A stretch of 41,263 bases of DNA. Source: Planctomycetota bacterium. Lineage in GTDB: Bacteria; Planctomycetota; Planctomycetia; Gemmatales; Gemmataceae. Of the stretch, positions 1-41,263 are shown in pieces. The notes beneath the pieces are model-generated. The model did not search any database, had not been told where the DNA came from, and saw only the letters and a list, made by a program, of their open reading frames with translations. The stretch lies in assembly GCA_016195405.1 (NCBI GenBank), contig JACPZP010000028.1:1-41263 (forward strand), read 5' to 3'. Numbering within the stretch: position 1 is the stretch's first letter; every line of letters begins with the position of its first letter. Position numbers and translations under genes: made by a program.

Positions 1-372
1 GGCCGCAGCCTGGTCGATGCCTTGCCCGAGGTTGTGAAAAGCCCGGTGCTGACGGCGCTATACGAACGCATGTTGAAGGGCATCGAGCAGGGCACGTCCG
101 AGCTGGACGCCTTCATCACGAAGCAAGAGCAATTCATTCGTGAGCAAGTCACGAAGGCCAACACCGGATCGGTGTCAATTGCAGGCGGCAAGGAAGGCGT
201 GAAAGTCTCCGAGCTGCACAAGTGCATGGCGTGCGGCAAAGGTCTTTCGCGCCGTGCGAGCACGAAGAAGAAGGGCATGTTCTGGTGGGGTTGCAGCAAC
301 TACCCGACATGCAATCAGACCTACCCCGACCTCAAGGGGAAGCCTGACTACAGCAAGGGCAAAGCCAGTTAA
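1..372 (+). CDS. traE: TraE, DNA topoisomerase III-like protein, C-terminal part only
   Basis: Partial: the reading frame is open from base 1, so only the last 123 residues are present. The segment beginning GRSLVDALPEVV resembles the end of the catalytic part of type IA topoisomerases. It is followed near the C-terminus by a four-cysteine zinc-finger signature (CMACGKG, then CSNYPTC about 20 residues later), typical of topoisomerase III tails. In RP4, traE lies just upstream of traD and traC, as here. TraE is not essential for RP4 transfer in E. coli as far as I recall. The catalytic tyrosine and Toprim domain lie outside the window, so activity cannot be judged. Confidence 0.85.
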   Translation, partial: GRSLVDALPEVVKSPVLTALYERMLKGIEQGTSELDAFITKQEQFIREQVTKANTGSVSIAGGKEGVKVSELHKCMACGKGLSRRASTKKKGMFWWGCSNYPTCNQTYPDLKGKPDYSKGKAS

Positions 373-396
373 TCAACCACCACCAGGAGCATGAAC

Positions 397-792
397 ATGA
401 CCGCAGAAATCACCCGTGAAATCACCATCGAAGACTTGCCGGAAATCGTCCTGCAGGACGTTCCGAGCATCGACGACACCGCAGCCGGCGCGGCCGCGCT
501 GCGCGAGAAGCTGAACGACGCACTGACGCCAGGCTACCAAGCCGAGTTCGACCCCGAAGAGGCCGAGCGAGCCGGCGCGTTCCGTGAAGACGCATTGAAC
601 GAGCTGGACGCCGCTGGAAGCACCGATGACCTTGCCGCCGCCCTGGAAGAGCCGGCATTCCTGGACGACGAAGGCCCCAGCGCGGAAATACCGCCTTTCA
701 TCACCACGACCAACGCCCGCGAGCTGTACGACCTTCGACCTGGTGAAACCGTGTCGGAGGCCATCGCCAGACGCAACGCCAAGGGGGGTTGA
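397..792 (+). CDS. traD: TraD, small conserved Tra1 protein
   Basis: A 131-residue acidic protein in the traE-traD-traC order of IncP-1 Tra1 regions; RP4 TraD is about 130 residues. No membrane segment or catalytic motif is visible. The chosen ATG at 397 has AGGAG about 7 bases upstream; the ATG at 391 is too close to that site. The stop is 3 bases before traC, so the two are probably translated together. Its biochemical role is not known to me. Identity rests on position and size more than on motifs. Confidence 0.75.
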
Positions 793-795
793 TAG

Positions 796-3700
796 ATGCC
801 GCTGACCAAAAACGAAGCACAAGGGGTAGCGCGGCTGTTTATCCGCGACTACCCCGGCGCGCTTGAGCTGGCCTACAAGTTCCGCGACAACACCACCGAG
901 CTGTATGGCCCGCGTGCCGGTGAGGTGCCGCCAGGCATGAAAGGCGGCTACATCCCCAAGGAAACGGCCCACGCCGGCCGTACCTACCGGGGCCGCGTCG
1001 AAGTTCCGCTTGAGAACATGACCGACGCCCGCGACTTGCTGCTGACCTTGCGGCACGAGGTGTTGGGCCACTACGGGGCCAACACCTTCGCGCCAGGTGA
1101 GAAGCGGGCGTTGCTGGACGGCCTCATCGCCGCACGCGAAGAACCCAGCCTCAAGCCGCTATGGGCCGACATTGACGACCGCTACGCCGGCAGCTCGCTC
1201 GACGTGCGCGCCGAAGAGGTCTATTCGCTGCATTGCGAAGGCGTTGCACCGAGTCACCACGTAGGCACAGACCAGGCGCAGCGCGGCCAGCAGGCATTTC
1301 AGGAGACATGCCTTGCGCCCGTGCGACTCATGCGCGCCGATGACCTGCAAAGCATCGCTTGCATGGTCGCCCAGGGCCTGCGCGACCGCACGAGGACGCA
1401 GCAGAACTTTCCCACAGTGAACGAACTGTTCAGGAAGAAGGAAAACGATATGGAACCCAAGAAACCGTTTCATGAAACGGTCGCTGAAAAGCTGATCGAG
1501 CAGATGAAGCAAGGCACGGCACCGTGGCAAAAACCGTGGCAGGCCGGCGACCCCGGCGCAGTCATGCCGATCAACCCGACGACCGGCAAACGGTACAAGG
1601 GCATCAACGCAATCCACTTGATGAGCCAGGGCCACACCGATCAACGCTGGATGACCTACAAACAGGCAGCGGCTGTTGATGCCCAGGTGCGCAAGGGCGA
1701 GAAGGGAACGCCGATCCAATACTGGAAGTTCAGCGACGAACAGACCAAGCTCGACGCCAACGGCAAGCCCGTCCTGGACTCCAAGGGCGAGCCGATCAAG
1801 CAGACCGTCAAGCTGGAACGTCCCAGGGTGTTCTTTGCCACCGTGTTCAATGCCGAGCAGATCGACGGACTTCCCGCATTGCAGCCGCGCCGGCAACAAG
1901 ACTGGAACCCTGTGGAGCGAGCCGAGCAAATTTTGCAAGCGTCGGGCGCTGTCATCAAACACGGCGAGCAGAACCGCGCCTTCTATCGGCCGGCGACGGA
2001 CAGCATTCACTTGCCCGACAAGGGCCAGTTCCCGACCGCAGACAACTACTACGCGACAGCCCTTCACGAGCTGGGCCACTGGACGGGTCACGAATCGCGG
2101 CTTGACCGCGATCTGGTGCATCCATTCGGAAGCGAGGGTTACGCCAAGGAAGAGTTGCGAGCAGAGATTGCCAGCATGATTCTTGGCGACGAGCTGGGCA
2201 TCGGCCACGATCCCAGCCAGCACGTCGCCTATGTGGCGTCTTGGGTCAAGGCGCTTGAAGAAGACCCGCTTGAAATCTTCCGCGCCGCGTCGGACGCCGA
2301 AAAAATTCAAGACTACGTGCTGTCGCTTGAGCAGAAGCAGGTTCAAGAGCAGTCCACTGAGCAGAGCCAGGCCGAGCAGGAAGGCCAAATACTGGCCGAG
2401 CTGCAAGAGCTGCATCAAGCCGCATACGAGGGCTATAGCCCGCTGGAATCTTGGGACAACCTCAAGGCAACCGCGCAAGCCAGCGGGTTGACGGCCACCA
2501 TCGGCCGGGGCGGTGCCGGCGAGTACGACCCGCCGTATGTTGTCGCCTACACCGACCAAGCCGGCCAGCAGACGCCCATCACCACCGAGCTTTTCAGCGA
2601 TGGCAAGGCCGTTACCAGCGTGAGCGGCCAGCGCGTACCAGGCACCGGCCTGACTTCCGATCACGAATGGCAGAGCGCAGCATTGAACAACGCCGTGGCC
2701 CAGGTGCGCAGCCAGGCATTCACCCAGGGGGCAGACATGAAGCAACCCAGCATCGAGGACATTCCCGGCCGCCTGGTGGATCGGCTCGCCAACAGCGGCA
2801 CCATGACCCGCGCAGATGCCGAACTTACCAGCGCCTTGCGCGACTTCAAGACGGGCAGCGATGCCACCCGCGAGGTGGACACGCAGGCCCTCAACGAGGC
2901 GGCGCAAAAAGCGATGGGCGCGACCCTGCCGAGCGACTTCACCGGCCAGGTGCAAATCTTGGGCGTAATCGAGCGCGACGGGCAAACCATGCGCGCTGAT
3001 GAAGCCGGCGAGCAGCCCGAGTCCTTCCAGGTGTACGCACGTCGCGGGAACGCACAGCCAGGCGAGGACGCTTTCGCCCTGGTTGCGTCGCATCCCACCG
3101 AGGCGGCCGCGCAGGAGCTGGCCGACCGGCTGGCCCTGATCGACGCCCACGCGCAGGCGAGCGAACACGAGAAGGCGGCCAAGTTGGCACGCATCAACGA
3201 AGAGCGTGTGCGCCGCGATCCAAACAGCACCGACGAAGACATTTCGGCGGCCAAAGAAGTCCGCAAGGATGCGGAATTCACCGCCATGCAGAACGACGAA
3301 GACTTGCAACGGCGCATCGCCGAGTTCGACCGCGAGCAGCAGCAGGCGGCCGGGTCGGCGCCGGCGCTGACCGAACAGCAGACCCGTGCTGAATCCCCGT
3401 CTCTTGGTGTCAAGACCTTGCTCAACGTTCCTTTCAAGCAGAAGGACGAAGCGAAAGCGCTGGGAGCGCAATGGGACAAGCCCGCACAGTCCTGGTATGT
3501 CCCGGCCGGTGTCGATACGACTGCATTCAAAAAATGGGCCGTAGACGCGCCGAAGTCCGTTGAGGCTACCCAGGCCCCGGCCGAGACGCAAAAGCCTCGC
3601 CAAGAGCGCGTATACCTCGCCGTGCCCTACGAAGAGCGTGTGGCCGCAAAGGCTGCCGGAGCTGCGTGGGACAAGCCAGCAAAATCCTGGTACGCCGGCC

Positions 3701-5007
3701 CGAATGCTGACATGGCGAAGCTCGAACGTTGGGCGGCCGATAAGGTGCCCGGCCAGCAAGCGCCCGCGATGACGCCAAAGGAAGAATTTGCCGAGGCGCT
3801 ACGCTCTATGGGATGTGTTGTCGATGGCTCGCATCCAATCATGGATGGAGCTAAACATCGCATCGCAGTTGAGGGAGGGAAACAGGGCGCGCAGGACGGT
3901 TTCTATGTTGGACACCTGGACGGACACCCGGCCGGCCGAATCATCAACAACAAAACCGGCCAGGACATGAAATGGAAGTCGAAGGGCTACTCCCTTGACC
4001 CGGAACAGAAGGCGCAGATGCACGCCGAAGCCGCGGCGAAGTTGCAGGCCCGTGAAGTTGAGCAGGCCAGGACGCAGGAGGAGACCGCGCAGCGCGTCAG
4101 CCGCCAAGCGGCCGCGCTGGTGCCGGTGACGACGCAAACGGCCTACATGCAGGCCAAGGGCATTCAGCCGCAAGCCGGCGTGTTGACGGACAAGGAGGGG
4201 CAAAAGACCTACATCCCCGCCATCGACGCCAACGGCAAGCAATGGACGATGCAGTACATCCAGGATGACGGCACCAAGCGTTTCGCCAAGGACAGCCGCA
4301 AGGAAGGGTGCTTTCACGTCATCGGCGGCCTTGACGCGCTCGCCAAGGCCCCGGCCGTGGTCATCGGCGAAGGCTACGCGACCGCCGGCAGCTTGTCGCA
4401 GTCGCTGGGTTATGCCACCGTGGCCGCATTCGACTCGGGGAACCTGGTGCATGTCGCCAAGGCTTTGCACGAGAAGTTCCCGGACAAGCCCATCATCATT
4501 GCCGGCGACGACGACAAGCACCTGGAAGCTACGCAAGGCGTGAACCCCGGCCGGAGCAAGGCCGAGGAAGCGGCGAAGGCTGTAGGTGGCAAGGTCTTGC
4601 TGCCGATCTTCGCGCCTGGTGAGGCTTCCTACCCGAAGGAGCTACCGCCCGTTACGCCCCAGGCTTACCGCGAGCACTTGAGCGCCACGAAGACGTTGGA
4701 GGACGCGCAGAACGAACCGGAGCGCGTGCAGCTCACCGAGCAGCAGACGGCCGAGCTGAAAAGCGCACAGCTCAGTGCCGAGCAGTTGGCGGCCCTCAAC
4801 GCGATGAAGCGACATACCGACTTCAACGACCTTGCGACCAAGAGCGAGCTGGGCCACGAAGGCATCCACCGCCAGGTCAATTCGATTGTTGATGCCGTGA
4901 TCGAGAAGCACCAGGCGCAGATCGAGCAGCAGGAGAGGCACCAGGCGCGAGACCGTGTTCAAGAACCGCAACAGGAGCGGCCGCGTCGAGCTGCAAAGAT
5001 CGGATAA
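796..5007 (+). CDS. traC: TraC, conjugative DNA primase with ArdC-like N-terminal domains
   Basis: A 1403-residue multidomain primase, made in the donor and in RP4 transported to the recipient to prime the complementary strand. Residues 1-200 carry HEVLGH (87-92). An ArdC-like region starts near residue 219 (ssDNA-binding part, then HELGH at 424-428). Two similar WDKP/SWY modules (DUF5710-like) lie near 875-915 and 940-980. A Toprim-type primase core contains EGYATA (1192-1197) and a DDD motif (1238-1240). Internal ATGs at 1450 (after AGGAAGAAGGA) and 2737 (after CAGGGGGCAGAC) are good starts; the second would give 756 residues, close to RP4 TraC2 (746). Full length is nearer the long R751 form than RP4 TraC1 (1061). 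A strong terminator follows. Confidence 0.92.
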   Translation: MPLTKNEAQGVARLFIRDYPGALELAYKFRDNTTELYGPRAGEVPPGMKGGYIPKETAHAGRTYRGRVEVPLENMTDARDLLLTLRHEVLGHYGANTFAPGEKRALLDGLIAAREEPSLKPLWADIDDRYAGSSLDVRAEEVYSLHCEGVAPSHHVGTDQAQRGQQAFQETCLAPVRLMRADDLQSIACMVAQGLRDRTRTQQNFPTVNELFRKKENDMEPKKPFHETVAEKLIEQMKQGTAPWQKPWQAGDPGAVMPINPTTGKRYKGINAIHLMSQGHTDQRWMTYKQAAAVDAQVRKGEKGTPIQYWKFSDEQTKLDANGKPVLDSKGEPIKQTVKLERPRVFFATVFNAEQIDGLPALQPRRQQDWNPVERAEQILQASGAVIKHGEQNRAFYRPATDSIHLPDKGQFPTADNYYATALHELGHWTGHESRLDRDLVHPFGSEGYAKEELRAEIASMILGDELGIGHDPSQHVAYVASWVKALEEDPLEIFRAASDAEKIQDYVLSLEQKQVQEQSTEQSQAEQEGQILAELQELHQAAYEGYSPLESWDNLKATAQASGLTATIGRGGAGEYDPPYVVAYTDQAGQQTPITTELFSDGKAVTSVSGQRVPGTGLTSDHEWQSAALNNAVAQVRSQAFTQGADMKQPSIEDIPGRLVDRLANSGTMTRADAELTSALRDFKTGSDATREVDTQALNEAAQKAMGATLPSDFTGQVQILGVIERDGQTMRADEAGEQPESFQVYARRGNAQPGEDAFALVASHPTEAAAQELADRLALIDAHAQASEHEKAAKLARINEERVRRDPNSTDEDISAAKEVRKDAEFTAMQNDEDLQRRIAEFDREQQQAAGSAPALTEQQTRAESPSLGVKTLLNVPFKQKDEAKALGAQWDKPAQSWYVPAGVDTTAFKKWAVDAPKSVEATQAPAETQKPRQERVYLAVPYEERVAAKAAGAAWDKPAKSWYAGPNADMAKLERWAADKVPGQQAPAMTPKEEFAEALRSMGCVVDGSHPIMDGAKHRIAVEGGKQGAQDGFYVGHLDGHPAGRIINNKTGQDMKWKSKGYSLDPEQKAQMHAEAAAKLQAREVEQARTQEETAQRVSRQAAALVPVTTQTAYMQAKGIQPQAGVLTDKEGQKTYIPAIDANGKQWTMQYIQDDGTKRFAKDSRKEGCFHVIGGLDALAKAPAVVIGEGYATAGSLSQSLGYATVAAFDSGNLVHVAKALHEKFPDKPIIIAGDDDKHLEATQGVNPGRSKAEEAAKAVGGKVLLPIFAPGEASYPKELPPVTPQAYREHLSATKTLEDAQNEPERVQLTEQQTAELKSAQLSAEQLAALNAMKRHTDFNDLATKSELGHEGIHRQVNSIVDAVIEKHQAQIEQQERHQARDRVQEPQQERPRRAAKIG

Positions 5008-5028
5008 TCATCTTTGCTGCATCGAACA

Positions 5029-5104
5029 TAGCGGTTGTTCTTCCTCCCTGACAACCCGCAGCAATTCGCCGCCTCGTACTCCCCGAGGCGGCTTTTTTTC
5101 GTCA
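5029..5104. repeat. 75-bp direct repeat, copy 1 (contains the traC terminator)
   Basis: A stretch starting TAGCGGTTGTTCTTCC and ending GTCA recurs at 5727-5800 with only a few differences. It holds the rho-independent terminator. The final TCA is the stop codon (read leftward) of the gene at 5102-5629; the same bases in copy 2 supply the stop of parB. Confidence 0.93.
5068..5099 (+). terminator. Rho-independent terminator after traC
   Basis: Perfect 9-bp stem GCCGCCTCG / CGAGGCGGC, 7-base loop, then seven T. Orientation fits rightward transcription from traE-traD-traC, 61 bases after the traC stop. Confidence 0.92.
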
Positions 5105-5629
5105 CTTCTCCGAGAAAGAAGCGGACACGGGTTCGCTCCATACGTCGCGTGCCCCGCTTTCCAGTTCGATTTTCATACGCCGCACGGCCTCGTTGAGAAG
5201 GTATGGCTCAATCTTTCGCCAGTCGGTCGCGGGCGACATAACCTCGCCGAACCTGGCGGGATGCCCGGCTAAACGAATGAATTTCAGCAGCCGTTGGCGG
5301 CAGGCCTCAACGCCAATTCCCAGCTCTTGTGCTGCGGCCATGACGGTTCGGCCAGATGCGACCAAAACGGCTACATCCATGCCGACCCGCATACTTCGGT
5401 CAAAGCGTACCTTGTTGCGTTCGGCGATTGCTTGCTCTTCCGCTGCCCTGGCCGGGCTTCGCGGCTTGAACCGTGGGCCGAAAGGTGGAATGCCGAGCTG
5501 CTTCATGCGCTTCTGAAGCTGGCTTGTCGGTCTATTGATACTTGCCGCAATCTTGACCAGCGTATTCGTCCCAAGGATTGCATCCTCAGAATCAGTCCAG
5601 GGCCTCGCTCCGGTGTCTAGTTTCGTCAT
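5102..5629 (-). CDS. Orphan protein, probable helix-turn-helix DNA-binding type
   Basis: Not recognised as an IncP-1 backbone gene. The ATG at 5629 gives 175 residues; an in-frame start at 5710 would give 202. No clear ribosome site distinguishes them. The N-terminal part (RPWTDSEDAILG, then IAASINRPTSQLQKRMKQLG) resembles a SANT/Myb or terminase-small-subunit-like helix-turn-helix. A second helix-turn-helix-like stretch follows (AAQELGIGVEACRQRLLKF). It stands alone, antisense to traC, between two copies of a 75-bp repeat. A DNA-binding role is inference. Confidence 0.6.
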   Translation of the reverse strand: MTKLDTGARPWTDSEDAILGTNTLVKIAASINRPTSQLQKRMKQLGIPPFGPRFKPRSPARAAEEQAIAERNKVRFDRSMRVGMDVAVLVASGRTVMAAAQELGIGVEACRQRLLKFIRLAGHPARFGEVMSPATDWRKIEPYLLNEAVRRMKIELESGARDVWSEPVSASFSEK

Positions 5630-5726
5630 GTCGTCTAGTTTGACGGAACCCACATAAGCAATCAGCCCATTAATTGGCTGTCTAGGTTGACAACTCGCAG
5701 CCCGCAGCAAATGGCCTCAGTAGGTG

Positions 5727-5800
5727 TAGCGGTTGTTTTTCCTCCCTGACAACCCGCAGCAATTCGCCGCCTCGTACTCCCGAGGCGGCTTTTTTTGTCA
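5727..5800. repeat. 75-bp direct repeat, copy 2
   Basis: Near-identical to 5029-5104, same orientation. Its terminator (stem 5766-5774/5781-5789, T-run 5790-5796) faces right although no rightward gene precedes it, which fits duplication of the traC terminator rather than a functional need. Confidence 0.93.
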
Positions 5801-6271
5801 ATGGTTGTGCTTCTGTGCGCGCCATTCCCACGGCGGCACCGGATTCGTATCCACCCACAGCCCGAGTCGGCCAGACCGAGCAGCCGCTTCCACGTCGAGC
5901 AGCGACCGGTCTACCAGGTATTGCCGGTACGCCCATGCCATGCCTTGCGCGACCATCATGCGATTCACGCTATGCCCGTCCACCAGAATCGTGCCGATCG
6001 TGCGGCCGTAGCGATCGAGGCCGGAAGTTTTCACCGTGACGAGCTGCTGGAACGCGGCGGCCGCCAGCGCTTGCCGTGACCTAGTGCCGAATGCCTGCGC
6101 CTTTTCCGGCGCGTCAATCTCAGCCAGGCGCACACGCACAGGCTTACGGTCAACCAGCACGTCCACCGTATCGCCGTCGAGGATTGACACCACGACGCCG
6201 GAGAAATCGGCATGCGCTACACCTACCAGCAGCCACAGCGCAACGGCCGCGAGAAATCGAGGTGTTTTCAT
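5798..6271 (-). CDS. parB: ParB, thermonuclease-like secreted nuclease
   Basis: A 157-residue staphylococcal-nuclease-fold protein. It has a signal peptide (residues 1-21, hydrophobic core then VGVAHA), the metal-binding stretch ILDGDTVDV, the catalytic-type VRVRLAEIDAPE and the DRYGRTIG motif. RK2 parB, in the parCBA multimer-resolution operon, is this family, and parA lies immediately upstream here. The ATG overlaps the parA stop as ATGA, so the two are translationally coupled. Export is suggested by the signal peptide. Its role in plasmid maintenance is not clear from sequence. It is unrelated to ParB partition proteins; that function belongs to korB here. Confidence 0.87.
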   Translation of the reverse strand: MKTPRFLAAVALWLLVGVAHADFSGVVVSILDGDTVDVLVDRKPVRVRLAEIDAPEKAQAFGTRSRQALAAAAFQQLVTVKTSGLDRYGRTIGTILVDGHSVNRMMVAQGMAWAYRQYLVDRSLLDVEAAARSGRLGLWVDTNPVPPWEWRAQKHNH

Positions 6272-6828
6272 GCTTCGCGTTCCCCGGCCGGGCAGTGTCG
6301 GTATAACGTGGCCACCGAAACACCGACGGCGCTGGCCACGTCCTTCGGAGGCTGGCCAGCATCGAGCAGTTTGCGTGCTGCATCGAGCTTTGCCGGTGTC
6401 ATCAAGGGCTTGCGACCGCCGACCTTGCCGGCCCGCTTCGCGGCCGCCAGGCCCGCCATCGTTCGTTCAAGGATCAACTCACGTTCCATGACCGCCAAGG
6501 CGGCCATGACGTTGAAGAAGAAGCGCCCGGCTGCCCCCTTGGTGTCAATCCCGTCCGTGAGCGACCGGAGATCCACCTTGCGCGCAGCGAGATCCGCAGC
6601 GAGATCCACCAGGCCCTTCATCGAGCGGCCGAGACGATCCAGCTTCCACACCACCAGGCTATCGCCTTCGCGTGCGAAGGCCAGCGCTTCGGCCAGGCCA
6701 GCCCGATCAACCTTGGTGCCGCTGGCCTTGTCGGTGAATATCTTCTCGCAGCCTGCGGTCGCCAGCGCGTCGAGCTGCATCGTCAGGTCTTGATCGGCGG
6801 TAGACACACGAGCATAACCAATCAACAT
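6268..6828 (-). CDS. parA: ParA, serine resolvase
   Basis: A 186-residue Tn3-family serine recombinase with the catalytic motif YARVSTADQD (Ser9). The conserved LVVWKLDRLGRS lies in the catalytic domain, ERELILERTMAGLAAA in the long helix, and a C-terminal helix-turn-helix includes DVASAVGVSVATLYR. In RK2, ParA resolves plasmid multimers at a res site upstream of the par operon. A candidate site lies at 7091-7155. It overlaps parB by ATGA. It is distinct from Walker-type ParA; the partition ATPase here is IncC. RK2 ParA is longer (about 219 residues). Confidence 0.9.
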   Translation of the reverse strand: MLIGYARVSTADQDLTMQLDALATAGCEKIFTDKASGTKVDRAGLAEALAFAREGDSLVVWKLDRLGRSMKGLVDLAADLAARKVDLRSLTDGIDTKGAAGRFFFNVMAALAVMERELILERTMAGLAAAKRAGKVGGRKPLMTPAKLDAARKLLDAGQPPKDVASAVGVSVATLYRHCPAGEREA

Positions 6829-6841
6829 CGCCAGCCCGCCA

Positions 6842-7006
6842 TCACTGCGGCCACAACGCGATGAGCAGCAACGCCACCAGCAACGCGGCCATCATGAAAT
6901 ACATACGCGGGTTGCGCTCAAGATCAGCGGCCCGGTCGGCGAGCCACTTATCCCATTCTTGCCGCTTCCTGTAGGCGCGAGCCGCCTTTTCTTGTTCTGG
7001 CGTCAT
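6842..7006 (-). CDS. Small membrane protein upstream of parA
   Basis: A 54-residue frame (ATG at 7006, TGA at 6842-6844). It has a charged N-terminal half beginning MTPEQEKAARAYRKRQ and one hydrophobic segment near the C-terminus (MMAALLVALLLIALW). It ends 13 bases before parA and runs in the same direction, after GGTAGGTAGC as a weak ribosome site. Its position recalls parC of the RK2 parCBA operon, but I see no basis to equate them. Function unknown. Confidence 0.5.
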   Translation of the reverse strand: MTPEQEKAARAYRKRQEWDKWLADRAADLERNPRMYFMMAALLVALLLIALWPQ

Positions 7007-7090
7007 CAGCTACCTACCTTCACCTTTTGCTGGGATTGCGTTTCATCTGTCATGGCGTCCGTCCTATGTGGTTGATGGAGAGGTTTCATT

Positions 7091-7155
7091 TTCTCAAAAC
7101 TCAATGTTTTCAGTATAAATGCGAAGCCTGATTTGAGAAAGCGTTTTGAGAAAGC
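7091..7155. promoter_or_regulatory. Candidate res site and par promoter region
   Basis: Just upstream of the par genes, TTCTCAAAAC (7091-7100) faces two direct copies of TTTGAGAAAGC (7132-7142, 7145-7155) around an AT-rich centre. This arrangement of related inverted and direct motifs fits a resolvase binding region overlapping the leftward par promoter. Subsite structure is not proven. Confidence 0.4.
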
Positions 7156-7180
7156 AAAAGCCCGCAGGACGCGGGCTTTT
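7156..7180. terminator. Bidirectional hairpin terminator
   Basis: AAAAGCCCGC, five-base loop, GCGGGCTTTT: a stem flanked by A and T tracts that can end transcription either way. It separates the leftward trb-linked cluster from the par genes. Confidence 0.75.
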
Positions 7181-7196
7181 GATGGAGCTGGTAGAC

Positions 7197-7224
7197 CTTC
7201 GCAAAAACGACCGTTTTTGCGAAG
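7197..7224. repeat. 28-bp perfect palindrome
   Basis: CTTCGCAAAAACG and its exact complement with a two-base centre. The T-run is inside the stem, so it is not a standard terminator. It may be an operator, recombination site or cruciform; no partner copy was found in the window. Confidence 0.7.
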
Positions 7225-7236
7225 CGTGCTTTGGGG

Positions 7237-7530
7237 CTACGCAGTCTGCCGGCGCTCCCATTCCTTTGCTGCGCGCTCGACCGCTGCGGTCAATGCTTCC
7301 AGACTGGCCGAACTGACATTCAACCGCCGCGCTTCGTCTTGTGCGGCCGCTTGCGCCGCCTCGTCGCTGCCCAGGAGCTTGACGAGCTGGGCGCGCAAGC
7401 TGCGGCGTTGAGTCACCAAGGCAACCATCGCAGACGGTTGCCGGCGCTGCCGGCGACTCACCAACACCAGGCCGAGAAGCAAGGTCGCGCTACCAAGCGC
7501 GGCGGTTGAATGCCAGTTCAGCGAGTCCAT
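7237..7530 (-). CDS. Small membrane-anchored coiled-coil-like protein
   Basis: 97 residues. A hydrophobic N-terminal segment (about residues 10-25, ALGSATLLLGLVLVS) is followed by a basic patch (RRQRRQ) and a charged, alanine-rich helical tail. The ATG at 7530 follows GAGGTGACGCCGGC. It is the last gene of the leftward group below trbP. Not recognised. It is probably an inner-membrane protein with a cytoplasmic helical tail. Confidence 0.55.
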   Translation of the reverse strand: MDSLNWHSTAALGSATLLLGLVLVSRRQRRQPSAMVALVTQRRSLRAQLVKLLGSDEAAQAAAQDEARRLNVSSASLEALTAAVERAAKEWERRQTA

Positions 7531-7545
7531 GCCGGCGTCACCTCA

Positions 7546-7923
7546 TCAGCACTTGCCCGCTGCCTTGAGCAGCGCATTGCAAGAACCACCAGACGCCCCG
7601 GCACTGGGTGCCGGGGCCGCCTTGCCGGACTTGCCGACTTCGGTACAGACAGCATCGGACACTTGGCGGCCAAAGTACGAAACCGTGCCAGTGACATAGC
7701 AACCATATTGCTTGCCGGCGTTGGTCTTGACCGTGTAGCTGGACTTGAAGCCGTCATTCACACGGTCAGAAATCGTGAATGAGCCTTTAGCCAGGCCAAG
7801 AGTCGTCGCAGTATTTTGCTCGATGGCATCGCCGCTCACGGCCACCGAGGCGCAACCAGCGGCCAATGCCGCCAGGACGGCGACGGATACGAGTGCAGTA
7901 CGGCGAATGAATGTTTGCTTCAT
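7546..7923 (-). CDS. Predicted outer-envelope lipoprotein
   Basis: 125 residues with a lipoprotein signal (RRTALVSVAVLAALAAGC, cysteine about residue 24). A small soluble domain follows with paired cysteines (YGCYVTG, DAVCTEV) and a low-complexity Ala/Gly/Ser linker before two more cysteines at the end. AAGGAATCTCC precedes the ATG. The family is not recognised. It sits 20 bases downstream of the metallopeptidase gene, in the same direction, so co-transcription is likely. Confidence 0.65.
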   Translation of the reverse strand: MKQTFIRRTALVSVAVLAALAAGCASVAVSGDAIEQNTATTLGLAKGSFTISDRVNDGFKSSYTVKTNAGKQYGCYVTGTVSYFGRQVSDAVCTEVGKSGKAAPAPSAGASGGSCNALLKAAGKC

Positions 7924-7943
7924 GGAGATTCCTTGTTAAGTGG

Positions 7944-9254
7944 TTAGTGGTTATCTGCAATACTCAGACGCGCAACGTACTCTTTCAACTTCACAAACGC
8001 GCTGATTCTTTTGCCCGGTTTATTGATGGCGCATAGCGCCACGCTTCGCTGATGATCGGCCCAGGTGAATAGGTCTTTCTCAGAAACTGGTGGTATTGAG
8101 TGCATGGCCTGGTCGATCCAGCACATCGTTGCATGCGTGCTGTCCCCTTGAGCCGCATTGCTGCGCCTGCGCCGAAGGCTGGCGGCCAGGCTTTCAGCTT
8201 CACCAGGTGCAACAAGACGCCAGTAGCCAACAGCAAAAGTGTCGGCCAGGGCCTCGCGCCAAATCTTGGTTGTGTTCTCTTCGGTCGCGGCCAAATACGA
8301 TTGCACGTCACTAACGCCCTTGGCATCAATCGGCGCGATGGAATGTACTTTTACGGCATGCTCGCCGAAGTTCGGAAGGTCGCGCAAACCGTCAAGGCAG
8401 TGCCCGAACTCGTGCATCATCACGCCCTGTATCCACAGCGTTTGATTCGGCTTGCCGGCCGGCTCGAAACTACGCAAAACATTGTCCCGGTACATGCTCA
8501 GTTCGCAGTAACCAGGACTGAGAGACATTGACGCCACGGAAGAGCTTGGTAGATTTACAGTTGTCGATGCCCAACTGTCATTTGAATCACCAAGTACCAC
8601 GTCAACATCGAAATTCTTGCGAGCAAATGCGCGCAACATTGGGAAGCCCTGCGGATCGGCAGCAAAGGCCATCCGGTCGATATTGAAGCGATGAATTGAA
8701 AACGACTGGGCCGCCATGCCAACGGCCAGCGTAATTATCACGGTCAGCATGGGCACCAGCAGCGCACATACACCCATCACAAAAGGCCGCTCCCACCGTC
8801 CGAGATTCGCCGAGTTGCCGGGTTGCAGCCAAGGGCGACGACTGGCCCAGGTAGCGCCGGCAGCGGCCGTCAGGCCAAGCATGGCTGCGATAAACCACCA
8901 ATCCATCGAGATAGCCCGGCAGGCGAGGGTTACGACCGCTACGCAGGCCGTCCACGCCAAGGGATAGAAGAATTCTGACCAAGTGGCGTCACTGTCTGTA
9001 CAGAGCGCAGCGCTGGCGCGCAGCTCGCCCAGCTCGACGCCAGAGACATGCCCAGCGGCGGCTAGGCCGACCAAATAGGCATCAACTGATTTCGTCCAGC
9101 CGGCCACCTTGCGCAAGGCGGCCGGCTTCAGGCGTTCCAGCCACTCGCTACCGAGCGGATCGGTTTGCGCGGCAGCACTGATTTTGTCGAAAAGCGTGTT
9201 CACGCTTTCAGCATGGTTGTACTTCGGCCTGGTGGATTTACCGCGTATTGCCAT
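7944..9254 (-). CDS. Membrane zinc metallopeptidase-like protein
   Basis: 436 residues from the ATG at 9254, which has GGGG about 9 bases upstream; a GTG at 9263 overlaps the upstream gene. A soluble N-terminal part is followed by three or four hydrophobic segments (about residues 85-180). The C-terminal domain has HEFGH (281-285) and EALAD (334-338), which fits a gluzincin-type zinc site with HExxH plus a downstream Glu. The family was not identified further. The substrate could be an envelope protein, as its neighbours are a YqaE-like protein, a lipoprotein and an OmpA-like protein. That is inference. It is not a backbone gene I recognise from RP4. Confidence 0.65.
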   Translation of the reverse strand: MAIRGKSTRPKYNHAESVNTLFDKISAAAQTDPLGSEWLERLKPAALRKVAGWTKSVDAYLVGLAAAGHVSGVELGELRASAALCTDSDATWSEFFYPLAWTACVAVVTLACRAISMDWWFIAAMLGLTAAAGATWASRRPWLQPGNSANLGRWERPFVMGVCALLVPMLTVIITLAVGMAAQSFSIHRFNIDRMAFAADPQGFPMLRAFARKNFDVDVVLGDSNDSWASTTVNLPSSSVASMSLSPGYCELSMYRDNVLRSFEPAGKPNQTLWIQGVMMHEFGHCLDGLRDLPNFGEHAVKVHSIAPIDAKGVSDVQSYLAATEENTTKIWREALADTFAVGYWRLVAPGEAESLAASLRRRRSNAAQGDSTHATMCWIDQAMHSIPPVSEKDLFTWADHQRSVALCAINKPGKRISAFVKLKEYVARLSIADNH

Positions 9255-9255
9255 G

Positions 9256-9453
9256 TTAAGCACCCCGCTGGCCGAGCGCCTTTTCGATCTTCTTATCGGT
9301 CTTGTACTGGCTCAGTGAATACACCGCCCAAATGGTCGCGGGAAGCCAGCCAATCACGGTTATTTGCAAGACTAGGCAGATGATTCCAGCAATGGGCTTG
9401 CCGATTGTGAAGAAGGTCAGCCAGGGCAGGATGAGAGCAATTAGAAAACGCAT
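9256..9453 (-). CDS. YqaE/Pmp3-like small membrane protein
   Basis: 65 residues with two hydrophobic helices (FLIALILPWLTFFTIG and AGIICLVLQITVIGWLPATI) and a charged tail, closely matching the layout of YqaE/Pmp3 proteolipids, which have a GWLPgxIwAvy-type motif. In other organisms such proteins influence membrane potential or stress tolerance. The role on a plasmid is unknown. It ends one base before the metallopeptidase ATG, so the two genes are probably coupled. Confidence 0.7.
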   Translation of the reverse strand: MRFLIALILPWLTFFTIGKPIAGIICLVLQITVIGWLPATIWAVYSLSQYKTDKKIEKALGQRGA

Positions 9454-9470
9454 CGAGAGGGTTCCTTTCG

Positions 9471-9956
9471 TTAGTTGGTCAGTGGAGATACAAAAACCAT
9501 TTCGACTTCAACGCGCTGGTTTTCATGCCTTCCTTCTGGCGTCGAATTGTCTGAAATGAAGTCGGACGCAGACGCGAAATTGACCACCACCTTCAAAGGT
9601 GAAACACCGCGTGCGATCAAGTAGGAACGTGCCGACAGGGCGCGGGACAGTGCCAGCGATTCGTCTTTCGCGCTGGGCCTGTTCGTGCTGGTGCGTCCCC
9701 GGATCGTCACCAGGGCCGCGCCGTTGGCGTCGGCCAGGCGTGCCGACTGTTCAGCATCGGGCTTGAAGACGGCGCTGCTGTCCGAGAATGGCACGATGAC
9801 GGCCGCCGAAATCGGCATGCCAAACGAGCTGGACGAGTCGGCCGCTGCGGCGGCCTTCACCGCAACCAGTGGCATCGTTGCCACGTCTGCGGCAAGGGCC
9901 GATTGAGACAGAGGAATGACGGCCATGATGAACGCCAGGGAGAGAAATTTGCGCAT
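9471..9956 (-). CDS. OmpA-like periplasmic protein
   Basis: 161 residues. The start is the ATG at 9956 with GGAG 7 bases upstream. A signal peptide (FLSLAFIMAVIPLSQSALA) is followed by a domain with OmpA C-terminal features: a beta segment ISAAVIVPFSDSSAVF, the LSLALSRALSARSYLIARGV-like helix around residues 105-125, and a final ENQRVEVEMVF strand. Such domains bind peptidoglycan. It starts 13 bases after trbP ends, so it is probably the distal part of the trb transcript. IncP-1 plasmids carry an OmpA-like gene (upf30.5) near this place; equivalence is likely but not proven. Confidence 0.7.
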   Translation of the reverse strand: MRKFLSLAFIMAVIPLSQSALAADVATMPLVAVKAAAAADSSSSFGMPISAAVIVPFSDSSAVFKPDAEQSARLADANGAALVTIRGRTSTNRPSAKDESLALSRALSARSYLIARGVSPLKVVVNFASASDFISDNSTPEGRHENQRVEVEMVFVSPLTN

Positions 9957-9968
9957 GAAAAGCTCCAA

Positions 9969-10685
9969 TCAAAAAAAGAGGTATCCGGCCTTGCTCATCG
10001 GGATGCGGATCAAGCACAACGCGAACAAGTGAACGGGGTAATAGGCATAGAAGACCCAGCGCAGCCGAGGCATGCGCAAATCGACCAGGGAAGCCGCCAG
10101 AACGACCGGAAGGGTCAGGAATGCCCATAGGTTGCTGTTGATGAACCAAAGCGACGCAAGGGCCGTTAGCGCGAGCGCCATGGGCATTACGCCCGGTCGC
10201 TTGCAGTACCACCAGACGGCCAGGCCGAACGCCAGCGCCGGCCACCAGTATTCGACGTTTGCGCCACCAACCAGGAACACGGCCGCCGCCGCCGCATAGT
10301 TGCCAACCGTGCGGCGATCAAGCAGGTTGAGCGTGGCGGTCAGGGCCAGCAGCGCAAACATGATGTTCAGCGGGCGCAGGGCCGCATGGATGCCGCCCAG
10401 GATGACGAACGCCGGTATTGCCAGGGCACCAAAGAGCGCGAGCCGCTTCATGGTGCGCAGGTACGCGCCGCGTTCCAGGACACCAGGCCGCGCCAGGTTG
10501 TACGCCAGGGCAAAGACGAACAGCGGCAACGCAACGCGGCCGGCGGCGAATGCTGCATCGTCGGTTCCATTGAACAAGAACTTGTTGACGTGATCGACCG
10601 TCATCAACACCAGGGCCAGCCACTTCAACGCCTCAAGCGAGCCATCCGAAACAGCCAGGCGCGGCCACGAAAATTTGTTCAGCAT
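9969..10685 (-). CDS. trbP: TrbP, TraX-family membrane acetylase-like protein
   Basis: A 238-residue polytopic membrane protein of the TraX/TrbP family. The N-terminal LKWLALVLMTVDHVNKFLF contains the family's conserved His. Several hydrophobic segments follow, and the end reads FYAYYPVHLFALCLIRI. TraX N-acetylates F pilin. TrbP was not essential in RP4, where pilin is instead cyclised. RP4 TrbP is about the same length. It lies at the end of the trb operon as in RP4. Its start overlaps the preceding gene by 7 bases, which suggests coupled translation. Confidence 0.87.
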   Translation of the reverse strand: MLNKFSWPRLAVSDGSLEALKWLALVLMTVDHVNKFLFNGTDDAAFAAGRVALPLFVFALAYNLARPGVLERGAYLRTMKRLALFGALAIPAFVILGGIHAALRPLNIMFALLALTATLNLLDRRTVGNYAAAAAVFLVGGANVEYWWPALAFGLAVWWYCKRPGVMPMALALTALASLWFINSNLWAFLTLPVVLAASLVDLRMPRLRWVFYAYYPVHLFALCLIRIPMSKAGYLFF

Positions 10686-11011
10686 GCCGCTGCCCTCACT
10701 GCTGGCTGACGACGCCGAGCGCCGCGCCGGTCTTCCAGGTTTTCACTGATCGTCGCCGCGTGGAACTTGAGCACAACCGCCTTCACTCGCTCGCTCAAGC
10801 GCGGATCGGCGAGCAGAGCCGTGCAGAGCTGGGACTGCACGAACACAAGTTGCCGCTTCACTGTCTCGTTCTTCACAGGTACGCCGCGATTCAGGCTTGA
10901 CACGATGAAAAGCGCGTCACGCCGGAGGCAATAGACGGCCGCCCGTGCGAACGGATCAACATCAGTGGGCTTACTCGCTTTGTGCGAGTTGATAGACTTG
11001 TCATCAGCCAT
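10679..11011 (-). CDS. Small basic protein between trbO and trbP
   Basis: 110 residues from the ATG at 11011. No membrane segment; the middle is predicted helical (FARAAVYCLRRDALFIVSSL, LVFVQSQLCTALLA) and the C-terminus is very arginine/alanine rich. It overlaps trbP by 7 bases and lies 79 bases after the preceding gene. RP4 has a single small gene, trbO, between trbN and trbP, so either this or the 11091-11339 gene is trbO. Function unknown. Confidence 0.6.
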   Translation of the reverse strand: MADDKSINSHKASKPTDVDPFARAAVYCLRRDALFIVSSLNRGVPVKNETVKRQLVFVQSQLCTALLADPRLSERVKAVVLKFHAATISENLEDRRGARRRQPAVRAAAC

Positions 11012-11090
11012 GAACACGACTCCTTGTAGTCGGGTGATTGGTCAGGCGGGAAAGGTGTTCTCAGCACCTTCACCCGCCGCTTGTTTTGGG

Positions 11091-11339
11091 TCACTTCTTG
11101 CCGCTGCGAATCGCGTAGGCTCGCAGGACGATGAACGCGACGTAGAGTGCTGGGGTTGCCAAAATGACTGCGCCCACTGTGCCGAGCCAGGCCGGCAACA
11201 ACCAGAGCACCAGGGCCACCAGGAACACCGGGCCGAGGCCCAAAAGAAGAAAATCTTTGTTGCTTTTGGCTTGGGACTCTGCCCAGCGGCAATAGGCTTG
11301 CATACGCCCTTTAGCCGCTAAAGTTGGTGTCTGTTTCAT
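11091..11339 (-). CDS. trbO: Small membrane protein at the trbO position
   Basis: 82 residues. The ATG at 11339 overlaps the trbN stop as ATGA, which fixes the start. A short polar N-terminus is followed by two hydrophobic segments (FLLLGLGPVFLVALVLWLL, VGAVILATPALYVAFIVL) and a positive tail. Directly after trbN, it occupies the place of RP4 trbO (about 88 residues). A KorB operator lies inside its first codons. Identity rests on position and length, and the next gene is the alternative. Confidence 0.5.
   Translation of the reverse strand: MKQTPTLAAKGRMQAYCRWAESQAKSNKDFLLLGLGPVFLVALVLWLLPAWLGTVGAVILATPALYVAFIVLRAYAIRSGKK
11310..11322. promoter_or_regulatory. KorB operator (O_B)
   Basis: TTTAGCCGCTAAA, an exact match to the RP4 KorB site. 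It lies within the coding start of the gene at 11091-11339, so it is an internal or distal-type site. Confidence 0.85.
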
Positions 11340-11920
11340 GGTTGCCCGTTGATGATGAGTTTGCGCGGTACATACCCCGAGGTATTCCACGCGACTGTTT
11401 TTGCCGGCTGCTGCGCCGGGGCCGCCACTGGCGCGGCAGCAACCGGGGCAGTGGGGGCCGAGGCCGGCATGTCGGGCTTGGTTACGTCATACGTCACAAA
11501 ACGAGCCGCCAGCCAATCAGCCCACTTGACGGCTTTCACCATCAAGTCGGCGCGATAGGTGGTGTTGTAGATGTATGTCCGCGAGTGGTAATTCGCCGCT
11601 CGCGTCCACAAGTCGCCCGAGTCGTTCTTGATGTGCTGACGCAACCGCCAGGCCGCCAAATCGAACGGGTAGCAACCCGCCGCCGCAACATCGTCGGCCG
11701 TGATGCCATAACGGGCCAAGGTACTCAAATACGCAGTATTGAACTGCATCGGCCCAACGTCATGCGTGCCGTTGGTATTGCGTACCCACTGGCCCGGCTT
11801 GCCCCCCTCCTTTTCAGCGACAGCCAGCACGATATTCGCGGGAATCTCGTACTTCGCCGCAGCAGAAATGGAGCACACAACGCGCTCTTGGAGCTGGGGG
11901 GGAAGATCAATAAATGGCAT
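11336..11920 (-). CDS. trbN: TrbN, lytic transglycosylase
   Basis: 194 residues. SLT-type fold signals: IVLAVAEKEGG (catalytic Glu near 36-38), VGPMQFN, and a C-terminal Ala/Pro-rich tail. It cleaves peptidoglycan to open the cell wall for the Trb channel (VirB1-like). The ATG at 11920 has AAGGGG upstream; the GTG just before it is less likely. RP4 TrbN is slightly longer (211). No signal peptide is obvious, so its route to the periplasm is unclear. Confidence 0.88.
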   Translation of the reverse strand: MPFIDLPPQLQERVVCSISAAAKYEIPANIVLAVAEKEGGKPGQWVRNTNGTHDVGPMQFNTAYLSTLARYGITADDVAAAGCYPFDLAAWRLRQHIKNDSGDLWTRAANYHSRTYIYNTTYRADLMVKAVKWADWLAARFVTYDVTKPDMPASAPTAPVAAAPVAAPAQQPAKTVAWNTSGYVPRKLIINGQP

Positions 11921-11936
11921 CACGTAACCCCTTCAA

Positions 11937-12521
11937 TTAGCCGCCGCCCTGGTTTTGCTGCTGCTGTTGCTGCTGTTGAAGAAGCCAGGCGTTGTATGCA
12001 ACCAAGGCCGCGTCATACTGGCTTGCAGGCACCCAATAGCCACCGTTCATAGGGTCGCCAACGTATTTCGGCGTGAGGCCACCCAGGTTCGAGTAAGCGT
12101 TGCTGATGTACGCCGAGCAGTAATCCGGCAACTGGTTGCTGATGTACGTGTTGCCGCTGTCCCAATTGCCGTTCCACATCACCATTTCTTGATTCAGCGA
12201 AGCGGCATCGCAGCGGCCAGCACCGTTTGCAATGGCACTGACCAGTGACGACATTTGCGGCGTTTGATTGCCGGCCGGGCACAGATTTAGAAAGTTCACT
12301 CGGCCCCGGATGGTGTCCGAGAATTTGCGGTACGAAATGCTGAAATACTTTGCCAGTGACGGCGCGCATTCACTCGGGCGCGTTCCCGATGCAAGGCAAA
12401 GAATTGCCTCGCAGGCGAGCCGGGTATCTCCGGTCAGCACGTCTTGCGCGCTGGCCGGGAGCGACATAGTTAGCGCCGCGCCGGCCACCACGGCTGACGC
12501 GATTAAGTTTTTACGTTGCAT
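11937..12521 (-). CDS. trbM: TrbM, exported Trb protein
   Basis: 194 residues (RP4 TrbM 195). It has a signal peptide (NLIASAVVAGAALTMSLPASAQ) and several cysteines (RLACEAILCLASG, SECAPS, NLCPAG, AGRCDA, DYCSAY) suggesting disulfides in the periplasm. A glutamine run is present at the C-terminus. The ATG at 12521 follows AAAGGAGCAATAAAT. It lies between trbL and trbN as in RP4, where it was reported as non-essential for transfer. Molecular role unknown. Confidence 0.85.
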   Translation of the reverse strand: MQRKNLIASAVVAGAALTMSLPASAQDVLTGDTRLACEAILCLASGTRPSECAPSLAKYFSISYRKFSDTIRGRVNFLNLCPAGNQTPQMSSLVSAIANGAGRCDAASLNQEMVMWNGNWDSGNTYISNQLPDYCSAYISNAYSNLGGLTPKYVGDPMNGGYWVPASQYDAALVAYNAWLLQQQQQQQQNQGGG

Positions 12522-12540
12522 ATTTATTGCTCCTTTGCAG

Positions 12541-14277
<1,737 letters not shown>

Positions 14278-14285
14278 GTGGAACC

Positions 14286-14492
14286 TCAATAGTCTTTCTT
14301 CGGACTGGCCTTGAATTCAGGGCCGGAGCGTGGGCACTTCTTGAGAAGTTCAGCCCGTTGCGCCGGGTCAGTCGCCTTGTCCAGATCGGCGCAAGTCGGG
14401 CTTGCCACCGCTGGCTGTTCCTTGCCGCAACCAGCAAGGCCGGCCGCAAGGGCTGCGGCCAGGATCAACGCGATGAATCGTTGTGTACGCAT
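14286..14492 (-). CDS. trbK: TrbK, entry-exclusion lipoprotein
   Basis: 68 residues (RP4 TrbK 69). Lipoprotein signal FIALILAAALAAGLAGC, with the lipid-attachment Cys near residue 22, then a small charged domain with two cysteines. In RP4, TrbK is attached to the inner membrane of the recipient and blocks entry of related plasmids. The ATG follows GGAGGGCAGGGG. It lies between trbJ and trbL as in RP4. Confidence 0.88.
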   Translation of the reverse strand: MRTQRFIALILAAALAAGLAGCGKEQPAVASPTCADLDKATDPAQRAELLKKCPRSGPEFKASPKKDY

Positions 14493-14503
14493 CCCCTGCC
14501 CTC

Positions 14504-15280
14504 CTAGTAGCTTTGCGCCGTGCTGGCGCGATAGGTGCCAGTGCGGAGCTGCGTGGACGCGGCGGCTTCCTGCGCTTCCTTGTCAGCCAGCGCCTGGTTG
14601 CGCGTGGCAATAACGTTTTGCTGGGCGATCAACAGGCCACGAATTTGCAGGAGCTGGTTACTCGCGTTGCTGGCGAGCTGGTTCGCATAACCAAGCGCCT
14701 GCGTCTGCCCTGTCGCGCCTTGAGCAGCAGATTGGAGCTGCTGCAACGTGGCGGCGTCATTCACCATGTTGGTTTGCTGCTGATCCAGCCCTTTAAACAG
14801 GGCATCCGTGGCCTTCTTCTGGGATTGGTTACCTAGCGTGCGGGAGCCAGCCATTGCGGCCCACTGGGCAGGCGTGCAGCCGGCCGGTGAATAGCAAGGT
14901 GAATTCAGGTAGGTGGACGTGTCGGCAAATTTCCCGAGATAGCTATCGATGCTGCCGAGCTGGGTCTTGTAGTAATTCAGCGAGTTGACGGCTGTATTGA
15001 GCTGGGTCATCGTGGCTTGCGCCTGATCCCAAATATTCGTGAGCGGCGCAGCCGTGTTTTGCAGCATGTTTTGGTACTGCTGCAACTGCGTTTGGTACTG
15101 CTGGATTTGCTGCGCAACCGCAGCGACGTTTTCAAGCGCGCTGATGATGTTCTGCGTCAAATTCCCAACGTCAATAACTGGGATGCCCGCATACGCTTGA
15201 GGTATGACGCCAGGGAGGCCGGTAAGGGCCAGCACGAGCGCGACTTTAGCGGCTAAAGTTTTCTTGGTGAAGTTCTTCAT
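14504..15280 (-). CDS. trbJ: TrbJ, VirB5-like periplasmic pilus-associated protein
   Basis: 258 residues. A signal peptide ending near PQAYA is followed by the helical, Gln-rich region NIISALENVAAVAQQIQQYQ and long helices typical of TrbJ/VirB5. VirB5 relatives sit at the pilus tip. The ATG at 15280 is 8 bases from GGAG; two in-frame starts just upstream are too close to it. RP4 TrbJ (about 258) is the same length. A KorB operator lies within its signal-peptide codons. Confidence 0.88.
   Translation of the reverse strand: MKNFTKKTLAAKVALVLALTGLPGVIPQAYAGIPVIDVGNLTQNIISALENVAAVAQQIQQYQTQLQQYQNMLQNTAAPLTNIWDQAQATMTQLNTAVNSLNYYKTQLGSIDSYLGKFADTSTYLNSPCYSPAGCTPAQWAAMAGSRTLGNQSQKKATDALFKGLDQQQTNMVNDAATLQQLQSAAQGATGQTQALGYANQLASNASNQLLQIRGLLIAQQNVIATRNQALADKEAQEAAASTQLRTGTYRASTAQSY
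15245..15257. promoter_or_regulatory. KorB operator (O_B)
   Basis: TTTAGCGGCTAAA inside the start of trbJ. It encodes part of the signal-peptide sequence TLAAKV, so it is coding and a protein-binding site at once. Confidence 0.85.
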
Positions 15281-15298
15281 ATTCATCACTCCTTCTGG

Positions 15299-16699
15299 TT
15301 AATAGTCAAACGACTGGTAGGGCTTGGAAAACGTCATGTCTTTTGTCACGACGATGTTGAACCGGTAGCCAGGACGAATTTCAATCGTCGGGGCAATGTT
15401 CAAATTCTTGGCAATCATTTGTGCGGTGACTTGGCCGAGTTCCTGACCCAATGCTTGGCTCATGGCACTGCTGGCTGTAGGCGCTGCATTACCGTTCTGC
15501 TGCGGCTGGCTCAATGACACGCCAGCAATCACGCCTGACATCAAGAAGGCAGACCCGAAGATGCGGACATAGTGGTTGTTAACCTGGTCGTTGAATCCCG
15601 CATACCCTGCGCTGTCAGCGCCAGGCATCGAACCAATATCCATCGCCTTACCATCTGGGAAAACAATGCGTTGCCAGGCAACCAGAACGCGGGCTTGCCC
15701 ATATGCGACGCTGCTGGAATAAGCACCAACCAGGCGAGAACCTTGCGGGATCAATAGATATTTGCCGGTTGCCGTGTCGTACACGTTTTGCGCAACTTGG
15801 CCCATGATCTGGCCGGGCAATTCAGAGTTGATGCCTGAAATCAGCGTGCCAGGAACGACGAAGCCGGCGCGCAGTTCATAAGGCGAACGAGGTGCTTCCG
15901 CCGTGGAGTCCAATTTCCAGCGGTCGCCTTGCCCGTTGTTGCCGAACTGGGCAATGCTGTTGTTGGATGCGGCTGTTTGGAGCAGTTGCGGTGCCGAGCC
16001 AGAACCCGATCCACCGGCCAGGCCGGAGCTTTGCACCATCGCCAGACGCGCCTTGTAGGCCGCTGTGGGGTCATTGCTGGCATTGGCCGCGATCTGTTGC
16101 CGAACGGCCGCCAGTTTGGCAACCGTGTCCTCCATCGAGCCAGACGGTGCATTACTGTTGCCGGAGCTTCGCGGGGCGGTGGCATTGACGCTGGTTTTGG
16201 CCTTCACCGCTTCATCGAACTGCTGCATTTTCATCATGCGGATGCGGTTGCGTTCGTCGTCGCTTGGCCCGCTCGATCCCGGCGCATTCAGCCGCTGATT
16301 GCCGGCCGAATTCGGCGGCGTCGGCGGAGTGTCCAGGTTGCCCGGCCTTGCAATGGCGACGGCACCAGGTGCAGATGCGCCCGGTGTCGGGGGGGCCAGG
16401 TCACCAGGAACGGCGAGCGGTGCGGCCGCCTTCGGTTGGATGATGCCGTCCTGCCGGTCGCCCGCGATTTCCTTGGCGAACATGCTGGTGCTGCCGGCTT
16501 TCTCAGCCTTGGCTTCGGGAGCCTGGTGCTGCTTCGCGGCACGATCCGAAGCAACCAACACCATCACCAGCAGAAACACGCCCATCAACGCGCCCACGAT
16601 GTACATGGGCATGTTGTTGACGCGACGGACGCCGGCCTTCTTCGTCACTTCGCCAGGCGAAGCGTCGGGCGACATTTGATCTTCTTTGGTATCGCTCAT
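15299..16699 (-). CDS. trbI: TrbI, VirB10-like channel protein
   Basis: 466 residues. A short cytoplasmic N-terminus, one membrane segment near residues 30-50 (MYIVGALMGVFLLVMVLVA), a long Pro/Ala/Gly-rich periplasmic region, then the conserved VirB10/TrbI beta-barrel domain (YELRAGFVVPGTLISGINS, LLIPQGSRLVGAY). It bridges inner and outer membranes of the T4SS. RP4 TrbI is 463 residues. trbI ends 9 bases before the trbJ reading frame opens and follows trbH by 6 bases. Confidence 0.95.
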   Translation of the reverse strand: MSDTKEDQMSPDASPGEVTKKAGVRRVNNMPMYIVGALMGVFLLVMVLVASDRAAKQHQAPEAKAEKAGSTSMFAKEIAGDRQDGIIQPKAAAPLAVPGDLAPPTPGASAPGAVAIARPGNLDTPPTPPNSAGNQRLNAPGSSGPSDDERNRIRMMKMQQFDEAVKAKTSVNATAPRSSGNSNAPSGSMEDTVAKLAAVRQQIAANASNDPTAAYKARLAMVQSSGLAGGSGSGSAPQLLQTAASNNSIAQFGNNGQGDRWKLDSTAEAPRSPYELRAGFVVPGTLISGINSELPGQIMGQVAQNVYDTATGKYLLIPQGSRLVGAYSSSVAYGQARVLVAWQRIVFPDGKAMDIGSMPGADSAGYAGFNDQVNNHYVRIFGSAFLMSGVIAGVSLSQPQQNGNAAPTASSAMSQALGQELGQVTAQMIAKNLNIAPTIEIRPGYRFNIVVTKDMTFSKPYQSFDY

Positions 16700-16705
16700 A
16701 GTTGA

Positions 16706-17188
16706 TTACTCCTTCCGTACCCAGTAGCCAGCGGGATAGATCACGCCGTCTTGCGCTACTTGGTAGACGCGATCAAGTGATTGCTGGCGATTGATAACCA
16801 ACGTGACCCGGTACAGATCGGAGCCTTTGGCTTGATCCACGATGTACGACAGCGACAAGCCGGGCGTGGCCGCTGCTGCTGCCGGTTCCGACGCCGAGCT
16901 GGCGGCGCTGGCCGTCTTGGGTTCAGGTTTGAACTCCATGACGGCATAGCCCTTGGCGCGCATGGACTCGACCAGGTAGGTGCCGAAGAAGTCCGGGGTG
17001 ACGTGTTGAAGGTCAAAGCGCGTGCTGGCCGGTGGGTACAGGGCCGCGAGCTTTTTCACCACGTCATCGACTACCTTCTTGTCGTTCGTTTGGGCGCTGT
17101 TTTGGACGAAGTTGCCATACGGCGCGGGCGCTGTTGCGCAGCCGGCCAGGCCGACCAGGAGCAACGCCAGGAGGAAGAATTTGCGCAT
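16706..17188 (-). CDS. trbH: TrbH, outer-membrane lipoprotein (VirB7-like role)
   Basis: 160 residues, equal to RP4 TrbH. Lipoprotein signal FFLLALLLVGLAGC with lipidation Cys near residue 17. The soluble domain contains LAALYPPASTRFDLQ and ends PAGYWVRKE. In RP4-type systems it supports the outer-membrane core with TrbG and TrbI. AAGGGGAAATAAGC precedes the ATG. It lies between trbG and trbI. Confidence 0.9.
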   Translation of the reverse strand: MRKFFLLALLLVGLAGCATAPAPYGNFVQNSAQTNDKKVVDDVVKKLAALYPPASTRFDLQHVTPDFFGTYLVESMRAKGYAVMEFKPEPKTASAASSASEPAAAAATPGLSLSYIVDQAKGSDLYRVTLVINRQQSLDRVYQVAQDGVIYPAGYWVRKE

Positions 17189-17190
17189 GC

Positions 17191-18075
17191 TTATTTCCCC
17201 TTAACGATGGTTACTTTGTCTTGGCTGCTACCGATGCCGGCAATCAAGATGGCCTTGTCGAAGATCGTGTCCACGATGTAGCGATCACCCTGCACGCGGT
17301 AATTGACCATCACGGTTTCATCGTCCGTGAACAGGCCACCGTCCTTGCGCACCACAAGTAGCGTGGGCGCTTCGGTTTGGGACATGGCGGTAGGCATTTG
17401 GAGGATGGTCTTGGTGCCATCGTTGTAGACACGAACCGGCTTCCAAGCCGCGCTACCCGTGACCTCGTAATTGAAATTCAGGTCGCCCAGGTACTCGCCC
17501 GTCTTGGGAATCGTGCGTTCCTGCTTTTCCTTCACTTCACGGGTTCTGATCGCATCCCACTTTGCAACGGCGTCTTCCGTGTAGGTGAAGCCAACACGTG
17601 GCATGAACTCAGTGCGGTGCGAGCGCAAACGAATGTGATAGGTGCGGCGGTTCGTCGTGACCACGAGCGAGGTATCAAGGCCCACGTCCAACGGCTTGAT
17701 GATGAGGTGCTGCACTTCGCCGGCACCGACGCCGCTAATCGACGGCTCGACCGTGAAGCGCGGATCACCCACGTTCAGGTTGTTCACCTGTTCGCCAGGC
17801 TGCAACTCGATATCACAAATTTGCAGCACAGCGCACACCACGTTGATTGCCTGCGCGCCGTACACGAAGCGAACAGACCCTTCCGGGCCAGATACCGGCT
17901 TCATGCCGGTGGCACTGGTCGCTTGCCACTTTTGAGCGATGGCAACAGCAGCTTTCTCCTGTGGCGTCAAAACCGGGTTTTGCTTGGAGAAGTACGCATC
18001 AGCCGGGTTGTCACCAGCGGCCAAAGCGAGAAGGGGCGAAGCGCCCAGGATCATTGCGAAAACATACTTTTTCAT
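17191..18075 (-). CDS. trbG: TrbG, VirB9-like outer-membrane core protein
   Basis: 294 residues (RP4 TrbG 297). A signal peptide (FAMILGASPLLALAAG) is followed by an N-terminal domain and a C-terminal VirB9-type beta domain with NFNYEVTGSAAWKPVRVYND and TLLVVRKDGG. It forms the outer-membrane pore ring with TrbI and TrbH. AAGGGGCACTAACC precedes the ATG. It lies 12 bases from trbF and 2 from trbH. Confidence 0.94.
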   Translation of the reverse strand: MKKYVFAMILGASPLLALAAGDNPADAYFSKQNPVLTPQEKAAVAIAQKWQATSATGMKPVSGPEGSVRFVYGAQAINVVCAVLQICDIELQPGEQVNNLNVGDPRFTVEPSISGVGAGEVQHLIIKPLDVGLDTSLVVTTNRRTYHIRLRSHRTEFMPRVGFTYTEDAVAKWDAIRTREVKEKQERTIPKTGEYLGDLNFNYEVTGSAAWKPVRVYNDGTKTILQMPTAMSQTEAPTLLVVRKDGGLFTDDETVMVNYRVQGDRYIVDTIFDKAILIAGIGSSQDKVTIVKGK

Positions 18076-18087
18076 GGTTAGTGCCCC

Positions 18088-18858
18088 TTAAACTTGTTTC
18101 GACCAGGAGAAATCACGGACATAGATGCCAAGCGGGTTATTCCGAATTTGGTCTTCCGTGGTTTGCGTTGTTGTTTGAACGGTGTAGACCGTGACCAGCG
18201 CACGCATCTTGTAGGGCTGGCCCTTCACGACGCCTTGCCTGTCGCGCACGGTTTCAACCCAGTCCACTTGCCAGGTATCAGGCGTTTGCGGCAGCACCGA
18301 GGTAATTTCGATGCTGACGGTTTCCTTTTCGGCACGCTTGAACGGGCTACTGTCTTCTGTGCCGTTCAGCCAGTCATTTGCCTTCGCCGTCGATGCATCC
18401 TTAGACGACAACATCGAATAGACGTGATAGACAGCCTTGCGCTGCAAAGCCACGTCAGGCGTCACCATGCGAATGTCGCTGATGAAGGAGGCCACGCTTG
18501 CATGCACGACACGCGGATCGGCGTCGGCCGCTCGCTGGGCCGGGGCAACGGCGATGGTTTCGCTGTGCTTGTCCACCTCGACCACATACGGCACGAACTT
18601 CGATTGACTGCCGATGTAGATCACGCCGCCGACGCCGGCCAGCGCGATCATCAAAGCCAGGATGCCGAGCACTTGCCACATTTGACGGTTCGCCACGTTG
18701 GCGGCCGCCTGATCGTTCCAGGTGCGGCGTGCGGCCAAGTAGGGGTTCTCGTTCTCCCCTTGGCGTCTACCACCGTCCAGCGACTTGCTATTGCGGCGCT
18801 GGTCGCCGTCGCGGGGCTTCTTGAGGATCAAGCCCTTGATCGTTTCTGCAAAGCTCAT
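18088..18858 (-). CDS. trbF: TrbF, VirB8-like inner-membrane assembly protein
   Basis: 256 residues. A cytoplasmic N-terminus contains NPYLAARRTWNDQ. One membrane helix lies near residues 60-80 (ILALMIALAGVGGVIYIG), followed by a periplasmic VirB8-fold domain ending DIRNN/GIYVRDFSW-like (IRNNPLGIYVRDFSW). VirB8 relatives nucleate T4SS assembly. The ATG at 18858 overlaps the trbE stop (ATGA), fixing the start. RP4 TrbF is about 260 residues. Confidence 0.94.
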   Translation of the reverse strand: MSFAETIKGLILKKPRDGDQRRNSKSLDGGRRQGENENPYLAARRTWNDQAAANVANRQMWQVLGILALMIALAGVGGVIYIGSQSKFVPYVVEVDKHSETIAVAPAQRAADADPRVVHASVASFISDIRMVTPDVALQRKAVYHVYSMLSSKDASTAKANDWLNGTEDSSPFKRAEKETVSIEITSVLPQTPDTWQVDWVETVRDRQGVVKGQPYKMRALVTVYTVQTTTQTTEDQIRNNPLGIYVRDFSWSKQV

Positions 18859-21392
18859 GCTGTTACTCCATAGTCGTTGAATTTCAATCCCCTGCTTGCC
18901 AGCCATTCATGTGTCCAGTCGTCGCCATACTTCGCTTCAAGGCGTTGAATCGTTGCGATGGATTCCTTGTCGGTTGCACCGACGAAGGCGAGCGCGAGCG
19001 GGCCAAGGGCCAAGTCATAAAGGCGGCGGCCAGCTTCCGAAACGCAGTAGTACTGCCGCTTCGGAATGGCTGTAGCGATGATTTCAATTTGCCGTGTATT
19101 GAGGCCCATGCGGCGATACAAGGCGGCCGTGTCTTCGTCGCGTGCGTAGACGTTCGGCAAGAAAATCTTGGTGGCCGTGGATTCCACGATCACATCCAAG
19201 ATGCCACTGTTGGCCGCGTCGGTCAGGCTTTGAGTAGCCAACAGCACAAGGCAATTCTTCTTGGCAAATGCCTTGAGCCATTCCCTGATCTTGTCGCGGA
19301 ACACGGGGTGGCCCAGCATGATCCAGGCTTCGTCAAGGATGATGACGGCGGGCTGGCCGACCAAGCTGCGCTCGATGCGACGGAAGAGGTACAGCAGCAC
19401 CGGCAGCGCGAATTTCTCGCCCAGGTTCATCAACTCTTCGATTTCAAAGGTCGTGAACTTGGAGAGCGACAAGCCATCGCTTTCGGCATCGAGCAAGTGG
19501 CCCATCATGCCGTCCACCGTGTACTGCTTGATGCCTTCACGAATAGATTCATCTTGGATCGTCAGCACGAACTCGGAGAGGGTGCGCGCCCCGCTCTCGT
19601 GCATGCTCATGATGGCGTTGCCGATTTCGTTGCGCTGGCCAGGCGTGGTAATCACGCCGTTGAGGGCCAAGATGGTGTCGATCCATTCCATCGCCCAAGC
19701 GCGGTCGCCCTTGGTGCCCAGGAACTGCAAGGGGCAAAAGGCCAACTTGCTATCGTCGGCCGCTACCGAGAAGTGATTCCCGCCAACGGCTTTCGTCGTC
19801 GGGTACATCGACATGCCCTTGTCGAAGGCGTAGACCGACATGCCTTCATAGCGCAGGAACTGCAAGGCGATGATGCCCAGGTGCGTCGATTTGCCGGCCC
19901 GCGTCGGGCCGAACATCAACGAGTGCCCAAGGTCGCGGATATGCAGGTTGAAACGAAACGGCGTGGCACCGTGCGTAACGCACTGCATTAGCGGCGGGGC
20001 CAGCGGCGGGTACATCGGGCATGGTGCGTAGTTGGTGCCCGTCCAGATGGTGCTTGTCGGCAGCAGGTCGGCCAGGTTCATCGTGTTGATGAGCGGCCGG
20101 CGCACGTTCTCGACACCATGACCAGGCAGCGATCCCAGGAAAGCATCTTGGGTGTTGATGGTCTCGATGCGAGCCGTGAAGCCAATGCGATTGATGGCCT
20201 TTTCCACCGACCGCGCCGCCGTTTCCAGCTTGTCGCGGTCTTCGTCCATGAGGACGACGACGCTGGTGTAGTAGCCCTGCGCGATGAGGCCGCTATTCGT
20301 TTCAGCAATGGCCGATTCGGCGTCGGCCACCATCGACATAGCATCCTGGTCAACATTGCCGCTGTTGGTGTTGAATACCTGGTCGAAGAAGCCGCGAATC
20401 TTCTGCTTCCACTTCTTGCGGAACTTGTCCAGGTGCGCAACGGCTTCATGGGTGTCCATGAAGATGAAACGCGACGACCAACGGTATTCGCAAGGTTGCT
20501 CGCCGAGGGCCGTCAAGATGCCTGGTGTTGACTCCAAGGGAAAGCCCTCGATGGCGACGACCTGGACGAACTTGCGGCCGATCTTCGGCACCACGCCAGC
20601 CCACATTTCTTGACCACCAATCAGCATGTCAAGGTACATGGGGTTGCTGGGGAGCTGCACGGGATGATTCAGGCCGGTGCAGCAGAATTGCAGCCAGCGT
20701 AGGAAGTCATCATGCGTGACGGTGGAGTCATCTTCATTGGTGACTTTCTGGCCGCGCAAGCGTTCCAGTTTCACCGCCGATGACAGGCGCGATTCAATGC
20801 TCAAACACTCGCGCTTGAAGTGGTCAATCAAGCCTTGCGTGCGTGCCTTGTGGTTCGGGGCCACAGCGTCATCGTCAAACATCAACTCGACAAATTTCTT
20901 TTGCGCGAGCAGCGGCGGGAAGTAGGTGACGGTCAGCACGAAATAGCCCTCGTACATCGTGCCCAGGCTTTCAAACAACCGACGCCGCTCTTCATCGACC
21001 GCAGCCGATACCGGATCAGGAAAATGCGAAAGCGTGCGTTCGGAATATTTCGGAGCTGGCCGGCGCACCGCATCAACATGCACCATCCAGCCATTGCCAA
21101 GGCCAGAGAGAGCTTGATTGATGCGGAACGACACCATTTCCCGCTGTTCATCTGTGCTACTTGCGTTGTCGTCGCCCTGGTACAGCCAGGCGGCCATGAA
21201 GGCACCGTTCTTACCCACGATCACGCCGTCATCGACAACGGCTGCGTAGTTGAGTAGATCGGCGAACCCGGCAGAGGTTGAGCGGTGCTTGCGCAGCTCG
21301 ATTTCGTCGTTCACAGCACGAATGCGTGAATACAGAACGAGCAGCATCACCACGCCCAGGGCCGCAATAATCATTGCGATGGTTTGGATCAT
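18855..21392 (-). CDS. trbE: TrbE, VirB4-type T4SS ATPase
   Basis: 845 residues (RP4 TrbE 852). An N-terminal hydrophobic segment (IAMIIAALGVVMLLVLY) is followed by the CagE/TrbE/VirB domain. The ATPase core has Walker A GPTRAGKST (K near 501) and Walker B VIILDEAW (D687, E688). It powers pilus and channel assembly at the inner membrane. ATGA overlaps at both ends (with trbD and trbF) indicate coupled translation across trbD-E-F. Confidence 0.96.
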   Translation of the reverse strand: MIQTIAMIIAALGVVMLLVLYSRIRAVNDEIELRKHRSTSAGFADLLNYAAVVDDGVIVGKNGAFMAAWLYQGDDNASSTDEQREMVSFRINQALSGLGNGWMVHVDAVRRPAPKYSERTLSHFPDPVSAAVDEERRRLFESLGTMYEGYFVLTVTYFPPLLAQKKFVELMFDDDAVAPNHKARTQGLIDHFKRECLSIESRLSSAVKLERLRGQKVTNEDDSTVTHDDFLRWLQFCCTGLNHPVQLPSNPMYLDMLIGGQEMWAGVVPKIGRKFVQVVAIEGFPLESTPGILTALGEQPCEYRWSSRFIFMDTHEAVAHLDKFRKKWKQKIRGFFDQVFNTNSGNVDQDAMSMVADAESAIAETNSGLIAQGYYTSVVVLMDEDRDKLETAARSVEKAINRIGFTARIETINTQDAFLGSLPGHGVENVRRPLINTMNLADLLPTSTIWTGTNYAPCPMYPPLAPPLMQCVTHGATPFRFNLHIRDLGHSLMFGPTRAGKSTHLGIIALQFLRYEGMSVYAFDKGMSMYPTTKAVGGNHFSVAADDSKLAFCPLQFLGTKGDRAWAMEWIDTILALNGVITTPGQRNEIGNAIMSMHESGARTLSEFVLTIQDESIREGIKQYTVDGMMGHLLDAESDGLSLSKFTTFEIEELMNLGEKFALPVLLYLFRRIERSLVGQPAVIILDEAWIMLGHPVFRDKIREWLKAFAKKNCLVLLATQSLTDAANSGILDVIVESTATKIFLPNVYARDEDTAALYRRMGLNTRQIEIIATAIPKRQYYCVSEAGRRLYDLALGPLALAFVGATDKESIATIQRLEAKYGDDWTHEWLASRGLKFNDYGVTA

Positions 21393-21700
21393 TTGTATTG
21401 CTTCCCTTGGCTATTTGGATTCACGCGGAAGGGCGTGCTTCGGGGGGCGTAGTAACGCTTGTATTTGCGGCTACGCAGATAGACGAAGCGCAGCATGGGG
21501 TCGGACTTCGCCATGAGCCGGCACGCGAAGAGCGCGCCGAACCACAGCAGAAGGCCGACTACCGTTGCCCTCAGTTCTTGGGCGCTGAAAATCAGCGCGA
21601 ATGCCAGCAGGCCAGAGAACATCACCAGTTCACGATCCCCACCCATGAACAGGTTGTGTCGATTACCGGCCCGCCGAATGGGGATCGTGCGCAGGGACAT
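21389..21700 (-). CDS. trbD: TrbD, VirB3-like inner-membrane protein
   Basis: 103 residues, equal to RP4 TrbD. Positively charged N-terminus, then hydrophobic segments (LVMFSGLLAFALIFSA, ATVVGLLLWFGALFACRL) and a basic, Tyr/Arg-rich tail (RSRKYKRYYAPRS). VirB3 proteins partner with VirB4 (TrbE here). Its ATG directly abuts the trbC stop, and its stop overlaps the trbE start. Confidence 0.92.
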   Translation of the reverse strand: MSLRTIPIRRAGNRHNLFMGGDRELVMFSGLLAFALIFSAQELRATVVGLLLWFGALFACRLMAKSDPMLRFVYLRSRKYKRYYAPRSTPFRVNPNSQGKQYK

Positions 21701-22132
21701 TTACGCCACCATCCGACCAGTAACCAGGGAGGCAGCAGCTTGGGCCTGCTGGATCACTGCATTGCCCAGGGATGCGATTTCAGCGCCGCGACCAAAGAAG
21801 GTGCTCATGACGTTCTGAGCGCCGACCAACAGAGCCATGACCAGCACCAGGAAAATCAAGGTGCGGAAGAAGCCGTTGAGGTCGCCGCCGAAGATCAGGA
21901 CACCGCCCGCAACCACGATGCCGATGATCGACAGCGCGAACGCCACCGGGCCGGTCACGGAGTTTTGCAAGTTGGTCAGCCAGCCTTCATAGGGCAGAGA
22001 ACCGCCCGTGCCGGTCGATGCAAAGGCGTGTTGCGGGGCCAGGAAGATGAACGCCAGGAAGAGGAACAGGCCGAGCTGAAAAAGGGTGTTGCGGTTCAGT
22101 GCAACGGGTTGACGGGACAGGGTGAATTGCAT
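21701..22132 (-). CDS. trbC: TrbC, prepilin (VirB2-like, cyclic pilin precursor)
   Basis: 143 residues (RP4 TrbC 145). A long leader ends in AFA at residue 38. The hydrophobic pilin follows with [16 protein letters not shown] and [16 protein letters not shown]. The core from [12 protein letters not shown] to STFFGRG is 78 residues (39-116), matching the 78-residue cyclised RP4 pilin. AEIA follows it, as in RP4, where TraF removes that tetrapeptide and joins the ends. A partial second copy lies just upstream at 22212-22515. Confidence 0.94.
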
Positions 22133-22211
22133 TTGATCTACTCCTAAAAAGAGATTGGTTTTGTTGAACTGCGAAGTGCTTGGTTAGGTGATAAGTGGTG
22201 TTCTCTGTCGG

Positions 22212-22515
22212 TTACGCGAGCCTCCCGGAAGTCATCAAGGCCGCAGCCTGGTGAAGCACAGCATCGCCAACCGAGGCGATTTCAGCGCCGCGACCAAAGA
22301 AGGTGCTCATGACGTTCTGAGCGCCGACCAACAGAGCCATGACCAGCACCAGGAAAATCAAGGTGCGGAAGAAGCCGTTGAGGTCGCCGCCGAAGATCAG
22401 GACTCGATGCAAAGGCGTGTTGCGGGGCCAGGAAGCTGAACGCCAGGAGGATGAACAGACCGAGCTGAAAAAGGGTGTTGCGGTTGAATTTAATGGGCAT
22501 GGCGAGGGATTGCAT
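22212..22515 (-). pseudogene. Broken second copy of trbC
   Basis: Between trbB and trbC, and near-identical to trbC over about 130 bases. The ATG at 22515 opens a trbC-like leader ([11 protein letters not shown]... to [10 protein letters not shown]). Compared with trbC, 113 bases (21902-22014) are absent at the junction 22403/22404, so the frame shifts and stops early. The pilin second half survives in another frame, ending [24 protein letters not shown], which differs from the intact trbC tail. It cannot make pilin. See findings. Confidence 0.9.
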
Positions 22516-22527
22516 GGACTTGATTCC

Positions 22528-23490
22528 TTAGAGAGTGCGAGTGATGTAGCGGCCGTTTTCGTAGCCGGAAATTTCAAGAATTTCCTGCACGCGACGACCA
22601 TCCGAGGTTCGGGCGATGTGGACGACAACATGAACCACCTCGCCTATCAGCGGTTCAATATCGGATGGAGCCGACTCATTGCGAGTAATGAGCGACTTCA
22701 AACGAGCCAGGCCAGCCATTGGGTTGTTGGCATGAAGAGTGGCCGCGCCGCCCTCGTGGCCGGTGTTCCAGGCATCGAGCAAATCGAGGGCTTCGGGGCC
22801 GCGCACTTCGCCGACCAGGATGCGGTCAGGGCGCATGCGCAGAATGACTTTCAGGAGGGCCGTCATGCTCACGTCAAGCGACGTGTGGTACTGCACAAAG
22901 TTTTCAGCGGCGCACTGAATTTCGCCCGTGTCTTCAATGATGCAGACCCGTTCCGTAGGATTGCAAAGCACCATCTCATTGATGATGGCGTTGACCAATG
23001 TGGTCTTGCCCGAGCCGGTGCCGCCAATCACCAAAACGTTGCGATGGTTCTTAACCGCTGCTTTCAGCGAGTCGTACTGCGCCGTAGTCATGATGCCGGC
23101 CGATACGTACTGTTCGAGAGTGAAGATGGCGATGGCCTTCTTACGAATCGCAAACGTGGGCGCGGGGACGATGGGCGGGAGCTGGCCGGCGAAGCGCGAA
23201 CCATCAAGGGGCAACTCCCCTTCGATGATCGGCTTGACTCGGGTGATTTCCTTGCCGTGATAGCCGGCAACGGTCTTGATGATGGCTTCGGCCTGCGCAG
23301 GGCGCAGCGTGCCGATGCACTTCATTCCTTCACCAAGGCGCTCTTGCCACAGCTTGCCATCGGCATTGAGCATCAGCTCGACGGTCTTGGGGTCATGGAG
23401 CGCATCAAGGAGCAAAGGCCCCATGTCACGTTCGAGCTTCTTCTTGGCGCGGTCTTTGACGCTTGTGAAGTGGTCTTCTGGTTCGGTCAT
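22528..23490 (-). CDS. trbB: TrbB, VirB11-type T4SS ATPase
   Basis: 320 residues from the ATG at 23490, equal to RP4 TrbB; starts further upstream are less likely. Walker A GGTGSGKT (156-163), Walker B region RILVGEVRG (223-231) and the His box [11 protein letters not shown] (244-254) are intact. It forms a hexameric ATPase at the cytoplasmic base of the secretion channel. It is the first gene of the trb transfer operon, controlled by KorB and TrbA in RP4. Confidence 0.96.
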
Positions 23491-23537
23491 TCGTTTCTCA
23501 TCCCGGTATGTGTTGCCATGCATTCTACACGACAAAG

Positions 23538-23567
23538 GATATACCGAAACGAAAAACTAAACAACAA
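23538..23567 (-). promoter_or_regulatory. Likely trbB promoter
   Basis: Leftward TTGTTG (23562-23567) and TATATC (23538-23543) are separated by 18 bases, about 50 bases before trbB, in an AT-rich patch. The rest of 23491-23738 holds one KorB site and no gene I can support. Confidence 0.45.
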
Positions 23568-23711
23568 AATTGAAATGTCCGTTGCGGCCGTGGTCTGCCT
23601 GCTGTCGTCTTCGGCGACGACGCGGGGACAACGAGACATGCCGCAATGCGGGAGCGAGCCAGTGTTTGCCTGGTTGGCGCGTCTGGCCCCTTGCATGCCA
23701 GAGCTTCACTT

Positions 23712-23724
23712 TTTAGCCGCTAAA
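23712..23724. promoter_or_regulatory. KorB operator (O_B) between trbA and trbB
   Basis: TTTAGCCGCTAAA, exact match, about 220 bases upstream of trbB. KorB repression of trbB from a distance is known in RP4. Confidence 0.88.
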
Positions 23725-23738
23725 TTTCTTCCCTGGAG

Positions 23739-24116
23739 TTAGCCCTTGTTCGGCTTTTTGTCTTGTAGATGCTTGCGGTTCTCCCGATCCCACTGGCGCA
23801 CGTTGTAAGCCTGAAATTCCGTCAGGATTGCGGAGACACGTAGGAAGCCTTCGGGGAGGCTGCGGGGCGCGTGCCCGCCCGCAAGGGCGTCCAAGGTCGC
23901 CCGATCCAAGTCAGTGAGTTCTAGCAGGGTCGGCAGGGGCGTTTCCAGCGCTTCTGCAATCGCTTCCATGATCTTGAGGGACGGATTGGCTTTCCCGTTG
24001 GTCAGGTCAGACAGGAAGGAAACGGAAATGCCCGACTTCTGTGCGAGTTCGTTCTTTGTCATGCCCAGCTCTTCGAGCAGCCGCAGCACGTTTGTAAATA
24101 GTATTTGGTTGTACAC
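23739..24116 (-). CDS. trbA: TrbA, repressor of transfer genes
   Basis: 125 residues (RP4 TrbA about 121). An N-terminal XRE-type helix-turn-helix (MTKNELAQKSGISVSFLSDL) is followed by a C-terminal region SLPEGFLRVSAILTEFQAY. That region clearly resembles the KorA C-terminus, the shared dimerisation and KorB-cooperation domain known for the RP4 pair. It switches replication/maintenance against transfer gene expression. The start is probably GTG at 24116. It is transcribed divergently from ssb-trfA from a shared control region. Confidence 0.9.
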   Translation of the reverse strand: MYNQILFTNVLRLLEELGMTKNELAQKSGISVSFLSDLTNGKANPSLKIMEAIAEALETPLPTLLELTDLDRATLDALAGGHAPRSLPEGFLRVSAILTEFQAYNVRQWDRENRKHLQDKKPNKG

Positions 24117-24149
24117 AGGCCGTTTGCCTTACGTTGTGCGGCTACAAAT

Positions 24150-24162
24150 TTTAGCCGCTAAA
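24150..24162. promoter_or_regulatory. KorB operator (O_B) in the trbA/trfA control region
   Basis: TTTAGCCGCTAAA immediately upstream of the trfA -35, the RP4 arrangement in which KorB and KorA jointly repress trfAp. Confidence 0.9.
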
Positions 24163-24166
24163 GTTC

Positions 24167-24195
24167 TTGACGGTGGATATATGTTTAGCTAAACT
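24167..24195 (+). promoter_or_regulatory. trfA promoter with KorA operator
   Basis: TTGACG (24167-24172), 17-base spacer, TAAACT (24190-24195). The perfect KorA palindrome GTTTAGCTAAAC (24183-24194) covers the -10, so KorA binding must block it. Transcription goes to ssb-trfA. The divergent trbA promoter should overlap but is not clear. Confidence 0.9.
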
Positions 24196-24224
24196 GTAGG
24201 CTTGTCCAATCAAGGAGAGCCGTT

Positions 24225-24590
24225 GTGAGTCTGAACAAATTCCAATTTATCGGTAATCTTACCCGCGATAGCGAGGTTCGGTATACACCCGGAGGTGATG
24301 CGCGCGCCGTTTTTGACCTTGGCGTCAACCAAACATGGCGTGACGCGGCCGGCGTCAAGCAAGAGAAGAGCAATTTTTTCCGCATCAAGTGCTGGGGCAA
24401 GACTGCCGAGAACGCCGGCAAATACCTTGGCAAAGGCTCCAAGGTTTTTGTCGAGGGCCGCATCGAGAATACCGAACACCAGAAAGACGGGCAAACCGTG
24501 TACGGTACTGATTTCGTCGCCGAGTACATCGAGTACCTGGAAACGAAGACGCCGGGCGGCCGCAACAGCGCGCCGGCCAACGGCGAATAA
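24225..24590 (+). CDS. ssb: Single-stranded DNA-binding protein
   Basis: 121 residues (RP4 Ssb 113). An OB-fold SSB begins SLNKFQFIGNLTRDSEVRYT and includes KVFVEGRIE. It lacks the long acidic tail of chromosomal SSB. The GTG start is preceded by AAGGAG. It is the first gene of the KorA/KorB-regulated ssb-trfA operon, as in RP4. It protects single-stranded DNA during replication and transfer. Confidence 0.93.
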   Translation: MSLNKFQFIGNLTRDSEVRYTPGGDARAVFDLGVNQTWRDAAGVKQEKSNFFRIKCWGKTAENAGKYLGKGSKVFVEGRIENTEHQKDGQTVYGTDFVAEYIEYLETKTPGGRNSAPANGE

Positions 24591-24599
24591 ATTTCCTGG

Positions 24600-25769
24600 A
24601 TGATGTGCCCTATGACCGTTGATTTCTTTGACGAAGAAGAGTACAGGAAGCGACTCATTGCCGGAGGCATCGACCCGGCGAGCGCCGCCGAGGTTGCTTC
24701 CAAAACCGCCGCTTCGCGCAAAGCATCGAGCCAGGGCCATCAACACGCAACCAACGCGGCCGCGTTGGTTCAACTTCCAGCAGTACCGGCACCTATGCCG
24801 GCAGCGGAACCCAGCACACAGCAGACCGCAGCGCCCTCGCCTTCCCCCAAAGACGAATACTGGGCTACGGTCTACAGCCACTATCAACAAGACCAGGCCA
24901 AGCAAGCCAGCGCCGGGCCTACTCAACCGCCCCGGAGGGAACGCATGGCTACAGCACCCAAAAAGAAACCGTCAACGGCCGTCGCCGAGTTGGCCGACAA
25001 GGCGCAGATCAAGGAGCTACAGCTTTCGCTGTTCGACATTGCACCTTGGGCCGACAACCTGCGGGCCATGCCCAACGATCTTGCCAGGGCCGCGTTGTTC
25101 ACTGTGCGCAACAAGCGCACCCCTCGCGTGGCGCGGCAGTCCCACTCCATTTTCGTGTTGTCCAAGGGTGTCGAAATCACCTACACCGGCATCGAGCTGC
25201 GCGCTGACGATGACGAGCTGGTATGGCAGCAAGTCTTGGAGTACGCGAAGCGCGTCCCAGTCGGCTCGCCCGTCACGTTCACGTTCTACGAGCTGTGCAA
25301 AGACTTGGGCTGGTCGATCAATGGCCGTTACTACGACAAGGCCGAGGAATGCTTGTCCAGGTTGCAGGCGACGGCCTTGCAGTTCATTTCCGGCCGGATC
25401 GGCCGCCTTGAATCGGTGTCGCTGATCCATCGCTTTCGCGTGCTGGATCGAGGCAAGAAAAACTCGCGCTGCCAGGTCGAGATTGACGATGAAATGGTGG
25501 TGCTGTTCGCCGGCAAGTACTACTCGAAATTCGAGTGGGAGAAGTACCGTTCCCTGTCACCGACCGCTAGGCGCATGTTCGACTACTTTGTGTCGCACAG
25601 CGAGCCGTTCCCGATGCTCTTGGAGTCGTTCCGGCTCATGTGCGGATCGGACTCGGATCGGCTCAAGAAGTGGACAGAGCAGACAAACAAGGCATGCGAA
25701 GAGCTGACCGGCAGCGGTCTGGTCAAGAAGTCATGGGTGGCCGGTGACAAAATCTACTGTGAGCGGTAG
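24600..25769 (+). CDS. trfA: TrfA, iteron-binding replication initiator
   Basis: 389 residues from the first ATG; ATGs at 24603 and 24612 are also possible, and MTVDFFDEEEYRKRLI looks like the TrfA1 N-terminus. A second start at 24945 with GGAGGG upstream gives 274 residues, the TrfA2 equivalent (RP4 382 and 285). Conserved stretches such as QLSLFDIAPW, ELRADDDELVWQQVLEYAKR and LGWSINGRYY match the RP4 family strongly. The C-terminal winged helices bind the iterons at oriV. The two forms suit different hosts in RP4. Confidence 0.96.
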   Translation: MMCPMTVDFFDEEEYRKRLIAGGIDPASAAEVASKTAASRKASSQGHQHATNAAALVQLPAVPAPMPAAEPSTQQTAAPSPSPKDEYWATVYSHYQQDQAKQASAGPTQPPRRERMATAPKKKPSTAVAELADKAQIKELQLSLFDIAPWADNLRAMPNDLARAALFTVRNKRTPRVARQSHSIFVLSKGVEITYTGIELRADDDELVWQQVLEYAKRVPVGSPVTFTFYELCKDLGWSINGRYYDKAEECLSRLQATALQFISGRIGRLESVSLIHRFRVLDRGKKNSRCQVEIDDEMVVLFAGKYYSKFEWEKYRSLSPTARRMFDYFVSHSEPFPMLLESFRLMCGSDSDRLKKWTEQTNKACEELTGSGLVKKSWVAGDKIYCER

Positions 25770-25796
25770 ACGGCCAGGTGGACGGGCGATCAACAG

Positions 25797-25819
25797 CGGG
25801 GGCTTCGGCTCCCGTTTTT
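25797..25819 (+). terminator. Terminator after trfA
   Basis: CGGGGGC, TTCG loop, GCTCCCG, then TTTTT; one mismatch in the stem. It is 28 bases beyond the trfA stop. Confidence 0.8.
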
Positions 25820-25822
25820 CAT

Positions 25823-25837
25823 TGACAGATGAGGGGC
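25823..25837 (+). repeat. Degenerate iteron next to trfA
   Basis: TGACAGATGAGGGGC differs from the iteron TGACACTTGAGGGGC at two positions. It may be a lone TrfA site, separate from the oriV clusters. Confidence 0.5.
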
Positions 25838-25849
25838 CGACCAGGGGAA

Positions 25850-25867
25850 TTTTCGCGGACGCGAAAA
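25850..25867. repeat. Short perfect palindrome after trfA
   Basis: TTTTCGCGGACGCGAAAA: 8-bp arms with a two-base centre. A similar ATTTTCG/CGAAAAT pair (27877-27896) lies before klcA. Between here and 26034 I see no gene. Confidence 0.5.
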
Positions 25868-26033
25868 CCGGCTATGTCGTGCTGCGCATCGAGCCTCGTG
25901 CCGAGTCTCGCCCCTACGGCTTCCAGCGCCCTTTCCTAGATCACCTATGCCTGCCCCTTGCCCGCCTCGTTCGAGGCCCGCCAGCGGGCCATACGCAGCT
26001 TGGCGGGGCTTCCTTCGACGTGCAATCACTCAG

Positions 26034-26128
26034 ATTCGACGCCGGCCGGCGTTGCCCCTCAAATGTCAGCAGCCCGCCAAGCGGTCGCACCTGGTGCGCC
26101 AGGCAGGCGCGTGCAATCGGTCAGATTT
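26034..26128. repeat. 95-bp direct repeat, copy 1, with inverted iteron
   Basis: Nearly identical to 26771-26866 (few substitutions and a one-base gap). It includes the reversed iteron GCCCCTCAAATGTCA at 26054-26068. It flanks the toxin-antitoxin pair on the left. Confidence 0.92.
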
Positions 26129-26165
26129 CAACGTGGGGTCGCCTCAGAAAACGGAAGCCCTTGAA

Positions 26166-26188
26166 TTGTAGTCGCAATGGGACTACAA
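26166..26188. promoter_or_regulatory. Probable toxin-antitoxin operator and promoter
   Basis: TTGTAGTC, 7 bases, GACTACAA: an inverted repeat over the likely promoter (TACAAT as -10), 33 bases before the antitoxin ATG. Autorepression by antitoxin or complex is usual in this class. Confidence 0.6.
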
Positions 26189-26220
26189 TAGAACCTCTGA
26201 AACCATCAAGGGAAGTCACC

Positions 26221-26487
26221 ATGAGCACCGCCGATACCTATGTCCGCGCTCGCATTGACACCAACACCAAAGAGCGCGCCGCTGACGCGCTCGAAGCAAT
26301 GGGCTTGTCCATCTCGGACGCTATTCGCTTGCTGATGCTGCGCATTGCCGATGAGCGCCGGATGCCCTTCGACGTGAAGGCCCCCAACGGGACCACGCGC
26401 AAGGCCATTTCCGAGCTTGAGGCCGGGAAAGGCAAGCGTTTCGCCAGCGTTGATGATCTGATGGCAGACCTGCATGCGGACGATTGA
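26221..26487 (+). CDS. RelB/DinJ-family antitoxin
   Basis: 88 residues. A ribbon-helix-helix N-terminus (TYVRARIDTNTKERAADALE, then MGLSISDAIRLLM) is typical of RelB/DinJ antitoxins and binds operator DNA. The C-terminal half would wrap the toxin. AAGGGAAGTCACC precedes the ATG. It overlaps the toxin gene by 14 bases. It contributes to plasmid retention by post-segregational killing. It is not part of the RP4 backbone I know. Confidence 0.88.
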   Translation: MSTADTYVRARIDTNTKERAADALEAMGLSISDAIRLLMLRIADERRMPFDVKAPNGTTRKAISELEAGKGKRFASVDDLMADLHADD

Positions 26488-26755
26488 CCGCGCCTCAGCA
26501 TTCAAACGCGACTACAAGCGCGAGGCCAAGGGCCAGCACAGGTCTACGCTCGATAACGATTTGAAGCCCGTTCTCGTAGCGCTGGCGACCGACCTGCCGC
26601 TTGACGCCAAATACCGCGACCATGACCTAAGCGGTGATTGGGCAGGCTACCGGGAATGCCACGTCAAGCCCGACCTGCTGCTGATCTACCGCAAGTCGGA
26701 TGCCGGCACCCTCAGACTGGCGCGGCTTGGCTCGCACAGTGAGCTTTTCGGTTGA
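26474..26755 (+). CDS. YafQ/RelE-superfamily toxin
   Basis: 93 residues matching YafQ-type mRNA interferases: the start RTIDRASAFKRDYKREAKG, then LPLDAKYRDHDLSGDWAGYR, ECHVKPDLLLIYRK, and a C-terminal LARLGSHSELFG with the family's terminal SHSELF catalytic His. It would cleave mRNA at the ribosome when the antitoxin is lost. The catalytic residues appear intact. It lies directly behind its antitoxin, between two 95-bp repeats. Confidence 0.9.
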   Translation: MRTIDRASAFKRDYKREAKGQHRSTLDNDLKPVLVALATDLPLDAKYRDHDLSGDWAGYRECHVKPDLLLIYRKSDAGTLRLARLGSHSELFG

Positions 26756-26770
26756 GACTGTCCAGTTGAA

Positions 26771-26866
26771 ATTCGACGCCAGCCGGCGTTGCCCCTCAAG
26801 TGTCAGCAGCCCGCCAAGCGGTCGCACTTGGTGCGCCAGGCCAGGCGCGTGCAATCGGTCAGATTT
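26771..26866. repeat. 95-bp direct repeat, copy 2, with inverted iteron
   Basis: Matches 26034-26128. It carries the reversed iteron GCCCCTCAAGTGTCA at 26791-26805. It begins 15 bases after the toxin stop. Confidence 0.92.
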
Positions 26867-26928
26867 GGCACCCGCTGGGCACCTGGTGCTGGTGCCGGTG
26901 GACAAAAAGTGCATAACTTCGCCGACCG

Positions 26929-26999
26929 TGACACTTGAGGGGCGTTCATTGACACTTGAGGGGCGCGGCCAAGCGGCACCATGTTGACACTTGAGGGGC
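26929..26999 (+). repeat. Iteron group 1 (three copies)
   Basis: TGACACTTGAGGGGC at 26929, 26950 and 26985, all exact. Spacing is 21 then 35 bases. Confidence 0.95.
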
Positions 27000-27072
27000 A
27001 GCGCCGTTTTTCGAGGCTGGCCAGCTTCACCGAGCGCCGACCTGGTGCTGTTTTTCGCGGCCGAACAGGCAC

Positions 27073-27095
27073 TTACCCACAGTTTCTGTGGATAA
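27073..27095. promoter_or_regulatory. DnaA boxes in oriV
   Basis: TTACCCACA (27073-27081) and, inverted, TGTGGATAA (27087-27095, the consensus TTATCCACA). They lie between the two iteron groups. Confidence 0.85.
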
Positions 27096-27121
27096 GCCTG
27101 TTGGCAAGCTGGCCTCGCTAT

Positions 27122-27225
27122 AGACACTTGAGGGGCGTAGCCATAGACATTTGAGGGGCCGTTCGTTGACCCTTGAGGGGCAGGCTATAGACATTTGAGG
27201 GGCTATCCCTAGACACTTGAGGGGC
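27122..27225 (+). repeat. Iteron group 2 (five copies)
   Basis: Iterons at 27122, 27145, 27167, 27189 and 27211 with a steady 22-23-base period. They vary at the second base and at the C/T of CACTT or CATTT. Regular helical spacing suits cooperative TrfA binding. Confidence 0.95.
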
Positions 27226-27229
27226 GGCG

Positions 27230-27350
27230 CCAAGCGGCTTTTCCTTGGTGTATCAACGGCTTATTCGCGTTTTTCGAGAATGCTAACCGGGTTTTAACCG
27301 AAGGTTTAACTTATTCTTATAACTTTGATTTATAACCAAGAGCCTGCAAA
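27230..27350. other. AT-rich DNA-unwinding segment of oriV
   Basis: A/T-dense stretch (GGTTTTAACC, GGTTTAACTTATTC, TTTGATTTATAACC) directly after the five iterons, where opening occurs in RP4. Confidence 0.75.
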
Positions 27351-27729
27351 AAAAACGGGCAATGCCCCGAAGTGGCCGCGATGAATCGACGCCGAAGGGG
27401 GGACACCCCCCTTCTCGATCCCACCCGGCCGCGAGCGGCCTCCCATCCCCCCAGGGGCTGCGCCCCTCGGCCGTTGGCCTCACCCCAAATCGAGCAGCGC
27501 CGGAGGCGCTGAGGGCCAAGAAACCAGGCGCAAGCGCCTGGAACAGCCTATTTCGTCCTGCTTACGCTGCGCTATGCCCAAAGGGGCTGCGCCCCTCTGG
27601 ACTCCCCACGGTATCAACACCACCACCGAGGCCCTTGCTGGAAGCTAGTGGACAAGCCAAAGCCCAAGGTTTTACTCCAAGAGGAAGATCAGCGACGGCC
27701 AGTTTTCCAGTGTAGCCCCTCAAGTGTCA
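27351..27729. other. GC-rich inverted-repeat segment of oriV
   Basis: No gene is seen. The 15-base palindrome AGGGGCTGCGCCCCT occurs twice (27453-27467, 27582-27596), with other short hairpins such as CGCCGGAGGCG and AGGCGCAAGCGCCT. A reversed iteron closes the region at 27715-27729. Possible single-strand initiation or primase sites; role not shown. Confidence 0.6.
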
Positions 27730-27901
27730 AAGAACCGAGGCAAAGCCGCAGCCGACAAGCGGCTTGAGCACATCGAATGCGCCAGGACTTCGAGGCCAGC
27801 ACCTACCCGGCCGCCGCAGTCAGCCAAGCCGCCCAGGCGAAGAAAGAGCTTCGACCAGGTACGAGCACCGGGCTTTATTTTCGCTAAATCGAAAATATCG
27901 C

Positions 27902-27930
27902 TTGCGTGTTAGGGCATTTTGCCCTATACT
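27902..27930 (+). promoter_or_regulatory. klcA promoter with KorC operator
   Basis: TTGCGT (27902-27907), 17 bases, TATACT (27925-27930). The KorC-type palindrome TAGGGCATTTTGCCCTA (27910-27926) fills the spacer, as at RP4 klcA. The AT palindrome 27877-27896 lies just upstream. Confidence 0.88.
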
Positions 27931-27980
27931 TCATTTTGAAGGCCGGGCATGTCGCCCAGGTCAACAACCGGAGCATTCCG

Positions 27981-28415
27981 ATGAACAACACCCACGAGCA
28001 GCAACCCGTTACCGCGTCCCTGGTGGCCGATAACCAACGTCTTACCTTCCTACCTTCTTACTTCGGCCCGCGCCTGATGATCCGAGGCGAAGCCCTGGTT
28101 TATGCCTGGTTGCGCCGACTGAGCAAGGACTACGACGGTGGGTATTGGCACTACTACACCCTGACCAATGGCGGCTTCTACATGGCCCCCAGGCTGAGCG
28201 AGCGCCTGCGCCTGGAGGTATCCGGCAACGGGTTCGAGGGGGAAATGTCGGCCGATGCTGCCGGCATCGTTGCAACGCTGTTTGCGCTGGGCCAGCTCGC
28301 CGCCGAAATTCAAGGCACTGACGCTGCGGATGCGTTGATCGACCGTTATCACTTCCTGCGCGAATTCGTGGACGAGCACGTCGAGGCCGGCCCGATCTTC
28401 CGGGCTATCGACTAA
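27981..28415 (+). CDS. klcA: KlcA, ArdB-family antirestriction protein
   Basis: 144 residues. ArdB/KlcA signatures: RLTFLPSYFGPRLMIRGEAL, YWHYYTLTNGGFYMAP, VSGNGFEGEMSADAAGIVAT. It inhibits type I restriction of incoming plasmid DNA, helping establishment in a new host. The ATG has GGAG upstream. It is expressed from a KorC-controlled promoter, so it would be active before KorC accumulates. Confidence 0.95.
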   Translation: MNNTHEQQPVTASLVADNQRLTFLPSYFGPRLMIRGEALVYAWLRRLSKDYDGGYWHYYTLTNGGFYMAPRLSERLRLEVSGNGFEGEMSADAAGIVATLFALGQLAAEIQGTDAADALIDRYHFLREFVDEHVEAGPIFRAID

Positions 28416-28479
28416 GAACTGACCGCCTGCCCCGGCCTTGAGCCGGGGCTTTTCCGCGACATTGATAGGAGTGATCGAC

Positions 28480-28764
28480 ATGAAAACGCTGAACGTGATT
28501 CTTGGTGTCCTGGTGCTGGCTGCGGCAACGCTGGCGGCCCCCGCAATGCTGGCAAGCATCGTGGCCGGTTCCGCTGGCCTGCTGATGCTCGCATCGGCTG
28601 GGCCGACGCTTGCGCCGGCTCCCTTGGTTCAAACCGTGCAGATCGTGCGCCAGGTAGCAGCTCCAACGGTGAACGTCTTCGAGCTGGAAGGCGGCACGGG
28701 TGTTGTGGTGTTTCGCCAGGTCAACGGCAAGCTGGTCAGCCGTATGTATCGCGCCCAGGCATGA
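28480..28764 (+). CDS. Small exported or membrane protein
   Basis: 94 residues. Very hydrophobic N-terminal half (NVILGVLVLAAATLAAPAML, SIVAGSAGLLMLASAGP), then a short polar domain with TVNVFELEGGTGVVVFRQVN. TAGGAG precedes the ATG. It lies in the klcA operon, 64 bases after klcA. I do not recognise it. It has one or two membrane segments, or a signal peptide followed by a membrane segment. Confidence 0.6.
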   Translation: MKTLNVILGVLVLAAATLAAPAMLASIVAGSAGLLMLASAGPTLAPAPLVQTVQIVRQVAAPTVNVFELEGGTGVVVFRQVNGKLVSRMYRAQA

Positions 28765-28768
28765 AACC

Positions 28769-29182
28769 ATGAGCGACGAAGACAAGCCCGAGCTGGTGCC
28801 CGCTGGGTACGTGCTGGTTGACGTGGTTTTGACCACGCACCAGGCTTTCATCGTCAGGAAATGGGAAGCGGCAGCACGGCTCAAGATCGAGGCCGCGAGG
28901 GAGGCAAAGGCCAAGCCAAGGTTTGACGCCAGGAATGAAGTTGGTGACTTTCGGCCCGGTGCGCGGTGCGAAATCATCAGCGTGCATCACCCGTGTTTTT
29001 CGAGAGAAATAGGTAAAGTCATCGTCGTCACCAAGGTAAGCGCGGACACGCGCCAGGTGTGGGCGCATGAAGATAGACCTGTAACCTATAAGGTAAATCG
29101 AAACGGGAGAAGGGTTGTCGATTCCGACCCGAGGTGCATTCAAACCGTGTACGGCATGGAAAGCCTGCGGGTGCTTGAATGA
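28769..29182 (+). CDS. KlcB-position protein with KorA/TrbA-like domain
   Basis: 137 residues between klcA and korC, where RP4 has the much longer klcB (about 400). Its N-terminal part LVPAGYVLVDVVLTTHQAFI plus VRKWEAAAR aligns with the C-terminal domains of KorA (LPQGYERVSAVLPERQAY) and TrbA. It has no helix-turn-helix of its own; the rest is charged and ends VYGMESLRVLE. It could be a shortened KlcB or a modulator that pairs with KorA or TrbA. Both are inference. Confidence 0.6.
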   Translation: MSDEDKPELVPAGYVLVDVVLTTHQAFIVRKWEAAARLKIEAAREAKAKPRFDARNEVGDFRPGARCEIISVHHPCFSREIGKVIVVTKVSADTRQVWAHEDRPVTYKVNRNGRRVVDSDPRCIQTVYGMESLRVLE

Positions 29183-29206
29183 TTTTTAGACGAAAGGAGC
29201 TGTGCA

Positions 29207-29464
29207 ATGACAGAGGCAAACATCAGGCTGGAATGCCTGCGCCCGGCCACAAGTGGCTGGGTTCAACCGACTGGCGAAGAAGTGCGCGAGGTACTGCGCC
29301 TTGCTGGCTTCACCGGAGGGCACACCGCGAAGGTGCTGGGGCTTGGAGCCAAGGGAGATAGAACGGTGCGCCGCTGGATCGGAGAGGATTCGGCAATCCC
29401 CTATGCGGCTTGGGCACTGCTGTGCGATTTTGCGGGCCAGGGATGCATCTGGAAGGAGACTTAA
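29207..29464 (+). CDS. korC: KorC, repressor of klcA and kleA promoters
   Basis: 85 residues, same length as RP4 KorC. TEANIRLECLRPATSGWVQP at the start and a helix-turn-helix in AKVLGLGAKGDRTVRRWIG are strongly RP4-like. AAAGGAG precedes the ATG. It should bind the palindromes at 27910-27926 and 29541-29557. It is the last gene of the klcA operon, so it represses its own transcript. Confidence 0.93.
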   Translation: MTEANIRLECLRPATSGWVQPTGEEVREVLRLAGFTGGHTAKVLGLGAKGDRTVRRWIGEDSAIPYAAWALLCDFAGQGCIWKET

Positions 29465-29491
29465 AACCAGTTTTTACGCCAGGAAAAGAGT

Positions 29492-29504
29492 TTTAGCGGC
29501 TAAA
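29492..29504. promoter_or_regulatory. KorB operator (O_B) upstream of kleA
   Basis: TTTAGCGGCTAAA, exact, 28 bases before the kleA -35. Confidence 0.88.
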
Positions 29505-29515
29505 AAAATGGTAAA

Positions 29516-29561
29516 GTTTAGCTAAATTCGCTTGACGGATTAGGGCAATATGTCCTATACT
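29516..29561 (+). promoter_or_regulatory. kleA promoter with KorA and KorC sites
   Basis: TTGACG (29532-29537), 18 bases, TATACT (29556-29561). The KorC-type TAGGGCAATATGTCCTA (29541-29557) is in the spacer and KorA-like GTTTAGCTAAAT (29516-29527, one mismatch) just upstream. With the KorB site this promoter has inputs from three repressors. Confidence 0.85.
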
Positions 29562-29610
29562 TCAGTTGAAGGCCGGGTAATTCACTCAGGTCAACAACCG
29601 GAGAACTCCG

Positions 29611-29844
29611 ATGAGTAAATCAAACGTCATGCCGTGGATCGACCTGCTTCCGAACGTGGAATCCACCACTTTCCAAGCCCGTCGCAATCAAATCGGTGAA
29701 CTGATGTTGAAGGCAGCAGAGCTTACGCGCCAGGCCGAGGCGTTGCGGTCGCAGGCGTATTTCAACGGGTGTTCCCTGGAAGCCGACACCAAGGGAAACT
29801 GGGCAATTGAAGTGATAGAGCAGGCGAAACGCTGCGCTGGGTAG
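29611..29844 (+). CDS. kleA: KleA-like stable-inheritance protein
   Basis: 77 residues (RP4 KleA about 78). MPWIDLLPNVESTTFQ is followed by a helical KAAELTRQAEALRSQAYF-type stretch, seen in KleA/KleC proteins. GGAG precedes the ATG. It is first in a short kle operon; RP4 has kleA-F here. Its role in maintenance is not defined molecularly. Confidence 0.75.
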   Translation: MSKSNVMPWIDLLPNVESTTFQARRNQIGELMLKAAELTRQAEALRSQAYFNGCSLEADTKGNWAIEVIEQAKRCAG

Positions 29845-29850
29845 GGAAGG

Positions 29851-29879
29851 AAACACCCCGGAGTGATCCGGGGCGTTTT
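29851..29879. terminator. Hairpin after kleA
   Basis: CCCCGGA, GTGA loop, TCCGGGG, then CGTTTT. It lies between kleA and kleE and may attenuate rather than fully stop the operon. Confidence 0.65.
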
Positions 29880-29962
29880 GGCAAGGGTACTGACATACCC
29901 AAGCCCAGGCGCGGACACCTGCACCCAGTATTAGAAACTGGAACGCAATAAGGGGTCAAGCA

Positions 29963-30277
29963 ATGACGAACATCATCAACTTCCCGAGGCGGGCAAAGCC
30001 TGTCATCGAGGATGTGCCAAAGGCGGCAATGCCAGCGCCTACGCCAGTCAAGGCGGGCATTGGCGCGGCCGTGGTCAAGGCGATTTGGGTTGTCATGGTG
30101 CTGGTCTGGCCGATCCTGAAATGGATCGTTTCGATTGATTGCGTCTTCCAGCTCATTCGCATGTTCTACCACTGGGACACGCCGGGCGTACATGCCGGGT
30201 TCACGTTCCTGCTTCACTTCGCCGTGCTGACCATGCTCACGTACTTTGTTTCTGTCTATCGGCCGAAAGGGCTTTGA
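29963..30277 (+). CDS. kleE: KleE-like membrane protein
   Basis: 104 residues. A soluble N-terminus beginning TNIINFPRRAKP is followed by two hydrophobic segments (VVKAIWVVMVLVWPILKW; GFTFLLHFAVLTMLTYFV) with MFYHWDTPGVHAG between and VYRPKGL at the end, characteristic of IncP-1 KleE. AAGGGGTCAAGCA precedes the ATG. Together with kleA this appears to be a reduced kle operon. Confidence 0.8.
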   Translation: MTNIINFPRRAKPVIEDVPKAAMPAPTPVKAGIGAAVVKAIWVVMVLVWPILKWIVSIDCVFQLIRMFYHWDTPGVHAGFTFLLHFAVLTMLTYFVSVYRPKGL

Positions 30278-30309
30278 CCTATGCGGCAGGCAGCGAAAGA
30301 AAGACAAAT

Positions 30310-30322
30310 TTTAGCCGCTAAA
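30310..30322. promoter_or_regulatory. KorB operator (O_B1-like) at korA
   Basis: TTTAGCCGCTAAA, 5 bases before the korA -35, the RP4 korA arrangement. Confidence 0.92.
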
Positions 30323-30326
30323 ACGC

Positions 30327-30355
30327 TTGACGGCCCTCTAAAGTTTAGCTAAACT
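30327..30355 (+). promoter_or_regulatory. korA promoter with KorA operator
   Basis: TTGACG (30327-30332), 17 bases, TAAACT (30350-30355). Perfect GTTTAGCTAAAC (30343-30354) covers the -10. The central control operon is thus repressed by its own products KorA and KorB. Confidence 0.93.
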
Positions 30356-30412
30356 TCTTCCTATGCTGCTGGCTGACACCGGCATTGTTCAACTAGGCGC
30401 GGAGCAACAAGT

Positions 30413-31495
30413 ATGGGTGAATTTCATGAAGAAACGGCTGTCCGAAGCCCAGTTTCAAGCGTGCATCAAGGGCTTGGAGGTGGGCCAGCAAACTATCGAG
30501 ATAGCGCACGGCGTGTTGGTGCAGGGGCAACCGCAAGCGTCGTTCGTGGTTTCGCTGGGGCTGTCCAGGGGGGCAGTCTCGCAAGCGGTGAATCGGGTAT
30601 GGGCCGCGTTCGCGGCAACGAATTTACCCCAGGGGTACGAGAGGGTTTCGGCGGTTCTGCCGGAGCGTCAAGCGTACATCGTCAAGAAATGGGCCGAGGA
30701 CGCCAAGAAACGGGAATCCAAGAAATGAAGACACTGGTAGTCGCGCAACAAAAAGGCGGGGTTGGTAAGACCTCTAGCCTGGTTCACCTGGCATTCGACT
30801 TTTTGGAGCGTGGCTTGCGTGTCGCGGTCATTGACCTTGATACCCAGGGAAACGCTTCTTTTACGCTGCAAGAATTCGGCAGCGGCTATCTGGCGAGCCA
30901 GCTTTTCGACCAGGACGGCAATGCAGTGCGCAGCGCATTCGCAGAGCTGCCCGAAGGCCCTTTAATGCGCCTGATCGAGTCCGATCCTGTTCTGGCGAAC
31001 ATGGAAAAGCGCAGCCTGACCGACGCGGCCGGGGCCTTCAAGGAGAACATCAAGGCGCTGGCCGACTGCGGCTTCGACGTGGTGCTGATCGACACCGCTC
31101 CTGCCCTTGGCGTCAGTCTGGCGGCAGCGCTGTATGCGGCAGACTGTGTTTTGTCGCCCATCGAGCTTGAGGCGTACAGCATCCAGGGCATCAAGAAGAT
31201 GCTCACCACGATTGCGAACGTCCGCAAGCTGAACACCAAACTGAAATTCCTTGGCATGGTTCCGAGCAAGGTAGACGCTCGCAACCCTCGCCATGTTCGA
31301 CACCAGGATGAATTGCAGGCGGCCTACCCACAACTGATGATCCCGGCCGGCATCGGCCTGCGCAGCAGCATCGCCGATGCGCTCGCTTCCGGGGTGCCGG
31401 TGTGGAAGATCAAGAAGACCGCAGCACGCAAGGCCACGCAGGAAGTGCGCGCACTGGCCGCCTATGTTTTTGAAAAGATGGAGATTGAACAATGA
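30413..31495 (+). CDS. incC: IncC, ParA-type partition ATPase (two starts)
   Basis: 360 residues from 30413 (IncC1) and 256 from the internal ATG at 30725 (IncC2), as in RP4 (364 and 259). IncC1 starts before korA and reads through it in another frame. The ATPase part begins MKTLVVAQQKGGVGKTSS, a deviant Walker A, followed by IDLDTQGNASFT and VVLIDTAPALGVS. With KorB it partitions the plasmid and strengthens KorB repression. The IncC2 ATG overlaps the korA stop (ATGA), and the stop overlaps korB. Confidence 0.95.
   Translation: MGEFHEETAVRSPVSSVHQGLGGGPANYRDSARRVGAGATASVVRGFAGAVQGGSLASGESGMGRVRGNEFTPGVREGFGGSAGASSVHRQEMGRGRQETGIQEMKTLVVAQQKGGVGKTSSLVHLAFDFLERGLRVAVIDLDTQGNASFTLQEFGSGYLASQLFDQDGNAVRSAFAELPEGPLMRLIESDPVLANMEKRSLTDAAGAFKENIKALADCGFDVVLIDTAPALGVSLAAALYAADCVLSPIELEAYSIQGIKKMLTTIANVRKLNTKLKFLGMVPSKVDARNPRHVRHQDELQAAYPQLMIPAGIGLRSSIADALASGVPVWKIKKTAARKATQEVRALAAYVFEKMEIEQ
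30426..30728 (+). CDS. korA: KorA, global repressor
   Basis: 100 residues (RP4 101). The helix-turn-helix is around ASFVVSLGLSRGAVSQAVNR. The C-terminal dimer domain is LPQGYERVSAVLPERQAY plus IVKKWAEDAKK. It binds GTTTAGCTAAAC sites at the trfA and korA promoters and weaker ones at kleA and kfrA. The ATG at 30426 gives the family start MKKRLSEAQFQ; an upstream in-frame ATG at 30363 would lie over the promoter. Fully embedded in the incC1 reading frame. Confidence 0.96.
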   Translation: MKKRLSEAQFQACIKGLEVGQQTIEIAHGVLVQGQPQASFVVSLGLSRGAVSQAVNRVWAAFAATNLPQGYERVSAVLPERQAYIVKKWAEDAKKRESKK

Positions 31496-32526
31496 GCACC
31501 GCAACCAAGAAGACGCCCGGCAAGGGCACCGCAGAGGCCGCAGGCAAGCCGCAAACGTCCGGCCTGGGCCTGGATAGCATGGGCGACCTTTCGGCGCTCC
31601 TGGACGCTCCTACGGCCGCTGCCAACGGTGGCGGGCCGTTGCTGCTGGAAATGGATCTGATTGACGAAGACCCGCACCAGCCGCGCACCGAGGACAACCC
31701 CGGTTTTTCCGACGAGAGCTTGGAAGAGCTGTCCGCGTCGATCAAGCTGCGCGGGGTGAAGACGCCGATTTCCGTGCGCGACAACCCCGAGGCCGAAGGC
31801 CGCTACATCATCAACCACGGCGCACGTCGCTTTCGTGGTTCCAAGCGGGCCGGCAAGACCACCATTCCCGGCTTCATTGACAACGACTACAACGAAGCCG
31901 ACCAGGTCGTGGAGAACCTGCAACGCAACGAGCTGACGGCCCGCGAGATTGCCGACTACATCGGCCGCGAACTGGCGAAGGGCATCAAGAAGGGCGAGAT
32001 TGCTAAGGCCATCAGCAAGTCGCCGGCCTTCGTGACGCAGCACGTTACGTTGCTCGACCTGCCAGACCCGATTGCCGAGGCGTTCAACTCGGGCCGGGCA
32101 AAGGACGTGACGGTTATCAACGAGCTGGTGACGGCGTTCAAGAAGAAGCCGGAAGAAGTCACCGACTGGCTGGGCGACGAAAATCAGGAAATCACGCGGG
32201 GTTCTGTGAAGCTGCTGCGCGAGTTCCTGGACGACAAGCGCAAGCAAGAGCAGCAGGACGGCGGCGAGGGCGCTGGTGCCGAAGGCGAGGGCGGCGAGGA
32301 CGCCGGCCAAGACGGTTCGGACGCCAAGAAGAAGGAAAAGGCCGACGATCCCGACAAGCTGAAAAAGGCCATCATCCAGGTGCAGCACAACGAGCGCCCG
32401 GCGCGGTTGATCCTGAATCGTCGCCCACCGGCCGAAGGCTTCGCCTGGTTGAAGTACGACGATGACGGCCAAGAGTTCGAGGCCAATCTTGCCCAGGTGC
32501 AGCTTGTGGCGCTCCTGGAAGGCTGA
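31492..32526 (+). CDS. korB: KorB, ParB-family partition protein and repressor
   Basis: 344 residues (RP4 358). A ParB N-terminal domain (DEDPHQPRTEDN; GARRFRG patch at 110-116; VVENLQRNELTAREIA) is followed by a helix-turn-helix near 165-190 and a charged linker. The C-terminal dimerisation domain ends LAQVQLVALLEG. It binds TTTAGC(C/G)GCTAAA; nine such sites lie in this window. It acts with IncC in partition and with KorA and TrbA in long-range repression. ATGA overlap with incC. Confidence 0.96.
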   Translation: MSTATKKTPGKGTAEAAGKPQTSGLGLDSMGDLSALLDAPTAAANGGGPLLLEMDLIDEDPHQPRTEDNPGFSDESLEELSASIKLRGVKTPISVRDNPEAEGRYIINHGARRFRGSKRAGKTTIPGFIDNDYNEADQVVENLQRNELTAREIADYIGRELAKGIKKGEIAKAISKSPAFVTQHVTLLDLPDPIAEAFNSGRAKDVTVINELVTAFKKKPEEVTDWLGDENQEITRGSVKLLREFLDDKRKQEQQDGGEGAGAEGEGGEDAGQDGSDAKKKEKADDPDKLKKAIIQVQHNERPARLILNRRPPAEGFAWLKYDDDGQEFEANLAQVQLVALLEG

Positions 32527-32556
32527 TCGACCCCAACCCGACCGCTCCCCCTCACG

Positions 32557-32583
32557 AACCCGCCGACCAGGCGGGTTTTTTTT
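32557..32583 (+). terminator. Terminator after korB
   Basis: AACCCGCC, short loop, GGCGGGTT and a T-run. It ends the korA-incC-korB operon. Confidence 0.88.
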
Positions 32584-32608
32584 GTCCATCGCACACCCGG
32601 CCGGGCGC

Positions 32609-32621
32609 TTTAGCCGCTAAA
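32609..32621. promoter_or_regulatory. KorB operator (O_B) upstream of kfrA
   Basis: TTTAGCCGCTAAA, exact, 18 bases before the kfrA -35. Confidence 0.88.
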
Positions 32622-32623
32622 AA

Positions 32624-32678
32624 GTTTAGCTATACCGCTTGACAGGTAAGAAGAATAAGAATATTATTCTTCTTACCT
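32624..32678 (+). promoter_or_regulatory. kfrA promoter, KorA-like site and large operator
   Basis: KorA-like GTTTAGCTATAC (32624-32635, one mismatch); TTGACA (32639-32644), 17 bases, TATTAT (32662-32667). A perfect 15-bp inverted repeat (32644-32658 / 32664-32678, arm AGGTAAGAAGAATAA) covers the promoter and is the likely KfrA autorepression site. Confidence 0.88.
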
Positions 32679-32702
32679 TATCAATTCACCGGAGCCGCGC
32701 AC

Positions 32703-33704
32703 ATGGAACTGACCAAAGACACCCGCGACCGCATCTTTGCCGCCGCTGACTCGCTGTACGAGCAGGCCGGCCGTGCGGCCTTTCCGACCGTTGACGCCGT
32801 GCGCAAGACGGCCAGGGTCAACATGAACGACGCGAGCGCCGGCATGAAGGAGTGGCGACGTGCGCAGACGGCGCAGGCCGCCCCGGTAGCGGTTCAGGTG
32901 CCCGAGGCCGTCATGCAGGCCAGCAGCGCGGCGCTGGCCGCCTTGTGGCAGGAAGCGCAGGAGCTGGCGAACGAATCCTTGCGGGCGGCGCAAGCCGGCT
33001 GGGACGCCGAGCGCATCGAGGCGGAAACGCTCAACAAGCAGATGGCCGATGCCTTCGAGGCGCAGAAGGCCGAGATGGAAGCTGCCCAGGCCAGAATTGA
33101 AGAACTGGAAGCTGCTGGCCGCCAGGCGGCAGCCGACGCCGAGGCGCAACGCCAGCAGATTGAGGAGACGCGCAACGCCTTGCTGGGCGTGCAGCAGCGG
33201 GCCGCTGTCGCCGAGCAGCGGGCCGAGGAAATCGAGCGCCGGGCATCAGACCTGCGCACCGAGCTTGACCACGCGCACCAGGAGGCCGCGCACGGCCGCG
33301 CCGACTTGGCGGGAGTGCGTCAGGCACACGTCGCCGAGATTGAGGCGCTACGGGTCGATTTGGCGACTTCCAAGGCCGAGGCTGAGGCGGGGGCAGAGAA
33401 GGCGGCCGCCGCCGCCGACGCGCTGCGCACCGAGCTGGCTACAGTGAAGGCCAGGGCCGAGGCCGCACAAGAGGCGCACCAGGAGCAACGGAAGCAGGCG
33501 GCCACCGAGGCGCACCGCACGGCCGAGCGCATGACGGCAGCACAAAACGAGCGCGACCAGGCAGGCAAGGGCGAGCGCCAGGCGCGAGAAGAGGCGGCCA
33601 CGTTGCGCGGCCAACTGGATGCGCTCAAGGAACAGAACGCCCAATTGATGCAAGCGGTCAAGCCGCAGAGCGAAAAGCCGACGCAAAAGACCAAAAAAGA
33701 CTGA
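32703..33704 (+). CDS. kfrA: KfrA, alpha-helical DNA-binding protein
   Basis: 333 residues (RP4 KfrA about 308). An N-terminal DNA-binding region (ELTKDTRDRIFAAADSLYEQ) is followed by a very long Ala/Glu/Arg-rich coiled coil from about residue 80 to 310. In RP4 and R751 it autoregulates and contributes to stability, perhaps as a filament aiding partition. It heads a kfrA-kfrB-kfrC array as in IncP-1beta. Its operator lies just upstream. Confidence 0.93.
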   Translation: MELTKDTRDRIFAAADSLYEQAGRAAFPTVDAVRKTARVNMNDASAGMKEWRRAQTAQAAPVAVQVPEAVMQASSAALAALWQEAQELANESLRAAQAGWDAERIEAETLNKQMADAFEAQKAEMEAAQARIEELEAAGRQAAADAEAQRQQIEETRNALLGVQQRAAVAEQRAEEIERRASDLRTELDHAHQEAAHGRADLAGVRQAHVAEIEALRVDLATSKAEAEAGAEKAAAAADALRTELATVKARAEAAQEAHQEQRKQAATEAHRTAERMTAAQNERDQAGKGERQAREEAATLRGQLDALKEQNAQLMQAVKPQSEKPTQKTKKD

Positions 33705-33816
33705 TAAATCGAACGCTTTGCGATAAAATGGAATGTTGTCGAAACGTGACAAATACAAGCAACCAGGCCAAAAATGCACCTTTTTTGACCGTAACCGACA
33801 ATAAAGGAGCATCCAG

Positions 33817-34158
33817 ATGAAGCAACGCCTTCTTGTAATGAACGGGCAACGTCTTGTTCAGAGCGAGCAAGGAGGACAGTGGAATACGGATAAGGTGGAG
33901 AAAGCTGGGTCAGTGAAACCCGGCATCTACAACATCTACCTGTCCAGTCAGGCCGACAAGGCCAAGGCCCATGATGGCCTGATCGTGCATGCCGACAAGG
34001 ATCACGTCTACCAACAAGTGGGCAAGAACTTTGTTATGCACAACCGGGCCGATTTCGATAAACTGCCTGAAATTGGCGCAAATTCAAGCGTCAAATACGA
34101 CAGTGGCAAGGCGGTAGTTACCCCCTCGTCAATTAAGCTGGGGCGAGGCATATCTTGA
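33817..34158 (+). CDS. kfrB: KfrB-domain protein
   Basis: 113 residues made of a KfrB-type module: QRLLVMNGQRLVQSEQGGQW, KAGSVKPGIYNIYLSSQADK, DHVYQQVGKNFVMHNRADFD, ending SIKLGRGIS. KfrB proteins accompany KfrA and KfrC in IncP-1beta and are linked to stable inheritance. AATAAAGGAG precedes the ATG. KorB-site spacing suggests kfrC has separate control. The TraI C-terminus has a distantly similar module. Confidence 0.8.
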   Translation: MKQRLLVMNGQRLVQSEQGGQWNTDKVEKAGSVKPGIYNIYLSSQADKAKAHDGLIVHADKDHVYQQVGKNFVMHNRADFDKLPEIGANSSVKYDSGKAVVTPSSIKLGRGIS

Positions 34159-34166
34159 TTGCCAAC

Positions 34167-34179
34167 TTTAGCGGCTAAA
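34167..34179. promoter_or_regulatory. KorB operator (O_B) before kfrC
   Basis: TTTAGCGGCTAAA between kfrB and kfrC. No strong promoter is evident beside it. Confidence 0.85.
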
Positions 34180-34195
34180 ATTCAGGAGGCATTAC

Positions 34196-34819
34196 ATGAT
34201 CCAGTCCAAGGAATCGCAGGCGGCTCGACCCGTCCTGCAACCCGTCAAGCCGGGGCTGGATGCCGTCGCCCAGGCAGACGCCCTCTTGGAGCGTGCGCAA
34301 GAAGCCCAGGCCGAGCAAGCCGCGCTTCTTGAGGCTTCCCCCTTGGAGTCCCAATACAGCGCCGCTTTCGCGGCGCAGGTTGAAGCGAAGCATGACCAGG
34401 CCGAGCGAATCGAGGATCGGCTTGAAAATCTGATCGAGCAGCAGGCGTCACGCTTGCAGCAAACGCAGGCCAGCCAGCCGGGCCTTTTCTCGCGCCCTGG
34501 TGCCCGTGCCAAGTGGCAAAGTCAGGTTCAGCAGCAGCAGAGCGCCATGCAGCGCCTTCACGGCCGTCTTGAGGCCGTGCGCGAAATCAAAGACGGAATG
34601 GGTGCTCACGGCCCGCGCATTGAAGAGCTGGCGCACCGCAAGGTGCGCGCCCAGGAGCCGGAGCTTGCGAAGGACTGGGAAGAAATGCGAGAGGCCGAGC
34701 GGCTGCATCAAGCCTTGCTGCGCAAGCAAGAGCAAGAGAAGAAGCAAGCCTTGGAGCGAGAGAGAAGAGGCGAGAATCTTGGGCGCGGTCTGCGCCTTGG
34801 CTTGACCCAAGCCAGATAA
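34196..34819 (+). CDS. kfrC: KfrC-like coiled-coil protein
   Basis: 207 residues, highly Gln/Glu/Arg/Ala-rich and predicted almost wholly helical (AQADALLERAQEAQAEQAAL; QEQEKKQALERERRG). TCAGGAGG precedes the ATG. It follows kfrB as in IncP-1beta, where KfrC interacts with KfrA in partition-related stability. There is little sequence beyond composition and position to support the name, and low-complexity makes similarity hard to judge. Confidence 0.75.
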   Translation: MIQSKESQAARPVLQPVKPGLDAVAQADALLERAQEAQAEQAALLEASPLESQYSAAFAAQVEAKHDQAERIEDRLENLIEQQASRLQQTQASQPGLFSRPGARAKWQSQVQQQQSAMQRLHGRLEAVREIKDGMGAHGPRIEELAHRKVRAQEPELAKDWEEMREAERLHQALLRKQEQEKKQALERERRGENLGRGLRLGLTQAR

Positions 34820-34822
34820 ACG

Positions 34823-34845
34823 AAAGCCCGGCTCGCCGGGCTTTT
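34823..34845. terminator. Bidirectional terminator between kfrC and traM
   Basis: AAAGCCCGGC, TC, GCCGGGCTTT with flanking T. It ends both the rightward kfr and the leftward traK-L-M transcripts. Confidence 0.88.
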
Positions 34846-35283
34846 TCATCGGAGCGCGACCCATAGGGCCACGCCCGCAGCAACCAGCGTGATACACGAT
34901 GCCAGCACGTTGAACATCGCAACGCGCCGAGCATCGCGCAACGGCCGGGCAACGCCGACCAGCGCGGCGTCAATCTCGCCACGCACGGCCGATGCCGCCG
35001 CCTTGACGCCTTCCTTCATCTCCTTGCCCATCGCCTCCTTGCTGGCCGCAAGAGCGGCGTTCAGGATGCGTTCTGCCTTGTCTTTGGCATCGTTGCCCCA
35101 GCGCAAGGCCAAGCCTTCTAACTCTTCCTTGTATTGGTCGAGCTGGGCTTGTTGGGCCTTGGAGCTGTCGGCCATCAGTCGGTTGTTGATCGTCTGCAAG
35201 ACCAGGATCGGATCGTCACGCGAAACGGCGATGCCGTGTTTCGCGGCAATCTCCTTGATGAGTTCTTCAACCTGGTCACTCAT
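34846..35283 (-). CDS. traM: TraM, Tra1 accessory transfer protein
   Basis: 145 residues, same as RP4 TraM. Soluble helical N-terminal part (VEELIKEIAAKHGIAVSRDD) and a C-terminal hydrophobic anchor (VLASCITLVAAGVALWVAL). The ATG at 35283 overlaps the traL stop (ATGA). It increases transfer efficiency in RP4, mechanism uncertain. Confidence 0.92.
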   Translation of the reverse strand: MSDQVEELIKEIAAKHGIAVSRDDPILVLQTINNRLMADSSKAQQAQLDQYKEELEGLALRWGNDAKDKAERILNAALAASKEAMGKEMKEGVKAAASAVRGEIDAALVGVARPLRDARRVAMFNVLASCITLVAAGVALWVALR

Positions 35284-36008
35284 CAAAGCACCGTCGCGCT
35301 ATCGAGCTGGTCAAACAACTGGCCCTTGATGATCTTGAGGCGCTGCCTGGTCATGATCGTGAGGGAGTCCATTGCCAGGGCTTCATCGAAGGTCAGGCGG
35401 TCTTGCAGCATTTCGCTCAAGTCCCGGCCATACGTTTCCTTCTTGAGCGACGGAATCTGAACAATGGCCGACACCCGCGCCTTGTTGGCGGTATAGGCTT
35501 TCATCTGTTCAAAGCTCTTGCCCTCGTGCTCGATAGGCCCCCAGTACGGATTCAGCCAGACGACGAAAAGCGCCTCGGCCGGAAATTGGCTGGCGAGCTG
35601 CGAAAAGCCGCTCACCGTATCGAGAAGGGCTTGCCCGCCAGTGATGACGGTATGAATGACCAGTTCATGCCCCATGTCCACCAAGAGCGCCGGCACCTGG
35701 TTGCTGATGAGGAAGTGCGACAACGGGACGAACGAACTGGCCCCGTTGTCGATGATTACGTCATCCTTGGCCGTGGCGATCATTTCAATTAGCGAGTCAA
35801 AACTACGCGGATTGATTTCTTCGGCTTCCATGATTTCCAGCCGTTTGACGCCCAACCCCTTGTAGCCAAGAAATGTCGCGTTGACCGGATCGGTGTCGAT
35901 GCAGAGAGGCTTTTGCCCCTTGCTGACCTTGAATTGGGCAACCATTGCGGCGATGACGGATTTACCGACACCACCCTTGCCTTGCAGAATCATGTGAATT
36001 TTTGACAT
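35283..36008 (-). CDS. traL: TraL, MinD/ParA-type ATPase
   Basis: 241 residues, as in RP4. Deviant Walker A QGKGGVGKS (9-17), then LCIDTDPVNATFLGY and DDVIIDNGASSFVPLS. It directly follows traK with no gap and overlaps traM. The role is accessory to transfer, possibly positioning or stabilising transfer proteins. It is a distinct gene from the partition ATPase IncC. Confidence 0.94.
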   Translation of the reverse strand: MSKIHMILQGKGGVGKSVIAAMVAQFKVSKGQKPLCIDTDPVNATFLGYKGLGVKRLEIMEAEEINPRSFDSLIEMIATAKDDVIIDNGASSFVPLSHFLISNQVPALLVDMGHELVIHTVITGGQALLDTVSGFSQLASQFPAEALFVVWLNPYWGPIEHEGKSFEQMKAYTANKARVSAIVQIPSLKKETYGRDLSEMLQDRLTFDEALAMDSLTIMTRQRLKIIKGQLFDQLDSATVL

Positions 36009-36398
36009 TTAGAGTAAATCCTCTTTGTTTGGTTTGGAGTTGAAGGTGAAGCCGGCCGGTGGTTCTGGCTTTTTCACGGCCGTCTTCGAGCTGGCCGGCT
36101 TCGTCAGATTGCTTAGCCCTGGTTCCGGTGTTACTGCGGCCGGAATATGGGCGGGCGGTTCTGTCGCGGGAGGCGACAGGATCAAACGGTTCACATAGCC
36201 GCGAAATGCCTGGTAGCTGAAATCGACCTTCCCCTCTTCGTGCAGAGTCTCCCAGATGCTCTTGACCGGCCAACCGTCATCGAGTGCCTGTTTGATGTCC
36301 ACGCGCAAAGCCAGGAAAGCCGCCCGGTTCTGAGCACTACGGGACGGCTTTTTCTTCACCGTCCTTGCTGCTATACGTTCGGAAAGGCTCTTTGCCAT
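36009..36398 (-). CDS. traK: TraK, oriT-binding relaxosome protein
   Basis: 129 residues (RP4 TraK 134). An N-terminal DNA-binding region (RAAFLALRVDIKQALDDGWP, DFSYQAFRGYVNR) is followed by a Pro/Ala-rich linker and a C-terminal FTFNSKPNKEDLL, near-identical to the RP4 end. It wraps oriT DNA on the traK side of nic. It is divergent from traJ across oriT. Confidence 0.93.
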   Translation of the reverse strand: MAKSLSERIAARTVKKKPSRSAQNRAAFLALRVDIKQALDDGWPVKSIWETLHEEGKVDFSYQAFRGYVNRLILSPPATEPPAHIPAAVTPEPGLSNLTKPASSKTAVKKPEPPAGFTFNSKPNKEDLL

Positions 36399-36592
36399 GT
36401 GTCACCTAGCATTTTCATGTCTGTTGTTTGACCATTGATCGGCCCTCATTTTAGATGCTCTACCGTTCTTTGAGCGTTGTTTCTGCCGTTTTGCCCGGAA
36501 TTTTGGCTAGCAACGTCAGTTTATATCGAAAAGAATGGTTTAGCAAAGGGCTGTGTCATGATATTCTTGGTGTCAGAACGGTCGAAGACCGG

Positions 36593-36594
36593 GC
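36593..36594 (-). other. Predicted nic site
   Basis: On the minus strand the sequence reads TATCCTG|CCCGG, the IncP-1 nick-region consensus YATCCTG. TraI would cut between the bases paired with 36594 and 36593 and attach to the 5' end, sending the traK side in first. Confidence 0.88.
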
Positions 36595-36602
36595 AGGATA
36601 TG

Positions 36603-36640
36603 TGAAGTTAGCTAACCGGCTCGCCGGTTATCTATCTTCA
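36603..36640. promoter_or_regulatory. TraJ-binding inverted repeat
   Basis: 18-bp arms (36603-36620 and 36623-36640, core AACCGGC/GCCGGTT) with two mismatches and a two-base centre. The arm next to nic is the expected srj site. Confidence 0.85.
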
Positions 36641-36746
36641 CTTCCCCTTATTCGCACTTCGTGCTCAACGGGGCTCCTGCTCTGCGAGGCCAGACGGCTA
36701 CCGCCGTCAAACAACCACCATCGGCTATGCCGCTGAGAGACTGACG

Positions 36747-37118
36747 ATGAAAGAAGACAAGAAACAGCCGACACGGAAAGCGCGCCAATTGCGCGTTCCC
36801 GTGCTGCCAGACGAAGAGGCCGCCATCAAGAAGATGGCGGCCTCTGCTGGCCTTCCCGTCGCCGCGTACTTGCGTAACGTCGGCTTGGGCTACCAGGTGC
36901 GGGGCATCCTGGACAACAAGCGCGTTGAAGAGCTGGCTCGCATCAACGGCGACCTGGGCCGCCTTGGCGGCCTGCTGAAACTGTGGCTGACCGACGACCC
37001 GCGCACTGCGCGATTCGGCGAGTCCACCATTCGCGCCTTGCTGTCGAAGATCGAAGACACGCAAGACCACATGCACATGGTCATGCAGTCCGTGGTTATG
37101 CCAAGGACTGAGCGATGA
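36747..37118 (+). CDS. traJ: TraJ, oriT-recognition protein
   Basis: 123 residues, as in RP4. A ribbon-helix-helix-like N-terminus (LRVPVLPDEEAAIKKMAASA) and the highly conserved ARINGDLGRLGGLLKLWLTD with DDPRTARFGESTI. It binds the inverted repeat beside nic and recruits TraI. It is the first gene of the traJ-I-H-G operon; a KorB site follows its stop. Confidence 0.95.
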   Translation: MKEDKKQPTRKARQLRVPVLPDEEAAIKKMAASAGLPVAAYLRNVGLGYQVRGILDNKRVEELARINGDLGRLGGLLKLWLTDDPRTARFGESTIRALLSKIEDTQDHMHMVMQSVVMPRTER

Positions 37119-37122
37119 GCTT

Positions 37123-37135
37123 TTTAGCCGCTAAA
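37123..37135. promoter_or_regulatory. KorB operator (O_B) between traJ and traI
   Basis: TTTAGCCGCTAAA within a 17-base perfect palindrome TTTTTAGCCGCTAAAAA (37121-37137). Confidence 0.88.
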
Positions 37136-37152
37136 AATCCGCGAGGCCCGGC

Positions 37153-39546
37153 GTGATTGCCAAGCAGGTGCCCATGAAGTCCGTGGGTAAGAGCGATTTC
37201 GGTGGGCTGGTGAAGTACGTCACCGACGAGCAGAGCAAGAACGAGCGCGTTGGGTATGTCAACGTGACCAACTGCCAGACTGACAACTGGAAAGTTGCGA
37301 TAACCGAAGTTCTGAATACCCAAGCGCAGAACACGCGGGCAACATCGGACAAGACCTATCACCTGATCGTCAGCTTTCGCGCTGGCGAGCAGATAGACGA
37401 CGCGACCTTGAAGGCCATCGAGGCGCGTATCTGCGACGGGCTGGGTTATGGCGAGCATCAGCGCGTCAGTGCCGTGCATCACGACACCGACAACCTGCAC
37501 TTCCACATCGCCATCAACAAGATTCACCCGACGCGCTACACGATTCATGACCCGTACAACGACCACAAGACGTTGGGCCAGCTTTGCGAGAAGCTAGAGC
37601 GCGAATACGGGCTTGAAGTCGATAACCACCAGGCGCAAAAAACCGTGAGCGAGAACCGGGCGGCCGACATGGAGCGGCACGCCGGGGTTCAAAGCCTGCT
37701 GGGCTGGATCAAGCGCGAGTGTGCCGACCAGATCAAGGGTGCGCAGAGCTGGGCCGAGTTGCATGCCGTGATGCGCAGCAACGGCTTGGAACTCCAAGAG
37801 CGGGGCAACGGCCTGGTTATCACGGACGGGGCTGGCCTTGGCGTCAAGGCCAGTTCGGTTGCGCGTGAGCTGTCCAAGGCCAAGCTAGAGCAACGCCTTG
37901 GGGCGTTCGAGGCCACGCCCGCACATGCTGCGGCAGCGGCCGTCGCGCAGGCCGCGCAAGCGCGCCGCACGCAATCGCCCCCCGTTGGCAAGGTTGGAAG
38001 CAAGCCGCCGCCGCGCAGTCAAAACCGGCTGCACAACCTGTCGCAGCTTGAGGCCATGAAGATCAACAGCGGGCGGCGATACGAGGCGCAGCCGATGCGC
38101 TCTCGGATCAACACCGTTGAGTTGTACGCCAGGTACAAAAACGATCAGCAAAGCAGCGGCGCAACACGCACGACTGAATGGGCCAAGGCCCTGGACCGCA
38201 AGAACCGCCTGCTTGAATCGGCCAAGCGAACTGCGCAGCTCAAGCGCAGTGCTATCAAGGTCATCAAGGGTGCCGGGCCGGGTAAGAAGGTCATGTACAG
38301 CGCGACGACCAAGACGCTGAAAGACGAAATCCAGAAGGTCAACAAGCAATACCTCGCCGAGCGCCAGGCGATCTACGACAAATACCAGCGCCTCGCATGG
38401 GCCGACTGGTTGAGGGCGAAGGCCACCGAGGGCGATCAAGAGGCGCTAGGCGCGTTGCGCGCCCGTGACGCGGCCCAGGGCCTCAAGGGCAACACCGTGG
38501 CCGGCAATGCCGGCCAGAAGGCCCCGCAGGGCCTTCCACAGCAAGACAGCATCACCAAGAAGGGGACGATCATCTATCGCGTCGGCCCTACGGCCGTGCG
38601 CGATGACGGGGACAAGCTGAAAGTCTCGCGGGGTGCGAACCAGGACGGATTGCAAGCCGCTCTGCGCCTCGCAATTGAGCGTTACGGCGACCGGATCACA
38701 GTCAACGGCACCGACGCATTCAAAGAGCAAATCGCCCAGGCGGCCGTGGCCGCCAAGCTGCCCATCACCTTTGCAGACGCCGCCCTAGAGCGTCGCCGTC
38801 AAGAACTACTGCAACCCATCACTACCAAGGAGAACGCGAATGAGCACGAACGAACACGACCCGCAGCACAACCAGGAGCGCGAACTACCGCCGAGCAGCC
38901 ACGAGCCGACAGAGGACGAGCTGATAGCCGCAGCGATGGCCGCGCTGGACTCGCCGCTACCGGAGTCAACGCAACCCGAGCCGGGCGAGCTGGGGGGCGA
39001 CAGTTCCGGCCCGTCCGAGGAGAACCCGTTCCAGGTGGCGGACTCCCCGGCAAGCCCGACATTGGCGGCGTTGGACGAAAGCCGCCGCCCCAAAGCCAGA
39101 ACCGTTTGCGAGGGCTGTCCGAACTCGGTGTGGTTCAGCTCGCCAGCGGAGGTCAAGTGCTATTGCCGCGTGATGTTCCTGGTCACATGGAGCAACAAGG
39201 AGCCAAACCAGATCACGGGCTGCGACGGGATATTTTTGGGGCAGGAAGAGTAGCGGCCGGGCAGGACGCAGCGGATAAGTACATCGCCGAACGCGAGGCC
39301 ATGCGGCTTAAAGTGTTCGATATACCGAAGCACACACGATATAATCAGGGTAATGACGGGGCCGCCGCTTTCGCGGGAATCCGCCAGGTTGAAGGGCAGA
39401 CGCTGGCCCTTCTCAAGCGCGGCGAAGAGGTCATGGTTCTGCCAGTTGACGACGCCAATGCCCGACGCCTCAAGCGTGTTGCCGTTGGGGAGGTTGTCAC
39501 CGTGACGCCGAAGGGTTCCATCAAAACGAAAGGAAGAAGCAGATGA
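37153..39546 (+). CDS. traI: TraI, relaxase (MOB-P type)
   Basis: 797 residues (RP4 TraI 732). The GTG start gives MIAKQVPMKSVGKSD. Catalytic Tyr22 (LVKYVTDEQ), the serine motif in LIVSFRAGEQ and the histidine motif HHDTDNLHFHIAINKIHP are all present. It nicks oriT, holds the 5' end and rejoins it after transfer. The C-terminal region from about residue 700 resembles a KfrB-type module (LALLKRGEEVMVLPVDD). traH is encoded inside it in the +1-shifted frame, and its stop overlaps traG. Confidence 0.96.
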   Translation: MIAKQVPMKSVGKSDFGGLVKYVTDEQSKNERVGYVNVTNCQTDNWKVAITEVLNTQAQNTRATSDKTYHLIVSFRAGEQIDDATLKAIEARICDGLGYGEHQRVSAVHHDTDNLHFHIAINKIHPTRYTIHDPYNDHKTLGQLCEKLEREYGLEVDNHQAQKTVSENRAADMERHAGVQSLLGWIKRECADQIKGAQSWAELHAVMRSNGLELQERGNGLVITDGAGLGVKASSVARELSKAKLEQRLGAFEATPAHAAAAAVAQAAQARRTQSPPVGKVGSKPPPRSQNRLHNLSQLEAMKINSGRRYEAQPMRSRINTVELYARYKNDQQSSGATRTTEWAKALDRKNRLLESAKRTAQLKRSAIKVIKGAGPGKKVMYSATTKTLKDEIQKVNKQYLAERQAIYDKYQRLAWADWLRAKATEGDQEALGALRARDAAQGLKGNTVAGNAGQKAPQGLPQQDSITKKGTIIYRVGPTAVRDDGDKLKVSRGANQDGLQAALRLAIERYGDRITVNGTDAFKEQIAQAAVAAKLPITFADAALERRRQELLQPITTKENANEHERTRPAAQPGARTTAEQPRADRGRADSRSDGRAGLAATGVNATRAGRAGGRQFRPVRGEPVPGGGLPGKPDIGGVGRKPPPQSQNRLRGLSELGVVQLASGGQVLLPRDVPGHMEQQGAKPDHGLRRDIFGAGRVAAGQDAADKYIAEREAMRLKVFDIPKHTRYNQGNDGAAAFAGIRQVEGQTLALLKRGEEVMVLPVDDANARRLKRVAVGEVVTVTPKGSIKTKGRSR
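38840..39253 (+). CDS. traH: TraH, encoded within traI in another frame
   Basis: 137 residues (RP4 TraH about 119). AAGGAG lies 8 bases upstream of the ATG. Acidic, Pro/Glu/Ser-rich first half (DPQHNQERELPPSSHEPTED), then a cysteine-containing C-terminus (TVCEGCPNSVWF, VKCYCRVMFL). In RP4, TraH stabilises the relaxosome by holding TraI and TraJ. The same nested arrangement exists there, supporting that this is a real gene. Confidence 0.85.
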   Translation: MSTNEHDPQHNQERELPPSSHEPTEDELIAAAMAALDSPLPESTQPEPGELGGDSSGPSEENPFQVADSPASPTLAALDESRRPKARTVCEGCPNSVWFSSPAEVKCYCRVMFLVTWSNKEPNQITGCDGIFLGQEE

Positions 39547-41255
39547 AAGACAGGTTCAACAATGCCGTAGGCCCGCAAGTGCGCGCCAAGAAGGAAGGGC
39601 CTGGAAAGGTCATTCCTGCCTTGGCTGTGGTGTCTATCGCTGCTGGGCTGCAAGCCGCAACCCAGTTTTTCGCGCACGACTTTAGATACCAATCTGGTTC
39701 TGCCCGCTGGGCGAACGTCAGGGACATTCGGGCGGCTGGCCTGATCCCACGGACGCGCAGCTTGTTCCAGACCATCACCGGCAAAGAGGCCCCGACCAGC
39801 TCCGGCGTGTACGTTGGCGCGTGGATCGACAAGGATGGCAAGCAGCACTACTTGCGTCACAACGGGCCAGAGCATGTCTTGTGCTACGCCCCGACCCGTT
39901 CAGGCAAGGGCGTCGGCCTGGTCGTTCCTACACTGCTGTCCTGGGGACATAGCGCTGTCGTCACCGACCTGAAAGGCGAGCTTTGGGCTTTGACGGCTGG
40001 CTGGCGTCAGAAGCACGCGAAGAACAAGGTCTTGCGCTTCGAGCCGGCCACAGCCAGCGGCAGCATCTGCTGGAACCCCTTGGACGAAATCCGGCTGGGC
40101 ACAGAAAACGAAGTTGGCGACGTGCAGAACCTTGCAACGCTGATTGTTGACCCGGACGGCAAGGGCCTTGAAAGCCACTGGCAGAAGACCAGCCAGGCGC
40201 TGCTTGTGGGCGTGATCCTGCACGCGCTCTACAAAGCCAAGGCCGAGGGCACCACGGCCAGCCTACCCAGCGTCGATGCCATGCTCGCCGATCCGAACCG
40301 CGACATTGGCGAGCTGTGGATGGAGATGACCACCTACGGCCACGCTGACGGCCAAAATCATTCCGTTATCGGGTCTTCGGCCCGCGACATGATGGATAGG
40401 CCAGAAGAGGAAGCCGGGTCGGTGCTTTCTACCGCCAAGTCTTACTTGGCCCTCTACCGCGATCCAATCGTGGCCCGCAATGTCAGCAAGTCGGAATTCA
40501 AGATCAAAGACTTGATGCACGACGACAACGCGGTAAGCCTCTACATCGTCACCCAGCCGAACGACAAGGCCCGTTTGCGGCCTCTCGTGCGCGTCATGGT
40601 CAACATGGTTGTGCGCCTGCTGGCTGACAAGATGGACTTCGAGAACGGCCGGCCGGTCGCCCATTACAAGCACCGGCTGTTGATGATGCTCGATGAGTTC
40701 CCGAGCCTTGGGAAACTTGAAATCATGCAAGAGTCGCTGGCCTTCGTGGCCGGCTATGGCATCAAGTGCTACTTGATATGCCAGGACATAAATCAGCTCA
40801 AGAGTCGAGAAACAGGCTACGGCCACGATGAAAGCATTACGTCGAATTGCCACGTTCAGAACGCCTATCCACCGAACCGCGTAGAGACAGCAGAGCACCT
40901 TTCTAAGCTGACCGGCCAGACAACAGTAGCCAAGGAACAAATCACCACCAGCGGCCGCCGCACAAGCGCATTGCTGGGGCAAGTGTCTCGCACCATCCAG
41001 GAAGTGCAACGGCCCTTGTTGACGCCAGATGAATGCTTGCGTATGCCGGGGCCGGTCAAGACCGATAGCGGCGACATTGCCGAGGCCGGCGACATGGTTG
41101 TGTACGTCGCAGGCTACCCAGCGATCTACGGCAAGCAACCGCTGTACTTCAAAGACCCAACCTTTCAGGCGCGTGCGTCGATTCCCGCGCCCAAGAACAG
41201 CGACAAGCTGCGTCAGGTGTCCGAGGTCAAGAAGGGGGAGGGCATCACGATATGA
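39543..41255 (+). CDS. traG: TraG, coupling protein (VirD4-like), internally shortened
   Basis: 570 residues; RP4 TraG is 635. One membrane segment near residues 23-45 (VIPALAVVSIAAGLQAATQF). Walker A APTRSGKG (116-123), Walker B LLMMLDEFPSLGK (D384, E385). The C-terminal part is almost RP4-like, ending EGITI. The GSARWA motif normally follows two membrane segments and a periplasmic loop, but here lies at residue 52, so about 65 residues between FRYQ and GSARW are missing in frame. This may disturb topology. Start overlaps traI (ATGA). Confidence 0.93.
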   Translation: MKDRFNNAVGPQVRAKKEGPGKVIPALAVVSIAAGLQAATQFFAHDFRYQSGSARWANVRDIRAAGLIPRTRSLFQTITGKEAPTSSGVYVGAWIDKDGKQHYLRHNGPEHVLCYAPTRSGKGVGLVVPTLLSWGHSAVVTDLKGELWALTAGWRQKHAKNKVLRFEPATASGSICWNPLDEIRLGTENEVGDVQNLATLIVDPDGKGLESHWQKTSQALLVGVILHALYKAKAEGTTASLPSVDAMLADPNRDIGELWMEMTTYGHADGQNHSVIGSSARDMMDRPEEEAGSVLSTAKSYLALYRDPIVARNVSKSEFKIKDLMHDDNAVSLYIVTQPNDKARLRPLVRVMVNMVVRLLADKMDFENGRPVAHYKHRLLMMLDEFPSLGKLEIMQESLAFVAGYGIKCYLICQDINQLKSRETGYGHDESITSNCHVQNAYPPNRVETAEHLSKLTGQTTVAKEQITTSGRRTSALLGQVSRTIQEVQRPLLTPDECLRMPGPVKTDSGDIAEAGDMVVYVAGYPAIYGKQPLYFKDPTFQARASIPAPKNSDKLRQVSEVKKGEGITI

Positions 41256-41263
41256 ACCGCCTA
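41252..41263 (+). CDS. traF: Start of the next gene, probably traF (cut by the window end)
   Basis: ATG at 41252 overlaps the traG stop as ATGA, like the other tra junctions, and encodes MNRL before the window stops. In RP4 the next gene is traF, the peptidase that cyclises pilin, which begins MSRIL. Four codons only, so this is position-based. Confidence 0.45.

Follow-up and report, generated by a model that had tools for sequence, protein, structure and literature searches.

An in-frame 198-nt gap in traG of an IncP-1-like contig removes the periplasmic loop and second membrane helix of the coupling protein

The window, meaning the whole stretch of DNA analysed (41,263 nucleotides), takes up an entire contig (C193) of a draft genome in 214 contigs, and its backbone is IncP-1-like as judged by its gene content. 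Its traG gene lacks 198 nt in frame relative to its relatives, so that the encoded coupling protein loses the periplasmic loop and the second transmembrane helix (TM2). By analogy with coupling proteins whose membrane domain has been damaged, it is probable that this TraG can no longer couple DNA to the transfer channel. As a sequence feature of the assembled contig, the gap is real.

The traG gene and its missing segment

The traG gene (39543..41255, forward strand, as are the other traE, traF, traG and traI features given below) is an uninterrupted ORF for a coupling protein of 570 aa. The product is clearly a TraG of the IncP type (NF010453/PRK13880) by profile comparison, with 1120.5 bits against PRK13880 (curated cut-off 586) and 521.5 bits against PF02534. 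The PF02534 match comprises TraG residues 55-551, and the best coverage of PRK13880 begins at TraG residue 51, corresponding to profile position 117. The order traI-traG-traF with overlapping ORFs is present: the last 4 nt of the relaxase gene traI (37153..39546, 797 aa) overlap the traG start (ATGA, 39543-39546), and the presumed traF ATG lies at 41252 within the end of traG, as in pAKD4. Only the first codons of traF (41252..41263, assigned by position after traG) are included, since the gene is cut by the contig end.

Both ends of TraG align with the proteins of pAKD4, X. hyacinthi, pEST4011, pYKCG107, pBP136 and pLM159.2 (634-637 aa), and a single internal gap of 66 residues follows S51, directly before GSARW. 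The missing 198 nt are located at 39695/39696, with the deletion junction CAA TCT / GGT TCT (39690..39701) between S51 and G52. The GSARW motif, which opens the nucleotide-binding domain, occupies residues 52-56 (39696..39710). The original prediction had described a TraG without second membrane segment and periplasmic loop, with GSARW at residue 52, and had proposed an alignment with IncP-1 plasmids; this alignment agrees with it on both points, all six plasmid proteins carrying the 66 residues. Its estimate of the shortfall, 65 residues or about 195 bp, has to be corrected to 66 aa and 198 nt. A wrong start codon was ruled out as the cause of the short TraG, since residues 1-50 match the relatives. 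These residues are conserved, and N6, N7, A8, V9, G10, P11, Q12 and R14 are invariant in a 38-row alignment.

The missing stretch corresponds to the periplasmic loop and all of TM2. Eighteen positions conserved in at least 90% of the 38 rows fall in it, namely L53, G54, Y61, P63, W64, I66, W69, W73, Y77, P78, A84, G88, G95, L96, N108, N113, L116 and H117 in the numbering of P0001 (a full-length homologue described below), where L116-H117 directly precede GSARW. VirD4-type proteins are characterized by at least two N-terminal transmembrane helices and a periplasmic loop, according to PMC7434980, and in this TraG one marginal segment is left. This retained first hydrophobic segment, TM1 (residues 22-44, 39606..39674), has a hydropathy of 1.57 and a predicted insertion cost of +2.1 kcal/mol. 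More precisely, +2.14 kcal/mol was calculated for TM1 versus +2.02 for a soluble segment of the same protein at residue 212. Across the 160 homologues whose GSA motif is in its customary position, the median predicted insertion cost was 0.93 kcal/mol for TM2 versus 2.60 for TM1 (1.33 and 2.64 in P0001). Since its insertion cost is lower than that of TM1 across homologues, the lost TM2 is predicted to be the stronger anchor of the two. The topology check suggested by the original prediction was run and gives one marginal TM1 and no TM2; its statement that one membrane helix remains stands as regards the loss of TM2, but TM1 scores no better than a soluble segment, so "one" may be generous.

Hydropathy at a threshold of 1.0 gave two segments in 145, one in 14 and three in 2 of 161 full-length homologues, and the single segment found in 14 of them shows that a helix can escape so simple a scale even when the protein is intact. 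AlphaFold2 models were judged by secondary structure and confidence only, and both are weak overall (mean pLDDT 57 for P0001 and 55 for the window TraG, from 38 sequences each). P0001 shows helices at 23-46 and 78-108, with 10-residue means of 74-87 and 60 at the end, while residues 1-50 of the window TraG show only a short helix, 23-34, with means of 25-44. The 22-residue N-tail contains six K/R and two D/E, and the 25 residues after TM1 four K/R and two D/E; by this charge distribution, an N-in topology is favoured.

The remainder of the protein is well preserved, including the N-terminal motif NNAVGPQ, GSARW, the C-terminus and the ORF overlaps. The region APTRSGKG (residues 116-123, 39888..39911), with invariant columns S120, G121, K122 and G123, and the region ending in D384 E385 (40680..40697), also in invariant alignment columns, are both intact; we take them to be the Walker A and Walker B regions, respectively. 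A nucleotide-binding domain of the VirD4 type with both motifs is therefore present and, as originally predicted, the ATPase domain is retained. From GSARW on, dN is 0.046-0.048 and dS 0.72-0.73 against the four nearest of eight DNA relatives, a pattern which, at the level of coding sequence, shows long purifying selection on the ATPase core and no decay. This signal is likely to be mostly older than the deletion and gives no date for it.

Relatives and origin of the deletion

Close relatives with the same short form had been named as evidence against the original prediction, and none was found among 166 homologues, 43 genome loci and 40 listed plasmid rows. P0001, the best-scoring among 8000 scored candidates from a 5.8-billion-sequence protein collection, is a TraG of 636 aa that carries the missing piece and differs by 8 substitutions in 570 shared positions; it stands for 5 clustered sequences, which occur on 27 public contigs. 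The 166 homologues, none with the gap, comprise the best 120 of these 8000 and the best 120 of 396 from a second protein search, in a collection clustered at 90% with representatives only, where short forms could hide in the P0001 cluster. The GSA motif is found at residue 110 or later in 161 of them, and the other five (P0062, P0067, P0076, P0080 and P0094) start late and keep the second helix. Since the words of the second search were drawn from residues 1-110 of the short TraG, a protein with the same junction was expected to rank first; P0001 was again at the top, and its best local alignment covered 57% of those residues.

At the DNA level, all 43 loci from a scan of genome contigs carry the full segment. 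The gap was also absent from the 40 plasmid rows listed in a tblastn search with at least 5000 matching records; these rows span 1902-1911 nt, and the short form needs about 1710. A 201-nt junction probe matched 85 plasmid records, none of which covers 80% of the probe; the best among 60 matches listed reached 47% coverage, on the right-hand side only. NC_001735.4, presumably plasmid R751, was matched only by the right-hand half. In plasmid LC746226.1, traG is annotated in two pieces. Among the paper titles listed in literature searches, none was on a natural short TraG, and absence from print is not claimed.

When the window's own genome was searched with its TraG, the single match was the query itself, with no second IncP-type TraG. 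Nothing in the assembled genome outside traG matched the missing piece (best E 0.45); its relocation within the genome was ruled out, as no copy matched. Searches for the DNA of P0001 were negative. The best match in the plasmid collection reached 84.8% at the DNA level, and the 43 loci of the genome-contig scan gave at most 91% protein identity. The host family's 94 other genomes yielded two matches, each some 50 nt long, and among 399 genomes from the order to which locus L014 belongs, the best match was L014's own genome; IMG/VR gave 2 candidate stretches, none confirmed.

The breakpoints were located in relatives, the pattern fitting 39 genome loci and 6 plasmid loci (L020, L041, L047 and L056 did not fit). 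Exactly 198 nt separate the two sites in 43 of these 45, the exceptions being L046 (195) and L049 (207). Microhomology was counted in 44 loci, with L005 left out along with the same four misfits: in register, the breakpoints share 0 nt in 29, 1 in 9 and 2 in 6 loci, and no shared word longer than 8 nt occurs within 30 nt of them in any register. A deletion via long direct repeats was ruled out, since there are no such repeats at the breakpoints. The junction has a 15-nt near-repeat at 39434 in traI, which is not within the deleted interval and was taken as chance, and a CGGT 4-nt repeat at the breakpoints of L016 was discarded because it would give an out-of-frame product. With no more than 2 nt in common between the breakpoints in register, the deletion looks like an illegitimate event without repeats, and it is most likely recent. 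An in-frame outcome would occur in 1 of 3 cases by chance.

Plasmid backbone and reliability of the contig

For a tblastn survey of the backbone, the 49 proteins annotated on NZ_CP043477.1, a plasmid of X. hyacinthi, served as queries; several of these, labelled hypothetical in the record itself, were named by position. TraI, TraG, the end of TraE, TraD, TraC, TrbA-J, TrbL-P and TrfA are on the contig, as are KorA/B/C, IncC, Klc, Kle, Kfr and TraK/L/M; TrbN was matched over 1-201 of 201. No match on the contig was obtained for 11 of the 49, including TraF and TrbK. The contig starts inside traE (topoisomerase III), of which it holds the 3' end (1..372), and continues round to the first traF codons, with no exact terminal overlap in the 11-200 nt checked. 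The rest of traF, after codon 4, and most of traE, together about 2.35 kb by arithmetic on pAKD4 coordinates, were not found in the assembly; either this is a linear contig without that stretch or there is a second lesion. The original prediction that the other transfer genes are intact fits what the contig holds, apart from an extra trbC copy that is broken, and can be judged only for that part, to which most of these two genes do not belong.

This copy is a second, diverged trbC (pilin) gene at 22246-22485 on the reverse strand, between trbB and an intact trbC (21701-22132). It shows 94-95% identity to the intact gene in two blocks, and its frame is broken because 113 nt are absent between them. 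None of 335 matching plasmid records covers 80% of the two-copy region. Other peculiarities were noted. TraI has 797 aa versus 732 in pAKD4 and X. hyacinthi, and part of this surplus is an insertion of 35 residues near position 275, whose KPPPRSQNRL motif resembles another further on in the same protein. Only the C-terminal third of klcB is present (28700-29182, residues 309-468 of the 468-aa X. hyacinthi KlcB). Two direct-repeat pairs of 70-71 nt, 5029-5098 / 5727-5796 and 26034-26104 / 26771-26841, show 89% and 96% identity, respectively; the first flanks an ORF without family match (5102-5710). In addition, a 439-aa ORF in an accessory stretch (7947-9263, reverse strand) has no Pfam or NCBIfam match.

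The GC content of the contig, 59.6%, equals that of five other contigs sampled from the genome (57-60%), and its tetranucleotide use is closer to an IncP plasmid (0.96) than to those five (0.66-0.82). It is possible, but no more than that, that a plasmid contig was wrongly binned into this genome, because agreement between the short contig samples themselves is no closer (0.66-0.85).

An assembly fault or chimera is the main rival explanation: traG would be full-length on the plasmid, and the gap would come from library preparation or from assembly of a mixed sample. The contig, one of 214, extends just 1.56 kb past the gap on the downstream side, the assembly lacks traF and most of traE, another gap sits in a trbC copy, and a near-identical full-length protein, P0001, is public. 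The details of the gap itself are against it. It preserves the reading frame exactly, and in the 19 further tra/trb proteins with a usable comparison (TraJ, TraH, TrbK and TrbO were left out) no more than 13 residues are missing in one place. With at most 2 nt shared in register in the 44 loci, a k-mer assembler would have nothing to collapse on, and a repeat-collapse artefact is disfavoured since the breakpoints have no shared repeats. Altogether, an artefact is considered unlikely.

Consequence for transfer and comparison with known systems

If the deletion is real, the preferred reading is loss of coupling. The transmembrane domain (TMD) of VirD4-type proteins is described as essential for conjugation and involved in the contact with VirB10, periplasmic loops of coupling proteins as needed, and the second helix of TrwB as holding oligomerisation contacts (PMC7434980). 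TrwB-dN70, PcfC-dN103 and MobB-dTMD gave no transfer, loop-less coupling proteins were reported to lie at the membrane periphery, and TcpA-d46-104, without TMD but with its N-terminus, transferred at reduced frequency (PMC7431656). Since most coupling proteins lacking the TMD lose transfer, the window TraG is by analogy most likely transfer-defective, with the proviso that none of these constructs is identical to it and none is an IncP TraG.

In mechanistic terms, TM2, the stronger anchor by prediction, would carry the hexamer contacts and also the contacts to the VirB10-like channel protein TrbI, by analogy with TrwB. The weak TM1, basic on each side, might insert unstably, leaving a peripheral or soluble ATPase; alternatively, it might insert N-in, and the ATPase would then face the periplasm. 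Either way, the relaxase-DNA complex would remain undelivered. The two outcomes named in the original prediction, a defective protein or a changed topology, are both plausible. Since the reading frame is preserved and traG still overlaps traI at one end and traF at the other, downstream translation is likely to be spared. Such a plasmid would be maintained vertically, or would be mobile only with another IncP TraG in trans.

The other explanation to be weighed, likewise unlikely, is that the short TraG still works with reduced efficiency as a single-span or peripheral protein, either because TM1 replaces TM2 (N-out, ATPase inside) or because channel contacts hold the ATPase. The undecayed ATPase core counts against loss of function, as does the in-frame gap, which is what is expected if the product is still of use, and the Walker motifs and the invariant N-terminus are intact. 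According to PMC7431656, TcpA-d46-104 keeps some transfer and the N-terminus of CloDF13 MobB is periplasmic; coupling proteins without TMD also exist, such as pIP501 TraJ (PMC7434980). Partial function is possible by this analogy, as TcpA-d46-104 still transfers and TraG keeps NNAVGPQ. On the contrary, the charges of the N-tail favour N-in, 18 nearly invariant positions are lost, and the architecture is absent from the homologues, genome loci and listed plasmid rows compared. It is very unlikely that this is a natural single-helix coupling protein of a Gram-negative conjugative plasmid that still moves DNA with TM1 inverted into the place of TM2; if it did, the periplasmic loop and the two-helix hairpin would be dispensable. 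That a different gene in the cell supplies the missing domain in trans is scarcely credible: the genome has one other protein of the VirD4/TraD kind (C8, 650 aa), whose N-terminal stretches look hydrophobic by eye, but its relation to the family is distant (51 bits to PF02534) and it is not found with the window TraG as query, and the missing IncP piece is matched nowhere else in the genome.

Loss of coupling through a real deletion would make this TraG a natural counterpart of the laboratory TMD mutants, in a conjugative plasmid moving towards purely vertical inheritance, most of whose backbone is otherwise preserved. Should the short form work at all, it would be a natural test of the role of the periplasmic loop and TM2. 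The position of VirD4 within the machine remains unclear, according to a 2025 review (PMC12624023).

Compared with known systems, the window TraG has gene order, ORF overlaps, N-terminus, GSARW, Walker motifs and C-terminus in common with the IncP-1 TraG proteins (PRK13880/NF010453), such as those of pAKD4, pEST4011 and the X. hyacinthi plasmid. From just before GSARW on, its identity to X. hyacinthi TraG is 92.7%. It differs from IncP-1 TraG in lacking the 66 residues of periplasmic loop and TM2, and from P0001 in lacking the full two-helix N-terminal domain. Like TrwB-dN70, PcfC-dN103, MobB-dTMD and TcpA-d46-104, it keeps the soluble ATPase core with a damaged membrane domain; those are laboratory constructs that lose the TMD (PMC7431656), whereas here the change is natural and TM1 and the N-tail are kept. 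The TraJ protein of pIP501, naturally without TMD, is also an ATPase without its own two-helix anchor, but it belongs to a separate lineage with TraI of pIP501 as proposed anchoring partner (PMC7434980 and PMC12857230). A protein of its type would be expected to have no N-terminal hydrophobic segment; the window TraG retains TM1, which is however marginal by insertion cost. The window TraG is thus most likely a broken copy of a known machine rather than a new kind, produced by a rare deletion that inactivated the gene in a single plasmid of a familiar type.
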